The notes under the pieces are model-generated. The model was given only the letters and a program-made list of their open reading frames with translations. It was not told where the DNA came from and did no database searches. A stretch of DNA of 64,000 bases from Nostoc sp. PCC 7107 (GTDB taxonomy: Bacteria; Cyanobacteriota; Cyanobacteriia; Cyanobacteriales; Nostocaceae), in assembly GCF_000316625.1 (NCBI RefSeq), contig NC_019676.1, positions 3,242,501 through 3,306,500 on the forward strand, written 5' to 3'. The first letter of the stretch is position 1. Each line of letters begins with the position of its first letter. Below are positions 1 to 64,000 of the stretch, in pieces. Position numbers and translations under genes: made by a program.

Positions 1-174
1 GCGTCCAAATCCACCTTGCCCGATTTGACGGACAATGACATAGCGATCGCTTAAAGTTAAACCAGCTTGAATACCATTACTAACAGGTAAATTTTGCAAA
101 TTCTCGCCACACTGGAGACAAAACCGACTACCTGTGGGATTTTCATGACCTTTAGAGCAATAGAATTTAGTCAT
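1..174 (-). CDS. Ser/Thr protein kinase with N-terminal zinc ribbon (partial, C-terminus outside window)
   Basis: Only the first 58 codons are present; the rest lies before base 1. Reverse translation from the ATG at 174 begins MTKFYCSKGHENP, with a four-ligand CxxxH...CxxC zinc-ribbon pattern, then a Pkn-type N-lobe beginning with the glycine-rich loop GQGGFGR at the cut edge. The layout is the same as in the complete kinase just upstream on the same strand (243-1916), so the two look like a tandem duplicate pair 68 bp apart. Such cyanobacterial eukaryote-type kinases phosphorylate proteins on Ser/Thr; the substrate cannot be inferred. Confidence 0.85.
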   Translation of the reverse strand, partial: MTKFYCSKGHENPTGSRFCLQCGENLQNLPVSNGIQAGLTLSDRYVIVRQIGQGGFGR

Positions 175-242
175 GGGTCATTTGTTGTTTCCCTTGTCTT
201 TGCGTGTGTCTAGTCTCCTCACTCATAATTCTTGCACCCTAA

Positions 243-1916
243 TTAATTGTTCGATTGTATTTTACTCACTTTATCAGCCGCGATCGCATACCAAATTTGA
301 CCGTAAGTTTGTTGGTTCTGTTTCTCTCCCTGCTTTCCGGGAAATAACTCAGCAAATTTTTGATTTGTCTCTTTGTTCAACTGACTCATTGTATAGTCAC
401 CTAACTTTCCCGTTCTCGCTTGCAGTCTCCATCTTTCGTAATCTTTTTGACTGTAGCTTCCCATTTTTTTACGTGCGGCGGCGCTAAGTTCAGCCTGTTC
501 TAGTTTATCCAACAAGCCATCACCAATTCTCAACCACTCATCGCGCAAAGCCTTATCTTCCGATTTTGATGTGATGGTGCGCCCTTGCATTTCCGGCTTT
601 TGACTGTAAAACAAAGCGTCTACCATACGGATGAAGAAGACTTCGGAGATTTCCAACTCTTGACGACGCGCCAGCACATCCCCATTTCCTTTGTTGCTGA
701 CTGGTTGAGCCAGAGGATTAGGTAATGATGGCATTGTGGGCAATGATATAGAAGGTATGGTAATAGATGTTATACCTCTGACTACAGCATTTACCGCTGC
801 CAAAGTTCCAGCAACTGTTAAACCAACTATGGCTGTCCCCAGCATACTCACAGCAAAAGGACGTAACCACATAGGTACAGGTAACACGCGGCTCACAGCT
901 TGAGTTCTTTGATGAATTCTACTGACAATTGCGTTAGCGCGTTTTTGTCCCGGCGAGACTATCTGAGTCTTCAGTTTGGTAATATAAGGGTTACTTGGTT
1001 TAGTCACAGCTGGCGATGGTAAATCTTTGAGAACTTGCTCGGCTGTTTGATAGCGATCGCTTGGTTTATAAGCCAGCATTTTTTTCAATATAGATTCTAA
1101 TTTGGGGCTAACCCGAATTTCCTTACCCCAATACCATAGCCCTTGATAGCTGTCGTATAATTTTTGCGGTTCCTTCCCTGTCAATAATACGAGTATCGTC
1201 ACCGCCAAAGAATATAAATCACTGCTGAGAAATACTTTCCCTTGACGAATCTGTTCTTCCGGTGCGTAGCCTTTTTTACCTAATAGCGTGTGATTCACAG
1301 CTAACTTCGTGAACCAAAACCCTTGGGATGCTGGTAATTGCTTCACACCACCAAAATCAATCAACACAGGTAAATTGTCAGAACGCCGCCAAATTAAATT
1401 ATCCGGTGAGATATCACGATGTACAACATCTTTGGAGTGGATGTAAGACAACACAGGTAAAATCTGTTGCAGCAGCAGAATGATTTCTTCTTCACTAAAA
1501 GTTTGACGTTGTTCTAATAACTGGCAATAATTATCACCCTCGATATAATCTTGCACCAGAAAGAAAAAATCTTTACTACCTATCTGCACCTGTAAAGAAG
1601 CATGAAACTGGGGAATTTGCGAATGTTGGAGTTTTTTCAGTACATTTGCTTCTCTCTCAAATAATTCCTTAGCTTTTTGTAAATCCTGTTGTGCTTGGAC
1701 TTGGGGCGCAAATTCCTTCAGCACGCACACTTGATGAGCTTTTTGCTTATCTTCCGCTAAATAAGTCCGTCCAAAACCGCCTTGTCCTAGCTGACGTATA
1801 ATTTGATAGCGTTGATTCACAACTTGCCCAACAGCCAGAGGCAATGTTTCACCGCACGTTGTGCAAAACCGATTACTGTCAAGATTTGTGTGTTGTTTAC
1901 TGCAATAAACCTGCAT
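243..1916 (-). CDS. Membrane-anchored Ser/Thr protein kinase with N-terminal zinc ribbon
   Basis: 557 aa. A zinc-ribbon-like segment (C5, H9, C18, C21) precedes a eukaryote-type kinase domain (about 37-300): glycine loop GQGGFGRTY at 45-52, catalytic Lys near 67 in VLKEF, catalytic loop HRDISPDN at 167-174 (Ser follows HRD, as in many cyanobacterial Pkn proteins), DFGG at 188-191. A hydrophobic segment at about 353-379 is a likely membrane helix, followed by a Pro-rich linker and a ~140-residue extracytoplasmic or sensor region of unknown type. It follows or precedes a paralogue at 1-174. Kinase identity is secure; ligand and targets are unknown. Confidence 0.9.
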   Translation of the reverse strand: MQVYCSKQHTNLDSNRFCTTCGETLPLAVGQVVNQRYQIIRQLGQGGFGRTYLAEDKQKAHQVCVLKEFAPQVQAQQDLQKAKELFEREANVLKKLQHSQIPQFHASLQVQIGSKDFFFLVQDYIEGDNYCQLLEQRQTFSEEEIILLLQQILPVLSYIHSKDVVHRDISPDNLIWRRSDNLPVLIDFGGVKQLPASQGFWFTKLAVNHTLLGKKGYAPEEQIRQGKVFLSSDLYSLAVTILVLLTGKEPQKLYDSYQGLWYWGKEIRVSPKLESILKKMLAYKPSDRYQTAEQVLKDLPSPAVTKPSNPYITKLKTQIVSPGQKRANAIVSRIHQRTQAVSRVLPVPMWLRPFAVSMLGTAIVGLTVAGTLAAVNAVVRGITSITIPSISLPTMPSLPNPLAQPVSNKGNGDVLARRQELEISEVFFIRMVDALFYSQKPEMQGRTITSKSEDKALRDEWLRIGDGLLDKLEQAELSAAARKKMGSYSQKDYERWRLQARTGKLGDYTMSQLNKETNQKFAELFPGKQGEKQNQQTYGQIWYAIAADKVSKIQSNN

Positions 1917-2079
1917 GGTGCTGAAGGATAAATGAGGGTTTTTATAAATTACTACAACCAGAGTAGTTCTGTTTACGGATAATACTTCATCTAACTCCGC
2001 GTACCTTGGCGTTTACCTCCATATTCCTGGGCGTTTAAAATCAAATCTAGCTTGATATTCAACGACTAGATATAGATTT

Positions 2080-3618
2080 ATGAACGCTAATTCCCAACAA
2101 CAGCGAAGCATCAAGGCCTTTGAGGACTTTATCTCTACACCTATAGAAACCCTACTACAGAGACACTGCAACACCGCTAGTTCACCAACAGTCTTAACGT
2201 TATTTCATGATGTCGCCGCAAATGTCCCAGCGTACAAGGCATTTTTAGCAGAAAGAGAAATTAATCCTGATATAATTCAAACTTTAGAAGATTTTCAGCA
2301 ATTACCTGCGATCGCTAAAGAAAATTATATCCAACGTTATCCTCTGCCTGATTTGTGTCGCAATGGTCAATTAGCAGAGTGCGATATGATAGCCGCTTCT
2401 TCTGGTTCCACAGGTAAACCCACATTTTGGCCTCGCTTCTTCACCGATGAACTGCAAATTGCTACACGCTTTGAGCAAATTTTTCATGATAGTTTTTTTA
2501 CAGACACTAGACGCACCCTTGCAGTAATTTGTTTCACCCTGGGAACTTGGGTGGGGGGAATGTTCACCACTAATTGCTGTCGCTATTTGGCGAGTAAAGG
2601 TTATCCCCTCACCGTTATTACACCCGGTAACAACAAAGAAGAAATCTTGCGCGTCGTTCAAGAACTGGGGGTAAATTTTGAGCAAGTTGTCCTTTTGGGA
2701 TATCCACCATTCCTCAAAGATGTCATTGATATAGGTATTAGTCGTGGCGTGGAATGGTCACAATATCACATTAAGCTAGTTATGGCGGGAGAAGTATTCA
2801 GCGAAGAATGGCGCAGTTTAGTTGGTGAAAGAATTGGTTCGCAAAACCCTTGTTACGATTTCGCTTCACTTTACGGAACTGCGGATGCTGGCGTGTTAGG
2901 TAATGAAACACCTTTGAGTATCTGCATTCGTCGTTTCTTAGCTAAAAATCCCGATGCTGCTAGAACTTTATTTGGTGAATCTCGTCTACCCACATTAGTT
3001 CAATATGACCCCACCAGTCGCTTTTTCGAGGCGCAGAACAACTCATTACTATTTTCTGGCGACAATGGTATTCCCCTAGTGCGTTACGACATCCTCGACA
3101 CAGGCGGAATTATTACCTACGATGCGATGCTTGAGTTTTTAGCAGAATGGAAATTCAACCCATTAGAAGCACTTGGTTCTGACACTAATAACTCAGCACT
3201 CAGCACTCAGCACTCCCCCAGAGGAATTCACCCCTTACCTTTCGTCTACGTTTTTGGACGCTCTAATTTTACTGTGTCTTACTTTGGCGCGAATATCTAT
3301 CCCGAAAATGTCAGTGTTGGTTTAGAACAACCTGCTGTACAAGCATGGGTGACTGGTAAATTCGTCTTGCAAGTTAAAGAAGATGCAGACAAGAACCGAT
3401 TTTTATCTGTAGTTGTCGAACTAGCACCAGGCGTTGAAGGTAGTGAAGATAAACGCCAAGCCATCACTGAGTCAATTCTGGCGCAGATGTTACGCCTCAA
3501 CGGTGAGTTTGCTAATTATGTTCCCCCAGAATATCAAACACCACAGGTTGCTTTAGCTGCAACAGGCGATCGCGAATATTTCCCCATCGGCGTTAAGCAC
3601 CGCTATACACGCAAGTAA
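2080..3618 (+). CDS. Phenylacetate-CoA ligase-like adenylate-forming enzyme
   Basis: 512 aa, similar in length and layout to PaaK-like members of the ANL superfamily, which activate a carboxylate as acyl-AMP and usually transfer it to CoA. The AMP-binding P-loop SSGSTGKPT is at about 107-115, FASLYGTAD (A5-like) near 262, and GRSNFTVSYFGANIYPENV near 395, the region where PaaK enzymes switch to the C-terminal domain. The substrate cannot be read from sequence. An odd in-frame ACTCAGC heptamer array (3191-3215) encodes residues of about 371-379, probably a surface loop before the C-terminal domain. A TetR regulator lies 142 bp downstream on the same strand and could control it. Confidence 0.82.
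   Translation: MNANSQQQRSIKAFEDFISTPIETLLQRHCNTASSPTVLTLFHDVAANVPAYKAFLAEREINPDIIQTLEDFQQLPAIAKENYIQRYPLPDLCRNGQLAECDMIAASSGSTGKPTFWPRFFTDELQIATRFEQIFHDSFFTDTRRTLAVICFTLGTWVGGMFTTNCCRYLASKGYPLTVITPGNNKEEILRVVQELGVNFEQVVLLGYPPFLKDVIDIGISRGVEWSQYHIKLVMAGEVFSEEWRSLVGERIGSQNPCYDFASLYGTADAGVLGNETPLSICIRRFLAKNPDAARTLFGESRLPTLVQYDPTSRFFEAQNNSLLFSGDNGIPLVRYDILDTGGIITYDAMLEFLAEWKFNPLEALGSDTNNSALSTQHSPRGIHPLPFVYVFGRSNFTVSYFGANIYPENVSVGLEQPAVQAWVTGKFVLQVKEDADKNRFLSVVVELAPGVEGSEDKRQAITESILAQMLRLNGEFANYVPPEYQTPQVALAATGDREYFPIGVKHRYTRK
3191..3215 (+). repeat. Heptameric STRR inside a coding region
   Basis: Three and a half copies of ACTCAGC, in frame in the CoA-ligase-like gene. The same heptamer family occurs in intergenic DNA at 11332, 37981 and 39018. 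Confidence 0.9.
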
Positions 3619-3736
3619 ATAGAAATTTTATCAAACTTGATTAATTTACGTATTCTCAGGCTTTATTAACTTTACAACTTTTTGCTAAATATTGTAGTAA
3701 GTTGCTTAATAAAACATTTTTCCGTCTTAAATATAA

Positions 3737-3754
3737 TGCAAGTAAGTACTTGCA
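3737..3754. promoter_or_regulatory. Palindromic operator candidate before the TetR gene
   Basis: Perfect 8-bp inverted repeat TGCAAGTA-AG-TACTTGCA, ending six bases before the ATG at 3761. TetR repressors usually bind such palindromes and repress their own gene; position and symmetry suggest autoregulation. Binding itself is inferred. Confidence 0.6.
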
Positions 3755-3760
3755 AGCAAA

Positions 3761-4399
3761 ATGACTAAAAACATCCGTTCATCCACTCTCACCCGTACAC
3801 GTTTAATCGCAGCCGCTTCACAGGTATTTGCTAGTTTAGGGGTACAAGGCGCAACTACCCGCCAAATAGCTCGCGTTGCAGGCGTGAATGAGGTAACATT
3901 ATTTCGTCACTTTGCCAGCAAAGAACAACTCCTCAAAGCAGTTATCGAAAATGCGCTCGCACTCCAAATAGAAGCTTTGGCTCACCCTGAAATTTGGACA
4001 CAAAATTTGCGTGTTGACTTGAGACGCTATGCTAAACTTTATAACAGTATGCTTGAAGCTCAAGAAGACTTAATTCGTACCTTCATTGGGGAAGCTAAAC
4101 GTCATCCAGAAGCAGCTAAACAAGTCATTCAAGAAGCTGTTCAACCATTAAGCGAAAAACTCATTGCCTATCTTCAATCTTGTCAGAAAAATGGTACAGT
4201 CAGACCTGAGTTTGATCCAGTGCCAGCAGTTGATATGTTTACCGGAATGCTACTTGCAGGTATGCTTTGCCACAATGCTAAACTCAAGAACAAGAATTAT
4301 AGCTGTGATGAATATATCGATACCTGTGTAGATATTTTTGTCCGAGGTATTAGTTTAGCTCCTGTACAAGTTTTAAGTACAGGTAGTACTCATAATTAA
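3761..4399 (+). CDS. TetR/AcrR family transcriptional regulator
   Basis: 212 aa. The N-terminal ~60 residues form the TetR helix-turn-helix: TRTRLIAAASQVFASLGVQG, then TTRQIARVAGVNEVTLFRHFASKEQLL, the F-R-H-F version of the usual Y-x-H-F turn. The C-terminal ~150 residues are the helical ligand and dimerisation domain, with unknown inducer. A perfect palindrome sits just before the start, so autoregulation is likely. The 3' end overlaps a convergent small gene by 27 bp. Confidence 0.9.
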   Translation: MTKNIRSSTLTRTRLIAAASQVFASLGVQGATTRQIARVAGVNEVTLFRHFASKEQLLKAVIENALALQIEALAHPEIWTQNLRVDLRRYAKLYNSMLEAQEDLIRTFIGEAKRHPEAAKQVIQEAVQPLSEKLIAYLQSCQKNGTVRPEFDPVPAVDMFTGMLLAGMLCHNAKLKNKNYSCDEYIDTCVDIFVRGISLAPVQVLSTGSTHN

Positions 4400-4687
4400 T
4401 GTATTTGATTGCCCATTAACAACATCGATCAAGAAACTACTCAGAGTTTTATCTGATTTTATTTTTTGCTCAAAAAAGTTGATTAGACCTGTCAATGAAA
4501 TGCAGTTATTGCCAGTAATATTTGGATATTTATCAATCAGTTTCGAGAGTTTTTGTCTTGTGTCTGTTGCTACGCTAAATTTAGCGATCGCATTCTCTAT
4601 CACTTCTCTTGCTTCTAAATCAAGGTTTCGCCATTTATGGATTAATACACTAACTTGATTTTCAATTTCCTGCTTTTCATTATTCAA
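4373..4687 (-). CDS. Small hypothetical protein
   Basis: 104 aa, convergent with and overlapping the 3' end of the TetR gene by 27 bp. The composition looks protein-like (charged helices, MNNEKQEIENQVSVLIHKW at the N-terminus), with no signal peptide or membrane helix and no motif I recognise. No ribosome binding site is visible ahead of the ATG. It may be a lineage-specific gene or a chance frame. Confidence 0.4.
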   Translation of the reverse strand: MNNEKQEIENQVSVLIHKWRNLDLEAREVIENAIAKFSVATDTRQKLSKLIDKYPNITGNNCISLTGLINFFEQKIKSDKTLSSFLIDVVNGQSNTLIMSTTCT

Positions 4688-4925
4688 TAAAAATATGCCA
4701 ATTTGTCATTTTTTAATTAAAAATTAAGTAAATCAGAATATATACCCAAAAAATTACTCAATTTTTTTAGATTTTCTTAATCTAGGGCTTGCTATCTAGC
4801 TTAATTAGCACATATCTATATAGTTATGATTGAGTATTGTAAAATTAACTCCAAACTCTCAGATAGCAGCGGCAAAGCATACAGCCAAGTTATAATTCTC
4901 TTGCGGACGAGCGTAACAAAAATTT

Positions 4926-5240
4926 ATGAGTAACCCCCTTTTACAAGCCTTTTTTGTAGGCAGAGCAGTCGCTGAAGTCATTAATGAACGTTTCGAGGTT
5001 GCCTTAACCGATGCGTTGAGTGAATTAGGTAAATTTGATGCAGAAGCCAGAGAACAACTGCGTCAGTTTACAGAAGAAGTAACACAACGAGCAAATCGTG
5101 CAGCGGAAGCGGCTAATGCTGGACAAGCAACTACATCTAGTCAAGATCCCGTTGATTTGCAAGCAAATATTGATGAACTCAGAGCCGAAATTGCGCTATT
5201 GCGTAATGAATTACAGCGCTATCGCAGCAGTTCTGTATAG
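4926..5240 (+). CDS. Conserved small cyanobacterial protein with C-terminal coiled coil
   Basis: 104 aa. The N-terminus MSNPLLQAFFVGRAVAEVI is followed by long amphipathic helices (FDAEAREQLRQFTEEVTQRA), a Gly/Thr/Ser linker at about 64-73, and a C-terminal leucine-rich coiled coil (IDELRAEIALLRNELQRY). No signal peptide. It resembles the short thylakoid or chloroplast-conserved proteins of unknown function found in all cyanobacteria; I do not assign a role. It lies 134 bp upstream of the UbiB gene on the same strand. Confidence 0.75.
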   Translation: MSNPLLQAFFVGRAVAEVINERFEVALTDALSELGKFDAEAREQLRQFTEEVTQRANRAAEAANAGQATTSSQDPVDLQANIDELRAEIALLRNELQRYRSSSV

Positions 5241-5374
5241 TTAATAGTCAAGTCATCGCAAATGACCTAGTACAGTGCGGCTACTCTGGCGAGTTCTCCG
5301 TAGGAGTAACCGTAGGGCATGACAAATGACAAGTAGCAAATGACACCTTTATCAAACACAGTTTAGGGATCAGA

Positions 5375-7114
5375 GTGTCTTATCTTCCAGTTGATTCAGT
5401 GACAAACCAACGGTACGCCAAAGATATGGAACAAAGTTATTCAGACAAAGCATACCGTTGGAATCGTGAAAATTACTCTAGCAAACGTCGCTTTGTGGAC
5501 ATTTGGTCTTTTGTATTGACCTTTATGTTCAAATTGTGGCGCTACAACAAATCTTGGAGTTATCCAGGTGGTGTAACAGAAGCAAAACAAGCAGCAAGGC
5601 GTAAAGCTCAAGCAATTTGGGTTCGTAACACCCTACTAGATTTAGGCCCGACTTTTATTAAAGTTGGGCAATTGTTTTCGACGCGTGCTGATATATTTCC
5701 TAGTGAATATGTTGAAGAGTTATCGAAGCTGCAAGATAAAGTTCCAGCATTTAGCTATGAGCAAGTAGAAACGATTATCGGGCAAGAACTGGGAAAAAAA
5801 ATTCCTGAACTTTTCCAAAGTTTTGAACCTATTCCTCTAGCGGCTGCAAGTTTAGGACAAGTACATAAAGCTGTGCTGCACAGTGGGGAAGCTGTTGTTA
5901 TTAAGGTACAGCGTCCTGGGCTAAAGAAGTTATTTGAAATAGATTTACAAATTCTTAAAGGAATTGCTCGTTACTTCCAAAACCATCCTAAGTGGGGGAA
6001 GGGACGAGATTGGATGGGAATTTATGAAGAATGTTGTCGCATTCTTTGGGAAGAAATTGATTATCTGAGCGAAGGTCGTAATGCTGATACATTTCGCCGC
6101 AACTTCCGGGGTTACGACTGGGTGAAAGTTCCGAGAATTTATTGGCGTTACACTTCCCCACGGGTTCTAACTTTAGAATATCTGCCGGGAATTAAAATTA
6201 GTCAATATGAAGCTTTAGAAGCTGCGGGTTTAGACCGTAAGTTAATTGCGCGTCAAGGCGCTCAAGCTTATTTACATCAACTGCTGAATAATGGCTTTTT
6301 CCATGCTGACCCCCATCCAGGTAACATAGCTGTCAGTGCAGATGGTGGTGGTTTGATATTCTATGACTTTGGCATGATGGGGCGAATTAAGTCCAATGTC
6401 CGAGAAGGACTGATGGAAACTTTGTTTGGTATTGCCCAAAAAGATGGCGATCGCGTGGTAGAATCACTGGTTAATTTAGGCGCGATCGCACCAGTGGATG
6501 ATATGGGGCCAGTACGGCGTTCTGTCCAGTATATGCTGGATAATTTTATGGATAAGCCGTTTGAAGCACAATCAGTGGCAGCAATTAGTGATGATCTATA
6601 CGAAATAGCTTATAATCAGCCATTTAGATTTCCCGCAACTTTCACTTTTGTGATGCGAGCTTTTTCCACTCTAGAGGGGGTAGGTAAAGGCTTAGATCCA
6701 GAGTTTAATTTTATGGAAGTTGCTCAACCTTATGCAATGCAGCTTATGACAAACATGAATGGCGCTGACAGTAATAGCTTCCTCAATGAATTAAGTCGTC
6801 AAGCAGTACAGGTGAGTACGACGGCATTCGGGCTACCACGTAGGCTAGAAGATACCCTAGAAAAATTAGAGCGTGGCGACATGCGCGTGCGCGTGCGTTC
6901 CATAGAATCAGAACGCCTGTTGCGGCGACAGGGAAATATTCAACTAGGAATCAGTTATGCTTTGATAATCAGTGGATTTACTCTGTCAGCTACCATTTTA
7001 TTGGTGAATCATTATGTATGGTTGGCTCTGCTCGCTGGTTTGATTGCAGCAGCAGTCTCAGTAATCCTGATCCGCTTGCTTCTTCGCCTCGACCGTTATG
7101 AACGTATGTATTAA
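5375..7114 (+). CDS. ABC1/UbiB/AarF family atypical kinase
   Basis: 579 aa from a GTG start; an in-frame ATG at 5426 is the alternative. UbiB hallmarks are present: KVGQ signature at 96-99, Ala-rich loop AAASLGQVHKA at 156-166 replacing the usual glycine loop, Lys177 in VVIKVQR, EEIDYLSEGRNAD at 226-238, catalytic FHADPHPGN at 309-317 and YDFG at 330-333. Two hydrophobic stretches near the C-terminus (about 525-570) would anchor it in the membrane. The family supports isoprenoid quinone metabolism or lipid homeostasis; the exact cyanobacterial role is open. It is followed after 18 bp by a PP2C phosphatase, suggesting co-transcription. Confidence 0.9.
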   Translation: MSYLPVDSVTNQRYAKDMEQSYSDKAYRWNRENYSSKRRFVDIWSFVLTFMFKLWRYNKSWSYPGGVTEAKQAARRKAQAIWVRNTLLDLGPTFIKVGQLFSTRADIFPSEYVEELSKLQDKVPAFSYEQVETIIGQELGKKIPELFQSFEPIPLAAASLGQVHKAVLHSGEAVVIKVQRPGLKKLFEIDLQILKGIARYFQNHPKWGKGRDWMGIYEECCRILWEEIDYLSEGRNADTFRRNFRGYDWVKVPRIYWRYTSPRVLTLEYLPGIKISQYEALEAAGLDRKLIARQGAQAYLHQLLNNGFFHADPHPGNIAVSADGGGLIFYDFGMMGRIKSNVREGLMETLFGIAQKDGDRVVESLVNLGAIAPVDDMGPVRRSVQYMLDNFMDKPFEAQSVAAISDDLYEIAYNQPFRFPATFTFVMRAFSTLEGVGKGLDPEFNFMEVAQPYAMQLMTNMNGADSNSFLNELSRQAVQVSTTAFGLPRRLEDTLEKLERGDMRVRVRSIESERLLRRQGNIQLGISYALIISGFTLSATILLVNHYVWLALLAGLIAAAVSVILIRLLLRLDRYERMY

Positions 7115-7132
7115 TTATTGCCTTAAAAAATT

Positions 7133-7858
7133 ATGAAATTGAAATTCACGGGTTTTAGTGATCCGGGACTTATTCGTTCTAGTAACCAAGATGCTTATTA
7201 TGTCGATCCCGAAGGACGATTTTTTATTGTCGCTGATGGGATGGGTGGTCATGCTGGTGGTGAAGAAGCAAGCCATATTGCAACACGCGAAATTCAAGCC
7301 TATTTAGTGGCAAATTGGAATTTGCCTGAGTCAGACCCAGAATTACTCGAAAAGGCTTTGTGGCAAGCTAATGAAGCGATTTTGCAGGATCAGCAAAATC
7401 ATCCAGAACGCGCGGATATGGGTACTACTGTTGTAGTAGTACTTTTTCGCCAAGTAGAAGCTCCTTGGTGCGCTCACATCGGTGACTCTAGATTGTATCG
7501 CTTACGTAGGTCACAGCTAGAGCAAATCACTGAAGACCATACTTGGGTAGCAAGAGCAATTAAGGTTGGTGACATCACTCCAGAAGAAGCCAGAATGCAC
7601 CCCTTCCGCCATGTGTTATCGCGTTGTTTGGGTCGGGAAGACCTAAATCAATTTGATGTGCAACTGCTGAATTTGAGCGCAGGCGATCGCTTACTATTAT
7701 GTAGTGATGGTCTAACCGAAGAACTGGTAGACGAAAAGATTGCTGATTATCTGCAATACCCCTCGCTAGAAAAAGCCTCTATTTCTCTAATAGAAGCTGC
7801 CAAGGAGCAAGGCGGACATGATAACATTACCGTTGTCATCGTAGAACTACAAAATTGA
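7133..7858 (+). CDS. pphA: PP2C-type Ser/Thr protein phosphatase (PphA-like)
   Basis: 241 aa, the length of cyanobacterial PphA, which dephosphorylates signalling protein PII and other substrates with Mg/Mn. Motifs in order: RSSNQDAYY at about 16-23, VADGMGGHAGGEEAS at 33-47 with the metal-binding DG, MGTTVVVV, HIGDSRLYRLR, EDHTWVARA, CSDGLTEELVD and GGHDNITVVIVE. All metal-binding aspartates appear present. It has no extra sensory domain. I recognise the overall sequence as close to the characterised Thermosynechococcus PphA; that it acts on PII here is inferred. It lies 18 bp after the UbiB gene. Confidence 0.9.
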   Translation: MKLKFTGFSDPGLIRSSNQDAYYVDPEGRFFIVADGMGGHAGGEEASHIATREIQAYLVANWNLPESDPELLEKALWQANEAILQDQQNHPERADMGTTVVVVLFRQVEAPWCAHIGDSRLYRLRRSQLEQITEDHTWVARAIKVGDITPEEARMHPFRHVLSRCLGREDLNQFDVQLLNLSAGDRLLLCSDGLTEELVDEKIADYLQYPSLEKASISLIEAAKEQGGHDNITVVIVELQN

Positions 7859-8800
7859 CTTAGCAGACCGCAATTCGTCAATAGTCACTGGTCAAAAGTC
7901 ATTTTGACAAACATTGCTTCATGCTTCAAACCCACCGGTTGCTGCTTGGTAAAAAGCCTTTGTAGTCGAGTTCTTTGTTGTTTATGACAGTTGCTTCATG
8001 GGAACTTACACCATAAAACGAAAAATTAAGGTTTTAGAGAAGAGTGTGGGGATACGCTCACAAGTGTAGGGCTTTAACAGAGTGACAAGTAATAACTCTA
8101 AGAATAACGGGATAATCTGAGTTTGATCACCCCTATGCCCAAATCTTTGTGCGTCGTAAGTTCTAGCTTTATACGCCGGAAAACAGACAATAATCTTTTT
8201 CGGTAGTTCCAAAAGGGGAAGGCTTGTGATGAGGCTATCTCTCCCACCCTCTGACGCAAATTTTTGCCAAATCCAAAATTGCTTGACTCAGAACTTTATT
8301 TTTAGTAAATATACTCAGCAATTTGTTCAGCCTGAGCATTTTTATTCTTTACAACTTGATAAAAATACTTTTAACTTCCAAAATTTAGCAGTTGGAGGCT
8401 AAGTTTCTATAATTTGTTGAATTGACATCTTGCACCTAATACGATATGGCGCATATAATTCAGGTTTAATACCTTATATTTAACCTTGCACCAATAGGCT
8501 TCTCCACCTAGAGAAGCTAAGACTCGGCAAGGCTAAAATCAGGTATTTAATTTCACTATTTGTGAAATTTCCCGGAATATGCCTCAGCGTACTTGAGTTG
8601 TATACCAGTAGGTTTAGGCAAAAGCTGTTAAAGACACTAAAAATTTATCCCAAGGGGTGTGGGCAAATAGTCAAACAATTGTTATCTTTCTTAATACGTA
8701 GGAACAAATGTAGAGCTACTCTTAGCCCTCCAACTATCTCAGGTAGGATAGAATTTCTCCCGCTAAATCTCTTTTTTACGCGTTGTTTTCGGAGTTTACT
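7859..8800. other. Long non-coding region upstream of nblA
   Basis: About 940 bp without a convincing gene; the short frames in it have unlikely composition. The 3' half is AT-rich and probably contains the nblA promoter and long leader. A hairpin sits at 8498-8517. Confidence 0.6.
8498..8517. repeat. Short hairpin in the nblA leader
   Basis: Inverted repeat GCTTCTC / GAGAAGC with a six-base loop, about 280 bp before the nblA start. It could be an attenuator-like structure or a remnant repeat. Confidence 0.5.
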
Positions 8801-8998
8801 ATGAACCAGCCAATTGAATTATCTTTGGAACAACAATTCAGCATCCGTTCATTTGCTACTCAAGTGCAGCACATGAGCCACGACCAAGCGAAAGACTTTT
8901 TAGTCAAACTTTATGAACAAATGGTTGTGCGCGAAGCTACTTACCAAGAGTTGCTCAAGCATCAGTGGGGCTTAGATTCGGGTTCCACTCTGGCATAG
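8801..8998 (+). CDS. nblA: Phycobilisome degradation protein NblA
   Basis: 65 aa beginning MNQPIELSLEQQFSIRSF and ending with the conserved EATYQELLKHQWGLDSG. The start at 8801 is preferred over an upstream in-frame ATG because GGAG sits seven bases ahead and the family starts here. NblA is a small helical adaptor that binds phycobiliproteins and directs them to Clp protease during nitrogen or sulphur starvation, giving bleaching. The sequence is almost that of the heterocystous Nostoc/Anabaena chromosomal NblA. The long leader suggests complex nutrient-dependent control. Confidence 0.97.
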   Translation: MNQPIELSLEQQFSIRSFATQVQHMSHDQAKDFLVKLYEQMVVREATYQELLKHQWGLDSGSTLA

Positions 8999-9404
8999 CA
9001 TTATTTTTGTGTCGCAGTGGGCGACCTCCTTCTCTTGCTCGGTTCCAACGAAGGAAATGAGCTGGGGATGCTGGGGCGTCAACTTTAGTTCAGCAATTGT
9101 AAATTGATTGTTTTTAACCTAACTCCATGCCAAGCCAAAATAAAGGCTGCACATATTTGTTAAGACTAAATTGTATTGCAGGGGATAAATTAGCAATTGT
9201 TAAGTAGCCACTACGCATAAGTCATGGCTATTTAAGTAAACTAATTTAGATGCTGTATTGGATACATAGCACGATTTGCGTAGATCCAATTAATCTTAGT
9301 TGACCACTTGCCATCGCTAATCATTATATTTGCTATAACGTAAGCCTTACAACCGAATATAGATTTTTTGTTATAAAAGTTTACATTTTGCAATCATCTA
9401 CATC
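8999..9404. other. Non-coding region between nblA and a convergent kinase gene
   Basis: About 400 bp, AT-rich in its second half. I see no gene, tRNA or clear terminator in it. Confidence 0.5.
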
Positions 9405-10970
9405 CTAGCTCGAAAGATCGAGGGGAATGTCTGTAGCCATTGCTTCTAATTTAGATAAGATTTGGGGTTTAATTCTTTCGTATTCATTTTTTAGTACATT
9501 TTTACTAAGCTGCGGATCAACTGATGAAGCTGAGATTTGACTTTCTTTTGCCCACTGTTCTAGGTTTTGGCGTTGAGCCGCAGCAATACTGCAAAGTAGG
9601 ATATGAGAACAGCGACTTGGAGCTTCCCGCGCAAAGAATAACAATCGATAGTAACCAGTGTTTGCTAGTAATCTAGCTATTTCTTGTCCAAAAGTAGTCT
9701 TGAGATCAAGATAGTAAGGCAACCACTTCACACCGTGTTTACGATTGTAGATAACAGTAATCCATAGTGCCATTGGGTGAGGGGCGGGCAGAAATAGAAA
9801 TTGATTATAACGATCGCAGGCAAACCTTTTGATAATTTCCTGTTGTGGTAGCATTACCCAAAGAGTAGGCACAACTTCGTTATTAACACGAATCTTATGG
9901 GGAAAAACAATATCGGCAATTGGCTTATTGTCTGGCCAAGAAACAGAGCGCAGAATTTCATCATTGGAAGGTAACACCTGTACATCAGCTTTTGTTTTTG
10001 GCTGAACCTCTACGGGCATTGTTAAGCTACGACTAGCTACAGGTTTGGGTGCTGGGTTATTTGGCTGAACGATGGGTGAGCGATAATTTTGTTCGATTGA
10101 TTCTAAGACCTTCAAGATATCACTCACCGTTTGAGGGCGATCGCTTGGTGCTTTAGCCAGACAACTCATAACTAAATTTTGTAACTCTTGGGGAATTTGT
10201 AACCCAGGATGAACCTCAGTAAAAGAGCGTGGTTCAACAGAGTGATGGGTTTTATACCATGCACCAAAAGAATGAGTGGGTGCTACTAACGGCATCTTGC
10301 CTGTCAGCATTTCAAACATCATCACACCTAAACTGTAAATATCTGAGCGATTGTCTAATTCCTTCCCTTCCATCTGTTCGGGAGATGAATAAGCCAAAGT
10401 TCCCAAATAAAATTTTGTCTGGTCTTTATTTCCTTGGAGTAACTTAGCAATCCCAAAATCGAGAATCTTGACTAATTCCCCAAAGCTAGAGTCTTGAATT
10501 ACCAGCATATTGCTGGGTTTAATGTCACGATGAATAATTGGGTAAATAGTGCCATCAACCGGGATACCATCGTGGGCGCATTGTAAGCCCAAGCTGATTT
10601 GTCGCACCATACTCAAGAATCTGGGTAATGCTAAATGGTGCTGACGAATAATCTGACTCAGGCTGTGTCCTTGAAGATATTCCATCACGTAAAACGGCGT
10701 ATTATTTTCATCTACGCCATAATCCATAACTCTGACAATATGAATGCTTTTTTGCCCTAACAAAGCACAGGTTTTCGCTTCTCTCTCAAAGCGTTCTTGT
10801 AACCGCATTTTTTCATTTAGAATCGACAGAGCGAGGAACTTGACAGCAACAGGTACACCTCCCAACAAAATATCTTTAGCACGATACACTCGACCCATTG
10901 CTCCAGTACCAATTAATTCCTGAAGCTGATAGCGTTTGCCGAGTAAGCGTCCAATGTTGGGGTCTGACAT
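9405..10970 (-). CDS. Soluble Ser/Thr protein kinase
   Basis: 521 aa. Kinase domain at about 14-293: glycine loop GTGAMGRVY at 21-29, Lys44 in VAVKFL, HRDIKPSN at 147-154, DFGIAK at 171-176, GTLAYSSPEQ at 190-199, and SDIYSLGVMMFEML. All catalytic residues are present, and HRDIK is of the canonical type, unlike the HRDIS of the kinase at 243-1916. A Pro-rich linker (about 300-330) leads to a ~190-residue C-terminal domain that I do not recognise, without an evident membrane helix. The window thus holds three such kinases and one PP2C phosphatase. Confidence 0.9.
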   Translation of the reverse strand: MSDPNIGRLLGKRYQLQELIGTGAMGRVYRAKDILLGGVPVAVKFLALSILNEKMRLQERFEREAKTCALLGQKSIHIVRVMDYGVDENNTPFYVMEYLQGHSLSQIIRQHHLALPRFLSMVRQISLGLQCAHDGIPVDGTIYPIIHRDIKPSNMLVIQDSSFGELVKILDFGIAKLLQGNKDQTKFYLGTLAYSSPEQMEGKELDNRSDIYSLGVMMFEMLTGKMPLVAPTHSFGAWYKTHHSVEPRSFTEVHPGLQIPQELQNLVMSCLAKAPSDRPQTVSDILKVLESIEQNYRSPIVQPNNPAPKPVASRSLTMPVEVQPKTKADVQVLPSNDEILRSVSWPDNKPIADIVFPHKIRVNNEVVPTLWVMLPQQEIIKRFACDRYNQFLFLPAPHPMALWITVIYNRKHGVKWLPYYLDLKTTFGQEIARLLANTGYYRLLFFAREAPSRCSHILLCSIAAAQRQNLEQWAKESQISASSVDPQLSKNVLKNEYERIKPQILSKLEAMATDIPLDLSS

Positions 10971-11346
10971 AAAACATTCGACTCCAAAAGCAGATTGATG
11001 GTAAGTGTGTAGAAAAATAAGTACGTTTAAAAACTGGCATTTTTGATTTGTCTAGAATTTGTTTCTAAACTCATCATTAAAGTTCAGAAGCAGTATTGAG
11101 TTCTCTGGCCGAGAACTTCTAGTATTGACCTGCGGTTTATAAGCAAGTAGTTTTTACAACTGCTGGAAGATGCCAATTCAAATCCACGGAATGGTAGATT
11201 CATTCTGAAGTTGGCTAACATTCCGCACTATGATGTTGATTTATTTTTAGTCTGCCCAAATTTAACTAAATAATTATCTATAGTTTCTATTGATTTGCGA
11301 TCGCTCGTCCTGGCTTTAATCCCTAGTTTTAACTCAGCACTCAGAA
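10971..11346. other. Non-coding region upstream of the kinase
   Basis: About 375 bp holding the presumed kinase promoter on the minus strand. An STRR lies at its low-information right end (11332-11348). No gene seen. Confidence 0.5.
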
Positions 11347-11348
11347 CT
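11332..11348. repeat. Short heptameric repeat (STRR)
   Basis: ACTCAGC-ACTCAGA-ACT, just over two heptamers, ending inside the stop codon of the adjacent minus-strand gene. Confidence 0.7.
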
Positions 11349-11778
11349 ATTTCAGCGGTTGACGTTCTAAGCTGGCTTCCATCGTACTAGTGAGAGAATG
11401 ACCTGACATAACCCCACAACTTAAATAGTAAGTATCATTAGAGAGACGATAGGCTGTTTCAAAGCCACTGCGACGTTGGCGATCGCTTAGTACCCAATAG
11501 CGCTGGACAATTGTATCTAGCCCAATCCAGCCTTCGCCTTCAATTTGCCCGAAAAGGTTATGCTGAAGCAAAAAAGTATACTGGCGCTCGCCTTCGTGCA
11601 AACGCCCTTTGTATAGTAAAGAGATTTCCGAGCGATCGCTGCCAGGAAAAATCAGCTTTGTTGCCATTGTGAACCAGTTATCTCGATTCCAAGCAACCAA
11701 GGTCATACCCTTTACGCTGATTGGCATTCCATTGCGTTCTAGCCAATTGCCTTGTAATGTCCAGCGTCCTGGTTCCAT
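11347..11778 (-). CDS. Conserved hypothetical cyanobacterial protein
   Basis: 143 aa from the ATG at 11778; a GTG at 11796 would add six residues. The sequence is rich in Trp and aromatic residues (MEPGRWTLQGNWLERNG, GEGWIGLDTIVQRYWVLSD) and reads like an alternating beta-strand protein, lipocalin- or barrel-like, with no signal peptide. I do not recognise a named family or function. It lies about 100 bp downstream of anmK on the same strand. Confidence 0.7.
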   Translation of the reverse strand: MEPGRWTLQGNWLERNGMPISVKGMTLVAWNRDNWFTMATKLIFPGSDRSEISLLYKGRLHEGERQYTFLLQHNLFGQIEGEGWIGLDTIVQRYWVLSDRQRRSGFETAYRLSNDTYYLSCGVMSGHSLTSTMEASLERQPLK

Positions 11779-11885
11779 TAAAAAAGTGTGACCCACCTTT
11801 TAAGTTCCTTGTCTTGATCGAGTACCCTTACGAATCAAAGATATATTTGAAACCTGAAAATGTCAGGTGCTTAAGTCAGCAAAAC

Positions 11886-13043
11886 TTATTTTTTAGCTGG
11901 GTGAATGTCTCCTAGTAGTACTTCATAAGGTGCGCCTGTTGCAGATGGTAGGTTTCCGGGGATACCTAGCTGTCGCCAGTAGGCTAAAACCGCAAATGCG
12001 ATCGCTTCTTTAAAATCTGCACTCAAGCCGACTTCATGGGTAGTTAAGACGGGGATTGTTTTGAGTAATGACTGTAATCTTTGTTTTAAATATAAATTGC
12101 GACTACCGCCACCACATAAAAATACGCGTTGTGGCATTTGCGGCAAAAAAGTTTGGTAACTGTGAACAATCGAAGCAGCAGTTAGTTCTGTTAGGGTTGC
12201 TAAAAAGTCAGCTGGGCTAAGTTGGTATGGCCCGGCATCTTTTAAACATTGATTTAAGTAATCTACACCAAATAATTCACGTCCTGTCGATTTGGGTGGT
12301 GGTAGATGAAAATAATCTTGCTGCAACCATTGTTCAATCAAAGGTTGACAAGGACTACCAGTAGCAGCCCATTTACCATCTTCATCGTAGGTTTTTGCAC
12401 CATTGGTTAAATGCTCTACTGCCAAATCTAACAAGCTATTGCCTGGGCCAGTATCCCAACCACGCATTTTTTCTAACCAGTTGTCGCGGCGCGGTGGGAT
12501 ATAAGCTACATTACCGATACCGCCGAGATTTTGAATGCAGCGTCCTTCTTCTGGGTGACTGAGTAAATAAGCATCAACTCTGGGTACAAGTGGTGCGCCA
12601 TGACCACCAATAGCAATATCAGCCACCCGAAAATTACTGATAGTGGTGATTCCGGTGATACTCGCAATCAAATCACCGCGTCCAAGTTGCAGGGTATAGC
12701 CTAAACAGGAGTTATTCTCCCCTGCCTGTATGGGTGGTCGATGGTAGACTGTTTGCCCGTGGGAACCAATTAAAGTTGCTGGCTGATGACCTGTTTGAAT
12801 ATTTTCCGCAGCTTGAGCAAAGCTGGAGGCGATCGCATCATCTAATTCGGCAAATTCTGCCATTGAGATGGCTCTGCCTGCACAAACAGCTAAAATCCTT
12901 TCTCTGAGTTCGGCAGGATAAGGATATGTTTGCCCTGCTAACAACTCAACTTTGAGATCTAAATCTGTACCAGAAATATCTACTAAAGCAGCGTCAATGC
13001 CATCTACAGATGTACCACTAATTAAACCGATAATACGAGTCAT
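11886..13043 (-). CDS. anmK: Anhydro-N-acetylmuramic acid kinase
   Basis: 385 aa, typical length. AnmK cleaves the 1,6-anhydro ring of recycled anhMurNAc and phosphorylates it to MurNAc-6-phosphate, feeding cell-wall recycling. Features: N-terminal ATP-binding loop [16 protein letters not shown] at 5-20, [12 protein letters not shown], a region with [17 protein letters not shown] holding the catalytic Asp, [22 protein letters not shown], and FLCGGGSRN for the C-terminal phosphate loop. Family assignment is unambiguous. The gene appears monocistronic. Confidence 0.95.
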
Positions 13044-13194
13044 AAATATTTGTCAATAGTTGTATTGGTCAATAATCATCAATGACAAGCTACACAAAAA
13101 TTTTCGCAAATCCAACAGCATCGTCACATAGCAGTTAGGGTAGGGAACAGGAAACAAAGAATGTATAAAGTAATTTGTGAAAATCGAGAGGCTC

Positions 13195-13227
13195 AGATCC
13201 CCGACTTATGAAAGAAACCGGGGATCT
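13195..13227. repeat. Dispersed palindromic repeat, degenerate copy
   Basis: 33 bp with outer arms AGATCCCCG / CGGGGATCT perfect and a diverged centre. It belongs to the same family as the copies at 13447 and 29235. Confidence 0.8.
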
Positions 13228-13446
13228 TTGAGTTGACAAACGATTTAGGAATGTCATATCAGTCTAATGATACATAGTAAATCTATCCTAAGTCTGTTAA
13301 TTGAAGTTACTACTCAGTACATAATTGCTAATGTTCCACTTTTGTTTGTGCAGCGATCGCTCCCCTAAATTTAGGCTAATAGGAGCGATCATTTCTCAAC
13401 TTCAGATAAAGTACTGAATTTTTCTCTAAAAATAGCACAGATAGTA

Positions 13447-13479
13447 AAATCCCCGACTTCTCAAAGAAGTCGGGGATTT
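13447..13479. repeat. Dispersed palindromic repeat, possible terminator for the GH57 gene
   Basis: Perfect 15-bp arms AAATCCCCGACTTCT with a 3-base loop. It lies 16 bp after the GH57 stop codon on the minus strand, where it could end transcription, although the following T run is only four bases. Confidence 0.85.
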
Positions 13480-13495
13480 GAGTTCTAGGAATGAA

Positions 13496-16216
13496 TTAAT
13501 CTAAACGACTCAAAATAGCATTGACATCAACTCCTAACTTTTGACCTAATTTCAATAATTGCCGACACTGACTAGTATCTTCTTTTTTAATCAGGCTGGT
13601 TATACAAGCAGGTGCTATCTGACTGTGCAGACAACTAAAGTAGAGTTCTTGAGAACGATATAGAGAAATACCCAAGTTGAGTTGATGTCCAACATCAATC
13701 AATCTTTCTAACAATTGGATATCTGTGGTAAAACTACCGTTGGCATCGTGTAATAATTGCCAGAGCGATCGCAAAATCAATTGCTGTAATATTTGCTTAC
13801 CTTCAGGAATATTTAAGCGACAACGCAGATGTTTAGCTTCTGTGGCGATCGCGTTTAGTTCTACAATGTGATTCCAACAAGATTGCGGTTCAGCGATATC
13901 TTGTTCTAGCGATCGCAATGTGGTCATACAGCGATATCCTAAAGCAATCTCCGCTGCTACTTGCAATTCTTGGGGTACTTCTAGTTCATCCCGATGGAAT
14001 GCCATGAGTACACCGTAATTTTCTCGGTATGTTTGAGTATACAGTTGGTCTAATCGGTTCAATGTTTCTTGATTGATTAACCGCATAATTCGATGACGTT
14101 CTTCGGCAAAGAGATTCTGTAAGCTGAAGGTTTCATTGCCAAATAACTGTGTCATCACCAAAATGGTGTGGGCTGCGCTGGCTTGTTGGAATGCGGTAAA
14201 CAATTTTTCTTTAAATTGGCTGTAATCACGTCGCCCAGTAAATTGTTGAATACAGCAGTGAAAATCCCAACCGCCTAAATGCAACACAGCAAATACTAAA
14301 TGTTCGCTTTCCCAGGTAATTTCGGAAACTAACTTTAAATGTCCGACAACCAAAGTTAGCGCCCCCATACTTTGCCGTTGGTAGTCTAACTCATTGCTGG
14401 TGTAGCAATAAACTCGCTTCTGGCAAGGATGATGTAGTTTACTCGCGGTATCTCGTCCGGGAAAATTGCAAGTTTCGGCTGGTCTATGATTATTAAACAG
14501 TGAAGTAATCGCATAGTGGGCAGCAACTTGCTTGAAGCTAACTTGAGCCGTTAGTACCAACTGACGATAAATTTCGCCCCCGTGCTTGAAAAAGTCTACA
14601 TTGCTGGGTGCTAAACCCAGGCGTTTGACAAAGCCTTTTTCTAATTGCACACCAGCCACATCTCCCGCCAGTTCTAACGCACGGGAAGCGTAACGGAGAA
14701 TCTGAGTTCCTTCTGGGCGAGATAGTTCTTCAAAAAACCAACCGCAACTGGTGAACATTAACAAAGCATGACGCTGCATTTCCAATAACCGCAAAGCATC
14801 TACTTGTTCGGCGGCGGTGAGTTTGTGCGTTTGATGACGAGACAAGAAGCGGCTGACATTGGCGCTTGTGCGATCGCGGAGGACTTTGATATATTCATCT
14901 CTAGCTAACCAAGGATCTTTGAAAAATAGCTGTCCATATTCTTCATATACTTCAACTAACTGATCCCGCAGCCAATTTAAGGCATTGCGTAAAGGCCGCC
15001 GCCATTTTTGATGCCAAACACCCCCTTCACCACCACAACCACAGTCATCTTGCCATCTATCTACACCGTGGGCGCAACTCCAAGCAGTGATGGGCTTGAG
15101 TTCTACTTCCCAGGTGGGAAGATTTAAGCTGAGGTAATGGGCAAAGTTGGTGACTGTCCAATCGTGACGAGGAAATTCTTGTGTAAAGGCGTAAGCTAAG
15201 GTTTTTTCTGTGCCTTTTTTATGATGTCCAAAAGTTTCTCCATCGGTGGCGACAGAAATCAATTGGGCTTGACGATGATCCCCTCGTACAGCTGAACCAA
15301 TGCGTCCAGCCAAGTAATTGGAACTATAAGTAACATCTGTAAAACCCATATCCCGTGATATTGGGCCATCGTAGAAAAAGATATCGATATAGGGTAGCCC
15401 TTCTACAGATACGTCAATACTTTCTGTGGAAGAGACACTACTCAGTGGTGAAGCTGCAATCTTTAAAGTTGGCTTCAAATAGCAACGATAGGGACGGGTG
15501 GGATCAATCTGACTACCGCCAACTTCGTACCATTCTGGTTGGGGATCATTTGGAGTTGCTAAAGGACGGCAACGCTGTGCTTGCGATGGTGCCAAGATAA
15601 TGAAACGAATACCTTCAGCAATTAAAGCTTCTATGGTTGCGTAGTCTACACCTGTTTCTGCTAACCAAATACCTTCGGGATCGCGGCCAAAGCGGGATTT
15701 AAAGTCTTCTTTGCCCCAGCGAATTTGTGTGTATTTATCGCGTTCGTTAGCCAGAGGCATGATGATGTGATTATATACTTGCGCGATCGCATTGCCATGA
15801 CCTTGCAAGCGATCGGCGCTTTTGGCATCTGCTTCTAATATTCGTTGATAAACCTCCACATCGTAGCGTTCTAGCCACGACATCAAGGTAGGGCCAATGT
15901 TAAAGCTGAGATACTCGTAATTATTCACGATCCCCACGACTTCGCCCTGATCGTTCAAAATTCGGGCAAAGGCATTAGGACGATAGCATTCATAGTGAAT
16001 TCGCTCATTCCAATCATGGAAAGGTGCAGCACTTGGTTGACGCTCAATTGCGTCTAGATAAGGGTTTTCGCGCGGTGGTTGATAAAAATGACCATGCACC
16101 GTGACATACACACCAGTAGATGTTCTCAGGGGATCATTCTGGTGAGTATTTTGGGCAGTGGGATAATGAGTAAACGTAGCGCCAGTGCTTCCTGGCAATT
16201 CAGCAGCAGAAGTCAT
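13496..16216 (-). CDS. Glycoside hydrolase family 57 protein with DUF3536-like C-terminus
   Basis: 906 aa. The N-terminal GH57 (beta/alpha)7 barrel contains VTVHGHFYQPPRENP at 38-52 with the family His, and IWLAETGVD at 183-191 where Glu187 is the expected nucleophile. VATDGETFGHHKKG further on carries an Asp-Gly-Glu expected near the acid. A Cys-rich WQDDCGCGGEGG stretch and a long helical C-terminal region (after about 600) match large cyanobacterial GH57/DUF3536 proteins. The family acts on alpha-glucans (amylase, transferase or branching activity); exact activity is not decidable here. Confidence 0.88.
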   Translation of the reverse strand: MTSAAELPGSTGATFTHYPTAQNTHQNDPLRTSTGVYVTVHGHFYQPPRENPYLDAIERQPSAAPFHDWNERIHYECYRPNAFARILNDQGEVVGIVNNYEYLSFNIGPTLMSWLERYDVEVYQRILEADAKSADRLQGHGNAIAQVYNHIIMPLANERDKYTQIRWGKEDFKSRFGRDPEGIWLAETGVDYATIEALIAEGIRFIILAPSQAQRCRPLATPNDPQPEWYEVGGSQIDPTRPYRCYLKPTLKIAASPLSSVSSTESIDVSVEGLPYIDIFFYDGPISRDMGFTDVTYSSNYLAGRIGSAVRGDHRQAQLISVATDGETFGHHKKGTEKTLAYAFTQEFPRHDWTVTNFAHYLSLNLPTWEVELKPITAWSCAHGVDRWQDDCGCGGEGGVWHQKWRRPLRNALNWLRDQLVEVYEEYGQLFFKDPWLARDEYIKVLRDRTSANVSRFLSRHQTHKLTAAEQVDALRLLEMQRHALLMFTSCGWFFEELSRPEGTQILRYASRALELAGDVAGVQLEKGFVKRLGLAPSNVDFFKHGGEIYRQLVLTAQVSFKQVAAHYAITSLFNNHRPAETCNFPGRDTASKLHHPCQKRVYCYTSNELDYQRQSMGALTLVVGHLKLVSEITWESEHLVFAVLHLGGWDFHCCIQQFTGRRDYSQFKEKLFTAFQQASAAHTILVMTQLFGNETFSLQNLFAEERHRIMRLINQETLNRLDQLYTQTYRENYGVLMAFHRDELEVPQELQVAAEIALGYRCMTTLRSLEQDIAEPQSCWNHIVELNAIATEAKHLRCRLNIPEGKQILQQLILRSLWQLLHDANGSFTTDIQLLERLIDVGHQLNLGISLYRSQELYFSCLHSQIAPACITSLIKKEDTSQCRQLLKLGQKLGVDVNAILSRLD

Positions 16217-16911
16217 GTATATTTATCCAAAACAAAAACTTTTAGTAACGCTCAAAGCGCTGTGTGCTAACCTGATCTAAACAGGGTTGCTGACAAAATC
16301 CGGTATAGACTAAAACTATGTGTCTAGGATACAGTCTAATTCCTGAGAAAGCAGTCTGACTAGAGTGGGAAATCTGCGTTATCTGATGGTTGTTTCTCAA
16401 GTTTCACTAAATTCTCAGCCATCTAACAACACCTTTATTCAGGTTTTTATTTTGGCAGTTCCAATGCCACAAAAAATTTTATCTTCTTCTAATCTATTAA
16501 ACTCGATTTCTTGTGTAGTTTGCTACTGCCAAACTGATATTTTTACTAAAAAAGATTGCAAAAAATCTGTAAAACGCAACTTTAATTTACATAATCTCAC
16601 AAAACTAATTTTCATTAACAGGGCTGAGTTTAGTAAATTCTCTCAATGGGTTAACTGATGGTTGAGAGTATCCTATTGGAGTGCGGAATTATGAGTACTG
16701 CGGAGGATGAGAAAGATAAGCCAGATCGGGAAGAATAATTCAGGATTTGGGGAAGGGTGTAAGGGAATAGATATTCAAAACCCTTACTTCCCTACACCCA
16801 GTCTCAACAAAAAATCTTTGTGTGTAAGTCCTACGGGAGTTCCTTAACTTTCTCATCTTCCCCATGCTTGATTCAGCATTTTTCTAGGATACCTTTTACT
16901 GAAGTAACCAA
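16217..16911. other. Non-coding region between divergent genes
   Basis: About 695 bp between the divergent GH57 and antiporter genes. One frame in it (16365-16658) has an unlikely composition and is not called. An imperfect hairpin lies at 16755-16799. Confidence 0.55.
16755..16799. repeat. Imperfect hairpin element
   Basis: GGGTGTAAGGGAA pairs with TTCCCTACACCC with one bulged base and a ~20-base loop. It lies about 110 bp before the antiporter start; role unknown. Confidence 0.6.
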
Positions 16912-18003
16912 ATGTCAGTTAAAAACATTGTTTTTTTCGTGCTGCTGCTGTTTATTCCAATTTCCTTGGCGGCTCATTTTCTTGAATGGGGAGATTTAAT
17001 TGTATTTGTCGCCGCTGGTTTAGCTATTTTGCCTTTAGCGGCTTGGATGGGGACAGCCACTGAAGAAATTGCGGTGGTAGTAGGCCCAACCCTGGGAGGA
17101 TTATTAAACGCCACCTTTGGTAATGCGACAGAGTTGATCATTGCTTTAATCGCTTTGAATGCTGGACTGGTAAATGTAGTTAAAGCCAGCATCACAGGCT
17201 CGATTGTCAGTAACTTATTGCTGGTGATGGGTCTTTCGATGTTTTTGGGAGGACTACGCCACAAAGAACAAACATTTCAGCCCATTGTGGCGCGGGTAAA
17301 TGCAGCTTCGATGAATTTGGCTGTGATTGCAATTTTGCTACCAACGGCCATGAACTATACTTCCCAAGGCATTAACGAACAAACCTTACAACATCTTTCT
17401 CTGGCTGTAGCAGTGGTGTTAATTTTAGTCTACGCCTTGACGCTGCTGTTTTCGATGAAAACCCACGCCTATCTATATGATGTGGGTGTTTCTGAGGCGG
17501 AAGATAAGGAAGATTCCCACGAAAAACCAAATATTTGGTTGTGGAGTGGGGTGTTGTTGGTATGTACCTTGCTAGTTGCACTTGAATCAGAAATGCTGGT
17601 GGATTCTTTAGAGGTAGCTACATCTCAGCTTGGTTTAACAGCATTGTTCACAGGGGTAATTTTAGTTCCGATTGTGGGTAATGCCGCAGAACACGCCACT
17701 GCTGTAACCGTAGCGATGAAAGATAAAATGGATCTTTCTGTATCTGTGGCGGTAGGTTCCAGTATGCAGATTGCCTTATTTGTAGCCCCGGTGTTAGTAA
17801 TAGCCGGATGGTTTTTGGGTAAACCAATGGATTTAGATTTTAATCCTTTTGAATTGGTAGCTGTGGCTGTGTCGGTATTAATTGCTAACAGTATTAGTTC
17901 TGATGGTAAATCTAATTGGTTGGAAGGCATTTTGCTGTTAGCGGCATATACAGTTTTAGGTTTTGCTTTTTACTTCCATCCTGTTATCTCTAGCATTGGC
18001 TAA
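16912..18003 (+). CDS. cax: Calcium/proton exchanger (CaCA superfamily)
   Basis: 363 aa with about 11 hydrophobic segments. The two inverted CaCA repeat signatures are clear: GNATELIIALIAL at about 71-83 and GNAAEHATAVTVAMK at about 258-272, each with the acidic ion-coordinating Glu. It exports Ca2+ (or Mn2+/Na+) in exchange for protons across the plasma or thylakoid membrane. An acidic loop (SEAEDKEDSHEKPN, about 190-204) divides the halves as in other Cax proteins. The gene stands alone. Confidence 0.93.
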   Translation: MSVKNIVFFVLLLFIPISLAAHFLEWGDLIVFVAAGLAILPLAAWMGTATEEIAVVVGPTLGGLLNATFGNATELIIALIALNAGLVNVVKASITGSIVSNLLLVMGLSMFLGGLRHKEQTFQPIVARVNAASMNLAVIAILLPTAMNYTSQGINEQTLQHLSLAVAVVLILVYALTLLFSMKTHAYLYDVGVSEAEDKEDSHEKPNIWLWSGVLLVCTLLVALESEMLVDSLEVATSQLGLTALFTGVILVPIVGNAAEHATAVTVAMKDKMDLSVSVAVGSSMQIALFVAPVLVIAGWFLGKPMDLDFNPFELVAVAVSVLIANSISSDGKSNWLEGILLLAAYTVLGFAFYFHPVISSIG

Positions 18004-18426
18004 TGATAATTATTCAGATAGCGATTGCTTGTTACTTTTATACAGCGATCGCTTCTGTTTATCGGTAGAGTTAATTTGGTATTTTGTTTGCTATGTAACC
18101 ATATTTTTGTATCTTCATCAAGTCTAAAAAATAAAGTATTTTTCTTATTCAAATCTTATTAACCCTTAGAGATACCGCTTAAGATAGAACAATTTTTTTA
18201 TTATCTAGAGTTTATTATTTTCAAGGAAAGCAGAGACATAAAAAAAAGAAAAAAAGTAGACGGGTCATAATCGATTGTGTAAGGCATGATTGATCATCGC
18301 CTGGCGATCGCGTCTATTTCACTTCGCCAAAAATTCTTATATTTTTTTATTTTTAGGACACACCATTCCGGAACCACAAAAATTTTTCTGTCAAAGGAAA
18401 TATGGGTGTTAATAACATCAAAAACA
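18004..18426. other. AT-rich non-coding region
   Basis: About 420 bp with A-rich runs (18240-18256). It presumably carries the promoter of the next gene. An in-frame upstream ATG at 18286 exists but the segment looks untranslated. Confidence 0.45.
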
Positions 18427-19029
18427 ATGAGTGATATTGTCCTGCTGATGACGGGTATGTTAATTGCAAAACAACCATCTCCGTCTCATTTAAACCAGCA
18501 GCCTGTAATTCAGCTAGACAATGGCGTGCAGACAACACCACAGGGGCAGTCATCTCAATTTGATCCAGATCCAAACATCACGCCATCTGAATTCACGCAG
18601 CTTAAAGAAAAGCCTCAAGCTACTCTCGTAGCTTTTAATTCTGAGCCTGAAAAAATTCTAGTCAAAAAAACAGAGAAAAAACCTACTAAAGATTTATATA
18701 GCTTATCTGAATTTAAGAATTTTCAACCTGTAAATGTCAAGTTTTCACGTTCACAACGCCTGATAGCTCAACGGCTTAATGATGAAGAAATTCTGTTAGC
18801 CAGGGCTTCAAGATTTTCTGGACGAACTGTCCCTAATCTACGTTTTGGTAATTCTGGTTTAGCTGTCAGAGTTCTGCAAAAGCTACTCATAGCTAACGGC
18901 TATGCGATGCGCGTTGATGGGGTTTATGGGGCGGTGACAGAAAGTGCGGTGAAAGCTTTTCAAAGCCGCCGTAATTTAACCACAGATGGGATAGTTGGGC
19001 CAAGAACTTGGTTATTTCTCACAAGATAA
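18427..19029 (+). CDS. Peptidoglycan-binding domain 1 protein
   Basis: 200 aa from the ATG at 18427; a longer frame from 18286 is possible, but its added 47 residues look unlike coding sequence. No ribosome binding site separates the two. The N-terminus is weakly hydrophobic (MSDIVLLMTGMLIA), followed by a ~110-residue Pro/Lys-rich linker. The C-terminal ~65 residues are a PG_binding_1 fold: LRFGNSGLAVRVLQKLLIAN, then VDGVYGAVTESAVKAFQSRR, and TDGIVGPRTWLFL. Such proteins attach to the cell wall. No catalytic domain is present. Confidence 0.8.
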   Translation: MSDIVLLMTGMLIAKQPSPSHLNQQPVIQLDNGVQTTPQGQSSQFDPDPNITPSEFTQLKEKPQATLVAFNSEPEKILVKKTEKKPTKDLYSLSEFKNFQPVNVKFSRSQRLIAQRLNDEEILLARASRFSGRTVPNLRFGNSGLAVRVLQKLLIANGYAMRVDGVYGAVTESAVKAFQSRRNLTTDGIVGPRTWLFLTR

Positions 19030-19034
19030 AAAGA

Positions 19035-19092
19035 AAAGGTAAAAGTTAAAATAAGAGAAGCTTTCGCCTTTTACCTTTTAACTTTTGCCTTA
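19035..19092. terminator. Possible bidirectional terminator hairpin between convergent genes
   Basis: Arms AAAGGTAAAAGTTAAAA (19035-19051) and TTTTAACTTTTGCCTTA (19076-19092) pair with few mismatches, in the 68-bp gap between the peptidoglycan-binding gene and susA. The stem is AT-rich, so strength is uncertain. Confidence 0.5.
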
Positions 19093-19097
19093 AATAA

Positions 19098-21518
19098 TTA
19101 TCGATATTTATGCTGTTCTAAAAGTTGCTGCGCTCTAGGTTTATAGATTAAATAAAATAAACTTTCTAGATAGCGTAATAAATCTTCGCGGTTTTCTTTA
19201 GATATAAAGTTCCAGAAACCGTAAATCCTAGCTAAAGATAACAGCTTGGTAGTATGAATTTTCCAAGTGTATGTAGTGTAAACTCTGTCAATTGCTTTCT
19301 GAGAAATTGCTTCCCAATACTCAGGATTTTGCTCACACTTAGTCACAAAATATAATATTTTTGTGGCTGTTTCTGTTAAATTCGTGGGGTTAATGTAAAA
19401 TCCATTAACTTTATCTTGAATAATTTCTAAAGGCCCTCCAAATTGAGTGGCGAAATTAGGTAATCCAGAAATCATGGATTCTAAAATTGTTAAACCAAAG
19501 GCTTCAAATAAAGCTGGTTGGACAAAAATACCTTTACGGTCAGCAATCACGCGATAGATTTCACCAGAATCACTTTTTGACAGGCGCACACCTAACCAAC
19601 GAATTTTGCCATGTAAATTGTATTCATCAATAATGTGATAAAGTTTAATAATTTCATCACGTTCTTCGTTGTCATCTGATTCTTCGGTGCGTAACTTACC
19701 TGCAACTAAAATTAAGTTACAATGCTCTTGCAAATCTTTACTTTGACCAAAACATTCGGCTAAACCAGTCAAGTTTTTAATGCGGTCGAGACGCGCCATT
19801 GAAAATATCGGTCGCTTGTTGGGGTCATCGAGTTGACCAAAAATTTGACTAGAATCTTCTAGGGTAAATAACATTTCGTCCAAGCGCAAGCGATCGCTTT
19901 CTACCCGTTCTTGAACTCGTGTGTAGGGAAAGTAATAATTCTCGTTCACCCCAGGCGGAACAACATTAAATTTAGGGCTAAATAATTCAATGCCATTCAC
20001 TACATGATACAACTCAGGCATAGTGAAGCATTTATAAGATTCATATTGTCCTACACTATCAGGTGTACCGACAATTTCTTGATAAGTACTGCTGACGACA
20101 AAGTTAGCCGCATTCATGGCGATCAAATCAGCAGTAAATTGTAATGAAAAATGATATTTCTCATCTAAATCTTGCCAATAAAGATTACTAAATAAGTATT
20201 TAGATTTTTCTAAAGCATGGGCGATATTACACTGGGTAACTTTCATCCGTCGCGCCAAGAGAAAGGCGACTAGGTTTCCATCAGTATAGTTACCTACAAT
20301 TAAGTCGGGTTTACCTTGAAATTCGGCTAACAGTTCTCTTTCTGAGTCAATGGCGAAGGTTTCTAAATAAGGCCAAAACTCAAATCGAGAAATCCAGTTT
20401 TGCGTCATGTTGGGATTAAAGTCTCGCAATGGTACACGCAAAATCCACGCATTGTCTGTACTGTGGACTTTTTCTAGCCTTTGGTTACACAGCGTACCAT
20501 CGCTATGAGGAATCAAGCGAGAAAGAATAATTACTTTTGGTTTAACGTTAAGTCCATCTAAACCAGCAAGTAAGACATCTTCTTGTAGTTGCTTTTCTAA
20601 ATTTCTGGCTTGGTCGAGAACGTAAACAACTTGACCACCTGTATCGGGTCTTCCTAATACTCCCTCTTGGCCAAACCAACCGTGTGCGGAAACCAAGACA
20701 ATTCTAAAAATCATCGGGACACGGGAAATAAAGGCTTCTAAGGTTTGAGGGTCGGGTGAGTCAATTAATTCATCTAAAATATTGAGGGTTTCTTGTACCC
20801 GTTGTGCGGTGTTTCCCCAACCTGGTTCAAAACCCATTGTTTGCAATTGAAAGCGAAATTCATCGTAGAGTTCATCACTAGGCCGTTCGGTGACAAATGC
20901 GATCGCTTTTTTAACTTGTTGCGATAGTTGCTGCTGTGATTGAATCCGATTGTTAATTAGTAGTTGAATACCGTTATATTGATGCAGGCGCAAAAAACTA
21001 AATAAGCTTTCTAGCCATTGTTTGGGGTCTTGAAAGAGTTTGCTAGAAAGATAACGGTTGAGATATTGTACGCCTTTACCGATATTTTTGGGGTCGCGGA
21101 TGACTGGTGTGTAATCGTAAAAAGGGCCGAAGTCTAATTCTAGCAAGTCGCCTTCGTTGGGATGATATTTGTTGACTAGGCGATCGCGCAAATCTAGCAG
21201 TTCTTGTACTGTCATTGCTTCTACACTCAAGTCTGCTGTTAGCCGATAAACTTCTTGACTAGCAATCTGAGGACGGATAATAAAACAGAAATTGGAGTCT
21301 TCTTGAATGATTTCTTGAGTGTAGTAGAGGAGTTTCCCTAAGAGAGAAAAAGTGTATAACTCTTCGGGCTTCTCGTTTTTAGCACAGTATTCACTATACA
21401 CATACAATATGTCATTCCGCAGCAAGTAATTTTTGTCTTGTTGGCGTAGTTGACTAAGAAAGGCTCGTAAATCATTTTTTTCTTCACTCTCTAGGACTGC
21501 TTGAATTAATTCAGACAT
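19098..21518 (-). CDS. susA: Sucrose synthase
   Basis: 806 aa, the exact length of Anabaena SusA. The start at 21518 (MSELIQAVLESEEKNDL) is chosen over an in-frame ATG at 21602 because GAGGTG lies four bases ahead and the extra 28 residues look non-coding. SusA reversibly converts sucrose + NDP to NDP-glucose + fructose; in heterocystous cyanobacteria it directs sucrose to glycogen and polysaccharide. The GT-B fold shows DTGGQVVYVLDQARNL for the acceptor domain and EAFGLTILESMISGLPNFAT for the E-x7-E nucleotide-sugar region. All expected segments are present. Confidence 0.97.
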   Translation of the reverse strand: MSELIQAVLESEEKNDLRAFLSQLRQQDKNYLLRNDILYVYSEYCAKNEKPEELYTFSLLGKLLYYTQEIIQEDSNFCFIIRPQIASQEVYRLTADLSVEAMTVQELLDLRDRLVNKYHPNEGDLLELDFGPFYDYTPVIRDPKNIGKGVQYLNRYLSSKLFQDPKQWLESLFSFLRLHQYNGIQLLINNRIQSQQQLSQQVKKAIAFVTERPSDELYDEFRFQLQTMGFEPGWGNTAQRVQETLNILDELIDSPDPQTLEAFISRVPMIFRIVLVSAHGWFGQEGVLGRPDTGGQVVYVLDQARNLEKQLQEDVLLAGLDGLNVKPKVIILSRLIPHSDGTLCNQRLEKVHSTDNAWILRVPLRDFNPNMTQNWISRFEFWPYLETFAIDSERELLAEFQGKPDLIVGNYTDGNLVAFLLARRMKVTQCNIAHALEKSKYLFSNLYWQDLDEKYHFSLQFTADLIAMNAANFVVSSTYQEIVGTPDSVGQYESYKCFTMPELYHVVNGIELFSPKFNVVPPGVNENYYFPYTRVQERVESDRLRLDEMLFTLEDSSQIFGQLDDPNKRPIFSMARLDRIKNLTGLAECFGQSKDLQEHCNLILVAGKLRTEESDDNEERDEIIKLYHIIDEYNLHGKIRWLGVRLSKSDSGEIYRVIADRKGIFVQPALFEAFGLTILESMISGLPNFATQFGGPLEIIQDKVNGFYINPTNLTETATKILYFVTKCEQNPEYWEAISQKAIDRVYTTYTWKIHTTKLLSLARIYGFWNFISKENREDLLRYLESLFYLIYKPRAQQLLEQHKYR

Positions 21519-22204
21519 ATTCACCTCAAAATCAATAGGTACAAACACAAATAAACACAGATAAATTATTTCTATCTGTGTTTCCAAGTTTACGGGCTTC
21601 ATTCGTGTTCTTCTTTACTTAAAGTAGCGATAACTCAGTATTATTCCCTCTAACTAAAGGTGGACAATTTTCCTAACTTGAGGATGATTCAGTTTCTCTA
21701 ATGCTTTCATTACCTGAATTATCAAAGATGGCATTTTTTATCTACAGGACTTACGCACAGGCTACGGAAAATCGAACCACAGAGACGCAGAGGTCACGGA
21801 GAAATGAGAGTTTGAGAGGTGTTTTGCGTAAGTCCTAATCTAAAGGCTATCTCAGGATGGATACTGATAATTTCCATCTTGGTTAATGTCTCGAAAAAAG
21901 CTAGTTTAAAATTATTTTTTTATTTGGCAATAAAAAATTATACTTATCTTTAGTCAGGCTACTAGTCATAGCCTATACATTTTTTGACAATTAACTATAG
22001 TAGCAATCTATTCAAGTTTAACTTTTTTCAATTGATTCAATTCTTCCGATAACATCAGTAATAAAAGTTAATATTTTTGGTTTAAAACTGACAATAAATT
22101 TGAACTTAAATCAAATAAAATCAACTTTTGAGATTAGTTAAATTAATTCCAATTCGTTGTAGCTATAATTGCACCACATAATGATTCAATTAGGGACGGT
22201 GTAT
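21519..22204. other. susA upstream region with a MITE-like element
   Basis: About 690 bp, strongly AT-rich from 21890 on. Holds the susA promoter on the minus strand, the 91-bp inverted-repeat element at 21746-21836 and the promoter of the small gene at 22205. No further gene seen. Confidence 0.6.
21746..21836. mobile_element. MITE-like element with 12-bp terminal inverted repeats
   Basis: 91 bp bounded by perfect inverted repeats AGGACTTACGCA and TGCGTAAGTCCT. It has no coding capacity. This inverted repeat pair is common in Nostocales as a short non-autonomous element. Confidence 0.75.
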
Positions 22205-22321
22205 ATGCAAGACCATTCGCATAAATTACCAACTACCGACCACAGCATAGGCAATATCTTGATTATTTCATTCATGGTATTCTGTGGCGTGACTTTTATC
22301 TTTCTTTTAGGAATTTTCTAA
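22205..22321 (+). CDS. Small single-pass membrane protein (38 aa)
   Basis: 38 codons, beginning MQDHSHKLPTTDHSIGN, a polar His-rich head, then one hydrophobic segment ILIISFMVFCGVTFIFLLG ending in IF. A terminator with a perfect 10-bp stem and a T run starts 29 bp after the stop, which supports a real transcript. No strong ribosome binding site is visible (GGGACGG lies 7-13 bases ahead). The architecture is that of small subunits of photosynthetic or respiratory membrane complexes; I do not recognise a named family. Confidence 0.6.
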   Translation: MQDHSHKLPTTDHSIGNILIISFMVFCGVTFIFLLGIF

Positions 22322-22350
22322 TAGTGATTTTTGCAAATAAAAAATTTATT

Positions 22351-22383
22351 GGGAAGCAAAAAAACCAATTTGCTTCCCTTTTT
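22351..22383 (+). terminator. Rho-independent terminator
   Basis: Stem GGGAAGCAAA / TTTGCTTCCC with an 8-base A-rich loop and five T bases following. It serves the 38-aa gene just upstream. Confidence 0.9.
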
Positions 22384-22565
22384 AATCTTCTATTTCCAAC
22401 TTAAGCAAGATTGGATAAGCTGTTGTGCGTTTAATTTTTCTGCTTGAGGCTGTTATTTGCCTTTTATGAAAATTAAAGTTTTGACAAAGTTTTTACCGAA
22501 ATTACCAAAACCACATTTGGCTATTCCGGTTTACACCGTTGATATTAGTAACTTATAGTAATCAG

Positions 22566-22639
22566 GGCGAACGATGGGAATTGAACCCACGAATGGTGGT
22601 ACCACAAACCACTGCCTTAACCACTTGGCTACGCTCGCC
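22566..22639 (-). tRNA. trnH-GUG: tRNA-His (GTG)
   Basis: Reading the minus strand from 22639: acceptor stem with a G at -1 facing C73, D-arm AGCCAAGTGGTTAAGGC, anticodon stem GTGGT/ACCAC with loop TTGTGGT giving anticodon GTG, and T-arm with GGGTTCAATTCCC. CCA is not encoded. The G-1:C73 pair is the His identity feature. Confidence 0.96.
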
Positions 22640-22767
22640 ATTTACCCATCGATTAATTAATATAGCACCTATCTCGTTATCGAGCAAGCATTTTTTAAGA
22701 GGAACGGACTTTGCTAATGTTTAGTCCTAGGACTCTAATAACTAATCAGATATGACGGTAAGACAAT

Positions 22768-23148
22768 ATGAAGCTTTGGACTATTATGGCATTGGCGATC
22801 GCTACCAGCATAGTTGTAGTGGGCGTAGCAATGTCTAAAACCAATCCCACTTCCGATGAATATGAAGAGTATGCGGTACATCGACTCACGCAATATTTAA
22901 AAAGTGATGTGTGTAAAAAAACATCTAAGCTAATTGAAAGTTTACTGAATTCTAGTTGTGACAAACTGGTCGATTCCACTAATCCACAAATGCGTGAGTT
23001 GTTAGTTAAGACAACGGAACGGCAAAACTTTTTCTTGTTTAGTGTGTATCGCACAGATTTAACCCTTGGTGTTTGGCTACCTGGGTATAAATTTGAAACA
23101 GTGGGAGCTTTTCATAATTTTTATACCTACAGCGCCGAAGAGCAATAA
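22768..23148 (+). CDS. DUF4359-like small exported protein
   Basis: 126 aa. The N-terminal hydrophobic segment (MKLWTIMALAIATSIVVVGVAMS) is a signal peptide or anchor, followed by a ~100-residue domain with two Cys (KSDVCKK and NSSCDKL), probably disulphide-bonded, and the conserved tail TERQNFFLFSVYRTDL...YKFETVGAFHNFYTY. This fits a cyanobacterial family I know as DUF4359, of unknown function. It sits between tRNA-His and the siroheme genes. Confidence 0.8.
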   Translation: MKLWTIMALAIATSIVVVGVAMSKTNPTSDEYEEYAVHRLTQYLKSDVCKKTSKLIESLLNSSCDKLVDSTNPQMRELLVKTTERQNFFLFSVYRTDLTLGVWLPGYKFETVGAFHNFYTYSAEEQ

Positions 23149-23207
23149 TCTTCACTAACTCCTCCATCTAAGATTAAGCTTAGTTAGCAAGAGTTACACC
23201 TTTACCA

Positions 23208-23930
23208 ATGTCATCTGCATATCTGCTGGTATCTCATGGAAGCCGTGACCCACGTCCAGAAATTGCTTTGCAGCAATTGACAGAGTTGATAGATAAAAAA
23301 CAGCAAGGTTACGCATCAGGCAAAAAACTAGTCGGCTTGGCTTACTTGGAAACACGACCAGAACCTCTGCACGTCCAAATAAAAGAGTTTGCTGATAGTG
23401 CTGTTGTGGCTGGATGCGATAGTCTGAAAATTATGCCGCTATTTCTGTTACCGGGAGTCCATGTTATGCAAGAAATCCCTGAAGAAATAGCACTAGCACA
23501 ACAAACTATAGAAGAAGATATCAGCCTGGAATTGCTACCATATTTAGGTAGTAATCCTGGTGTGACACAGCTGTTATCCCAACAAATGGCTAATATCTCA
23601 ACTGAGGTATGGATTTTAATCGCTCATGGTAGTCGCCGTTCAGGATTTCAACAACCTGTAGAAACCATAGCAGCAAATATAGGTGCGATAGCTGCTTACT
23701 GGTCTGTACCTCCTAGTTTAGAAACACAGGTAGAACAGATGGTAGCTGCTGGTAAAGAAAAAATTGCGATTTTGCCATATTTTTTATTCGCAGGTGGCAT
23801 AACCGATGCGATCGCTCAACAAACAGAAACGCTAAAATTAAAATCCCCGGCTGTGACTTTCCAATTAGCTCAACCTTTGGGAGCAAGTGCAGAGTTAGCT
23901 GATATGATTTGGGATTTGATGAACGAATGA
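23208..23930 (+). CDS. sirB: Sirohydrochlorin chelatase (CbiX/SirB family)
   Basis: 240 aa, two CbiX-like repeats. SirB inserts Fe2+ (or Co2+) into sirohydrochlorin, giving siroheme for nitrite and sulphite reductases. Metal-site motifs are LLVSHGSRDPRPEIAL at 6-21 and, in the second half, ILIAHGSRRSGFQQPV, each with a conserved His; LKIMPLFLLPGVHVMQEIP carries another His. The stop overlaps the next gene by four bases (ATGA), indicating an operon with cobA, which makes the precursor. Iron versus cobalt preference is inferred from this pairing. Confidence 0.88.
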   Translation: MSSAYLLVSHGSRDPRPEIALQQLTELIDKKQQGYASGKKLVGLAYLETRPEPLHVQIKEFADSAVVAGCDSLKIMPLFLLPGVHVMQEIPEEIALAQQTIEEDISLELLPYLGSNPGVTQLLSQQMANISTEVWILIAHGSRRSGFQQPVETIAANIGAIAAYWSVPPSLETQVEQMVAAGKEKIAILPYFLFAGGITDAIAQQTETLKLKSPAVTFQLAQPLGASAELADMIWDLMNE

Positions 23931-24706
23931 ACTGCACAGAAACAAAAGAGCAGAAAAATTTGGGAAAGGTTTATTTAGTAGGCGCAGGGCCGGGAGACCC
24001 CGGACTGATGACTCTCAAAGGCAAAGGTTTATTAGAATGTGCCGATGTCGTGATTTATGATGCGTTGGTGAGTCCGGCAATTTTAGCGATGATTAATCCC
24101 CAAGCGGAACAAATCAACGCTGGTAAGCGGATGGGGAGACATTCGCTATTACAAGACGAAACCACGCAATTATTAATTGATAAAGCTCAATATCATGCCA
24201 TAGTTGTGCGACTCAAAGGCGGCGACCCATTTATTTTTGGTCGCGGTGGCGAAGAAATGGCAGATTTAGTCAAAGTTGGCATTCCTGTAGAAGTTGTGCC
24301 GGGTATTACATCGGGAATTGCCGCCCCAGCCTATGCAGGGATACCTTTAACTCATAGACTGCATAGTTCATCAGTAACTTTTGTTACTGGACATGAGTCT
24401 GCGGGTAAGTATAGACCAAAAGTCAATTGGCAAGCGATCGCCCACGGTTCCGAAACAATTGTAATTTATATGGGTGTTCACAATCTGTCTCATATTATTG
24501 AAGAGTTAGCGACGGCGGGTTTGAGTTTAGAAACACCGATTGCTTTAGTGCGTTGGGGTACAAGACCCGATCAAGAAGAATTAATTGGTCAGTTAGGCAC
24601 AATTGTAGAGCAAGTTGAACAAACAAAATTTGATGCCCCGGCGATCGCGATTATTGGTTCTGTAGTGAATATGCACGATATTTTGTCTGGGTGTCGTCCA
24701 GTGTGA
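23927..24706 (+). CDS. cobA: Uroporphyrinogen-III C-methyltransferase
   Basis: 259 aa from the ATG at 23927, which overlaps the sirB stop as ATGA; a TTG at 23909 is less likely. CobA methylates uroporphyrinogen III at C2 and C7 with SAM to give precorrin-2. Motifs: VYLVGAGPGDPGLMTLKG (SAM loop), YDALVSP, VVRLKGGDPFIFGRGGEE, VVPGITSGIAAPAYAGIPLTHR and VIYMGVHN. It has no fused CysG oxidase/chelatase part, matching the separate sirB. With sirB it forms a two-gene siroheme operon. Confidence 0.95.
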   Translation: MNCTETKEQKNLGKVYLVGAGPGDPGLMTLKGKGLLECADVVIYDALVSPAILAMINPQAEQINAGKRMGRHSLLQDETTQLLIDKAQYHAIVVRLKGGDPFIFGRGGEEMADLVKVGIPVEVVPGITSGIAAPAYAGIPLTHRLHSSSVTFVTGHESAGKYRPKVNWQAIAHGSETIVIYMGVHNLSHIIEELATAGLSLETPIALVRWGTRPDQEELIGQLGTIVEQVEQTKFDAPAIAIIGSVVNMHDILSGCRPV

Positions 24707-24740
24707 ATCAATGAGACCTCTGGAAAAGGGTAACTCAACT

Positions 24741-24765
24741 CCCCTCTCTGCGTCGGAGAGTGGGG
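24741..24765. repeat. Hairpin after the siroheme operon
   Basis: CCCCTCTC pairs with GAGAGTGGGG across TGCGTCG with one mismatch, 35 bp after cobA. It may act as a terminator, but no T run follows. Confidence 0.5.
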
Positions 24766-24829
24766 GAGAGGTTATTTCATGATTACTAAATTGGTGTTTT
24801 CGGAAAGGCCATAACTTGAGGTCACAAGA

Positions 24830-26560
24830 TTAATAAAAACTACCTGATTTCCGATGTTCAATAGCAGTCATACCATCATAAGTTAATATTTCTCCTTTAT
24901 CGACAATCGCATAAATCAACCATCTGTCGCCAGATTCCAGTTGATTCTGCACTGTGCATTCTAAATAAGCTAATGCGTCATCAAGAATTAGACAACCATT
25001 AGCCGCAGTTTGTGTGGAAAGATTGGCAAATGGGTTATCTCCCAAAGTGCTATGACGGGAAAAATAGCGGCGGACATTTCTGCCTTCTTTGAGAATATTC
25101 AGCACAAATTTATCACCAGGATGACGCATAAAATCAGCGTTTTGCTCTTGAGAAATCGCAATCATAATTCCCGGTGGATTAAAAGTTGCCTGTGATACCC
25201 AAGAAGTTAAAATGCCTTTGTGGCTATTTTGGTCGCAAGTTGTCACAACACACAAGGAACCAACAATTCGCCCGACAGATTGTTCTGTACGGTCTACTTG
25301 GGCTTCTGTCACTACTTGACGAGGGACACGTATTTTCTTATTTTTTTTCAAAGTTTGGGCAAAGGTAGCACCCGCAGTTGTACACTGTTCCAGAATCTCC
25401 GCAGTTGGACTAAAGCGTACCCGGATTGTTTCAAATCCTAAACGATAATTGGCATCTGTGAGTTTGCTTTCTAATAAATCAATGGCTTCGCCACTCCAAC
25501 CGTAAGAACCAAAGACACCGGCTAATTTAGTTTTGGTAGCTGTTGACAGGACTATTCCCAAAGCTGTTTGCACCTGTGTGGGTGCGTGACCGCCTAAAGT
25601 GGGTGAACCAATAATAAATCCATCGCAGGCTTCGATGAGGCGAGTAATTTCTGCTGTGTCTGCGAGTTCGCAGTTAATTGACTCTACATTAATCCCATTT
25701 TGAATTAGTCCTTGAGCGATCGCATTCGCTAAAATGGCCGTATTCCCGTAAGCTGAAGCATACAACAAAGCCACGCTAAATTCTGGCGATTTTTGCCCTT
25801 GACACCATTGGCGATAATCGTAAGTAAAACGACTCAAGCTATAACGCACAATTGGGCCATGCGCCGGAGCATAATATCTCGCACTTAAGCCTGTCAATTT
25901 ATCTAAGGCTACTTCGACTTGTTTGGCTTGGGGTGCATGAAGACACTCAAAATAATAACGGCGTTCTGCATCTAATTTTTTCCAGTCTTCGTCAAAAAGG
26001 GTGTCTTCGCAGATATGAGCGCCAAAAAATTTATCTGTGTAAAGAATCTTAGCCCCAGAATCATAGGTGCAGAGTCCATCAGCCCACCGGGGAGTGGGTA
26101 CAGTGACGAATGACAACAGATGGCCTTGTCCTAAATCTAAAGTATCTTCGGAACGTACCGCTTGAATGTGCGCTTCCCATTCAGGAAAGGTGGCTTTTAA
26201 AGCATTAGCCGCGGGACGAGAACAAATTATAGTTGCTTGCGGTGCATGAGACAGCAATACTTTGAGTGTGGCGCGGCGGTTGGGGTTGACATGATTGAGA
26301 ATAATGTAATCTAGAGTTGCCAAATCTAGATGTTGTCCGAGTTCCTGAATGTAGATGTCAGTAAAAGATTCACCAGGTGGGTCAATTAAAGCTTTTTTAT
26401 CAGCTTGAATTAAATAAGAATTCGCTGTGGTTCCTTTTTGGCGGGAATATTCCACCTCAAATTTTAGCCTTTCCCAAGTCCGCGATCGCAAAATTATCGT
26501 ATCTTGTCCAATTTCTGCAACCTGAACATCTCTAGGACGACTGGGTGTGATAGTAGTCAT
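24830..26560 (-). CDS. flv2: Flavodiiron protein Flv2 (non-canonical metal site)
   Basis: 576 aa, the full cyanobacterial layout: beta-lactamase-like (about 30-260), flavodoxin-like (264-400, YASAYGNTAILANAI) and flavin-reductase-like (about 430-576). Diiron ligands are replaced: N-H-V-N-P-N-R at 89-95 where Flv4 has S-H-T-E-P-D-H, R158 for His, K177 for Asp; H234 is kept. Known Flv1/Flv2 proteins have such substitutions and act as heterodimers with canonical Flv3/Flv4. Gene order with a PsiE-like gene and flv4 favours Flv2 rather than Flv1. Confidence 0.85.
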   Translation of the reverse strand: MTTITPSRPRDVQVAEIGQDTIILRSRTWERLKFEVEYSRQKGTTANSYLIQADKKALIDPPGESFTDIYIQELGQHLDLATLDYIILNHVNPNRRATLKVLLSHAPQATIICSRPAANALKATFPEWEAHIQAVRSEDTLDLGQGHLLSFVTVPTPRWADGLCTYDSGAKILYTDKFFGAHICEDTLFDEDWKKLDAERRYYFECLHAPQAKQVEVALDKLTGLSARYYAPAHGPIVRYSLSRFTYDYRQWCQGQKSPEFSVALLYASAYGNTAILANAIAQGLIQNGINVESINCELADTAEITRLIEACDGFIIGSPTLGGHAPTQVQTALGIVLSTATKTKLAGVFGSYGWSGEAIDLLESKLTDANYRLGFETIRVRFSPTAEILEQCTTAGATFAQTLKKNKKIRVPRQVVTEAQVDRTEQSVGRIVGSLCVVTTCDQNSHKGILTSWVSQATFNPPGIMIAISQEQNADFMRHPGDKFVLNILKEGRNVRRYFSRHSTLGDNPFANLSTQTAANGCLILDDALAYLECTVQNQLESGDRWLIYAIVDKGEILTYDGMTAIEHRKSGSFY

Positions 26561-26723
26561 GGATATATTAACCTCTAAAAAAGTTTGAAGTATGAAATAT
26601 GAAGTATGAAAATTTTTGGGGCTTTATGATAGAGGCTTGATTTTTCCAAGTTACTCATCGGTCAAGCCATGAATTTTTATCAAGCTGGATATACTAATCT
26701 ATCCATTTCATACTTCGTATTTA

Positions 26724-27215
26724 CTAATGATTTATGCGATGGCTTTTGTAGCGTTGGGATACTTGTTGTTCTGGATCAATACCTTCAAATGTAGGCGGTA
26801 GCCAAACTCGTAAAACTAAGAGAATTCCTAGGACTAATAAGAAAGCACAAGTTGCTAAAACTTGCGTCCAATTAGTTTCCAGTACACCTTTAACAATCAC
26901 TTCGCGCAATGCGGAAACAATGGAAACTTCGACAGCTACCCCAATAGATATGCGTTGTTCTTGTAAGTAAATAATCAGCAACCGGAACAACTCAACTAAA
27001 ATTAATAGAAAAAGAATATCGGCGGTAACAACTTGAAAGTTCAGAGGAGGTAACAGCGAGAGAAACATATCTCTCACCTGAATCACCATGAAACTAAATA
27101 AGCCAATACATAAAGAAATGACAATCACATCTTGAATCATTTCCAAGCTACGAACAATACGAACTCTATTGAGTTCATAGGCGTTAATCTGGCTCTCATC
27201 AACAGGCTTATACAT
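26724..27215 (-). CDS. PsiE-like membrane protein (Sll0218-type, flv4-flv2 operon)
   Basis: 163 aa with four hydrophobic segments: about 27-49, 59-81, 83-106 and 118-137. It fits the phosphate-starvation-inducible PsiE-like family. Its position between flv4 and flv2 reproduces the Synechocystis sll0217-sll0218-sll0219 arrangement, where Sll0218 is a thylakoid protein needed for stable photosystem II assembly and photoprotection. That role is transferred by gene order, not directly seen. The N-terminus is cytoplasmic-looking and charged (MYKPVDESQINAYELNRVR). Confidence 0.82.
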   Translation of the reverse strand: MYKPVDESQINAYELNRVRIVRSLEMIQDVIVISLCIGLFSFMVIQVRDMFLSLLPPLNFQVVTADILFLLILVELFRLLIIYLQEQRISIGVAVEVSIVSALREVIVKGVLETNWTQVLATCAFLLVLGILLVLRVWLPPTFEGIDPEQQVSQRYKSHRINH

Positions 27216-27271
27216 GGTTTTTTATCAAGAAAAATGGATTATTAATAAAGTAAAAAGGTAATAAATATTCT

Positions 27272-27321
27272 CTTTTTACTTTTACCTTTTACCTTTTTAC
27301 TTTTACCTTTTTACTTTTGCC
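27272..27321. repeat. Tandem pyrimidine-rich repeat in the flv operon
   Basis: Three to four imperfect copies of a CTTTTTACTTTTAC unit of about 14 bp, between flv4 and the PsiE-like gene. Confidence 0.7.
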
Positions 27322-27326
27322 TTTAT

Positions 27327-29057
27327 TTAGTAGTGATTACCAACTTTGCGGTGATGAACTGCGGTGAGTGCATTAATATTGGCTACTCGTCCGGTTTTCA
27401 CGGTGCTATAAATCACCCAATGATCGCCACAATCCATACGGCTGGTGATTTCACATTCCATGTAAGCTAAAGCGTCAGCGAGAATGGGGCAACCATTCGC
27501 AGCAGGATAGGTTTTCACGCCAGCAAAGCGATCGCCACCTGGTGGAAAACGCTTAAGGAAGTGTTTCATGTAGCCTTGATAGTTTCCTTCTTCAAGGACA
27601 TTTAACACAAAGCGATCGCCTACGTGCATCAAGGATTCAATGGCGCGTTCTTTAGCCACAGCAATGGCTACGCCTAAAGGATTGGCGCTGGCTTGTGTCA
27701 CCCAAGACGCAAACATGGCGCTTTGAACTTCTTCTTTTTTGGCGGTGATGATGTATAAACCTGTGCTAATGCGTCCGAGAGCTTTTTCTAAATCTGTGTT
27801 GATGGACTTGATTTGTTTAATGGCGCGATCGCGGTTTAACCATAATCCAATATCTGTTCCGGCTTCATCACACAATTGTTCTGTAATTCTGGTGGGAGTT
27901 TCTTTAATTAAAATTGGTGGAAAAGCTTCAGTTAATCCAATTTCTTGAAACTTGTTGCGTAACGGATAAACTGGTTCATCTTCTCCCCCTCCCGACTCAA
28001 ATAAACCAACAGCTTGTTTATGATGAGCCGCCGCCAATATCGTGCTTAATGCTGTCTGGGCAACTATCGTCGATTGGGGAGCCATACCAATTACTAAACC
28101 AGCAGCTTGTGAGACTAATTCTCGAATTTCTTGAGGTTCAGTGTTATTTAAAGGTACTAATTCAACTACTACTCCAGTTCTCGTAATGCCATGTGCGATG
28201 TAACGCGCTATGTCTTCACTATAACCGTAATCTTCTGTGTAAAATAATGCTACAAATGACTCGGTTTTTGTTTGTTCTAAACTCCAAGTTTGATAGCGGG
28301 TTATCCATTCAGAAGTATTATGTTTTAGTAATGGCCCGTGACCTGTTGCTACTGTTAATATCTCTAATTTTTCAATGCGTTTTAAAGCTGCCAAAACTGA
28401 CCGTGCATTTGGCCCCATCAGACAGTCATAGTAATAATGAAAATCTTCTTCAATGATGGCTAAATTTTCATCGAATGTATGATCATCGCAGTAGTGCATC
28501 CCAAACACATCACAAGTGAAGAGAATGCCTGTTTTGTAGTCATAAGTAAAGATTGTGTCCGGCCAATGCAGGTTAGGAGCCGAGATAAACTCTAATTCAT
28601 GACCATTGCCTAAATCTAAGCGATCGCCATTTTTTACAATTATAGATTTAAATGGCTGGTGAACCATATTTTCCAAAAATTGGATTGCTACTTTCGCACC
28701 TACAACAGTAATATTCGGCGCTAATTGTAAGATATCTTTAACGAGTCCACTATGGTCTGGCTCTGTGTGACTAATAATCAAATAATCTATTTTTGTTGGC
28801 CCAATTAATCCTGTTAATAGTTCTAAGTACAATTGCTCAAATTTGCGGTGTGAAGTGTCAACTAAAGCAATCTTTTCACTTTGAATTAAGAAAGAATTAT
28901 ATGTTGTCCCATTGCGTAAACCAAACTCGATATCAAAACGCTCTCTATCCCAATCAAGGCAACGAATTGCGGTAGTTTGAGTGGCAATTTCAATAGTTTG
29001 GATAGTTAAACGTGATGGATGAGAAAAAATTGAAGTAGTTTCTGTGAGTGCGACCAT
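27327..29057 (-). CDS. flv4: Flavodiiron protein Flv4 (canonical diiron site)
   Basis: 576 aa, same three-domain layout as flv2. The diiron ligands are intact: H97, E99, D101, H102 in SHTEPDHSG, H164, D183 and H240, so this subunit can reduce O2 to water (family knowledge). Flavodoxin domain FYTEDYGYSEDIARYI at about 272-287; flavin-reductase domain from about 420. It is first in a minus-strand operon flv4 - PsiE-like - flv2, which in other cyanobacteria protects photosystem II under high light and low CO2. Flv3 versus Flv4 is decided mainly by the operon. Confidence 0.85.
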   Translation of the reverse strand: MVALTETTSIFSHPSRLTIQTIEIATQTTAIRCLDWDRERFDIEFGLRNGTTYNSFLIQSEKIALVDTSHRKFEQLYLELLTGLIGPTKIDYLIISHTEPDHSGLVKDILQLAPNITVVGAKVAIQFLENMVHQPFKSIIVKNGDRLDLGNGHELEFISAPNLHWPDTIFTYDYKTGILFTCDVFGMHYCDDHTFDENLAIIEEDFHYYYDCLMGPNARSVLAALKRIEKLEILTVATGHGPLLKHNTSEWITRYQTWSLEQTKTESFVALFYTEDYGYSEDIARYIAHGITRTGVVVELVPLNNTEPQEIRELVSQAAGLVIGMAPQSTIVAQTALSTILAAAHHKQAVGLFESGGGEDEPVYPLRNKFQEIGLTEAFPPILIKETPTRITEQLCDEAGTDIGLWLNRDRAIKQIKSINTDLEKALGRISTGLYIITAKKEEVQSAMFASWVTQASANPLGVAIAVAKERAIESLMHVGDRFVLNVLEEGNYQGYMKHFLKRFPPGGDRFAGVKTYPAANGCPILADALAYMECEITSRMDCGDHWVIYSTVKTGRVANINALTAVHHRKVGNHY

Positions 29058-29234
29058 TGAATTTCTCCATAAATAAATTCATCTGGAGTCAGCCTGCTTA
29101 CTCTTATATTGAACTGTTATTTTCATTTGGTAAAATGCCAATTTCTAAAGTTACTCATCAGGAAGTTTTATTTATGATGAAAATTGGTTTAGCATTGTAA
29201 TTAATCAATGTTTATCATTAGTTTTTTAATGATT

Positions 29235-29267
29235 AGATCTCCGACTTCTTGAAGAAGTCGGAGATCT
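29235..29267. repeat. Dispersed palindromic repeat, perfect copy
   Basis: 16-bp arms AGATCTCCGACTTCTT and complement around one base, 29 bp before the D-cysteine desulfhydrase-like gene and upstream of flv4. Same family as 13195 and 13447. Confidence 0.9.
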
Positions 29268-29295
29268 GAAGACCACTAGAATTGTCATAGTCTCC

Positions 29296-30228
29296 ATGTC
29301 CTCAATCTTTCTTCCTCCGCCTACCCAACAGATTCATTGCGACATCATCCAAAGTGCTGGTGTCGAACTATCGGTGCTGCGTCTCGACTTAATGCACCTG
29401 TGGGTGAATGGGAATAAGTGGTATAAGTTGAAATACAATCTTTTAGAGGCTAAGGAGAAGAATTTTTCAAAACTGCTTACATTTGGCGGTGCTTATTCTA
29501 ACCATATTTTTGCCACCGCAGCCGCAGGGAAATTATTTGGATTGCAGACAATTGGTATTATCCGTGGTGAGGAAAGATTACCACTGAATCCTACTTTAAG
29601 TTTTGCTGTACAACAGGGTATGCAGGTTGTATACTGCGATCGCACTACTTACCAACAACGCCACACTCCAGAATTATACGCACAGCTAAGAGAACGTTAC
29701 GGTGAAGTATTTATCATTCCTGAAGGGGGAAGTAATTTAAATGGTGTGCGCGGTTGTACAGAAATACTCCAAGAAACTGGAGACTTTGATGTTGTTTGCG
29801 TGGCTTGTGGTACAGGTACGACTTTTGCAGGTATTTTACTCTCACTCACTCACAAGCAGAGAGGAATCGCTTTTCCCATCCTTAAAAATGGCTCATTTCT
29901 GCAATCAGAAATTGACAGCTTATTACAGAGTTATCTTGCTTCTGGTTTACCAACACCAAATAACTCTGTGTGCGCGAGGGAATTAATCTGTGATTACCAC
30001 TTCGGTGGTTATGCCAAAATCAACGATGAACTACTCAATTTTCGCCAGCAATTTCATCAAACCCACGGTATACCTTTAGATTACGTCTACACCGCCAAGA
30101 TGTTTTATGGGGTGATGGATTTATTAGAACAAGGATTTTTCAGTAAAGGCGATCGCCTACTCCTGGTTCACACGGGTGGTTTACAAGGGAATTTAGCTAG
30201 AGATAAATCAGCCTTGAGGATTGAATAA
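29296..30228 (+). CDS. PLP-dependent D-cysteine desulfhydrase / ACC deaminase-like enzyme
   Basis: 310 aa of fold-type II PLP enzymes. The catalytic Lys motif NGNKWYKLKYNL is at about 39-50, followed by the cofactor-binding TFGGAYSNHIFATAAAG at 62-78; IPEGGSNLNGVRGC and VACGTGTTFAGIL (phosphate loop) follow. Family members deaminate D-cysteine or 1-aminocyclopropane-1-carboxylate; D-cysteine desulfhydrase is more usual in bacteria without ethylene ties. The two cannot be told apart here. A perfect palindromic repeat lies just upstream. Confidence 0.82.
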   Translation: MSSIFLPPPTQQIHCDIIQSAGVELSVLRLDLMHLWVNGNKWYKLKYNLLEAKEKNFSKLLTFGGAYSNHIFATAAAGKLFGLQTIGIIRGEERLPLNPTLSFAVQQGMQVVYCDRTTYQQRHTPELYAQLRERYGEVFIIPEGGSNLNGVRGCTEILQETGDFDVVCVACGTGTTFAGILLSLTHKQRGIAFPILKNGSFLQSEIDSLLQSYLASGLPTPNNSVCARELICDYHFGGYAKINDELLNFRQQFHQTHGIPLDYVYTAKMFYGVMDLLEQGFFSKGDRLLLVHTGGLQGNLARDKSALRIE

Positions 30229-30313
30229 AGTCTCCAAGATAAATAGAACCTGAATCTATATCAATTCAGGTAATCAATATGCTACTGACAGTTGAGAATG
30301 TAAGTCTTTTGAA

Positions 30314-30808
30314 CTATTTCACTTCCGTAATCTTCAAAGTATAAGGGTAATATTGACCTTCTTTGTATGAACCTACCCAAATTTGATAATTTCCTGGTAG
30401 CCATTCACCACTCATACCAGGATTTTTGCCCTCGAAATCGTCATTACACCATGTACCACCAGGCCCTTTGACAATCATAGTTACATCCTGGGGACTCTGC
30501 ACCTGTAATTTGAGATAATCAAATTTGCTTGTGAGTGCTAAGGTATGGTCTGGTGCCTCATCAACAAATCCATCACAAGGCCCAGTGAGTGTTTCTCTCC
30601 TACCAGCAATTTTACTCCCAGAGAATGAACCGCCACTCATTCCCCGAACAGTTAGAGGATCTGGGGAAAATGGATGGTTGACAGTCACATCTCCAAATAT
30701 CGCTGGCGCTTCTTGAGCATTAGTGATGGTATTAGTTGTTGATGTGACACAGAAAGCCAATATCGTCAAAGATAATCGTATCCCTCTATTTAAAGATGTT
30801 TTCGACAT
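30314..30808 (-). CDS. Secreted protein of unknown function
   Basis: 164 aa. A signal peptide with Arg-rich start and hydrophobic core (about 1-31, cleavage near TNAQEA) precedes a ~130-residue beta-rich domain: TVNHPFSPDPLTVRGMSGGS, DHTLALTSKFDYLKLQVQSPQDVTMIVKGPGG, GMSGEWLPGNYQIWVGSYKEGQYYPYTLKIT. The pattern resembles pre-peptidase C-terminal (PPC) modules that bind surfaces or substrates. A Cys pair (GPCDGF, TWCNDD) may be disulphide-bonded. No catalytic motif seen. Confidence 0.75.
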   Translation of the reverse strand: MSKTSLNRGIRLSLTILAFCVTSTTNTITNAQEAPAIFGDVTVNHPFSPDPLTVRGMSGGSFSGSKIAGRRETLTGPCDGFVDEAPDHTLALTSKFDYLKLQVQSPQDVTMIVKGPGGTWCNDDFEGKNPGMSGEWLPGNYQIWVGSYKEGQYYPYTLKITEVK

Positions 30809-30978
30809 TGCGATTACATAAGTTTCTCAGTGCTTTGAAAGACATGAATTTTACACACTAAGTTCCCAATATAAGAGGATGTCAATCTAGCGATTCTCAT
30901 TTCATGGCAATACAGTCGGAAATCCGCCCCGCGTTTACGTCAGCAAATGCAGGGTGGGTTCGTCGAATTCACATTAAT

Positions 30979-33900
30979 TTACAACCCATTACCAATCAAA
31001 ATAAAAGCTGACCAATAATAAGGATGGTTAAATTCACTATTATTTCCCGTTATTAAAGCAATTTGCGCTTTTTGTAAAGCCTCAGCTTTGGTAATTTTCC
31101 CAGATTTTAATGCTGTATAAAACTCATTCATTAAAGCTTGTGTACCACCATCAGAAACAGCCCACAATGAAGCAATTGTGGCTTTAGCGCCAGCTAGTTG
31201 CATTTGATATCCTAAACCTAATATCTCTTGGCCATTTGCTGATTTTTCTCCTAAGCCAGTCTGACAAGCACTCAAAACTACTAAATCTACATTTGATAAA
31301 GACCAATTTTCAATGTCTCGCAAAGTCGCGTGTTCGCCATCACCAAACACAATAAATGAATCTTCTGGAGAACCATTTACAAGTTTACCATGAGTTGCTA
31401 AATGCACGATTTTATAATCATTCATTTGGGGAATGGTCGCTTGAGGATTGAAATCTTTATCTAAGACAACTTTGCTTCCTGGCAGAATTTTTGCTAGGTT
31501 TTCTACTTCTACTTTGGCAAACTCTAAACCACTAAACATCTCTTGGCGTTGACCAACTGCTACTGTATATTCGCCTTTTGTGAAAGCCGCAGCTAAAGCA
31601 TTGACAGAGGTTTGAGGTTGATTAACTAATTTTGTTAAACTGGCGGCGGTAATATTATTAATAACAAAGCGTTGAACTAACCAATTTTGTCCATCATATA
31701 ACGCTGCTAAAGGTACATATCTCAGTTTGCCATCTGGGGCATAAATTATAGATTTGGCATCGGCTTGTTTTAAGTCATTTTCGATAGGTTTAATTAGCCA
31801 GTTATATAATTTATTTGCTGGCGCTTTACTATTTTTATAAGGAACAAGTACTGCTTCCCGGAATTCATTAATTGTCTGATTTAGTTCTGCGGCTTTTACT
31901 GGTACAGTGCGGTGAATTGGCGGCGCATCAGCGGAGACAATGACTAATTCTAATCTGTCATCTAAAACTAAAGGATATAGTAATACCGCTTTTTGATTTA
32001 ACTGGCGTAAATTGTCTCTTAAAGAATTGAGTTGACGTAAGTTTAAATTTTCCTGTCCTGATGTGGCGGATAATTGTTGTACTAACGCCACAACAGAGGG
32101 ACTTTTAATAAATTTGTTAAACTCAGCATTAGTAGTTTGTTCTAGTTTCACTAATTCAGCGATGCGTTTTGCTTGAGTTGCGTTACGAGTTTGAGGGGGA
32201 ATTTTTCGCAGGGTGGTGAGTTCTTTGCCAAGTGCGATCGCTTTATCTTGAATAACGCTATACTTTTGAGATATTTGCTCTTCTTGAGGTTTTAACGGTA
32301 ATTTTTCTGGTATGACTGCTACTGTTGCCGAACTTCCCCGCTGAGGATTTCTATTTGTAACTTTTGGCGTGCTGGTAGTGCGATTTCCCATAAAATCACT
32401 AACTTCCTGAATTTTGAGTAAATCTAAAACTTGTTGCGCTTCTGCGGGACGATTTTGTTGCAATAATAAATCAGCGAGGCGGCGATATCTTTCGGAGACA
32501 GTTTCGGTGTAAGATTTTTGGATATCGATAGGTACAACTCGCAAACTTTGCCGAATTGTTTCTGTTAAATTGACTGATTGTTTGTAAAATGTGATCGCTA
32601 GTGGTGTTTGATTCTTTGCAGCTAGTACATCCCCTAGAAATTTCAGCGTTGCTGCTTCACTGACTTTATCTTCCACTTCTCGATGAATAGTAACCGCTTG
32701 CTGATACAGTCCCAAAGCTTGATCATATTGATTTTGCTTTTGATACAGTTGCCCTAGGTTACTAATTGTTACGCCTTCACCAGTGCGATCGCCAACTTCT
32801 CGATAATTAGCTAAGGCTTGTTGATTAAACTCTAAAGCTTGGTTGTAGTTACCTAAATTTTGGTAAACACGCCCAATATTATTCAGTGCAACTGCAATGC
32901 CCAGTTTATAGTTATTTTGTTTGTATATATCTAAAGCTTGTTGATATAACTTGAGTGCTTCGTCATACTTACCCAAACTCAAGTAAATCTGTCCAATATT
33001 ATTTAAGTTTAATGCTGCGCCTTGAAATTGAAACGAGTCTTTCCCAAACGCATCACCCACATTAGCGCGGTTGGTAACTTGTTGCAAAGCTTGGGCATTT
33101 TGACCGAGAGCATTATATAGTAACTTTATTGCTTGCTCGTCTGTACTTTTATACTCCCCAGTGCCAAGTCTTCTATAAATATTTGTAGATTTTTCGGCAA
33201 ATTCCAGAGACTTTTGGTATTGCCCTAAGCTAAAATATGCACCGGAAATATTATTGAAAATTGCCGCTTGTGTACCATAAAATGTCGAACAGCATTCTTG
33301 TAAATCTTTTAATCCTTGCTGATATGAATTAAGTGCCTGAGCATAGTTACCCAAATTGAGGTAAACTACACCAATGTTGTTTAAAGTTTGGGCTGCACCA
33401 CTGTTATCACCCTTAGCTTTTTGAATAGTCAAACTTTGTTGATAAAAATCCAGAGATTCAGAATATTTACCTGTACGGAAGTAAACTGAGCCAATATCTG
33501 CTAATAAAATAGCTTCGCTAGTAGCATAACTATAACCTTGAGGATTAGCTGCTTTTAATTCTTTTAAAACTGTTAAAGCTGGTTGATAAAAATCGATTGC
33601 TTTTTGATATTCCCCTAAATTTACATATACTTCTCCAATATAAGATAAAGGTATCCATTCATTTTCTTTGTCGCGGATTTTGCGGCGAATATCTAAGCCT
33701 GAATGAAAAAATTCCAGTGCTTTTGCATACTCTCCTTTGCGGAGGTTAACGTAACCAATATTTACTAAGCTGTTGGCTTCTCCCGCTTTTGCGCCATATT
33801 GTTTAAATATTGCTAAGGACTGCTGAAAGAATTCTAACCCGGCTTGTAAATCAGCTAAACCAACTAAATTTTTATAAACTAGCCCTTCACCTTGGTTATT

Positions 33901-34044
33901 TAACATAATCGCTTCGGTGACGCGTTCTTCTGGCGTTGGAGTTGGTGCTTGAGCAAAGCTTTGTTGTGAATGATACAATACCAAAGTTGGAGATGTAAAA
34001 GTGAGCAAGATAGTTGCAAATATTTGAGAAAATTGCATAAGCAC
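30979..34044 (-). CDS. TPR-repeat CHAT-domain protein, secreted or membrane-associated
   Basis: 1021 aa. A signal peptide or anchor (about 1-32, LYHSQQSFAQAPTP) is followed by about ten TPR units of kinesin-light-chain type (NNIGVVYLNLGNYAQAL-like, residues 70-500), a helical linker, then a C-terminal CHAT caspase-like domain (about 750-1021). The catalytic dyad is visible as HLATHGK and VVLSACQTGLGE. CHAT proteins are cysteine peptidases or peptidase-like sensors; cyanobacterial ones often pair with TPRs and act in cell death, stress or defence. The target is unknown. Confidence 0.88.
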   Translation of the reverse strand: MLMQFSQIFATILLTFTSPTLVLYHSQQSFAQAPTPTPEERVTEAIMLNNQGEGLVYKNLVGLADLQAGLEFFQQSLAIFKQYGAKAGEANSLVNIGYVNLRKGEYAKALEFFHSGLDIRRKIRDKENEWIPLSYIGEVYVNLGEYQKAIDFYQPALTVLKELKAANPQGYSYATSEAILLADIGSVYFRTGKYSESLDFYQQSLTIQKAKGDNSGAAQTLNNIGVVYLNLGNYAQALNSYQQGLKDLQECCSTFYGTQAAIFNNISGAYFSLGQYQKSLEFAEKSTNIYRRLGTGEYKSTDEQAIKLLYNALGQNAQALQQVTNRANVGDAFGKDSFQFQGAALNLNNIGQIYLSLGKYDEALKLYQQALDIYKQNNYKLGIAVALNNIGRVYQNLGNYNQALEFNQQALANYREVGDRTGEGVTISNLGQLYQKQNQYDQALGLYQQAVTIHREVEDKVSEAATLKFLGDVLAAKNQTPLAITFYKQSVNLTETIRQSLRVVPIDIQKSYTETVSERYRRLADLLLQQNRPAEAQQVLDLLKIQEVSDFMGNRTTSTPKVTNRNPQRGSSATVAVIPEKLPLKPQEEQISQKYSVIQDKAIALGKELTTLRKIPPQTRNATQAKRIAELVKLEQTTNAEFNKFIKSPSVVALVQQLSATSGQENLNLRQLNSLRDNLRQLNQKAVLLYPLVLDDRLELVIVSADAPPIHRTVPVKAAELNQTINEFREAVLVPYKNSKAPANKLYNWLIKPIENDLKQADAKSIIYAPDGKLRYVPLAALYDGQNWLVQRFVINNITAASLTKLVNQPQTSVNALAAAFTKGEYTVAVGQRQEMFSGLEFAKVEVENLAKILPGSKVVLDKDFNPQATIPQMNDYKIVHLATHGKLVNGSPEDSFIVFGDGEHATLRDIENWSLSNVDLVVLSACQTGLGEKSANGQEILGLGYQMQLAGAKATIASLWAVSDGGTQALMNEFYTALKSGKITKAEALQKAQIALITGNNSEFNHPYYWSAFILIGNGL

Positions 34045-34596
34045 AAGTTTTTATTCAGTTAAATAGTTATAGTTTATTGTTCCCATAACCATAACTAAAG
34101 TTATAATTAAAAGCTTAACTTTTGATAAAGCTAATTTTTTTTAAAATGAGCGATCGCTCCAAAAAACAATGGTATAATTGCGTTAATTTTATGATACTTC
34201 TTTGCAATACTTAACTTGCTTCTAATGAATAAAAGTTAATATAGATTAAAAATAATAAATAACATCATATTTTATAAAGTTAACTAAGCTAGATTAAGAG
34301 TAAGCTTAATTATTGAAGCCTAGTTAAAAGTCTAAGCAATAGCTACAAATTAAGCTAAATCTTACTAGTGTATCTCATATATTTAGTGAAAAAATGCTAG
34401 TAATTTAAATTTGATTTGCACTAACTGACTTAGCACAGAAACTTAGGCAGACATAATTAATATTCCGGCAAAAACTTTAGTAGTTTTTGATTTTGGAATT
34501 CTGCGTAACAAAGCTAGGATATTGAGCAAGAAGTTGATAAATCAACTTAGCCAATTACTAAGAGCAAACAGCAACATTTACAAGTAAGAACTAACA
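34045..34596. other. AT-rich non-coding region between divergent genes
   Basis: About 550 bp holding the promoters of the CHAT and UspA genes. Very AT-rich, with repeated TAAGCT-type words. No gene seen. Confidence 0.5.
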
Positions 34597-35448
34597 ATGA
34601 TAGAAAAAATTTTGTTAGCAGTTTCGGGCTTAGGTCATGCAGAAGAAATGCTCAAAACCTTAAAGGAAATACCATCCATTCAACGTGCCAAAGTTAATGT
34701 TCTGCACGTAGTTCCTCCCCAAAGCACTGCATCTGCAATGACAGATAAATGGGAAGAAGGTGGTAAAATTCTTGCCAACGCCATTCAATCTTTGAATTTA
34801 GATCCCAGCCAAGTTTCTTCAATTTTACGGCAAGGCGATCCTAAAGATGTAGTTTGTCAAGTAGCTGATGAAGTTGATGCTGACTTAATCATCATGGGTT
34901 CACGCGGACTCAAGCGTTTGCAGTCAATTTTGTCAAACTCTGTCAGTCAGTATGTTTTTCAATTGTCTTCCCGCCCGATGTTGCTGGTTAAAGATGATAT
35001 TTATGTCAAAAGAATTAAGCGCATCATGGTGGCGTTAGATAACTCTGATGCAGCAAAACACTGTTTAAATTTAGCTTTATTCTTGCTACGAGATATTCAA
35101 GGTAGCCAGTTAATTTTGACTCACGTTAATACTGACCTACGCGGTAAAGCATCAGAAGTCACTGAAATTATTCCCGATAAAAATCCAATTTTTGGTGCAG
35201 CGTATGCTGAAGCCCAAAAGTATGGAATACAAACTCGCTGCTATAGCAGCAGTGGTAAACCCGGTGAAGAAATTTGCCGCTTGGCGGAAGAATTGCAGGT
35301 AGACTTACTGTTACTTGGTTCTCCAGATCGTCGTCCATCGGTAGCTAAGAATTTTGTGGATATAGACCGACTTATTGGTGCTTCTTTGTCTGATTACGTG
35401 CGAGTCAACGCTACTTGTCCAGTATTATTGGCGCGAACCACTGCGTAA
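34597..35448 (+). CDS. Tandem universal stress protein (UspA)
   Basis: 283 aa made of two USP domains (about 1-135 and 142-283). The first has the ATP-binding signature MGSRGLKRLQSILSNSVSQ (G-x2-G-x9-G/S type) near 106-124; the second, LGSPDRRPSV, has an atypical loop and may not bind ATP. USPs act as stress-response ATP or cAMP binding proteins in the cytoplasm. The substrate is unknown. A bidirectional terminator lies about 125 bp downstream. Confidence 0.88.
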   Translation: MIEKILLAVSGLGHAEEMLKTLKEIPSIQRAKVNVLHVVPPQSTASAMTDKWEEGGKILANAIQSLNLDPSQVSSILRQGDPKDVVCQVADEVDADLIIMGSRGLKRLQSILSNSVSQYVFQLSSRPMLLVKDDIYVKRIKRIMVALDNSDAAKHCLNLALFLLRDIQGSQLILTHVNTDLRGKASEVTEIIPDKNPIFGAAYAEAQKYGIQTRCYSSSGKPGEEICRLAEELQVDLLLLGSPDRRPSVAKNFVDIDRLIGASLSDYVRVNATCPVLLARTTA

Positions 35449-35520
35449 ACCTGGATTTCTCTCCAATTCCTGCAACCTCAGTCCAGAGTATGTAGGGGCG
35501 GGGCTTGTACCAAAGAAATA

Positions 35521-35548
35521 ATCCAAAATCCAAAATCTAAAATCTAAA
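35521..35548. repeat. Heptameric tandem repeat (STRR)
   Basis: Four 7-bp units: ATCCAAA twice, then ATCTAAA twice. A different unit from the ACTCAGC repeats. Confidence 0.75.
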
Positions 35549-35571
35549 ATTGGCACGGTCAATGATCAATA

Positions 35572-35603
35572 AAAACCCCTGCACCAGTGGCGTAGGGGTT
35601 TTT
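35572..35603. terminator. Bidirectional Rho-independent terminator
   Basis: Stem AAAACCCCT / AGGGGTTTT with T runs on both strands. On the minus strand it follows psbM by 19 bp; on the plus strand it ends the UspA transcript. Confidence 0.85.
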
Positions 35604-35621
35604 TATATTATGCACAAACTA

Positions 35622-35738
35622 TTAACTATCTTTTTTACCTTCGCGGCTGGCTGTTTGGATGTACAGAATTAATAAAAACACAGAGGGAACTAATACGAAC
35701 AGAATGCTCGCTACGAACCCTAAGTCATTAACTTGCAT
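35622..35738 (-). CDS. psbM: Photosystem II reaction centre protein M
   Basis: 38 aa, beginning [17 protein letters not shown] and ending with a short polar tail rich in Lys/Ser. A single transmembrane helix (about 5-28). PsbM sits at the photosystem II dimer interface in the thylakoid and affects electron transfer at QB. The sequence matches the conserved family nearly word for word. GAGAGGC lies upstream of the ATG as a ribosome binding site. It is too short to be called by most ORF cut-offs. Confidence 0.97.
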
Positions 35739-35861
35739 GGCAAAAAAGCCTCTCTATAATTTCCAGTCAACAACTTTAGAATAGCATCATCGATGCCCGT
35801 GTTAGCCTTATTTTTTTTACTTCTTATGTCGCCAATGCTGCTTGCGTCTAAGCCTCAAGAT

Positions 35862-36158
35862 TTAAGGTTTTGTCACCACACTAACAGGGCCGTGTACTAC
35901 AGTTTGACAGGCGAGGCGGTAATTTTCTGGTTTTTTCTTAAATTTGCGGTTTTCTACCTCTGTACGCGGGGAAAGATTTTCTAAACCTTCCACTATCTCA
36001 ACAACGCACGTACCACACTGACCATAGCCACCGCAATTGGTCATTTTGCCAAATAGTGTATACAAATCAATCCCATTCTCCACCGCTTTAAGCCGCAAGT
36101 TAGCACCATTTGCTGCTATGACTTCTTTATCCTCTTTAACAAATTTGATATTACCCAT
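35862..36158 (-). CDS. [2Fe-2S] ferredoxin
   Basis: 98 aa. The cluster ligands are C42, C48 and C51 ([10 protein letters not shown], a C-x5-C-x2-C pattern) with C84 in RLACQT. The pattern differs from the plant-type photosynthetic ferredoxin PetF (C-x4-C-x2-C), so this is likely an accessory electron carrier. The partner enzyme is unknown. It stands between psbM and psbK, all on the minus strand. Confidence 0.88.
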
Positions 36159-36301
36159 AGCTAGTTAATTCCTCGTTGACTGTACAACATTCGGCTGAAA
36201 AGGCTAAGTTTTAATCAGGCTGTATCAACTATATTACTTAACTTCTAGTTACTTGTTACAAATAATTAAGAAATATCAAGTTTTTTCAAGAATATATTGT
36301 C

Positions 36302-36335
36302 AAAAAAATAGGACAGGTGCAACACCTGTCCTATT
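36302..36335 (-). terminator. psbK terminator
   Basis: Perfect 13-bp stem AATAGGACAGGTG / CACCTGTCCTATT, 3-base loop and a run of seven T on the minus strand. It begins 20 bp after the psbK stop. Confidence 0.93.
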
Positions 36336-36354
36336 GATTAAAAATTTACTTAAC

Positions 36355-36492
36355 TTACCTAAATCCGACTGCTGCTTGCCACACGAAAGCAAGTAACAAG
36401 AAGAAAACAGGAATTACTGGAAGAACGTCTACCAGAGGATCGAAAATTTGGTACGCTTCAGGCAATTTGGCTAATAACAGTGCTGCTTCCAT
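36355..36492 (-). CDS. psbK: Photosystem II reaction centre protein K
   Basis: 45 aa. It begins [20 protein letters not shown], the processed leader before the mature PsbK, and has one transmembrane helix ([14 protein letters not shown]) and the conserved C-terminal AAVGFR. PsbK is an integral thylakoid subunit near CP43. The identification rests on near-identity to the family. A strong terminator follows. Confidence 0.97.
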
Positions 36493-36623
36493 GTTCGTTT
36501 TTATCCACTCTATCCAACACAGCTTTCATAATTGAGATGTATCTTAACATGGTTTAGCCACTGAGAATTAGTTATTATTACCTCTGGCTCAGAGTGTTGA
36601 GTTTGGAATCAGACATTCTTCTT

Positions 36624-36650
36624 CTGCTCTCCTGCTCCCCTGCTCCCCTG
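36624..36650. repeat. Octameric tandem repeat
   Basis: Three units CTGCTCTC, CTGCTCCC, CTGCTCCC plus CTG, in the region between psbK and the phage-holin-like gene. Confidence 0.7.
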
Positions 36651-36687
36651 CGGCCTGAAGATACTAAATAAGGTGTATGAAAGTTAA

Positions 36688-37059
36688 TCAGACACCTAAT
36701 AACTTGTAGATTAAGCTGTTGATGAAAGTCAAAGTCAACGCACCTAACACAGCGCTCCAGATACCAAAGCGTAACCGAAAGCCTTCGACTAACCAAGCAG
36801 CAATACTAAAACAAACAACGGCAATCATAAAGGTAAAGATGCCGGATAATAAATCAAAAGTAAGAAAATTTGGTACTGCAAAGATCAGGCGTAAAATTGG
36901 TCTGATGATCGCCGTAACAATACCGAGAACTGCTGCCGAAATAAAGGCTTTTTTTGGTGAGTCAACTTCAACTCCTAGGGGGAGTTTACTAATAATCAGC
37001 AAGCTGATAGATGTTACGACCCAAACAATTAAAAGCGTCACAATTGCATTCATTGCCAC
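36688..37059 (-). CDS. Phage holin family / PF04020-like small membrane protein
   Basis: 123 aa with four hydrophobic segments (about 4-25, 37-60, 67-92, 97-118). It fits the PF04020 family (phage_holin_4_2-like), common in cyanobacterial chromosomes. Despite the family name no lytic role is shown. The short charged loop PLGVEVDSPKK lies between helices 1 and 2. No neighbour explains it. Confidence 0.8.
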   Translation of the reverse strand: MAMNAIVTLLIVWVVTSISLLIISKLPLGVEVDSPKKAFISAAVLGIVTAIIRPILRLIFAVPNFLTFDLLSGIFTFMIAVVCFSIAAWLVEGFRLRFGIWSAVLGALTLTFINSLIYKLLGV

Positions 37060-37320
37060 AACCCTTGAAACGCGAATGACGATTGGCGATCGCTTAATTT
37101 AAGCAACCGATTTCAGAATTTTTGAAGCTTTGCCAATTACTTGTAACTTACCAGAAATTTTACTCTAACTAGAATTTATTTTTTATATCTTTAGGTTTGG
37201 ACAAGAAGTCAGGAGTTAGGAGTAACAATTGCCAATTCAAAATCTAAAAGGGAAGATAAGGAAGTAGTTTCTGCCTCATCTCCCATTACTGCATTTTGAG
37301 TTGAAAAATTCTGTTCAAAT

Positions 37321-37953
37321 TTATCTTTTTGGAGCAGAATTAGTACTTCCTGGTGCATTAGGTACAGCAGGAACCACACCTTCTCCAGATGGCAGTATTT
37401 GGTTAGGGTTAACAGGGATATTGGGGTCAAAATTCCCCTGTGGATTAATTTCTGGGACTGGTGCGGGTGGAACTCCAGGATTAGTGGGAATATAGGGTTC
37501 TGTTGGCAAATTAGGTTGAGAAACTGAAGGTTGATTAGGCCCTGGGATAATTCCTAAAGAAACGCGATCGCCTCCTACTTGTCGTAATAAATCTAATGTC
37601 TCAACGACATCATTATAGGTTGCAGTTCTTGAAGCATTTAACACCAAAATCCCGTTAGGATTTTGTTGGAGATATTGCCTTAGTCTCTCTGCCAATTCCT
37701 CTCGTTTTACGGGTTGTTTTTCGATGTAAGTATTACCAACAGCATCAATAGTCACAATTTGGGTACTATTTTGTCCTGCCACACTAGCCGCTGTACCTGT
37801 AGAAGCTTTGGGTAAATCAACGTTAATAGCTTGTTGGCGAGTAAATTGCAATGCTGCTAATAAAAAAAATGTCAGAATACAAAAAACAACATCAATTAAA
37901 GGGATGATTTGAATTTGTACTTCTTCAACAGGAGTATGCAGATTAACTTTCAT
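37321..37953 (-). CDS. exbD: ExbD/TolR-type biopolymer transport protein
   Basis: 210 aa from the ATG at 37953 (MKVNLHTPVEEVQIQIIPLIDVVFCILTF), preceded by AAGAAG. An in-frame extension to 38031 overlaps a heptamer repeat and is rejected. The single N-terminal helix (about 14-36) carries the conserved Asp of ExbD proteins that uses proton flow. The periplasmic domain is followed by a long Pro/Asn-rich tail (about 140-210), unusual for ExbD. It pairs with ExbB just upstream; no TonB is present in the window. Confidence 0.88.
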   Translation of the reverse strand: MKVNLHTPVEEVQIQIIPLIDVVFCILTFFLLAALQFTRQQAINVDLPKASTGTAASVAGQNSTQIVTIDAVGNTYIEKQPVKREELAERLRQYLQQNPNGILVLNASRTATYNDVVETLDLLRQVGGDRVSLGIIPGPNQPSVSQPNLPTEPYIPTNPGVPPAPVPEINPQGNFDPNIPVNPNQILPSGEGVVPAVPNAPGSTNSAPKR

Positions 37954-37980
37954 CTTCTTAGAAATTTTATTTATAGCAAA

Positions 37981-38014
37981 GTGCTGAGTTTTGAGTGCTG
38001 AGTGCTGAGTGCTG
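37981..38014. repeat. Heptameric STRR between exbB and exbD
   Basis: Five 7-bp units of GTGCTGA type (one is GTTTTGA; the last lacks one base), the reverse complement family of ACTCAGC. It lies in the exbB-exbD spacer. Confidence 0.85.
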
Positions 38015-38116
38015 TAAAGCCCTGCGGGCATGGCTGCGCTTAGAGCGGTAGCGGGGCGTTCAGCCCGTGCTGAATAATAAATTACCTCCTGCCTTCTACC
38101 TTTTAATTGCAGTTTA

Positions 38117-38869
38117 TTACTCAGAATCTAATGAATCAGTCACATTTGGTTCTTCTGGAGGTTGAGGAAATAGATTTTTAGATTTTTTTCGGGGTGGATT
38201 AACAGTTTCGCGGGAAGCTTCAGGCACAATTGATGTACTCTTACTAAATTCTGGTGGAGATTGGCGGTAGAGTAATTCCAACTCATTCCCCGCCTTGCGG
38301 AAAATTTTGACTTGGTTAACCAAAAAACTTTGAAATAGGCGATAAAATACCAAGCTAACAATCGCTACTATTAACCCTGTAGCAGTACTAATAAGGGATT
38401 CCCCAATCCCCGTAGTTACCCCAGCTGTTGATTCTGTGCCTAAATCCCCAATGCGAATTGAGCGCAAAGACTGAATCAAACCCAACACAGTACCCAACAA
38501 CCCCAAAAGTGGAGATAGTGCAATCACTGCTTCTAAAAGTTTTTCACCACGACGCATCCCGGCTAATTCGTCTTCTGCTGAGGCTTCCAGTGCTAAACGA
38601 AAAGTTTCTAAATCAACTTTTAATAAGCGTAAAGGTGCGTAGAGAAATCGCCCAATTGGCTGGTCTGTGGCTTGTTTGGCAATATCGGCTGCTATATCCC
38701 AATTTTCTTGGGCTGCGTCTAGCACACGGTTAACTGTTTCCTTTTCTTGATTTAAAATCCGCAACCAAAACCACAGACGCTCTAAAATTACACTTAAAGC
38801 CAGAATTGACAGAACTGCCAAAGGCCACATCGCTGGCCCACCCTTTTGAAACAGATCTAAAATATCCAC
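38117..38869 (-). CDS. exbB: MotA/TolQ/ExbB proton channel protein
   Basis: 250 aa. It has an N-terminal helix ([22 protein letters not shown], about 14-35), then a cytoplasmic loop, then two helices near 115-140 and 155-180 ([36 protein letters not shown]), the expected pore helices. It forms a complex with ExbD, energised by proton motive force. The C-terminal ~50 residues are charged. It lies 163 bp upstream of exbD on the same strand, with a repeat between them. Confidence 0.9.
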
Positions 38870-39017
38870 TGCTTAACTTTCCTCCCTCCGTACCTAGAGC
38901 AATTATCCCAAAGCATTTTAATTCTAAAGATTAATGTGCAGTTAGAAACTTAGATAAGATAAATTTCATTGTAGAAAGAAGAAAGGAGACAAGAGGCAGA
39001 AGTTCAAATATTCATTT

Positions 39018-39052
39018 ACTCAGAACTCAGAATTCAGAACTCAGCACTCAGT
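39018..39052. repeat. Heptameric STRR array
   Basis: Five 7-bp units of ACTCAGA/ACTCAGC type, about 80 bp upstream of the methyltransferase start. Confidence 0.85.
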
Positions 39053-39132
39053 TACGTAACTTAATTTATTTCTAGACTGGCTTGCAGAAATTATGTCATA
39101 AGTAAAAAAGGCTGTTAAATGCAAATCAACTT

Positions 39133-40053
39133 ATGACCGCTGCTGTACAAAACTCTCCTAATTGGGCTGTTCACTTGGTAAACGGCATTCTGGCAATTAA
39201 GCCTCTAGCTAAAATTGCCAAGCACCAAGCCCGGCAAATGATGATTAAACGCGCTGAAAAAATTGGTGTACCTTGGACAAAAGCAGTAGAGAAACTACAA
39301 GAGCGTGATTGGTCAACTGATTTAGCCCAAGTAGAAAATCCTCAGCTTGCTTATCCAGAATATTACACCACCTCATTTCATGCTTACGACAATGGCAATC
39401 TAAGTTGGTTGGCGGCTTTTGAAGTAGAACCTGCTGCCCATGCTGTTCACGCTAAAATTTGGCCTGGTGCTGAAGCCCAAGGCGATCGCCAACTCCGCCA
39501 AAGCTATCATAATATTCTCAAGCCCCTTTTATCTCAGGAACCACGGGACATTCTAGATATAGGATGTAGTGTGGGATTAAGTACCTTTGCTTTGCAGGAA
39601 GTTTATCTCCAAGCCAAAGTTACAGGCTTAGATTTATCTCCCTATTTCCTGGCTGTTGCCAACTACCGCGCCCAGCAGCATCAAGCTAATATTAATTGGG
39701 TTCATGCCGCCGCGGAATCAACAGGGCTACCAGATAAGTCTTTTGATTTAGTTTCGCTGTTTCTCATTTGCCATGAATTACCCCAAGCACCAACCAAGCA
39801 AATTTTTGCGGAAGCGCGGCGGCTGTTGCGTCCCGGCGGTCACTTGGCAATTATGGATATGAATCCCAAATCGGAAATTTACAAAAAAATGCCAGCCTAC
39901 ATTTTGACGCTGCTCAAAAGTACTGAACCATATTTAGATGAGTACTTCTCTTTGGATATTGAGCAAGCTTTGATTGATGCAGGTTTCCAACGCCCCACAA
40001 TTACCAGCAATAGCCCGCGTCACCGGACTGTAATTGCCCAGGTGCGTGACTAA
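39133..40053 (+). CDS. Class I SAM-dependent methyltransferase
   Basis: 306 aa. The SAM-binding motif I DILDIGCSVGLSTFAL is near 137-152; motif II-like VTGLDLSPYFLAVAN and SFDLVSLFLICHELPQ follow, with RLLRPGGHLAIMDMNP at the end of the core. The N-terminal ~130 residues (including FHAYDNGNLSWLAAFEVEPA) are an added segment seen in cyanobacterial proteins. Substrate unknown. The next gene starts inside its 3' end. Confidence 0.85.
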   Translation: MTAAVQNSPNWAVHLVNGILAIKPLAKIAKHQARQMMIKRAEKIGVPWTKAVEKLQERDWSTDLAQVENPQLAYPEYYTTSFHAYDNGNLSWLAAFEVEPAAHAVHAKIWPGAEAQGDRQLRQSYHNILKPLLSQEPRDILDIGCSVGLSTFALQEVYLQAKVTGLDLSPYFLAVANYRAQQHQANINWVHAAAESTGLPDKSFDLVSLFLICHELPQAPTKQIFAEARRLLRPGGHLAIMDMNPKSEIYKKMPAYILTLLKSTEPYLDEYFSLDIEQALIDAGFQRPTITSNSPRHRTVIAQVRD

Positions 40054-41062
40054 TTTAGGCTTACTGCTGTGGGCAGCAATTCCACCACTGTTATTTTTAG
40101 GTTATTACTATTATCGTGTTGCCTTTGCTCCGGCTTTACCACGTTTGTTGTTGTTTTTTATCGCCGGAGCAATTTCTGGTGGTGTTGCCCTCGGCTTAGA
40201 ATGGGTGGCAGAAATAGCATTTAACTCCATTGTAAATTGGCAACAAATCCAGCGATCGCTTTTGGGTGCAGCCCTACGCCAAATTATAGAAATTGGGCCA
40301 GTTGAAGAAGGCTGCAAGTTAATTGCAGTTATTATCCCGACAATCTATCTTCAACGCAGGTATTGGCTACGCAGCAGTAGTATTTTGCTATTTACTATCG
40401 CGGTAGCTTTAGGTTTTACCGCCGAAGAAAACTGGGTTTACTTTTACTACGGTACAGCATCCTTTCTTGACCGGAGTATCGGTACGCTAGTTCATGCGAT
40501 GTTTTCTGCACCTTGGGGTTATGCTTTAGGCATTTATCTTGCTTCTACTCTCCGCAGAAATTGCCGCAGACAGTTGATTTTGTCAGCTTTCATTAATTCG
40601 GTAATCTGTCATGCGCTGGTGAATGTTTTATCTATTGCTTGGCGTTATTCCGCACCAGTCAACTTTCTCAGCTATGGTTTATTTCCCTTTTTATTGTGGA
40701 TGTTTTGGCGATTAGAACAATTACTGCGAAGAGGACAAAACCAACATCCAATAATCTTGATTTCTGGTCACACACCCCAACATCGTGCTTGGCAAAGAGG
40801 CTTAATAGTATTCGCCCTCATCCTTGGTGGAAATGCGATTTTTGGACTGTTTCTTTTAGCCAGAATTCTTAGCCCTTTGAGTTGGTCACAGCTTTTTTAT
40901 CCAGAAATTTGGCAATTTATCTTGAGTCGCTTTTTATTGAATTTATGTTTTGCAATTGTGGCGTGGCTCATTTATCTCTATTTACGCAATTCATTAGTCA
41001 AACCTCTGTGTAATTTTGCGCTAAACTCCGCGTACCTTTGCGTTAAACAATTGAGAATTTAG
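40046..41062 (+). CDS. PrsW-like intramembrane metalloprotease
   Basis: 338 aa from the GTG at 40046, overlapping the methyltransferase stop by 8 bases; a TTG at 40034 is the alternative. About eight hydrophobic segments. Motifs of the PrsW family: GPVEEGCKLIAVII, GFTAEENWVYFYYG and GTLVHAMFSAPWGYALG, plus FINSVICHALVNV, together carrying the Glu and His residues thought to bind Zn. PrsW in Bacillus cleaves an anti-sigma factor; the substrate here is unknown. Confidence 0.85.
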   Translation: MTNLGLLLWAAIPPLLFLGYYYYRVAFAPALPRLLLFFIAGAISGGVALGLEWVAEIAFNSIVNWQQIQRSLLGAALRQIIEIGPVEEGCKLIAVIIPTIYLQRRYWLRSSSILLFTIAVALGFTAEENWVYFYYGTASFLDRSIGTLVHAMFSAPWGYALGIYLASTLRRNCRRQLILSAFINSVICHALVNVLSIAWRYSAPVNFLSYGLFPFLLWMFWRLEQLLRRGQNQHPIILISGHTPQHRAWQRGLIVFALILGGNAIFGLFLLARILSPLSWSQLFYPEIWQFILSRFLLNLCFAIVAWLIYLYLRNSLVKPLCNFALNSAYLCVKQLRI

Positions 41063-41072
41063 TCCAACTTGC

Positions 41073-43457
41073 TCAATCACTATAACCACCTGCAATGGTA
41101 GCTACTTTCACAACTTGTTTTGGGGCTTGGATTTCTGTAAATAACTGAATTGCTTGATGAAAATACATTTGGCTGACATCAGCCTTTGCCAGTTTTTGAT
41201 AAGTTAAACCTAATTGAAAATAAGCTTGGGCTAAGTCACATTTAGCACCGATTTTATCTAAAAGTTCAATTGCTTCTGTATGATGAGCAAGAGCTAATTG
41301 ATAATCTGCTTGTTGGCGATAAATTTCTGCTAAACCATTGAGTGTTTTTGCTTTGACCTGCATATAATGACCTGCTTCAGCAAAAGTCAATGCTTGATGA
41401 AACATTTGATTAGCTTTAGAAAAATCACCTAAATTGAGATATGTTTGCCCTAAAATCTGCATAAAATAAGCAAATCTTCCCGTCTTGAGAAGTTTTTCGT
41501 TGGCAATATTTTGATATGCTACATCTGCTAAATTATATGCAGAATCACAAAAACCTAAATAAGAATTAACTAAAGCTAAACATACCGAAGCTTTTTCTGC
41601 CCAGCGATGATGCTCACTATTTTGCGCTAGGTAAATGACTCGTTGAAATAACTCTACAGCGGCTGCTAGTTCCCACAAATCTATTTTATATAGACCAATG
41701 CTTAAAAGAGAATCTACTTCCAACATTCGCAGATAGTAAACCTTATGTTTATTTTCTGAATGAGGAACAAATGATTTAAGTGCTTGTGTTGCCAGAGTGA
41801 TAGTCTTTTCTTGACAAGCGATCGCCTGATTAATTTTCCCATTTATCCAATATAAATCACCCAATATATTGTATAATTCAGTAATATTTTGTTCATCTTC
41901 AATATTATTCACCACTTGAATAATTGCAGCCAAAATAGGCTGAATTAATCCCATACGATATAAAGTACTACCAAGTGGTAAAAACTGTTGCCATTGATTA
42001 TGGCGACTCTTGAGAATAACTTTACCAGCTAACTCAAATTCATTAATTTCTATATAGTGATAATAGGCTTCCAGTGCTTGTAAAGCATCTTGAAAAGTGG
42101 CAATTTTAGGAACACTCGCTGTCCAAAATTCTGCGGCTTTGTGGTGAGTAATTTCCCACTCATCACTATTGCGTAACCGCGCGATCGCCTCGGATTGAAT
42201 GACTGGATGTAGCCAATATTCACCTTGATTGCACTCTATTAACGAGCGATTTCTCAGAGAAGCAATGATTTGACGATGTTCAGCAGGTGGAACATCCCAT
42301 AGTAAACAAAACAGTCCTGGAGAGGGAATGCTTGGTATATCTTGGTAACGATAACAACCCAAACGGCAAAGTAGGCGGTAAGCTTGGGGGTCTAGGGTTT
42401 GCAGACGATTAATTTGACTCACCGCTAAATTTTTTAAATCCGTGGCGGCTAAAGGATCAGCGTGATTTTCTTGCCAATAAAGGCACATATCACCGCCAAA
42501 ATCCTCTTGCATTGCACCGCAGAGAATACCCATTGCTTTAGCATTACCGCTGTAAGTACGATGTATTTGTTGCAAAGTACAAAGGTTAATAGTTAACCCA
42601 CGGTGACTAAAAAACTTCAGCCATGCACTTTGATCTAAACCTGGAAGCCGATAATGATGTACATTTAACCCAGGTTCACACAGGCGATCGCGGCTAGTAA
42701 TCAAAGTCACAGACTGCACCCGCGCATCAGCTAAAACCCGCAGCAATTCTACATAGTTGCGGTGCGGCGAAATCAACTTTCCTTGTTGATCTAATGCAGG
42801 TTCGAGATTGTCAATTAACACCCCCATCCGCCGATTATGGAGTTGGCGCTTGAGTCGTCCCAACGTTACCCCAAACTCTACCCCTGGTTCTTCCCCAAAG
42901 TCTTGTTTTAGCCATTCCTCGACAACTCGTTCCACCGAGGTAATATTTTGGGTTTCCTTCGCCATCAAAAGTTCTAAAACCAAGTCAAAACCCTGATTTT
43001 GCAGATATTGTTGGGCGAGAGTAGTTTTACCTAACCCTCCCTCACCTTGGATAACAATTACTTTCGCACCTTGATTTACCAGAGTATTTAGGTGAGCGAT
43101 CGCTTCTTGTCGTCCAATAAAATTAGTATCCTCTTGTTGTGGAACAGTTTGTGGCGGCGATGGTAAGTTATCAATCACACCTGAAATAGCCGCAGTTTTT
43201 CTCAGAACCCGTTCTAAAGTAGCGCGACAGTTACTTTTAGTAATCTTCTCTCGCAATACCTGAGACAACAACTTCCATAACTGTGAACTAACATCCTTAA
43301 CATGACCTTCCGTACAACCGTAAGCATGGGCAATATCTAAATATTTTCTCCCCAACCACACCTGCCCAAGAATAACTTTTTGCAAATCGCTCAACCGTTC
43401 CCCGGTCTGAGCAGGAATTATGGTTTCTAACCATGCTAATGCTGCTTCAGCGTCCAT
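41073..43457 (-). CDS. NB-ARC ATPase with N-terminal HTH and C-terminal TPRs
   Basis: 794 aa. The N-terminus (about 1-90) is a small helical domain with an HTH-like segment (LGRKYLDIAHAYGCTEGHVKDVSSQL). The ATPase has Walker A GEGGLGKTTLAQ near 139-150 and a Walker B-like MGVLIDNLEPAL near 214-225, followed by a winged-helix-like part. The C-terminal half (about 440-790) has TPR repeats. This STAND layout suits a signal-triggered oligomerising regulator or defence sensor; the trigger is unknown. There is no fused nuclease or TIR domain. Confidence 0.85.
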   Translation of the reverse strand: MDAEAALAWLETIIPAQTGERLSDLQKVILGQVWLGRKYLDIAHAYGCTEGHVKDVSSQLWKLLSQVLREKITKSNCRATLERVLRKTAAISGVIDNLPSPPQTVPQQEDTNFIGRQEAIAHLNTLVNQGAKVIVIQGEGGLGKTTLAQQYLQNQGFDLVLELLMAKETQNITSVERVVEEWLKQDFGEEPGVEFGVTLGRLKRQLHNRRMGVLIDNLEPALDQQGKLISPHRNYVELLRVLADARVQSVTLITSRDRLCEPGLNVHHYRLPGLDQSAWLKFFSHRGLTINLCTLQQIHRTYSGNAKAMGILCGAMQEDFGGDMCLYWQENHADPLAATDLKNLAVSQINRLQTLDPQAYRLLCRLGCYRYQDIPSIPSPGLFCLLWDVPPAEHRQIIASLRNRSLIECNQGEYWLHPVIQSEAIARLRNSDEWEITHHKAAEFWTASVPKIATFQDALQALEAYYHYIEINEFELAGKVILKSRHNQWQQFLPLGSTLYRMGLIQPILAAIIQVVNNIEDEQNITELYNILGDLYWINGKINQAIACQEKTITLATQALKSFVPHSENKHKVYYLRMLEVDSLLSIGLYKIDLWELAAAVELFQRVIYLAQNSEHHRWAEKASVCLALVNSYLGFCDSAYNLADVAYQNIANEKLLKTGRFAYFMQILGQTYLNLGDFSKANQMFHQALTFAEAGHYMQVKAKTLNGLAEIYRQQADYQLALAHHTEAIELLDKIGAKCDLAQAYFQLGLTYQKLAKADVSQMYFHQAIQLFTEIQAPKQVVKVATIAGGYSD

Positions 43458-43712
43458 TGTGTAACGACAAGGTTAGTTAGGTTCTAGAACTATAGATTAA
43501 TCTACAGTTTCTACACCCCAATTTTCGGATAAGATTCTATGAATCCGGCTTTTTCCCCGACTTTTTCCTAGTTCATTTAGTTAATTTGTATATCCGAAAA
43601 TATCTCTTTTGCCTAGCCTGACGACTGAAAATACTGCTTCACAGAAGCCAGATCCACGTAGCGGCTCGCAGGAAAGCCTATTGTCTCCTGCGAGGTACTT
43701 TTATCAAGCTAC

Positions 43713-44267
43713 TCAGTCGTGAACTTTGCCATCAGGCATCATTGTTCCTGCCAATTCGGTTCTCCGCATATTGGCCTCGTAGATATCTGCGCCTCTTAAA
43801 TCTGCTTGATCTAGATCAGCTCCGTCTAGGTCTGCCTTACGGAGCTTTGCCCCCTTTAAGTTAGCTCCAGTCAGATCCGCTCCCCTAAGATCAGCTCCAG
43901 TAAGATTCGTCTTACCTAAGTTTGCTCCCTTCAAGTTAGCTCCACCTAGTTTGACATAGCTCAAATCTGCACCACTTAGATTTGCGTTAGTTAAGTCTGC
44001 GCCACTCAGGTCTGCACCAACCATTTCTGCACTAGTTAAGCACACTTCAATCATTCGCGCATCAGCAAGGGTTGCCTGATTCAATTTCGCTTGACTAATA
44101 TGTGCATGAGTCAGATTCGCTCCCTTTAAGTTTGCACCAATCAAGTGCGCTCCCTCTAGGTGTGCGCCAATCAAATTTGCATTAGTCAGGCAGACCTGAA
44201 CTAAGTTGACGTTACTAAAGTCCCTTTCTCCTGCTGCATAACGGCTCAAAAGTTCTTGATTATCCAT
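43713..44267 (-). CDS. Pentapeptide-repeat protein
   Basis: 184 aa. From residue ~19 to 175 the sequence is almost wholly A(D/N)LXX repeats (for example GADLSGADLTNANLSGADL, NLKGANLGKTNLTGADLRG), forming a right-handed quadrilateral beta helix. No enzyme motif. Family members have diverse or unknown roles. The N-terminal ~18 residues cap the helix. Confidence 0.92.
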   Translation of the reverse strand: MDNQELLSRYAAGERDFSNVNLVQVCLTNANLIGAHLEGAHLIGANLKGANLTHAHISQAKLNQATLADARMIEVCLTSAEMVGADLSGADLTNANLSGADLSYVKLGGANLKGANLGKTNLTGADLRGADLTGANLKGAKLRKADLDGADLDQADLRGADIYEANMRRTELAGTMMPDGKVHD

Positions 44268-44525
44268 AAAAAAAATAAATTTTTGGTTTTTTAAAGTTAA
44301 GTAAATCTTATCATTTAAATTATCAGCTTACTGTTAACTAATGTAAATAATTCTCAATTATGGACAAAACAGTATATTTTGTTGTGAAATGCGATCGCCA
44401 AGCAAAGACGACTTTTTTACCTACCTCTTGCAACAGCATCAGATAAAACTGCCGACTTTCACCGACTGACAAAAGAAAGGGCGATCGCTTAGGCTATTGG
44501 GCGTAGAGTAGAAAGTATAAAAAAT

Positions 44526-45455
44526 ATGGTTAACATTACCAGCCCACCAATAGAAGATTTAGCAGCCCAAAGCTATGCCAGCCCTAACTATTGGCAAACA
44601 CAACACCGTCTAAGTTCACTAATAGATAACTACGTAGCTGTCGAAAAATTACATGACCGCATACAAGATTTATCGATACAATTTACTAACCCTCAGCCGC
44701 GTCCTTGGAAACCCATTGATTGGCAAGCCATCAACCGTAATCAAATCATCGGTATAGCACCAGAAGTATTTTTATCTATTTTGATAGGTGCAATGGATAC
44801 AGAAGCACCTATTCGCGGTTACACCCAAACCAGTCGCCAGTATTTAGAAAAATTACATCCTCAGATGGCGCGGTTTGTTGGTGGAACAGTGAATGAAGAC
44901 GGCGAACTCCAAGAAATTGGTTTGTGGGAAAAAGAAGAACGCCAGCACACACCTGCATTATTAAAGGTTTACACCCAACTAACAGGTGAAAAAATCATCC
45001 CCAAACACCGTACTGTGAGAGGCTACCTCCCCACCGATGACCCCCAAGAAGACTTATATCGCCACGGTTTACATCGCGTAGCCACAGAATATGGTGCAAC
45101 CTGTCTTTACTTGTGGATGATGGCGCACACAACCGGCGCACTCTACGACGTTCTAGAAGAACTCGCCAAAGACGAAATCAACCACATGACCAAATTCTGG
45201 GGCTTTGGAGTCTGGGCTTACCCCAACACAGGATTCCTTCGTATCACCAAAACCCTAATTAAAACCCGTTCCCAAAACTATCAACGTAACAACCTCATGC
45301 GTACTCTGCGCCGCATGATGAATACACTCAACTGGAACGCCTGGACACTCACCAACAAAACCACCCTTCTTTACACCTTCACCCGCACCATGCACCACCT
45401 CTGGAAATGGCACAACACCCTTACCCCAGAGTATTTAGAGAACCTTTTGAAATAA
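44526..45455 (+). CDS. Ferritin-like diiron-domain protein
   Basis: 309 aa. Two Glu-x-x-His-type sites are visible: EKEERQHTPALLKVY and ELAKDEINHMTKFWGF, in helices that fit a four-helix ferritin-like bundle, with a preceding Glu in GAMDTEAPIRG. Acyl-ACP desaturases have the same spacing, so fatty-acid or other oxidase activity is possible; the substrate is unknown. No membrane helix. The next gene, uppS, lies 65 bp downstream on the same strand. Confidence 0.78.
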   Translation: MVNITSPPIEDLAAQSYASPNYWQTQHRLSSLIDNYVAVEKLHDRIQDLSIQFTNPQPRPWKPIDWQAINRNQIIGIAPEVFLSILIGAMDTEAPIRGYTQTSRQYLEKLHPQMARFVGGTVNEDGELQEIGLWEKEERQHTPALLKVYTQLTGEKIIPKHRTVRGYLPTDDPQEDLYRHGLHRVATEYGATCLYLWMMAHTTGALYDVLEELAKDEINHMTKFWGFGVWAYPNTGFLRITKTLIKTRSQNYQRNNLMRTLRRMMNTLNWNAWTLTNKTTLLYTFTRTMHHLWKWHNTLTPEYLENLLK

Positions 45456-45520
45456 TAATCATCTTTCGCGCCCTTCTTTGCGCGAACCCTGAATAAATCC
45501 CCTCATCAACATTAAAAACC

Positions 45521-46264
45521 ATGAATTTCCCCCACGACCTCAACCCCGAAAAAATCCCCCAACACGTAGCCGTCATTATGGATGGTAACGGTAGATGGGC
45601 AACCAGCCGAGGACTACCCCGCATAGCCGGACATCGCCAAGGGGCAAAAACCCTCAAACAACTATTACGTTACTGCAAAGATTGGGGAATTAAAGCCCTC
45701 ACCGCCTACGCCTTCTCTACCGAAAATTGGCAACGTCCCATTGAAGAAGTAGACTTTCTTATGCGCTTAATTGAGCGATTTCTGCGCCGGGAATTAGCGC
45801 AAATGCACCAAGAAGGCATCAAAATTTCCTTTATTGGTGATTTATCAGCCTTACCTCCATCTCTGCAAAAACAAATAGCGCATTCAATGATAGAGACATC
45901 CAATAATCAAGCAATTCATTTTACCCTTGCTGTCAATTACGGTAGCCGCAACGAAATTACTAGAGCCTGTCGTCAAGTAGCAGAACTCGTGGAACAAGGC
46001 AAAATCAATGCAGCCGCAGTTAATGAAACCCTGATAGAACAACACCTCTACACAGTAGACACTCCCGCACCCGATTTACTGATTCGGACTAGTGGAGAGA
46101 TGCGGTTGAGTAATTTTCTACTGTGGCAAATGGCGTATACAGAGATGTACTTTGCTGATGTTCTCTGGCCTGATTTTGATCAAGAAGCGTTTCATCAGGC
46201 TTTGTTGAGTTACCAACAACGCGATCGCCGTTTTGGTAAAGTCAAACCTCTATTTTCAGCCTAA
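45521..46264 (+). CDS. uppS: Isoprenyl (undecaprenyl) diphosphate synthase
   Basis: 247 aa, normal length. UppS condenses isopentenyl diphosphate onto farnesyl diphosphate to give the cis-polyprenyl carrier for peptidoglycan. Motifs: [17 protein letters not shown] at 15-31 with catalytic Asp21, [39 protein letters not shown] and [15 protein letters not shown]. All conserved residues are present. In cyanobacteria the product may also be a different length; the symbol follows the family. Confidence 0.95.
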
Positions 46265-46719
46265 CACCCAAGTGCGATCGCTGCCTTGACTTTTGCCAAT
46301 GTTCCTTGTTCCAAAAGGGTAAGCAATTACGTGCTAGAAGTCTAGCAAATCAAAATTGTCGGGTGTATGCAACATAACGTGTAGGGGGATTGGGGTAAAA
46401 TAATTGCGATCGCCCTCACCAAAACTCAGCAAGCATTAGTTTTCTAAAGAACTAATTCTGCAAATACTTTGCCAGCAATCCCTTACCCTCATCTAGAACC
46501 ACTAACGCCAAGAAAGTTAGTTATTGCCTTAATAAAAACCTCTTGTTGGTTTCTGACAGCAGTAAATGTTAAGTAGGGTGTGTTACAGCTTTAGCACCGA
46601 CGAATCTAGCGTAGCTTTCCCAAATTACGTTACTCTCCCATTTGAGTTTTTTGTTGATGCTCGCTTAACTTTTAAGACAGTTGCTAAAGTATTTTTATTG
46701 TTACTTTATCAATAACCTC
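46265..46719. other. Non-coding region before the CRISPR island
   Basis: About 455 bp between uppS and the first membrane protein of the island. I see no gene, terminator or repeat that I can support. Confidence 0.5.
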
Positions 46720-47265
46720 TTATCTATCTTCATAAATAAAAGTAGAAAGAATAGCAAAAATGTCAGAAATCAGGCGAAGGGGACTGGTGGATACAGAATA
46801 CCACCTATATGTGTTTAGTAAGTCCCAGTGATTTTTTTGTAATACCTGACTATCACCATAAGTATAGATAATAATGGGACTTCTCTGTCTTTTTGCTTCA
46901 TTAAATACGGCTTCAAAGTAATTAAAATCATTTCCAACTCCTAAAATTATAAGACTTCCATGATTTATATTACTGATTTGCATAATATTAGTATTAGGAA
47001 TTAATATAGGTTCTACTTTTTTAAATAAAGGATTCTTTTGAATTTCTGCAAATTCAGCACTCATATCCCTATTACATTTATTGGGTGGGTCGAATATCTT
47101 AATTTTTCTCTCCAAATTTTTAAATAATATTCTTTCTCGCTTAAAGATAATATCGAGAAATTTGTAAGTGGTAAATGAACCAACAGCTATTGAAGAAAAG
47201 ATTGTTAAAATACCAATTAACAAATCAAGATTACTTAGATTTTGATAAATTGTTTGCCCATTCAT
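46720..47265 (-). CDS. Membrane-anchored alpha/beta protein, left flank of the type III operon
   Basis: 181 aa. One membrane helix at about 14-36 (LDLLIGILTIFSSIAVGSF), a basic linker, then a C-terminal domain (about 55-176) with strand-helix patterning: GSLIILGVGNDFNYFEAVF, PIIIYTYG, and NTYRWYSVSTSPLRLISDIF. By eye this domain matches in order the C-terminal domain of the 270-aa protein at 56675-57487. I do not recognise a named family. It is divergent from cas10, so it may share a promoter region with it. Effector or sensor role is inference. Confidence 0.65.
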   Translation of the reverse strand: MNGQTIYQNLSNLDLLIGILTIFSSIAVGSFTTYKFLDIIFKRERILFKNLERKIKIFDPPNKCNRDMSAEFAEIQKNPLFKKVEPILIPNTNIMQISNINHGSLIILGVGNDFNYFEAVFNEAKRQRSPIIIYTYGDSQVLQKNHWDLLNTYRWYSVSTSPLRLISDIFAILSTFIYEDR

Positions 47266-47628
47266 ACTCTTTATTCGACTAAAAAGTGTATTTGGTACCT
47301 GAGTCTCATCCAGCTAATTAGTAAATTAAAGCATAAAGACTTTATCAGTATAAATTTAATAATATCTGCTTTACATATAGCGATATAAAGTATCAATAGA
47401 ATATATAAATTAACATTCATTCCTATAAGTTGATTGATTTTTATCAGAGAAAAATATTTGTAACTCACTAGGGGCAAAACATAAAATATTTTCATTTTGA
47501 CTGGAAACTCAGTATGAGTTAGTGTAGATACTTAAAAGATAAAAATATTACCTACTAACAAAGTCTATCGGATTGCAAAATAAGTACTGACAGGTAGTTA
47601 ATAACCTCTAAATGCCTGATTTAACAAC
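47266..47628. other. AT-rich divergent promoter region of cas10
   Basis: About 360 bp between the membrane protein and cas10. A hydrophobic AT-rich frame within (47271-47495) is not called. It probably carries the operon promoter, but I cannot pick out -35/-10 boxes with confidence. Confidence 0.45.
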
Positions 47629-50031
47629 ATGAATGACGAATCTCGCACGCGCATAATTACTGCTCTAGCCTGGTGTCTCGCTTGGGACAAAAGGCACAAT
47701 CTCAATCAGGATGAACTCAGTACCCTGCATCAAATGCGACAGGCATTGCAAAAAGGGCAGGATGTACCAGAAAGCATAAAACCTTTTGTTCAACAGGCAC
47801 AGCGCCTATATGAGACTTTTAAAGACTGTACTCCCAAAACACTGAATGAGTTAAAAGGAAAGGAGGATTACTTAAAACTTTGGGAGGATAAAATACGCAT
47901 TGGCTTAGTTTATGGTGGTGCGACAAAGATTAAACAATATGTTTTTGAAGCAGCGAAGCTTCATGATATACGTGGTGCTTCAGCACTGCTTGACCAGATA
48001 AATTTGGTTGATTTACGTATATTTTTTGCTGATTATTGTGAGGAAAGTTTAAGTTTAATTACTGTAACTTTAATTGAGGATATCGAGAAGTGGCTAGATA
48101 CTAATTTTCCTAATTTAAGAAAAGCTTTAATTCCTGAGCTAATTATTTATTCTACAGGTGGTAATATTCTGGCATTTTGTCCAGCAGCATTTGTTGATGA
48201 TTTAGCGAATGCTATTGAAAAACGCTATACTCATGAAACTTTAACAGCTAATTCCTGTGCCGTTGGGGATACTTTTAAGTTATTAGAATTTCGATTTGGT
48301 TTGTTGCAAGACAAAATAGAAGATACTTTCTGGTTTGATGAGTACGAGAATAACCAAGGAAATTCCATAGTCCAAGCTTATTTTGACCAGTCAGAAGTTA
48401 GCGATCCTTTTGAAAGGTTCCAAAATCGTAAGAATTTTAACGAGCTGGTGGGAAAATTAGCAAATCAGTTCACACAAAGACGCAACGGTAATAAACTACC
48501 CAAAAAAGAACCAACAGACAAAGAACGTCTAAGTCGCTGCTATCCACCGATATTTGAAACTCATCCATATCTGCAACGGGATGAAAGCGATCGCCGTTCT
48601 GCAATTATGAGAGTAGAGTTACCAAATAGTAGTTTTTTGTCGGAACCTCTGGCGCGAAAACGCTTGGTAGGAGAGATTGCTAAACGCGAAAGTTCTCACG
48701 ATTGGTATGACAAGGCAAACTTAGAATGGAGACCTTTCGATATTTGGATTCCTAGCTGGGTAAATAAGTTTGAGGATTTTCTTAATAAAGATAAGAATCA
48801 ACAATTAGCTAATCGATATTATGGTAATGTCAATGAAAAAGTAGAAGAAGCGCGTTCTTTGAGAGAAATTGCATCAGCTAGTAAGCCATCAGGATTTGTG
48901 GCTTATATCTATGCTGATGGTAACAATATGGGTGGTTATATTCGTCAAAAAATTAAAACACCACAAGATTATCGACTTTTTAGTGAAGATATTTTTGAGG
49001 CTACAGAGCAATCTGTTTACAAAGCTTTAGCTCAATATTTACATCCTTATCAATATACACCTGATGCTAAATCTAGCAGAACTAACAAAGAACCTGTTTG
49101 GATTCATCCTTTTGAAATTATTACTATTGGTGGTGATGATGTATTGCTAGTCGTTCCAGCAAATAAGGCTTTAGAAATTTCTAAAGCTATTGGTGATGAG
49201 TTTGAAGAACATTTGTGGAGGACTGGCCGTTATTCATTAGAGCCAACAACACCTAATTTATTAGCTCATCGCTACACCACAGAGAATGTACCGCCAGTTT
49301 CAAAATGCCTGTTGAGTATGTCAACTGGGGTATTGATTACAGCACAGGATACGCCAATTTATTATGCAGACAAACTGGTAAGTCAACTACTAAAATCGGC
49401 AAAGAAGTATGCGAAGGAATTAAAGAAAGACCACAAATATTATGGTGGAACAGTTGATTTTTTGGTGATGAAAGCTGTAACGATGATTTCCTCGAATATT
49501 AAGGAGTTTCGAGAACAGGGATTAATCAAAAATAAAGATGGAGAATCTAAGTTAAAGCTGTATGCTTCTCCCTACACCTTATATGAATTGGGAGGACTTA
49601 TAGAAACTGCTAAAGCATTTAAAAAAGCCGAATTTCCCCGTTCTCAACTTTACCAAATTCGCAGTTTACTAGAACGAGGTAAGCGTACAGCTATCCTTAA
49701 CTATCGTTATTTTCGGATTCGACTAACTAATGAAGCAGCTAAACAAGAATTAAAAGATAAATTTGAATCGGCTTGGTGTGATGCACTTACAAATAATGGG
49801 AATATAGCACCTTGGTTATCTGATATTGCTAGTATTCGCCGTAACTTATTACTACTAATTTTCCTAGAGGCTTTACCTCCAGAAGAATTCCGAACGCACT
49901 ATGTAGTTCTAACTTTGCTCAAAAAATATACTTATGAAACCATTTGGCGAGAATTAGTTGATTTGTATCCATTTATTGCTGAAGAAACAGAATCTCTTAC
50001 CGAAAAAGCAACTACACCAGAGGTAAGTTAA
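47629..50031 (+). CDS. cas10: Type III CRISPR Cas10, cyclase-competent, HD domain absent
   Basis: 800 aa. The first Palm domain is marked by AAKLHDIRGASALLD (108-122), the His-Asp there being part of that motif, not an HD nuclease; the preceding ~100 residues show no HD signature. IYADGNNMGG (427-436) belongs to the other core strand, and the second Palm has the GGDD cyclase site at 501-504 in IITIGGDDVLLVVPA. Cas10 with intact GGDD makes cyclic oligoadenylate on target-RNA binding (family knowledge). First gene of the operon; its stop overlaps the next ATG by one base. Confidence 0.93.
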   Translation: MNDESRTRIITALAWCLAWDKRHNLNQDELSTLHQMRQALQKGQDVPESIKPFVQQAQRLYETFKDCTPKTLNELKGKEDYLKLWEDKIRIGLVYGGATKIKQYVFEAAKLHDIRGASALLDQINLVDLRIFFADYCEESLSLITVTLIEDIEKWLDTNFPNLRKALIPELIIYSTGGNILAFCPAAFVDDLANAIEKRYTHETLTANSCAVGDTFKLLEFRFGLLQDKIEDTFWFDEYENNQGNSIVQAYFDQSEVSDPFERFQNRKNFNELVGKLANQFTQRRNGNKLPKKEPTDKERLSRCYPPIFETHPYLQRDESDRRSAIMRVELPNSSFLSEPLARKRLVGEIAKRESSHDWYDKANLEWRPFDIWIPSWVNKFEDFLNKDKNQQLANRYYGNVNEKVEEARSLREIASASKPSGFVAYIYADGNNMGGYIRQKIKTPQDYRLFSEDIFEATEQSVYKALAQYLHPYQYTPDAKSSRTNKEPVWIHPFEIITIGGDDVLLVVPANKALEISKAIGDEFEEHLWRTGRYSLEPTTPNLLAHRYTTENVPPVSKCLLSMSTGVLITAQDTPIYYADKLVSQLLKSAKKYAKELKKDHKYYGGTVDFLVMKAVTMISSNIKEFREQGLIKNKDGESKLKLYASPYTLYELGGLIETAKAFKKAEFPRSQLYQIRSLLERGKRTAILNYRYFRIRLTNEAAKQELKDKFESAWCDALTNNGNIAPWLSDIASIRRNLLLLIFLEALPPEEFRTHYVVLTLLKKYTYETIWRELVDLYPFIAEETESLTEKATTPEVS

Positions 50032-50744
50032 TGATTTATTTAGATAGCCTTTCTGCTGTTGAAACTGATACTATCCAACTTAAAGCTGTAATTGATACTG
50101 CATTGTGTGTGGGTGCGGGTGGTTCCTCTGGTTCATTGGCTGATAAACCCATCGTTCGCAATGCACAAGGACAACTTATCATACCTGGTTCGCAACTCAA
50201 AGGAAGATTGCGTCATGAATGCGAAAAGCTGGCACGTAGTCTAGGATGGCAAATATTTTCTGCACCTTCAGCCACATCACTTTGTCCGACTGAAGAACAA
50301 GTATCGAGTCAGTTTAGAAACGATTATCAAATTGAAGGCTACAAAGGATATCACTGTTTTGTTTCTCAGATATTTGGCGATCCAATTTTACCTTCACGGG
50401 TAATTGTTGATGACTTGATTTGTTCTTTTGCAGCAGGAGATTTAGAAGAAGTTTTGCGTCCTGGTGTGACAATTAACCGCAGAAGACGCACCGCAGAGGA
50501 GAAAAAATTGTATTTGTTAGAAACTTCTCCAGTCAATACTCAATTAAGTTTTATAGGAGAAATTCATCTGTTACCAAATCACCCAAATTATGCCAAACCT
50601 TTAATAGTTGCAGCCTTACATCATATTCACGCCTTGGGTGGTAGCAAATCTGCGGGGTTAGGATGGTTGCATTGGGAAGGACTACCGCAGATTTCTAGCG
50701 ATGATCCTGTTTGGTCAAGTTTATTACCAAAGGCGGAATCATGA
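50031..50744 (+). CDS. Type III RAMP (Cas7-like) subunit 1
   Basis: 237 aa, a single RRM-like RAMP. IIPGSQLKGRLRHECEKLA at about 50-68 is the RAMP crRNA-binding loop; GGSKSAGLGWLHW near 203-215 is the C-terminal glycine-rich loop. Asp38 in LADKPIVRN aligns with the catalytic Asp of Csm3/Cmr4, so it may cut target RNA. A ~50-residue insertion (about 75-125) carries QIFGDPI. It overlaps the previous gene by 1 and the next by 4 bases. Confidence 0.85.
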   Translation: MIYLDSLSAVETDTIQLKAVIDTALCVGAGGSSGSLADKPIVRNAQGQLIIPGSQLKGRLRHECEKLARSLGWQIFSAPSATSLCPTEEQVSSQFRNDYQIEGYKGYHCFVSQIFGDPILPSRVIVDDLICSFAAGDLEEVLRPGVTINRRRRTAEEKKLYLLETSPVNTQLSFIGEIHLLPNHPNYAKPLIVAALHHIHALGGSKSAGLGWLHWEGLPQISSDDPVWSSLLPKAES

Positions 50745-52018
50745 CACGACTGGAATTAACTATCACAGCTTTATCTCCCCTCGCACCAGGACGACAAAAA
50801 CCCGGAGGTTCCGTGAGTGAGGTGGAAAATTATATTTCTGGTTCGGTGTTGCGGGGTGCGATCGCTTCCCAAATTTTACAACTATCTGGTCAGCATTCAG
50901 CAAATTTGGCGGAAGATGGTGGTAATTTTCAAACTCTATTTTTAGGGGAGAATCCCGCGATTTTTGGGAATGCTTACCCCGCAGTTGCGAAAATAGACGA
51001 TAAATCGATAGTTGTAAATCAGCCAATCAAGGTTTTACCTGCAACGGCTGTTAGTTCCAAAACCAATCCAGGCTTTACTTCCAGTCGCGGCGGACATGGA
51101 GTCTTTGATACTCTCATCGATGCTTTTTGTGCAGCAGCCTATAATCAACCTTACGACCCCAGCGACCCAAAAGCGATCGCACAAGGAACAAACCCTCAAG
51201 TCGAAACTTACAATAGTTTTTACAGCAAAGTAAAAGATAAATATTATAGCCACGATGCAACTAGCCGCTTTTTAACACGAGTGGGAATTAATCGTCGTCG
51301 CGCCACTGCGGAAGAAGAAATCCTTTATAGCGTGCAAGTTTTAAATGAGTCTTTTTTGAAAAATACTAAGACAGATGAATGGGATAAGGTCGTATTCCGT
51401 AGTTTTGTTGTTGTTCCCAATGAATCTTTAGCTGAAGCGTTGCAAAGATTCATCGAGAATAATTCTTGCATCTTCCGTATTGGTGGTTCGGCTTCTAGAG
51501 GTTTAGGTAAGGTCGAAATTAAAGTCAGCAAAGGACAATCACCAGCGAAAAGCATTAAATCTCGAATTGATGAATTTAACGAAGCATTAAAAACTAGGTG
51601 GAAACTTTGGTCTATTTTTTGTCAACCTCAACATGATTTATTAACAGGTCGAACTTATTTCACTCTTGATTTACAATCTGATGCTATTCTTACCGAGAAT
51701 TGGCAACGCACAACGGTAGTTTCAGCCGAAATGTTAAAGGATTTCGCCAAAGTTGATTCATCGCTAGAAATGCACCTTGCTTATAGCAGCTATGAATATC
51801 GTTCTGGCTGGAATTCTGCTTGGGGGTTGATGAAAGATGTGGAACTTGTCACTACGAAAGGTTCTGTGTATTTGTTTAGTACAACAGAACCAGAAAAATG
51901 GTATACAGCGCTAGAGGATTTGGAAAATAAAGGAATAGGCGATCGCACCTGTGAAGGTTTTGGCCAAGTAGAAGTTTGTAACGAGTTTCATCAAATATTT
52001 CGGGAGGATGCAAAATGA
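50741..52018 (+). CDS. csx10: Csx10-like RAMP protein
   Basis: 425 aa from the ATG at 50741 (ATGA overlap with the previous gene). The N-terminus MTRLELTITALSPLAPGRQ with GGSVSEVENYISGSVLRGAIA at 22-42 and the C-terminal GIGDRTCEGFGQVEV (near 395-410) fit Csx10, the marker RAMP of subtype III-D, which takes a Cas5-like place at the crRNA 5' end. Two RRM-like halves are expected. NRRRATAEEEI around 190 is a basic loop. Ends with a 4-base overlap into the next gene. Confidence 0.8.
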   Translation: MTRLELTITALSPLAPGRQKPGGSVSEVENYISGSVLRGAIASQILQLSGQHSANLAEDGGNFQTLFLGENPAIFGNAYPAVAKIDDKSIVVNQPIKVLPATAVSSKTNPGFTSSRGGHGVFDTLIDAFCAAAYNQPYDPSDPKAIAQGTNPQVETYNSFYSKVKDKYYSHDATSRFLTRVGINRRRATAEEEILYSVQVLNESFLKNTKTDEWDKVVFRSFVVVPNESLAEALQRFIENNSCIFRIGGSASRGLGKVEIKVSKGQSPAKSIKSRIDEFNEALKTRWKLWSIFCQPQHDLLTGRTYFTLDLQSDAILTENWQRTTVVSAEMLKDFAKVDSSLEMHLAYSSYEYRSGWNSAWGLMKDVELVTTKGSVYLFSTTEPEKWYTALEDLENKGIGDRTCEGFGQVEVCNEFHQIFREDAK

Positions 52019-52524
52019 CTCAGATATTAGATCCACAGGTGGCGTTGAAGGTGCAAAAAGCAATTTATCAAGCTGAAGATGATTTAGTGATTGCAATTGA
52101 AACAGCTTTAGATAATTGTGAATATATTAAAACGGGCGATAAAAAACTAGAAGAATCACAATTTAATAATTTGCTGAGAGTTGCTGACACAACTGATAGT
52201 CCAGAAGTAATTAAAAATTTTATTTGTTATCAAGTTGGTAGAGATGAAAAATGGGGACGAGGTAGAAATTCTCTTGCAGCTAAAATCATTCAAGATATCG
52301 ATATTTATTTAAAAACAAGAGCTAATCAAATTGTTACAGATAATCCAGGTGCCGATTTGAAATATATCTGGATACAACTTATCCGTCGTTATATTGGTTA
52401 CGGTTCACGTTATTTAAAATATCTCAATGAAGTGAAAAAAAATTCAAATTCATCTGTTGTTAACCCTCGAAATGTAGAAGGAAATCGAGACACAGCAGAC
52501 ACAAGTAATAAAAATGGTAATTAG
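52015..52524 (+). CDS. Probable type III small subunit (Cas11-like)
   Basis: 169 aa, predicted wholly alpha-helical, from the ATG overlapping csx10 by four bases. DPQVALKVQKAIYQAEDDLV, FICYQVGRDEKWGRGRNSLA and IQLIRRYIGYGSRYLKYLNE suggest packed helices and a basic face. The size and position suit a Csm2/Cmr5-like Cas11 subunit lining the target RNA. The C-terminal ~30 residues are Asn/Ser-rich and probably disordered. The call rests on position and fold guess. Confidence 0.6.
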   Translation: MTQILDPQVALKVQKAIYQAEDDLVIAIETALDNCEYIKTGDKKLEESQFNNLLRVADTTDSPEVIKNFICYQVGRDEKWGRGRNSLAAKIIQDIDIYLKTRANQIVTDNPGADLKYIWIQLIRRYIGYGSRYLKYLNEVKKNSNSSVVNPRNVEGNRDTADTSNKNGN

Positions 52525-52529
52525 TTATT

Positions 52530-53441
52530 ATGTTTGATACTTTTAAGAATCGTTTAGAAATAACAGGAAAACTCTCTAGTGTTACTGCATTACGGATTAG
52601 TGCTGGTCGTTCTACCGAGCCAATTGGGGCTGATTTACCTGTAATTAAAGACGCATTAGAACAACCATTCATTCCTGGTTCTAGCTTCAAAGGCGCATTG
52701 CGATCGCGCCTTGAAAGTTTCTTGCGAGGAATTGATACGAGTCTGGCTGCAAATCCGGCAATTGAAGCAGAATGGTCTATTACAAATGAACGCATGAACG
52801 GTAAAACTGGTATTAAAGTAGAGGTAGAAAATGAACTAAAAAATTATCCAGAAAATGAGCGCGCTGCTAGAAGAGACATAATTCTTACAGATAAAATTCT
52901 CTATGAAACTGATTTAATTTCTCATCTTTTTGGTTCATCTTGGATTGCTAGTAAATTTCAAGTGCGAGATTTAACAATAGTACCCGGTACATGGTTTGGA
53001 CAATATCAAGAAAGAGATGGGGTAGCAATTGACCGTGATACAGAAACAGCAGCAGAGGGAAAACTTTACAATTTTCAAGTAGTTCCGTCTGGTACAAGCT
53101 TTGATTTAAAAATAGTAGTAGAGAACGCAGAAAAATGGGAATTAGGTTTACTGATGATTGGCTTACATCAATTTGAAAGCGAACAAATCCCGCTAGGCGG
53201 CGGACGTTCTCGCGGTTTGGGTGTTGTAAATTTAAAAATTGATAAAATGCAATGGTTTGAGACTGAAAATGATGCGGAAAAGCTTTTAAATTATCTGCAA
53301 AATCAAGTCACAGGAAACATGAGTAACTATCAATACGGAGAAGAAAAAATAGAAATACTCAAGAAAGAATGGACGCAAGCTTTAATTTGGTATTTACGAT
53401 GCTTAATACCTGGAACTTCTGTAACTCAAACCTCAACTTAA
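52530..53441 (+). CDS. csx7: Csx7-like RAMP (Csm3 family)
   Basis: 303 aa. FDTFKNRLEITGKLSSVTAL at the N-terminus, then GADLPVIKDALEQPFIPGSS (33-52) with Asp35 in the place of the catalytic Csm3 Asp, and SSFKGALRSRLESFL. IPLGGGRSRGLGVVNLKI near 220-237 is the C-terminal G-loop. I recognise it as the Csx7 (TIGR02581) type. As a Cas7 backbone subunit it would hold crRNA and cut target RNA every 6 nt. It lies five bases after the previous gene. Confidence 0.88.
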   Translation: MFDTFKNRLEITGKLSSVTALRISAGRSTEPIGADLPVIKDALEQPFIPGSSFKGALRSRLESFLRGIDTSLAANPAIEAEWSITNERMNGKTGIKVEVENELKNYPENERAARRDIILTDKILYETDLISHLFGSSWIASKFQVRDLTIVPGTWFGQYQERDGVAIDRDTETAAEGKLYNFQVVPSGTSFDLKIVVENAEKWELGLLMIGLHQFESEQIPLGGGRSRGLGVVNLKIDKMQWFETENDAEKLLNYLQNQVTGNMSNYQYGEEKIEILKKEWTQALIWYLRCLIPGTSVTQTST

Positions 53442-53451
53442 AAATATAACC

Positions 53452-54429
53452 ATGCACAAGCGATTAGTTAACCACTGCACAATTGATTTCAGCATCATTC
53501 CTGTCGAGCCAATTTTAATTAAATCGGGAAAAGAAGGTGCAGACCCAACGAAGCCTAACATGGAATTTGTAGAGACTTACCATGCTGGTGGACGTTCAGT
53601 TTACCTTCCGGGAAGTTCGCTTAAAGGAGCAATTCGCGCTCATGCTGAACGTATTGTTAGAACGGTGGGAAGTGATAAACGTCCAACATTAGATCCCAAA
53701 TCAGATAAATTTGAACTTTGGGCTGATGACCCTTTGAAAAATGAAAATTCCGAATATTACAAAAAATTACCCCCTGCTGAAATATATAAACAATCTTCTT
53801 TTACTGACCAAATATTTGGTAATACTAGCATCGCTAGTCGTATCCGTATTCAAGATGCTTATCCTACTACTTCAATACCACTTAAAATTGAAGAACGTAA
53901 TGGAGTTGCAATTGACCGCGTTTTTGGTTCTGCTGTGCGCGGTGCATTATTTAATTACGAAGTTTGTACATCTGGAGATTTTCGCACAAAAATTCATTTA
54001 AAAAATTTCTCTTTGGCACATTTAGGTTTAATTGGTTTAGTCTTGCGAGATTTAGATGATGGTTGGTTTGGTATTGGTTTTGCCAAATCTCGCGGTATGG
54101 GTACAGTCAAACTGCAATATCACTCGGCTGTAGTGCAATATCCTGGCTGTGAGTTACGAGATGATAGAATCTACGCTATTGGTAAAGATTTAAATTGGTC
54201 AAATAAGTTTTTATTAGGAGCAGGAGAATTTTTACCAGGGAAAGATGAAAACCCTTATAAATTTCCTGTTGATGATAAACAAGATACTATAATCACTGCC
54301 GCAGAAATGTCTTATGGTTTTGGGGTGCAATTAACTTGGAAGGGAGAAGATGAGAGGGGTGTTCCAGATTTATTTGAACGCGCTGTTCGTCAATGGCGTG
54401 AGTTATTACCAAAAGGAGTTAGTGCATGA
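53452..54429 (+). CDS. Type III RAMP (Cas7-like) subunit lacking the usual catalytic Asp
   Basis: 325 aa. YLPGSSLKGAIRAHAERIV (51-69) and FGIGFAKSRGMGTVKLQY (near 201-218) are RAMP loops. At the expected catalytic position the sequence reads TKPNMEFVET rather than D-x-PVIKD, so it is probably a structural, non-cleaving backbone member. DQIFGNTSIASRIRIQDAYP resembles the Cas7 mid-domain. It overlaps the Csx19-like gene by four bases. Confidence 0.82.
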   Translation: MHKRLVNHCTIDFSIIPVEPILIKSGKEGADPTKPNMEFVETYHAGGRSVYLPGSSLKGAIRAHAERIVRTVGSDKRPTLDPKSDKFELWADDPLKNENSEYYKKLPPAEIYKQSSFTDQIFGNTSIASRIRIQDAYPTTSIPLKIEERNGVAIDRVFGSAVRGALFNYEVCTSGDFRTKIHLKNFSLAHLGLIGLVLRDLDDGWFGIGFAKSRGMGTVKLQYHSAVVQYPGCELRDDRIYAIGKDLNWSNKFLLGAGEFLPGKDENPYKFPVDDKQDTIITAAEMSYGFGVQLTWKGEDERGVPDLFERAVRQWRELLPKGVSA

Positions 54430-54881
54430 GTTTTGTGGGATATAAGCAAGCCTCATCTCCAGCAGAATTACGAAAATTACTTCAAGATTATTATCAGCAG
54501 CCTAGTTATTATTTTCTGCGTTGGTCACATCAAGTCAGCGGGATTAAAGCTGATTTACCAGCAAACTTTCCTAGTCCAGAAGGGCAAATGTTTAACACAG
54601 AACTAGAGCTACGCTGGAAGCAGAATAATGAGGGTTATCAAGTGTTATTTCTCGGTCGAAATCAGCCTAAATTAGAATCAAAATTTAATCCTATTGGTAA
54701 AGATTGGATAACTAGCGATCGCAAAGCTCATTTTTATGATAAAGATGAGACTAAATTTCCTAAAGGATTTACCTATCCTGAGAAACTTGCTTTAGCTTTA
54801 GGTCAACGATACTTTCAAGATGCTCAAACTTCAACTATACATTTTGTTGCTTTAACTGTCTGTAAAAACATAAAATTATAA
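54426..54881 (+). CDS. Csx19-like protein
   Basis: 151 aa starting in an ATGA overlap. YYFLRWSHQVSGIKADL, GQMFNTELELRWKQNNEGYQ and VLFLGRNQPKLESKF give an alternating-strand pattern. The size and position between RAMP genes match TIGR03984/Csx19 of III-D loci, but motif agreement is loose. Csx19 is a structural part of III-D complexes. No catalytic motif is seen. Confidence 0.6.
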   Translation: MSFVGYKQASSPAELRKLLQDYYQQPSYYFLRWSHQVSGIKADLPANFPSPEGQMFNTELELRWKQNNEGYQVLFLGRNQPKLESKFNPIGKDWITSDRKAHFYDKDETKFPKGFTYPEKLALALGQRYFQDAQTSTIHFVALTVCKNIKL

Positions 54882-54892
54882 TTTTCAAAGAT

Positions 54893-55981
54893 ATGCCAAA
54901 AAACTATGACTTTGTACCCTTACCACAACAAAAACCTGATAGAGTTAATATTCAAGGAAAAGAAGGAAAGGATAAGTTTGGACATGATAAATATCAACTC
55001 AACACTCAGCGTTTTAGTGGGAAGTTATTTTTGGATTTAACAGTTGTTTCACCTTTAACTGTAAATTCAGGTATTACTGTGATGGGCAGCGATTTAGCAC
55101 AACAAACTCTAGATCCTACCTCAGCTAAATATGTTGCCACAATTAGTCTAATTCAATCTTCTGTACAACAAAATCAACGACTTATAATTCCGGGTAGTTC
55201 TCTCAAAGGAGTTGTACGTTCAATATATGAAGCCATCACCAGGAGTTGTTTATGTAAAACTAATGCAAAAGTTCCTGATGGCTACAGCGAGTGTAAAGAT
55301 ATCTCACAACTTTGTCCAGCTTGCGTAACATTTGGTGCAATGAGTTGGCTGGGACTAGTACATTTTCATGATGCAAAATATGATCCTGATAACGATAAAC
55401 CAGGCTTCCAAACAGGACTGATTACTCCTTTATTTTCACCGAAACCTGAAGCTGTTGATTTAGAAACTGGTGAAAAAATTTATTATGATAAAAATAATAA
55501 AATTCGCGGTCGCAAATTTTATCCCCATTCTTACCAAGAAGAAGTCAAACCAACAATTCGCATTCAACAAGCAGAAACAGGTAAAAAGTTCACCACTTAT
55601 GTGAATTATGCCAACGTAACAAAACCACAACTAGGAACATTATTAATTGCTTTAGGACAAGACCCAGAAAACCGACTAGGATTAAAAATTGGTAGCGGTA
55701 AAGCGGTAGGAATGGGAACTATGAGGATAGATGTAGTTAGAATTGAGCAATTAAATATTAATCGCTACTTATCTTATAATTCAAACTCCTCAGCTTTAGA
55801 AGGCAATAAATTACAAACATTCATTTTAGATGCAATTAAATCTGCTAAACCTCAACCTCAAGCAACTCCAGCAAAAAATCAACTTAATAAACCTGTAGTT
55901 AAATCGGCTAATCAACCATTAGTACAACTAAAGCAGTTAGAAAAAATTAAAGCATTATTAGGATTAACAAAAAACGCATAG
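54893..55981 (+). CDS. TIGR03986-like RAMP with a zinc-type Cys cluster
   Basis: 362 aa. The N-terminus MPKNYDFVPLPQQKPDRVN is typical of TIGR03986 RAMPs. IIPGSSLKGVVRSIYEAITR near 97-116 is the crRNA-binding loop and GLKIGSGKAVGMGTMRIDV (near 263-281) the C-terminal G-loop. Between them lie four Cys as SCLC...C...CPAC (118-144), expected to bind Zn. The C-terminal ~70 residues are Gln/Pro/Lys-rich and likely disordered. Probably a Cas7/Cmr6-like end subunit. Confidence 0.8.
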   Translation: MPKNYDFVPLPQQKPDRVNIQGKEGKDKFGHDKYQLNTQRFSGKLFLDLTVVSPLTVNSGITVMGSDLAQQTLDPTSAKYVATISLIQSSVQQNQRLIIPGSSLKGVVRSIYEAITRSCLCKTNAKVPDGYSECKDISQLCPACVTFGAMSWLGLVHFHDAKYDPDNDKPGFQTGLITPLFSPKPEAVDLETGEKIYYDKNNKIRGRKFYPHSYQEEVKPTIRIQQAETGKKFTTYVNYANVTKPQLGTLLIALGQDPENRLGLKIGSGKAVGMGTMRIDVVRIEQLNINRYLSYNSNSSALEGNKLQTFILDAIKSAKPQPQATPAKNQLNKPVVKSANQPLVQLKQLEKIKALLGLTKNA

Positions 55982-56005
55982 TAGTAATTTAAAGGATAAT
56001 CAGCA

Positions 56006-56659
56006 GTGCAACCTAAACAATCTTTGTCAGAAGACCAGATGTGGAATACTGCTCACAATATTGCTAAAATGCTTGTTCAAGAACAACAACGCATTGAAGC
56101 AAGCAAAGATGGTATTCGCTCTCAATTAGGTAAAGTAATTGCCTACCTACGTGCAACTATTAGTCAAAATCCATCTGATAATAGCGAGCGTTTTTTTAAG
56201 TATCTAAAAACACTTGCTGATAGTAGTAAAAGTGTCAAACAAACTGATAGAACTCCTGATTATTGCCGCAGTATTAATAAAGCTTGTAATGATTATCTGA
56301 AAAATATAGAAGCAAATCCCAAAGATATATTAGAAATTTTAGGCTGGACTTTTCGCTTATTTAATTACTATAAAGTTACTCCTTTAGAGGATTTTGAAAA
56401 GCTGTCATTATCAAATAGGCAAATGGAAATACAAACAGTTGCTAAATCTCAAAAGTTGCAAAAAGGTGATGAGATAGAAGCCAACATAACAAAAATTAGT
56501 GGCAATAAAGTTACCTATCAATTATTAAATATTTTCTCTAAAACAGTAAGAGAAGCAAAACATTATACATCTTTACAAATTGGGCAAACAGTCATAGTTG
56601 AAATAACTGAAATAGAAGATGGAGTTCCCAAAAAAATTAAATATATTAAACATAAATGA
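56006..56659 (+). CDS. Uncharacterised OB-fold-like protein ending the type III operon
   Basis: 217 aa from a GTG start, with AAAGGA 9-14 bases ahead. Residues 1-140 are helical with basic patches (KDGIRSQLGKVIAYLRATIS); the last ~70 (QKLQKGDEIEANITKISGNKVTYQLL...IGQTVIVEITEI) read like an S1/OB-fold RNA-binding unit. I recognise no Cas family. Its 24-bp distance from the previous gene indicates co-transcription, so a crRNA-complex or RNA-binding role is plausible. Confidence 0.7.
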   Translation: MQPKQSLSEDQMWNTAHNIAKMLVQEQQRIEASKDGIRSQLGKVIAYLRATISQNPSDNSERFFKYLKTLADSSKSVKQTDRTPDYCRSINKACNDYLKNIEANPKDILEILGWTFRLFNYYKVTPLEDFEKLSLSNRQMEIQTVAKSQKLQKGDEIEANITKISGNKVTYQLLNIFSKTVREAKHYTSLQIGQTVIVEITEIEDGVPKKIKYIKHK

Positions 56660-56674
56660 ATAATGAAACAAAAT

Positions 56675-57487
56675 CTACAAATTATTTTGTCCATGCGCCA
56701 CATAAGCCGCATCAGCAACCATACCTACTAAAGTAATTGCTGTATTTGCAGGTGCATAGTACCTACCCTTAAATGTAGCGTTATTAATCGCTTTGATTGC
56801 TGGTGGAGCGACGTAGATTACTAAAGTCGCTGTTTGTGGCAAAATCTGTATAAATTCATCAATAATTCGCTTGGCAGTTTCTTCTCGTTTATCACCTGGT
56901 GGCAATTCAGAAAATTTTTTACCCGCAGTATCAACAGAATTTTCTAAATCCAAAACACATACATCAGCTAAAAACTTCTGTGGAATCGTTGTTTTATTCC
57001 AAAATTTTACATTTTTAAATTCCCTAGCTACGAGTAATTTATATTCATTTGTTTCTCCATCTGATGATGGTAAATAATAATCTACAGTAGTTGAACTAAT
57101 AACCCGTTCGCGTTGTAAAGTTCGTTTAACATTCCTAACTTCTTTTTTTACTAAACGGGCAATATGATTATCAATTTCTTGTTGAATAGCCTGAGTTGCA
57201 ACTTCTTTAGCACTTTTTAAATTGTTACCAAACACAAAAACGACAACTCCGCCCAAAAATGCAAATACGACTAAGGTAAATTGCATTGCTGCAACAAATC
57301 TATTAAAGCTTTCACCTAGTTGACCATTTGTAGTCTTGAGAAATTCTAGCTGGCTTTTGAGTAGTTCAATATCATTGATATTTTTTGCTGGACTTACTAT
57401 TGGTGAGGGTGTGACTGTAGGAGTTGGAGTTTGGGCAATAACTAAATCCCAAAGGTGGGATAAATCAATTGTAGGTAGCCAATCCAT
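56675..57487 (-). CDS. Membrane-anchored alpha/beta protein, right flank of the type III operon
   Basis: 270 aa. The N-terminus has TPTPTVTPSPIVSP and a coiled-coil-like stretch (38-60), one membrane helix at about 65-87 (AAMQFTLVVFAFLGGVVVF), a long basic helix (90-128), then a domain at about 130-265: LADVCVLDLENS, TATLVIYVAP, and KGRYYAPANTAITLVGMV. That order of strands and helices mirrors the 181-aa protein at the other end of the operon. Convergent with the operon, 15 bp after its last gene. No known family assigned. Confidence 0.68.
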   Translation of the reverse strand: MDWLPTIDLSHLWDLVIAQTPTPTVTPSPIVSPAKNINDIELLKSQLEFLKTTNGQLGESFNRFVAAMQFTLVVFAFLGGVVVFVFGNNLKSAKEVATQAIQQEIDNHIARLVKKEVRNVKRTLQRERVISSTTVDYYLPSSDGETNEYKLLVAREFKNVKFWNKTTIPQKFLADVCVLDLENSVDTAGKKFSELPPGDKREETAKRIIDEFIQILPQTATLVIYVAPPAIKAINNATFKGRYYAPANTAITLVGMVADAAYVAHGQNNL

Positions 57488-57601
57488 AAGTATTTTGTTG
57501 ATGGCGATTACTTCTCTATTTAATCATGAGCGATCGCACACATTATTATATTCCCACTTTAACTTAAGCGATCGCACTCCCTTAACAACATTTGAACTAT
57601 A

Positions 57602-57940
57602 TTAAACAACTACTCCGTATCCTGTGTACGGCCGTTTGTATGGTGGCTGCAAACCTAACACAATATCTTCTTTTTGGACTCCCATCTCTAATAGTTCTTG
57701 TGCTAAGTCCACATCTGTCATATTCTGCTGAATCCAGATTTTATCATTTTTAATATCAAAATGAATAACAGTGTGATACACACGACTTAAACCATTCCAA
57801 CCTATACGCATCAATTGATAGTGGTCGTGCATTGTATCAAATATTAATTCGTTTTCAATCTCTTCACGTTGAGGTTTATACTTACTGTGTTTTGCTAAGA
57901 TTTCTTGGATAGATTGGCGGTATTGCTCTAGTTTGTCCAT
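57602..57940 (-). CDS. xisI: XisI-like protein (orphan)
   Basis: 112 aa, typical length. MDKLEQYRQSIQEILAKHSK, FDTMHDHYQLMRIGWNG, and VDLAQELLEMGVQKEDIVLGL are XisI family features. XisI was found as a controlling factor for excision of the Anabaena fdxN element and always acts with XisH there; XisH is normally the gene just upstream. Here the CRISPR array begins 62 bp upstream instead, so no XisH is adjacent. Its function in this place is unknown. Confidence 0.9.
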   Translation of the reverse strand: MDKLEQYRQSIQEILAKHSKYKPQREEIENELIFDTMHDHYQLMRIGWNGLSRVYHTVIHFDIKNDKIWIQQNMTDVDLAQELLEMGVQKEDIVLGLQPPYKRPYTGYGVVV

Positions 57941-58002
57941 CTCACAATCACTTCCATAATTGGATCGTATATTATTAGTTTTAGTTGATGTCGCCGCATG
58001 AT

Positions 58003-58532
58003 ATTTCCATCCCCGTGAGGGGTAATTAATTGAAAACAGAAAACGTAAGGCACATGAACGCGATTATTCAAAGTTTCCATCCCCGTGAGGGGTAATTAAT
58101 TGAAAACCCCTTATTAGGCGTGGTGCTTTTGAGAATGGGTTTTTTGTTTCCATCCCCGTGAGGGGTAATTAATTGAAAACAAATTGGAGATTTTAGACAT
58201 GTCTGGACAAATTATTTCCGGTTTCCATCCCCGTGAGGGGTAATTAATTGAAAACAAGCCGGTTAAGACATAATTTTTAGCCCCCCGTGAGGGGTAATTA
58301 ATTGAAAACCGGGTCTAAAGGGTATGCGTTACGTTTCCTGATAGAGTTGTTTCCATCCCCGTGAGGGGTAATTAATTGAAAACTGCAACCCCCAGATCCC
58401 ATTCAGCCGGGATTAAACTTTGTTTCCATCCCCGTGAGGGGTAATTAATTGAAAACCATGCGTGAGCTGTTCGAGTTGGCTTATCAACTGACTCATAGTT
58501 TCCATCCCCGTGAGGGGTAATTAATTGAAAAC
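58003..58532 (-). CRISPR. CRISPR array 1, 8 repeats and 7 spacers
   Basis: Repeats of 35 bp, beginning GTTTCCATCCCC on the plus strand and ending ATTGAAAAC, at 58003, 58073, 58146, 58221, 58275 (degenerate), 58349, 58422 and 58498. Spacers are 35-41 nt except the fourth, only 19 nt. Reading the minus strand, the CCCC/GGGG hairpin is followed by ATGGAAAC, the usual 8-nt 5' handle form, so transcription is inferred from high to low coordinates. The terminal changed copy (A for G at 58003) then lies at the trailer end, as expected. Confidence 0.97.
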
Positions 58533-58827
58533 CCTACCCTTTTGGAACACTTGCTATGACTGGGTTTGAAAGTGCCATTTTAGCGGGGGGTCTGATTTTA
58601 CTATCAATAAACCTACTTTATTGACAATTGGATACCATCACAGACACCTCAAAGCCTTACTGAGTAAGTGATTCGCGGGGGTCAACGAAAGAATCAGGGT
58701 TTCAAGCATTGCCTTACCCCCGCGAAAAATTTGCGTGTGAAAAGTAAAAATCAAGACTTTAACTTTCACCAGGAAACGCAATATTAAGTTTTCAAGGTTC
58801 TGCTTTCTTGAAACAGAGTATACCAAA
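58533..58827 (-). promoter_or_regulatory. Probable leader of CRISPR array 1
   Basis: About 295 bp between the array and cas6. If the array is read on the minus strand this is its leader. It contains an 11-bp inverted repeat, TTCGCGGGGGT (58672-58682) and ACCCCCGCGAA (58716-58726), around a 33-base loop. No gene is called here. Confidence 0.6.
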
Positions 58828-59943
58828 CTACTCCTCAGTTTTTAAAGCGCGACGTGCCAATTTCACATAAGTTTTTACAGTTTCATAAGGCATTTCTAAA
58901 TCTTCTGCCACCACCTGCAACGACTCTCCCATTTCTCGCCTTGCTAAAATTGTCGCCCATTTTGAGGCGATTTCATCTGCTCGTTCTCCACCCGTTCGTT
59001 TGCGTCGTGCTTTAAATATCTGTGTTAAATCTTCAATGCGTTTCGCCAAGACAGTTTGCACATCAGGTAAATCTTGAACCACTTGAGATGACCAACCCAA
59101 ACGTGTTTGTCCCAAACCAAAAGTAGTTTTGTGACCAGTACCGCAGTAAGGTGCAAGTTTTCCTAAAGCAAAAAATAACTGCTCAAATTCTGGTTGTTTG
59201 GCTGCATCTTTAGTTAAAGCGAACTCAATAGCCCCAGTAAATCCTGTGACTGCGCCTTTTTTTCCCGCCAGCACTTTTGCGGTTGTAAGTTGACAACGTG
59301 TAATCAATACATGGTCATCTACCCAAGCCAAAAAAGCATCTTGGTCAAAAGACATTCCCGAAAAATCATTCCAGCGTCGCAGGTAGCTATGAAATACATT
59401 TACTGGCACTGGTAAAGGGAAGTGATGACCTTTGCGGCGAAAACTTGTCGGACTGAGAAATTTTAAAGCAATAGTTTCACTATGCTCAGATTCTAGAAGT
59501 TCGGCATAAGTTGTGGGAGAATGGGCAATACTAACAGACCGAATCTGCAAAGGTGCATTTTTCAAATCAAGCACCTCTGGCAAATTTCCCACCCACTGCA
59601 CCATCCACTGTTGCACTCGACTAGATAAAGCTGTGAGATACCAACGATAGGAAGTGTTTGCAGATAATTTTATTTGTCTGCCACTACTGGTAATGTCTCC
59701 ATTTAAGGCTGAGATAGTAAAAGGTTTCTCTGACTCCCCATCATGGAGGTAAGCAGAAAGTTCTGGGTCTTGGGAACGCACTTGTTCCAGAAACCAAGCG
59801 TGGAGTCCAATAGTGTACTGCGGGAAGAGGTCATAATCTTTTGCAGGGACTAACTCAAATTCCAAGGCAAGTAACTCTGTGTCCTGCGGCCATATAAGCT
59901 GAGACAAAGAAGTATCTACCTTTTTTTGAGAGCGTCGAGGCAT
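58828..59943 (-). CDS. cas6: Cas6 crRNA-processing endoribonuclease with C-terminal HTH
   Basis: 371 aa. The two ferredoxin-like folds end in the glycine-rich loop CGTGHKTTFGLGQTRLGW (267-284), the Cas6 signature. FLSPTSFRRKGHHFPLP at 162-178 is typical of cyanobacterial Cas6. Residues 320-368 form an added HTH-like domain (GESLQVVAEDLEMPYETVKTYV), as in some cyanobacterial Cas6 proteins, possibly for DNA or RNA contacts. Cas6 cuts the repeats to give the 8-nt handle. It may serve both arrays, since their hairpins are identical. Confidence 0.93.
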   Translation of the reverse strand: MPRRSQKKVDTSLSQLIWPQDTELLALEFELVPAKDYDLFPQYTIGLHAWFLEQVRSQDPELSAYLHDGESEKPFTISALNGDITSSGRQIKLSANTSYRWYLTALSSRVQQWMVQWVGNLPEVLDLKNAPLQIRSVSIAHSPTTYAELLESEHSETIALKFLSPTSFRRKGHHFPLPVPVNVFHSYLRRWNDFSGMSFDQDAFLAWVDDHVLITRCQLTTAKVLAGKKGAVTGFTGAIEFALTKDAAKQPEFEQLFFALGKLAPYCGTGHKTTFGLGQTRLGWSSQVVQDLPDVQTVLAKRIEDLTQIFKARRKRTGGERADEIASKWATILARREMGESLQVVAEDLEMPYETVKTYVKLARRALKTEE

Positions 59944-59979
59944 AATGTTATTTGAGCCACAGTTACCCTATTTTATCTT

Positions 59980-60010
59980 GTTTTCATCCCCTGATGGGGA
60001 TAATAAAAAA
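59980..60010. repeat. Orphan degenerate CRISPR-repeat-like sequence
   Basis: GTTTTCATCCCC-TGATGGGG-ATAATAAAA, hairpin CCCCTGATGGGG, 36 bp upstream of the cas6 start. It resembles the array repeat in arms and flank but not in its 3' half. Confidence 0.55.
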
Positions 60011-60098
60011 TCTCTAGCAAACGGTTTAGGCGATCGCTAGAGATGAATAATAATATTGTTATGCCACGCTACAAAAACGCAGGTGTTTCGGTAGTCAA

Positions 60099-60329
60099 TC
60101 AACTTAAAGCTTCATTCTTGGGTAAATTTCTCACTCCTTGCACATCAAAAATAATCAAAAACTTGATATTTTTGCTTGAATGTTGCAACATTTGTAAATA
60201 AGCAACTGCATCATCACGGCGACGAAATCGTGCAACAACATTAGAAATATCGCCAGCATTATCTGACAGTTGTTTATTAGATAAAATCCGAATAATGCAC
60301 CAGGGATGCAGTTGCTGAAAATAGGTCAT
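60099..60329 (-). CDS. Small hypothetical protein
   Basis: 76 aa from the ATG at 60329, with AGGTGG six to eight bases ahead; a GTG three codons earlier is possible. MTYFQQLHPWCIIRILSN and VVARFRRRDDAVAYLQMLQ read as a small alpha/beta protein of the kind common in Nostocales. No function recognised. It lies between cas6 and the adaptation genes, same strand as both. Confidence 0.65.
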   Translation of the reverse strand: MTYFQQLHPWCIIRILSNKQLSDNAGDISNVVARFRRRDDAVAYLQMLQHSSKNIKFLIIFDVQGVRNLPKNEALS

Positions 60330-60450
60330 GATAACCACCTTACAAATGCTGTAAAATACCCAGAAATTCAGCTTTAAAATTGACTATCACCAAATTAGCT
60401 AATGAGTATTTCTTAAGATAGAGCAAGATGCTATTGACAAATTAATTAAG

Positions 60451-60756
60451 CTATGAATCATGATGATTAAAGCCTAACCAATGCAAAACCTGTTCAGGAA
60501 TTTCCTCAAAATGTTCCAGCAAAAAATCCATCAAAGCCAGATGAAGTAAATCATTATGTGTGGGATAGCGTCGATTAGAGCCATTTCTAAACCAGCCTCT
60601 AACTGTTGAATCAGAACGGGAACATATCAAAGCAATTAGTTCATAACTGACAGCCCATTTCGCATAAAATTCTGTTGGTGTCATACCGAAATTCCAATTG
60701 CTATAGAGAAAAATCAGACGTTGTTCCCGCGTGGTAATTCGACGAAGATTAGACAT
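60451..60756 (-). CDS. Small HTH-domain protein
   Basis: 101 aa from the ATG at 60756; an upstream ATG at 60777 is also in frame. TTREQRLIFLYSNWNFG then MTPTEFYAKWAVSYELIALICSRSDSTVRGWF suggests a helix-turn-helix whose recognition helix ends in VRGWFRNG. No partner is clear. It could regulate the RelE-like toxin gene 92 bp away, but no antitoxin fold is recognisable. Confidence 0.6.
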   Translation of the reverse strand: MSNLRRITTREQRLIFLYSNWNFGMTPTEFYAKWAVSYELIALICSRSDSTVRGWFRNGSNRRYPTHNDLLHLALMDFLLEHFEEIPEQVLHWLGFNHHDS

Positions 60757-60848
60757 GATAAATAAGTTAAAAGTCAAAAGGCAAAATCAAAAGTGACGTA
60801 GTAGGTTGGGTTCCACTTCGTTACACCCAACCTACATTTATTGCTTAA

Positions 60849-61118
60849 TCAGTGCGAATCTAAATACATGATGATGATGCTTTGTTCCTCTGTATAACGC
60901 CAGTAAAACCGTTTCGCCATTGATGCAGAAGAACTCCAGAATTCGCCATCTTTACAACGATAGCGATGGGTTCTTAAACTGCGATATGCAGCCCCATTAT
61001 TAGCGAAACATTCAAAAGCTTTATCGTATTGCTTGCGGTCTTTTGGGGATAATAAATCAAGTTGTTTTTGGGCTTTTGCAGCGAAAATCAAACGGAATTT
61101 AACAGCTTGAATGTGCAT
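60849..61118 (-). CDS. RelE/ParE-like toxin, apparently without adjacent antitoxin
   Basis: 89 aa. KFRLIFAAKAQKQLDLLSPKDRKQYDKAF at the N-terminus and FWSSSASMAKRFYWRYTEEQSIIIMYLDSH at the C-terminus fit the RelE/ParE toxin fold (helices, then strands with a final basic-aromatic patch). Such toxins normally pair with a short antitoxin gene touching them; none is seen up- or downstream within 100 bp. It may be a remnant or use the HTH protein downstream. Confidence 0.65.
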   Translation of the reverse strand: MHIQAVKFRLIFAAKAQKQLDLLSPKDRKQYDKAFECFANNGAAYRSLRTHRYRCKDGEFWSSSASMAKRFYWRYTEEQSIIIMYLDSH

Positions 61119-61246
61119 TCAAAAGTTTCCAAATGTGCAAACTCGACCGAAAGCGTAGAAACTGTTGCACAGGTGGAGCGCGTGCTTTTTTCTCAGCGTT
61201 CATTTTGTTATGATTTGTGTGGTTAATACTCTATTAGGTGTTGTAG

Positions 61247-61525
61247 CTAAACGATAAATGCTGCGTCATCTACTACAAACTCAGGTTGTGTTCCCAACAC
61301 TGCGACCTTACAACGATTGTGTGCAGACATGGGGTAAAATCTAACTTGGTCTTCCCGTTTATTCACAAGTCGAAAGAGATATTTAGATAGACTTTCGTAC
61401 TGCTTTTCATCTAACACACACTCAAAAACCGACTTTTGCACCCGCAAACCATAAGACTCTAAAAGTTTTGCGACTTTGTTGCGACGGGTATCACTAACAA
61501 TGTCGTAGCAAACCAAATAAAACAT
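61247..61525 (-). CDS. cas2: Cas2
   Basis: 92 aa. MFYLVCYDIVSDTRRNKVAKLLESYGLRVQKSVFE is the Cas2 ferredoxin core, with Asp8 and Asp12 at the metal site. It forms a complex with Cas1 that integrates new spacers. Its ATG overlaps the cas1 stop by one base (TAATG), so the pair is translated together. Confidence 0.96.
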   Translation of the reverse strand: MFYLVCYDIVSDTRRNKVAKLLESYGLRVQKSVFECVLDEKQYESLSKYLFRLVNKREDQVRFYPMSAHNRCKVAVLGTQPEFVVDDAAFIV

Positions 61526-62565
61526 TATCGTTTCACCAGTTTTAAAGGAACAGTTTGCGGTTTGATGGTATTGGTGAAATCAGAATTTGCAGGATGAAAC
61601 TTCAACGCCAAGGGACGGTAAAATTCCACATCTCCTAGTAATGATGCAAGATATTCTCGTACCTGTAAGTCAAGACATTGACGATAACTTATTTCTCCAG
61701 CGTAAGGATGCAATACGAAAGTTCGCAGTTTTCCTTCCCAATGTTGGAGAAACTTTTGTAGAAGTTTGTGTGAGTGACTTTTACCGTTACCGTTACCATT
61801 GGTATTAGCTAGATTTCGGATAAAATTTAGCACCAAGTCATCAACCATAAGTGTGCGAAATTCTGCGGTAAAGTCCCATGCTAAAGGCAGTTCATTATGA
61901 TTATTGCGATGTAAAATTGCATAATTGGGGTCGAGTCCTACCGTATTTAGCAGTGTGTAAATATATTGGTGTAGCAGTTGGTTGCCTAAATCTATCAGTC
62001 CGCTAATACGCTTACTATTGATATAAGGAGAGCCATTGTAAAAGCTGAGTAAAGCAGTCAAGGCACAGTAATAAATATTATCAGCTTCTTCGCTGTATTC
62101 GTGCAGTTCTTCGATTCCTGGTGCTACTGATAAATTATCCATCAAGAGTGTCAGATAATTTAATGCACGTTGGATTATGTAATTAGTATAATGACGAGTC
62201 CAATTTTGCAAAAAGGTATGTTGATTGTGCAGTTTTGCCCAGATAATACTTTCGGCTGTAGCACGATTAAACTCTTTATCCTGTGCGCGTCTATGTTGGT
62301 AGGTGAGATATTTTGCTTGTCGTTGGGATGGGTTTTCTAACCTCCCTAAATATTCACCAGTTTGGGTTAAATATAAGACGGGAATGTTATGTGAGCGAAC
62401 AATTTGAATGACTTCTTTTGGTAAATTGATATTACCAAAGATGATAAACTGACTGAGATTGCGGATGGGAATACAAATGCGTTGAGTTTGTTGATAAAAC
62501 ACCTTTAAATATTGGTGTTGAATTTGGAATGTTACGTCCTGTTCAGTGATGTAAATTGTAGACAT
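61525..62565 (-). CDS. cas1: Cas1 integrase
   Basis: 346 aa. Start MSTIYITEQDVTFQIQHQYL; active-site elements are the Glu region around 152-160 (GIEELHEYSEEADNIYY), GLDPNYAILH with His219, and LAWDFTAEFR with Asp231 and Glu235. It is not fused to reverse transcriptase, unlike many type III cyanobacterial Cas1 proteins. A Thr-Asn-Gly-rich insert (NTNGNGNGKSHSHK, 254-267), made by three GGTAAC-like hexamers, lies after the core and is likely a disordered loop. Confidence 0.94.
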   Translation of the reverse strand: MSTIYITEQDVTFQIQHQYLKVFYQQTQRICIPIRNLSQFIIFGNINLPKEVIQIVRSHNIPVLYLTQTGEYLGRLENPSQRQAKYLTYQHRRAQDKEFNRATAESIIWAKLHNQHTFLQNWTRHYTNYIIQRALNYLTLLMDNLSVAPGIEELHEYSEEADNIYYCALTALLSFYNGSPYINSKRISGLIDLGNQLLHQYIYTLLNTVGLDPNYAILHRNNHNELPLAWDFTAEFRTLMVDDLVLNFIRNLANTNGNGNGKSHSHKLLQKFLQHWEGKLRTFVLHPYAGEISYRQCLDLQVREYLASLLGDVEFYRPLALKFHPANSDFTNTIKPQTVPLKLVKR

Positions 62566-62925
62566 AAATTAAAACCAACTAGGTTTAGTCGTAGGTGAGA
62601 AAGTTTTCTTTCTTTACCTATATTTCAATTTTTTCATGTCGATATATGGGTTCATATTTGCGTTTAAGCAATTTTTATATGACTTGGTATATGAGTTATA
62701 TGAGTTGCTCAAAAGGCATTAAAAAAAGCTGGAAATAGTATCCCAGACTTAAGCATACTTAAAACAATAAAGTGATTATTTATACTTTTTGTTGGTTTGG
62801 CCAAGCTTCGAGTTCAGCAACTTCTGAGAAATTTAACAACTCTTCTCCCCATCCAGGGGTAAAAGCACAGTCACAGGTAAAATATATGTACGCCAAGTCC
62901 CCATCCCCAAACCCCACAAACCACC
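62566..62925. other. Non-coding region upstream of cas1 and the TA pair
   Basis: About 360 bp with divergent promoters for cas1 and the antitoxin gene. CCCCATCCAGGGGTAA (62847-62862) weakly recalls the CRISPR repeat hairpin but is not clearly related. No gene seen. Confidence 0.5.
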
Positions 62926-63162
62926 ATGAAACAAATTACCCTTGCAGAACTTCCCGAAACTGTCCAAAACCTAATTAACCAAGCTCAAAAAACAGGCGAA
63001 CCCCTCACTATCATCCAAAATGGTGTCCCCTTCGCCATCATATCCCCCATTCAGAAAAAATCACTCCTGCAAACACTTTCTACCCTTGAACCATTGGACG
63101 AAGACTTTGCCGACGTGGACGAAGGATTATTGCCCTTAGATGATATTGAGTTTTCCAAATGA
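62926..63162 (+). CDS. Antitoxin (Phd/YefM- or VapB-like)
   Basis: 78 aa. KQITLAELPETVQNLINQAQ and GEPLTIIQNGVPFAIISPI are like the N-terminal fold of Phd/YefM-type antitoxins; the acidic tail (EPLDEDFADVDEGLLPLDDIE) would block the toxin. The stop overlaps the toxin start by four bases. It should bind and neutralise the PIN toxin and repress the operon. Confidence 0.82.
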   Translation: MKQITLAELPETVQNLINQAQKTGEPLTIIQNGVPFAIISPIQKKSLLQTLSTLEPLDEDFADVDEGLLPLDDIEFSK

Positions 63163-63578
63163 GTTATTTATACTTATTAGATACAAACATCATTTCTGAA
63201 CTAATTAAAAATCCCAGAGGACTGATATTTTCCCAAATTCAAAATGTCGGAGAAGATACAGTTTGTATAAGTATTATCGTAGCTTGTGAGTCAAGATTTG
63301 GAGCAAAAAAAAAGAACTCTCAAAAGCTCATAGAAAGACTTGAAATCATCTTGGATAGTATTGAAATACTACTCCTAACTCATCCCGTAGAGGAATATTA
63401 CGCAGAAATCCGCACGGATTTAGAACAGCAAGGTAAACCGATTGGCGGTAATGACTTATTAATTGCTGCCCATTCCTTAAGCCTTGGTTTAACTCTCGTT
63501 ACCGACAATGTTCGCGAATTTTCCCGCGTTTCTAATTTAAAAGTAGAAAACTGGCTCAAACCTGATTTAAAACCCTAA
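63159..63578 (+). CDS. vapC: PIN-domain toxin (VapC-like)
   Basis: 139 aa. LYLLDTNIISELIKNP at 4-19 carries the first Asp and Glu, SIIVACESRFG the next acidic residue, and GGNDLLIAAHSLSLGLTLVTDNVREFSRV the C-terminal acidic set; the four acidic PIN residues appear present. VapC toxins cleave tRNA or rRNA; target here unknown. It is a type II TA pair next to CRISPR array 2. Confidence 0.9.
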   Translation: MSYLYLLDTNIISELIKNPRGLIFSQIQNVGEDTVCISIIVACESRFGAKKKNSQKLIERLEIILDSIEILLLTHPVEEYYAEIRTDLEQQGKPIGGNDLLIAAHSLSLGLTLVTDNVREFSRVSNLKVENWLKPDLKP

Positions 63579-63614
63579 CTATTTCAGCTCATTTGTTTCA
63601 GAGTATGGCAAAAC

Positions 63615-64000
63615 GTTTCCATCCCCGTGAGGGGTAAGTGATTTAAAACGGAGATTTGCAAAAAATAAAAAACGCTATGTCAAGTTTCCATCCCCGTGAG
63701 GGGTAAGTGATTTAAAACCTCTCTGCAAAATCAGGGAGAAGAATTGACCCCTGAGGAAGAAGCCGTTTCCATCCCCGTGAGGGGTAAGTGATTTAAAACA
63801 AGAGAGATCCACATATTTTTACAGTTGAAATTCTTGAGTTTCCATCCCCGTGAGGGGTAAGTGATTTAAAACTCTTTGTATTAGGATCACTAGCATACTT
63901 CCACCATGAGGTTTCCATCCCCGTGAGGGGTAAGTGATTTAAAACCCTAAATGGAGAACAGCTTACTTCCAAAACTGTAAATGTTTCCATCCCCGTGAGG
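63615..64000 (-). CRISPR. CRISPR array 2, truncated at window end
   Basis: 35-bp repeats at 63615, 63684, 63765, 63838, 63911 and a cut one at 63983; spacers 34-46 nt. The repeat begins as in array 1 but ends GATTTAAAAC and differs at positions 24, 26 and 30 of 35. The same minus-strand handle (ATGGAAAC) is present. If read on the minus strand the leader lies beyond base 64000. Confidence 0.97.

What the first reader, a model, noticed from the sequence alone, without database searches (positions are those of the whole stretch)
46720..57487. Type III operon bracketed by two membrane-anchored proteins with matching C-terminal domains
The 181-aa protein (46720-47265) and the 270-aa protein (56675-57487) each have one membrane helix and a C-terminal domain showing the same order of elements: a strand with acidic or small residues (GSLIILGVG / ADVCVLDLE), a helix, a strand reading IIIYTYG / LVIYVAP, a helix, then an aromatic segment YRWYSVSTSPLRLISDIF / GRYYAPANTAITLVGMV. 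They flank a Cas10 operon whose cyclase seems active and which lacks a recognisable CARF effector. Seen: the architecture and the by-eye match. Inference: membrane sensors or effectors of cyclic oligoadenylate. Csx23 (membrane segments plus cOA-binding domain) is a precedent by layout only.
Basis: partly seen in the sequence, partly recalled or inferred. Interest (0 to 1): 0.75.

Follow-up and report, generated by a model that had tools for sequence, protein, structure and literature searches.

The report
Paired receiver-fold membrane proteins beside CRISPR
On either side of a cyanobacterial type III CRISPR operon sit two small membrane proteins whose inner parts are predicted to share one receiver-like fold; one fits the published but untested candidate effector Cam2, the other is a less known relative, and both may sense the CRISPR alarm signal and harm the membrane.

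The parts
46720..47265 (-). P1, 181 aa, one membrane helix plus receiver-like C-terminal domain; PADLOC C3a59
   Evidence: (4.8e-60)
56675..57487 (-). P2, 270 aa, one membrane helix, long helix, receiver-like C-terminal domain; PADLOC Mem_02/C3a55; probable Cam2
   Evidence: (8.7e-102, 3.5e-95)
47629..50031 (+). cas10, palm domain with GGDD, no HD domain reported
50031..50744 (+). Csm3/Csx7-type subunit
50711..52018 (+). csx10, signature of type III-D
   Evidence: 4.3e-137; 1.6e-136
52015..52524 (+). csm2-type small subunit
   Evidence: 2.4e-66
52530..53441 (+). csx7 RAMP
   Evidence: 2.9e-70
53452..54429 (+). Csm3/Csx7-type RAMP
54426..54881 (+). weak match to Csx19 (E 0.0042, below cut-off)
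54893..55981 (+). RAMP protein
56006..56659 (+). csx21
   Evidence: 1.1e-75
58004..58537 (.). CRISPR array, 8 repeats in the listing
58828..59943 (-). cas6
   Evidence: 3.3e-21
61247..62565 (-). cas2 and cas1; these two names were given by me from the translations and by similarity to genes in related loci, one of them annotated as cas1/cas2

Best explanation
P1 and P2 are two membrane effectors of this type III-D system. Each sits in the membrane by one helix, with a degenerate receiver-fold (REC-like) domain in the cytoplasm as the sensor. P2 is a Cam2-type protein; P1 belongs to a second, shorter family (C3a59) with the same predicted fold and probably the same origin, which also has close kin filed as a '1TM' effector, most likely of CBASS. 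When the Cas10 complex meets phage RNA it makes a cyclic oligoadenylate; this binds the pocket at the C-terminal edge of the receiver sheet, probably between protomers held together by the long helix, and the change passes to the membrane helices, which open a pore or depolarise the membrane and stop the cell. Shown here: place, membrane segment, predicted fold, linkage to type III loci, P1's match to the '1TM' model. Inferred: topology, oligomer, ligand, pore. For P2 the messenger is most likely cA3 (about 0.45), because relatives lie beside NucC or CHAT-SAVED genes; for P1 it is unknown and assumed to be the same.
Against: No binding, oligomer or pore was tested. Sequence homology of the domains is not significant, and P2 itself ranks only at 19% with the P1 profile. 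P1's model rests on 5 sequences; residues 61-100 have pLDDT 51-66, and its structural list also holds IF2, Moco carrier and TIR folds. 5 of 28 P2 relatives have no type III or cas gene in the stretch fetched. One P2 relative lies beside a CARF-PDDEXK protein (L039), which speaks against cA3 alone. No NucC or SAVED3 protein was found in the window's genome, though the controls were silent.
Confidence: 0.6

Rival explanations
1. P2 is the effector and P1 is its partner: a subunit, brake or regulator of P2 (or a mixed channel of both), rather than an independent effector.
For: P1 was found only in genomes that have P2 or a P2 remnant at the same locus (4 of 4), while P2 occurs without P1 in 24 of the 27 Nostocaceae genomes with a P2 match. 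With kinship ignored, three of three by chance is about 0.0017, or 0.014 without the window's genome.
Against: In Gloeothece the P1 genes are intact while P2 is reduced to a C-terminal piece, so P1 can outlast P2. P1's kin in the '1TM' model suggest an effector in its own right.
Confidence: 0.2
2. The two proteins are membrane sensors or regulators of CRISPR expression or adaptation with another ligand (not a Cas10 product).
For: The domain is receiver-like, and receivers usually regulate (recalled). 5 of 28 P2 relatives show no cas gene in the stretch fetched; 2 of 28 have only cas6, or cas6 with cas1 and cas2.
Against: 21 of 28 are beside type III subunits, and the neighbours include known messenger-activated effectors. 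All 28 genomes searched (27 with such a P2 relative, and G444) hold a Cas10 match, though the rate in genomes without P2 was not measured.
Confidence: 0.12
3. P2 is a working phospho-receiver under a histidine kinase.
For: An invariant Asp (D180, 25 of 25) stands at the end of strand 3, where I recall the phospho-acceptor of receivers to lie.
Against: The acidic pair after strand 1 and the Lys after strand 5 that I recall as defining are absent; the latter is Asn in 25 of 25. P1 has no Asp at the end of strand 3. Hoikkala 2024 argues against phosphorylation of Cam2 for lack of a kinase.
Confidence: 0.05
4. The likeness is convergence: both are common doubly wound a/b domains, and the shared order of elements says nothing of a shared role.
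For: Reversed profiles score nearly as high as the real pair; P1's structural list includes several other a/b folds.
Against: Cross-hits to C3a59 in register and three coinciding conserved positions.
Confidence: 0.3

Closest known systems
Cam2, CRISPR-associated membrane protein 2 (Hoikkala, Graham and White 2024, PMC11229360; abstract, sections 11 and 18 and passages read)
   Same: N-terminal membrane helix, C-terminal REC fold, type III loci, NucC and SAVED-CHAT as neighbours. P2 agrees on each point tested.
   Different: The Cam2 sequences were not at hand, so identity of the families is inferred. P1 is shorter and matches another profile (C3a59). Cam2 has no experiment in the library that I found.
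PADLOC Mem_02/C3a55 and C3a59 (type III-associated clusters; the C3a names I recall from Shah and co-workers, a paper not held)
   Same: P2 and P1 are members by profile.
   Different: No fold or function is given there beyond 'membrane protein with a globular domain', 'ABC permease' and 'trans-membrane'.
PADLOC 'Effector, 1TM' (PDLC00664), read here as a CBASS effector
   Same: 4 of 5 P1-family members match, best 6.4e-57 over 162 residues.
   Different: The P1 genes found lie beside type III operons; P1 itself matches only at 0.0012, and one of five members not at all.
Csx23, Cam1 and Cap1 (Cap1: abstract and passages of PMC12642688 read; Csx23 and Cam1: search listing only)
   Same: Membrane helices joined to a cytosolic messenger-binding domain in type III systems; the proposed action is of this kind.
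   Different: Their sensor domains are described otherwise (Cap1: CARF-like, two membrane helices, cA4); here REC-like and one helix.

Membership tests
Cam2 (for P2) | N-terminal membrane helix region | tested here: met
   one segment 68-86; helix 38-86 in the model
Cam2 (for P2) | C-terminal REC fold | tested here: met
Cam2 (for P2) | encoded in type III loci, at times beside NucC or SAVED-CHAT | tested here: met
   21 of 28 beside type III subunits; NucC 2, CHAT-SAVED 4 of 36 loci
Cam2 (for P2) | match to the published Cam2 profile or sequences | not testable with these tools
   supplements and profile not held
Cam2 (for P1) | membrane helix plus C-terminal REC fold | tested here: inconclusive
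PADLOC Mem_02 (P2) and C3a59 (P1) | profile match over nearly the whole protein | tested here: met
   8.7e-102 and 4.8e-60
PADLOC 'Effector, 1TM' (for P1) | profile match | tested here: inconclusive
   4 of 5 members match, best 6.4e-57; P1 itself 0.0012 over residues 74-180
PADLOC 'Effector, 1TM' (for P1) | gene beside a CD-NTase, as in CBASS | tested here: inconclusive
   the five P1 loci are type III loci; no locus of the model was found to compare (0 of 146 genomes, controls silent)
canonical phospho-receiver (REC) | phospho-acceptor Asp at the end of strand 3 (recalled) | tested here: met
   P2 D180 in 25 of 25; P1 family has none there
canonical phospho-receiver (REC) | acidic pair after strand 1 and Lys after strand 5 (recalled) | tested here: not met
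   P2: no acids at 138-140, Asn at 248 in 25 of 25
CARF or SAVED effector | CARF or SAVED domain | tested here: inconclusive
   no profile hit for P1 or P2; fold lists shown hold no such row, which does not exclude it

The most novel reading that the evidence does not exclude
A degenerate receiver fold marked by Tyr at the end of strand 4, Asn after strand 5 and Leu in helix 5 is a further class of cyclic-oligonucleotide sensor beside CARF and SAVED, shared by type III CRISPR (Cam2/Mem_02 and C3a59) and CBASS (1TM effectors) and coupled to a membrane helix; here two such proteins bracket one Cas10 operon and may answer different messengers or form one mixed channel.
Probability: 0.3. Interest if true: 0.75.

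Novelty: new variant of a known kind. Interest (0 to 1): 0.5.

Why it matters
The 2025 CRISPR classification (PMC12669027, passages read) calls the cOA sensors 'almost exclusively' CARF and SAVED. If the receiver-like domains of P2 and P1 bind a Cas10 product, that rule has an exception with two sequence families and perhaps a bridge to CBASS. The neighbours found here (2 NucC, 4 CHAT-SAVED, 1 TIR-SAVED; against them 1 CARF-PDDEXK) add to the cA3 prediction that Hoikkala 2024 drew from 1 and 2 cases. The locus is a compact system for a test: a Cas10 with its cyclase motif, no other known effector recognised among the proteins scanned, and two membrane candidates.

Tried and rejected
Homology of the two domains by profile comparison: not significant. 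Sequence search of the PDB with both profiles: best E 0.021 and 0.4, nothing meaningful. Pfam and NCBIfam: no family for P1 or P2; weak Pfam hits for P2 relatives agree on nothing. More P1 relatives in plasmids, phages and viral contigs: none beyond Gloeothece. PADLOC '1TM' and Mem_04 models in 146 and 148 genomes: no match, but the controls were silent too, so absence is not shown. NucC and SAVED3 in the window's own genome: no match, controls silent. Foldseek against the pdb library could not be run (queue full); VIA-align lists were used. No CARF or SAVED row is among the 50 shown for either model. The two models could not be superposed on each other. A promoter or terminator in the P1-cas10 gap: nothing above chance. 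Tree of 25 P2 relatives: poorly resolved, 14 of 22 inner branches open; the two NucC-linked rows stand apart.
Full report
What is there. P1 (46720-47265, minus, 181 aa) and P2 (56675-57487, minus, 270 aa) lie at the two ends of a plus-strand type III-D operon, 47629-56659. P1 is divergent from cas10; P2 is convergent with the last gene, csx21. Beyond P2 come xisI, a CRISPR array (58004-58537), cas6, a small conserved gene, cas2 and cas1. Cas10 shows GGDD; Pfam reports its palm domain and no HD domain. No CARF or SAVED hit is listed for the window proteins scanned; the genes upstream of P1 were not scanned.

Known families. P1 matches PADLOC C3a59 at 4.8e-60; P2 matches Mem_02 at 8.7e-102 and C3a55 at 3.5e-95. 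Both were thus already catalogued as type III-associated clusters, without a function. Pfam and NCBIfam give no family for either.

Membrane and topology. A hydropathy scan gives one segment in each, followed by basic residues, so the C-terminal domain is predicted cytoplasmic. This is a simple scan, not a trained predictor; it finds no segment in the P1 relative of G578 (L047) or in the truncated L042. PADLOC describes Mem_02 as 2TM.

Homology. Against 379 unrelated proteins of the same loci the 5 P1-family members rank in the top 0.5% to 13% with the P2 profile; the 25 P2-family members range from 0.8% to 78% with the P1 profile, 10 of 25 at 5% or better, P2 itself at 19%. Independently, PADLOC's C3a59 model is hit by 2 of 25 P2 relatives: L025 (E 0.0033, residues 209-288 on model 76-156) and L026 (0.023). 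Three positions agree in place within the models: Tyr as the last residue of strand 4 (25 of 25; 5 of 5), the residue after strand 5 (Asn 25 of 25; Asn 3 of 5) and Leu as the fourth residue of helix 5 (25 of 25; 5 of 5). I judge common origin likely (about 0.65), not proved.

Not a working phospho-receiver. P2 keeps an Asp at the end of strand 3 (D180, 25 of 25), but neither the acidic pair after strand 1 nor the Lys after strand 5 that I recall as defining. The P1 family keeps none of the three. A pocket at the same edge of the sheet (P2 D180, N183, Y225, N248, each 25 of 25) is my guess for the ligand site.

Distribution of P2. From I took the 28 matches that cover most of the protein (27 genomes) and dropped the fragments in G640, G560 and G573 and the remnants in G444; at least G531 and G561 have a stop inside. 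Of the 28, 16 lie within 12 kb of a Cas10 match and 5 more (G042, G579, G531, G199, G635) lie beside other type III subunits, in G635 a weak Cmr6 piece only: 21 of 28. In G501 the Cas10 is a fragment. Two (G632, G652) have cas6 with cas1 and cas2, or cas6 only. Five (G587, G598, G641, G191 on C1, G561) show no such gene in the stretch fetched. All 28 genomes searched (those 27 and G444) hold a Cas10 match somewhere, so action in trans is possible; the rate in genomes without P2 was not measured. The operons are III-D, III-B and, by the best subtype-labelled profile, III-A at L080.

Company of P2. Among 36 distinct P2 loci (the 28 plus 8 further ones), NucC lies within 2 kb of P2 in 2 (L028, the same record as L041, and L029), CHAT-SAVED in 4 (L025, L026, L073, L084), TIR-SAVED in 1 (L038) and a CARF4-PDDEXK protein in 1 (L039). 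All 36 were tested for NucC and CHAT-SAVED by tblastn; PADLOC was run on chosen neighbours only, so other effectors may be missed. Hoikkala 2024 (section 18) describes Cam2 as membrane helices plus REC domain in 26 loci, once beside NucC and twice beside SAVED-CHAT, and predicts cA3. P2 fits on each point that could be tested; the sequences could not be compared. In the library only that paper holds Cam2 together with CRISPR and Cas10 since 2024, so I found no experiment on Cam2.

P1. C3a59 matched in 1 of 194 genomes of the phylum, the window's own, 2 of 388 of the order, 3 of 217 of the family and 1 of 98 relatives of G444, which is Gloeothece itself; the sets overlap. In all: four genomes, five loci (the window, G578, G646 and two plasmid loci of Gloeothece verrucosa PCC 7822). 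In the first three, P1 and P2 bracket a III-D operon in the same order and relative orientation. In Gloeothece P1 lies beside III-B operons; a C-terminal piece of P2 remains at both loci, in one behind the CRISPR array. With P2 in 27 of 217 genomes, three of three P1 genomes having it by chance is about 0.0017, or 0.014 without the window's genome, kinship ignored. Of the 5 P1-family members 4 match PADLOC 'Effector, 1TM' (best 6.4e-57; P1 itself 0.0012) and 3 match Mem_04 (best 6.4e-6), which PADLOC describes as a possible diverged CARF. I read the 'Effector' label as CBASS because the other models of that name met here are endonuclease, NucC and TIR types; no CBASS locus was seen.

Mechanism. 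Most likely: target RNA activates Cas10; a cyclic oligoadenylate is made; the receiver-like domains of P2 and P1 bind it; the membrane helices rearrange and depolarise the membrane. Only anatomy and linkage are shown. cA3 is favoured for P2 by its company (about 0.45); L039 speaks against cA3 alone. Cap1 is a proven messenger-gated membrane effector with another sensor fold (abstract and passages); Cam1 and Csx23 I saw in a search listing only.

Novelty. P2 is a probable member of a published candidate effector. The additions are the receiver-like model of P1, its ties to P2 and to the '1TM' model, the repeated bracket, and more cases of NucC and CHAT-SAVED company. The paper searches listed no paper that describes C3a59 or such a pair; two older surveys that may do so are not held, and supplements could not be read.

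Noticed in passing
58828-59943 (minus): The Cas6 protein has a C-terminal stretch (331-366) with a weak sigma-70 region 4 match (E 0.0017, below cut-off), as if a helix-turn-helix were fused to Cas6.
   Followed up: no
60451-60777 (minus): A small protein of about 107 aa without a Pfam match recurs near cas1/cas2 in several related type III loci (L019, L020, L021, L022, L085, L087).
   Followed up: partly
L019:10578-11426: In Gloeothece a TIR-domain gene (PADLOC CRISPR-T 1.3e-55, TIR-TM 3.2e-52) stands at the head of the III-B operon beside the P1 relative.
   Followed up: partly
L078, L081, L036, L088, L019:10388-10465: Several P2 relatives are broken or reduced to pieces, as one might expect of a costly protein.
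   Followed up: no
58004-58537 and 63611-64000: Two CRISPR arrays with slightly different repeats (TAATTAATTGAAAAC against TAAGTGATTTAAAAC at the end) lie on the two sides of cas6-cas2-cas1; the second runs off the window.
   Followed up: no
L022:15150-18636: On a Nostoc plasmid (G042 C2, same length as NZ_CP091914) a P2 gene 94% identical to the window's lies beside a III-D operon whose csx10 is cut short next to a 984-aa ORF; the nearest Cas10 match on the contig is 63 kb away.
   Followed up: no
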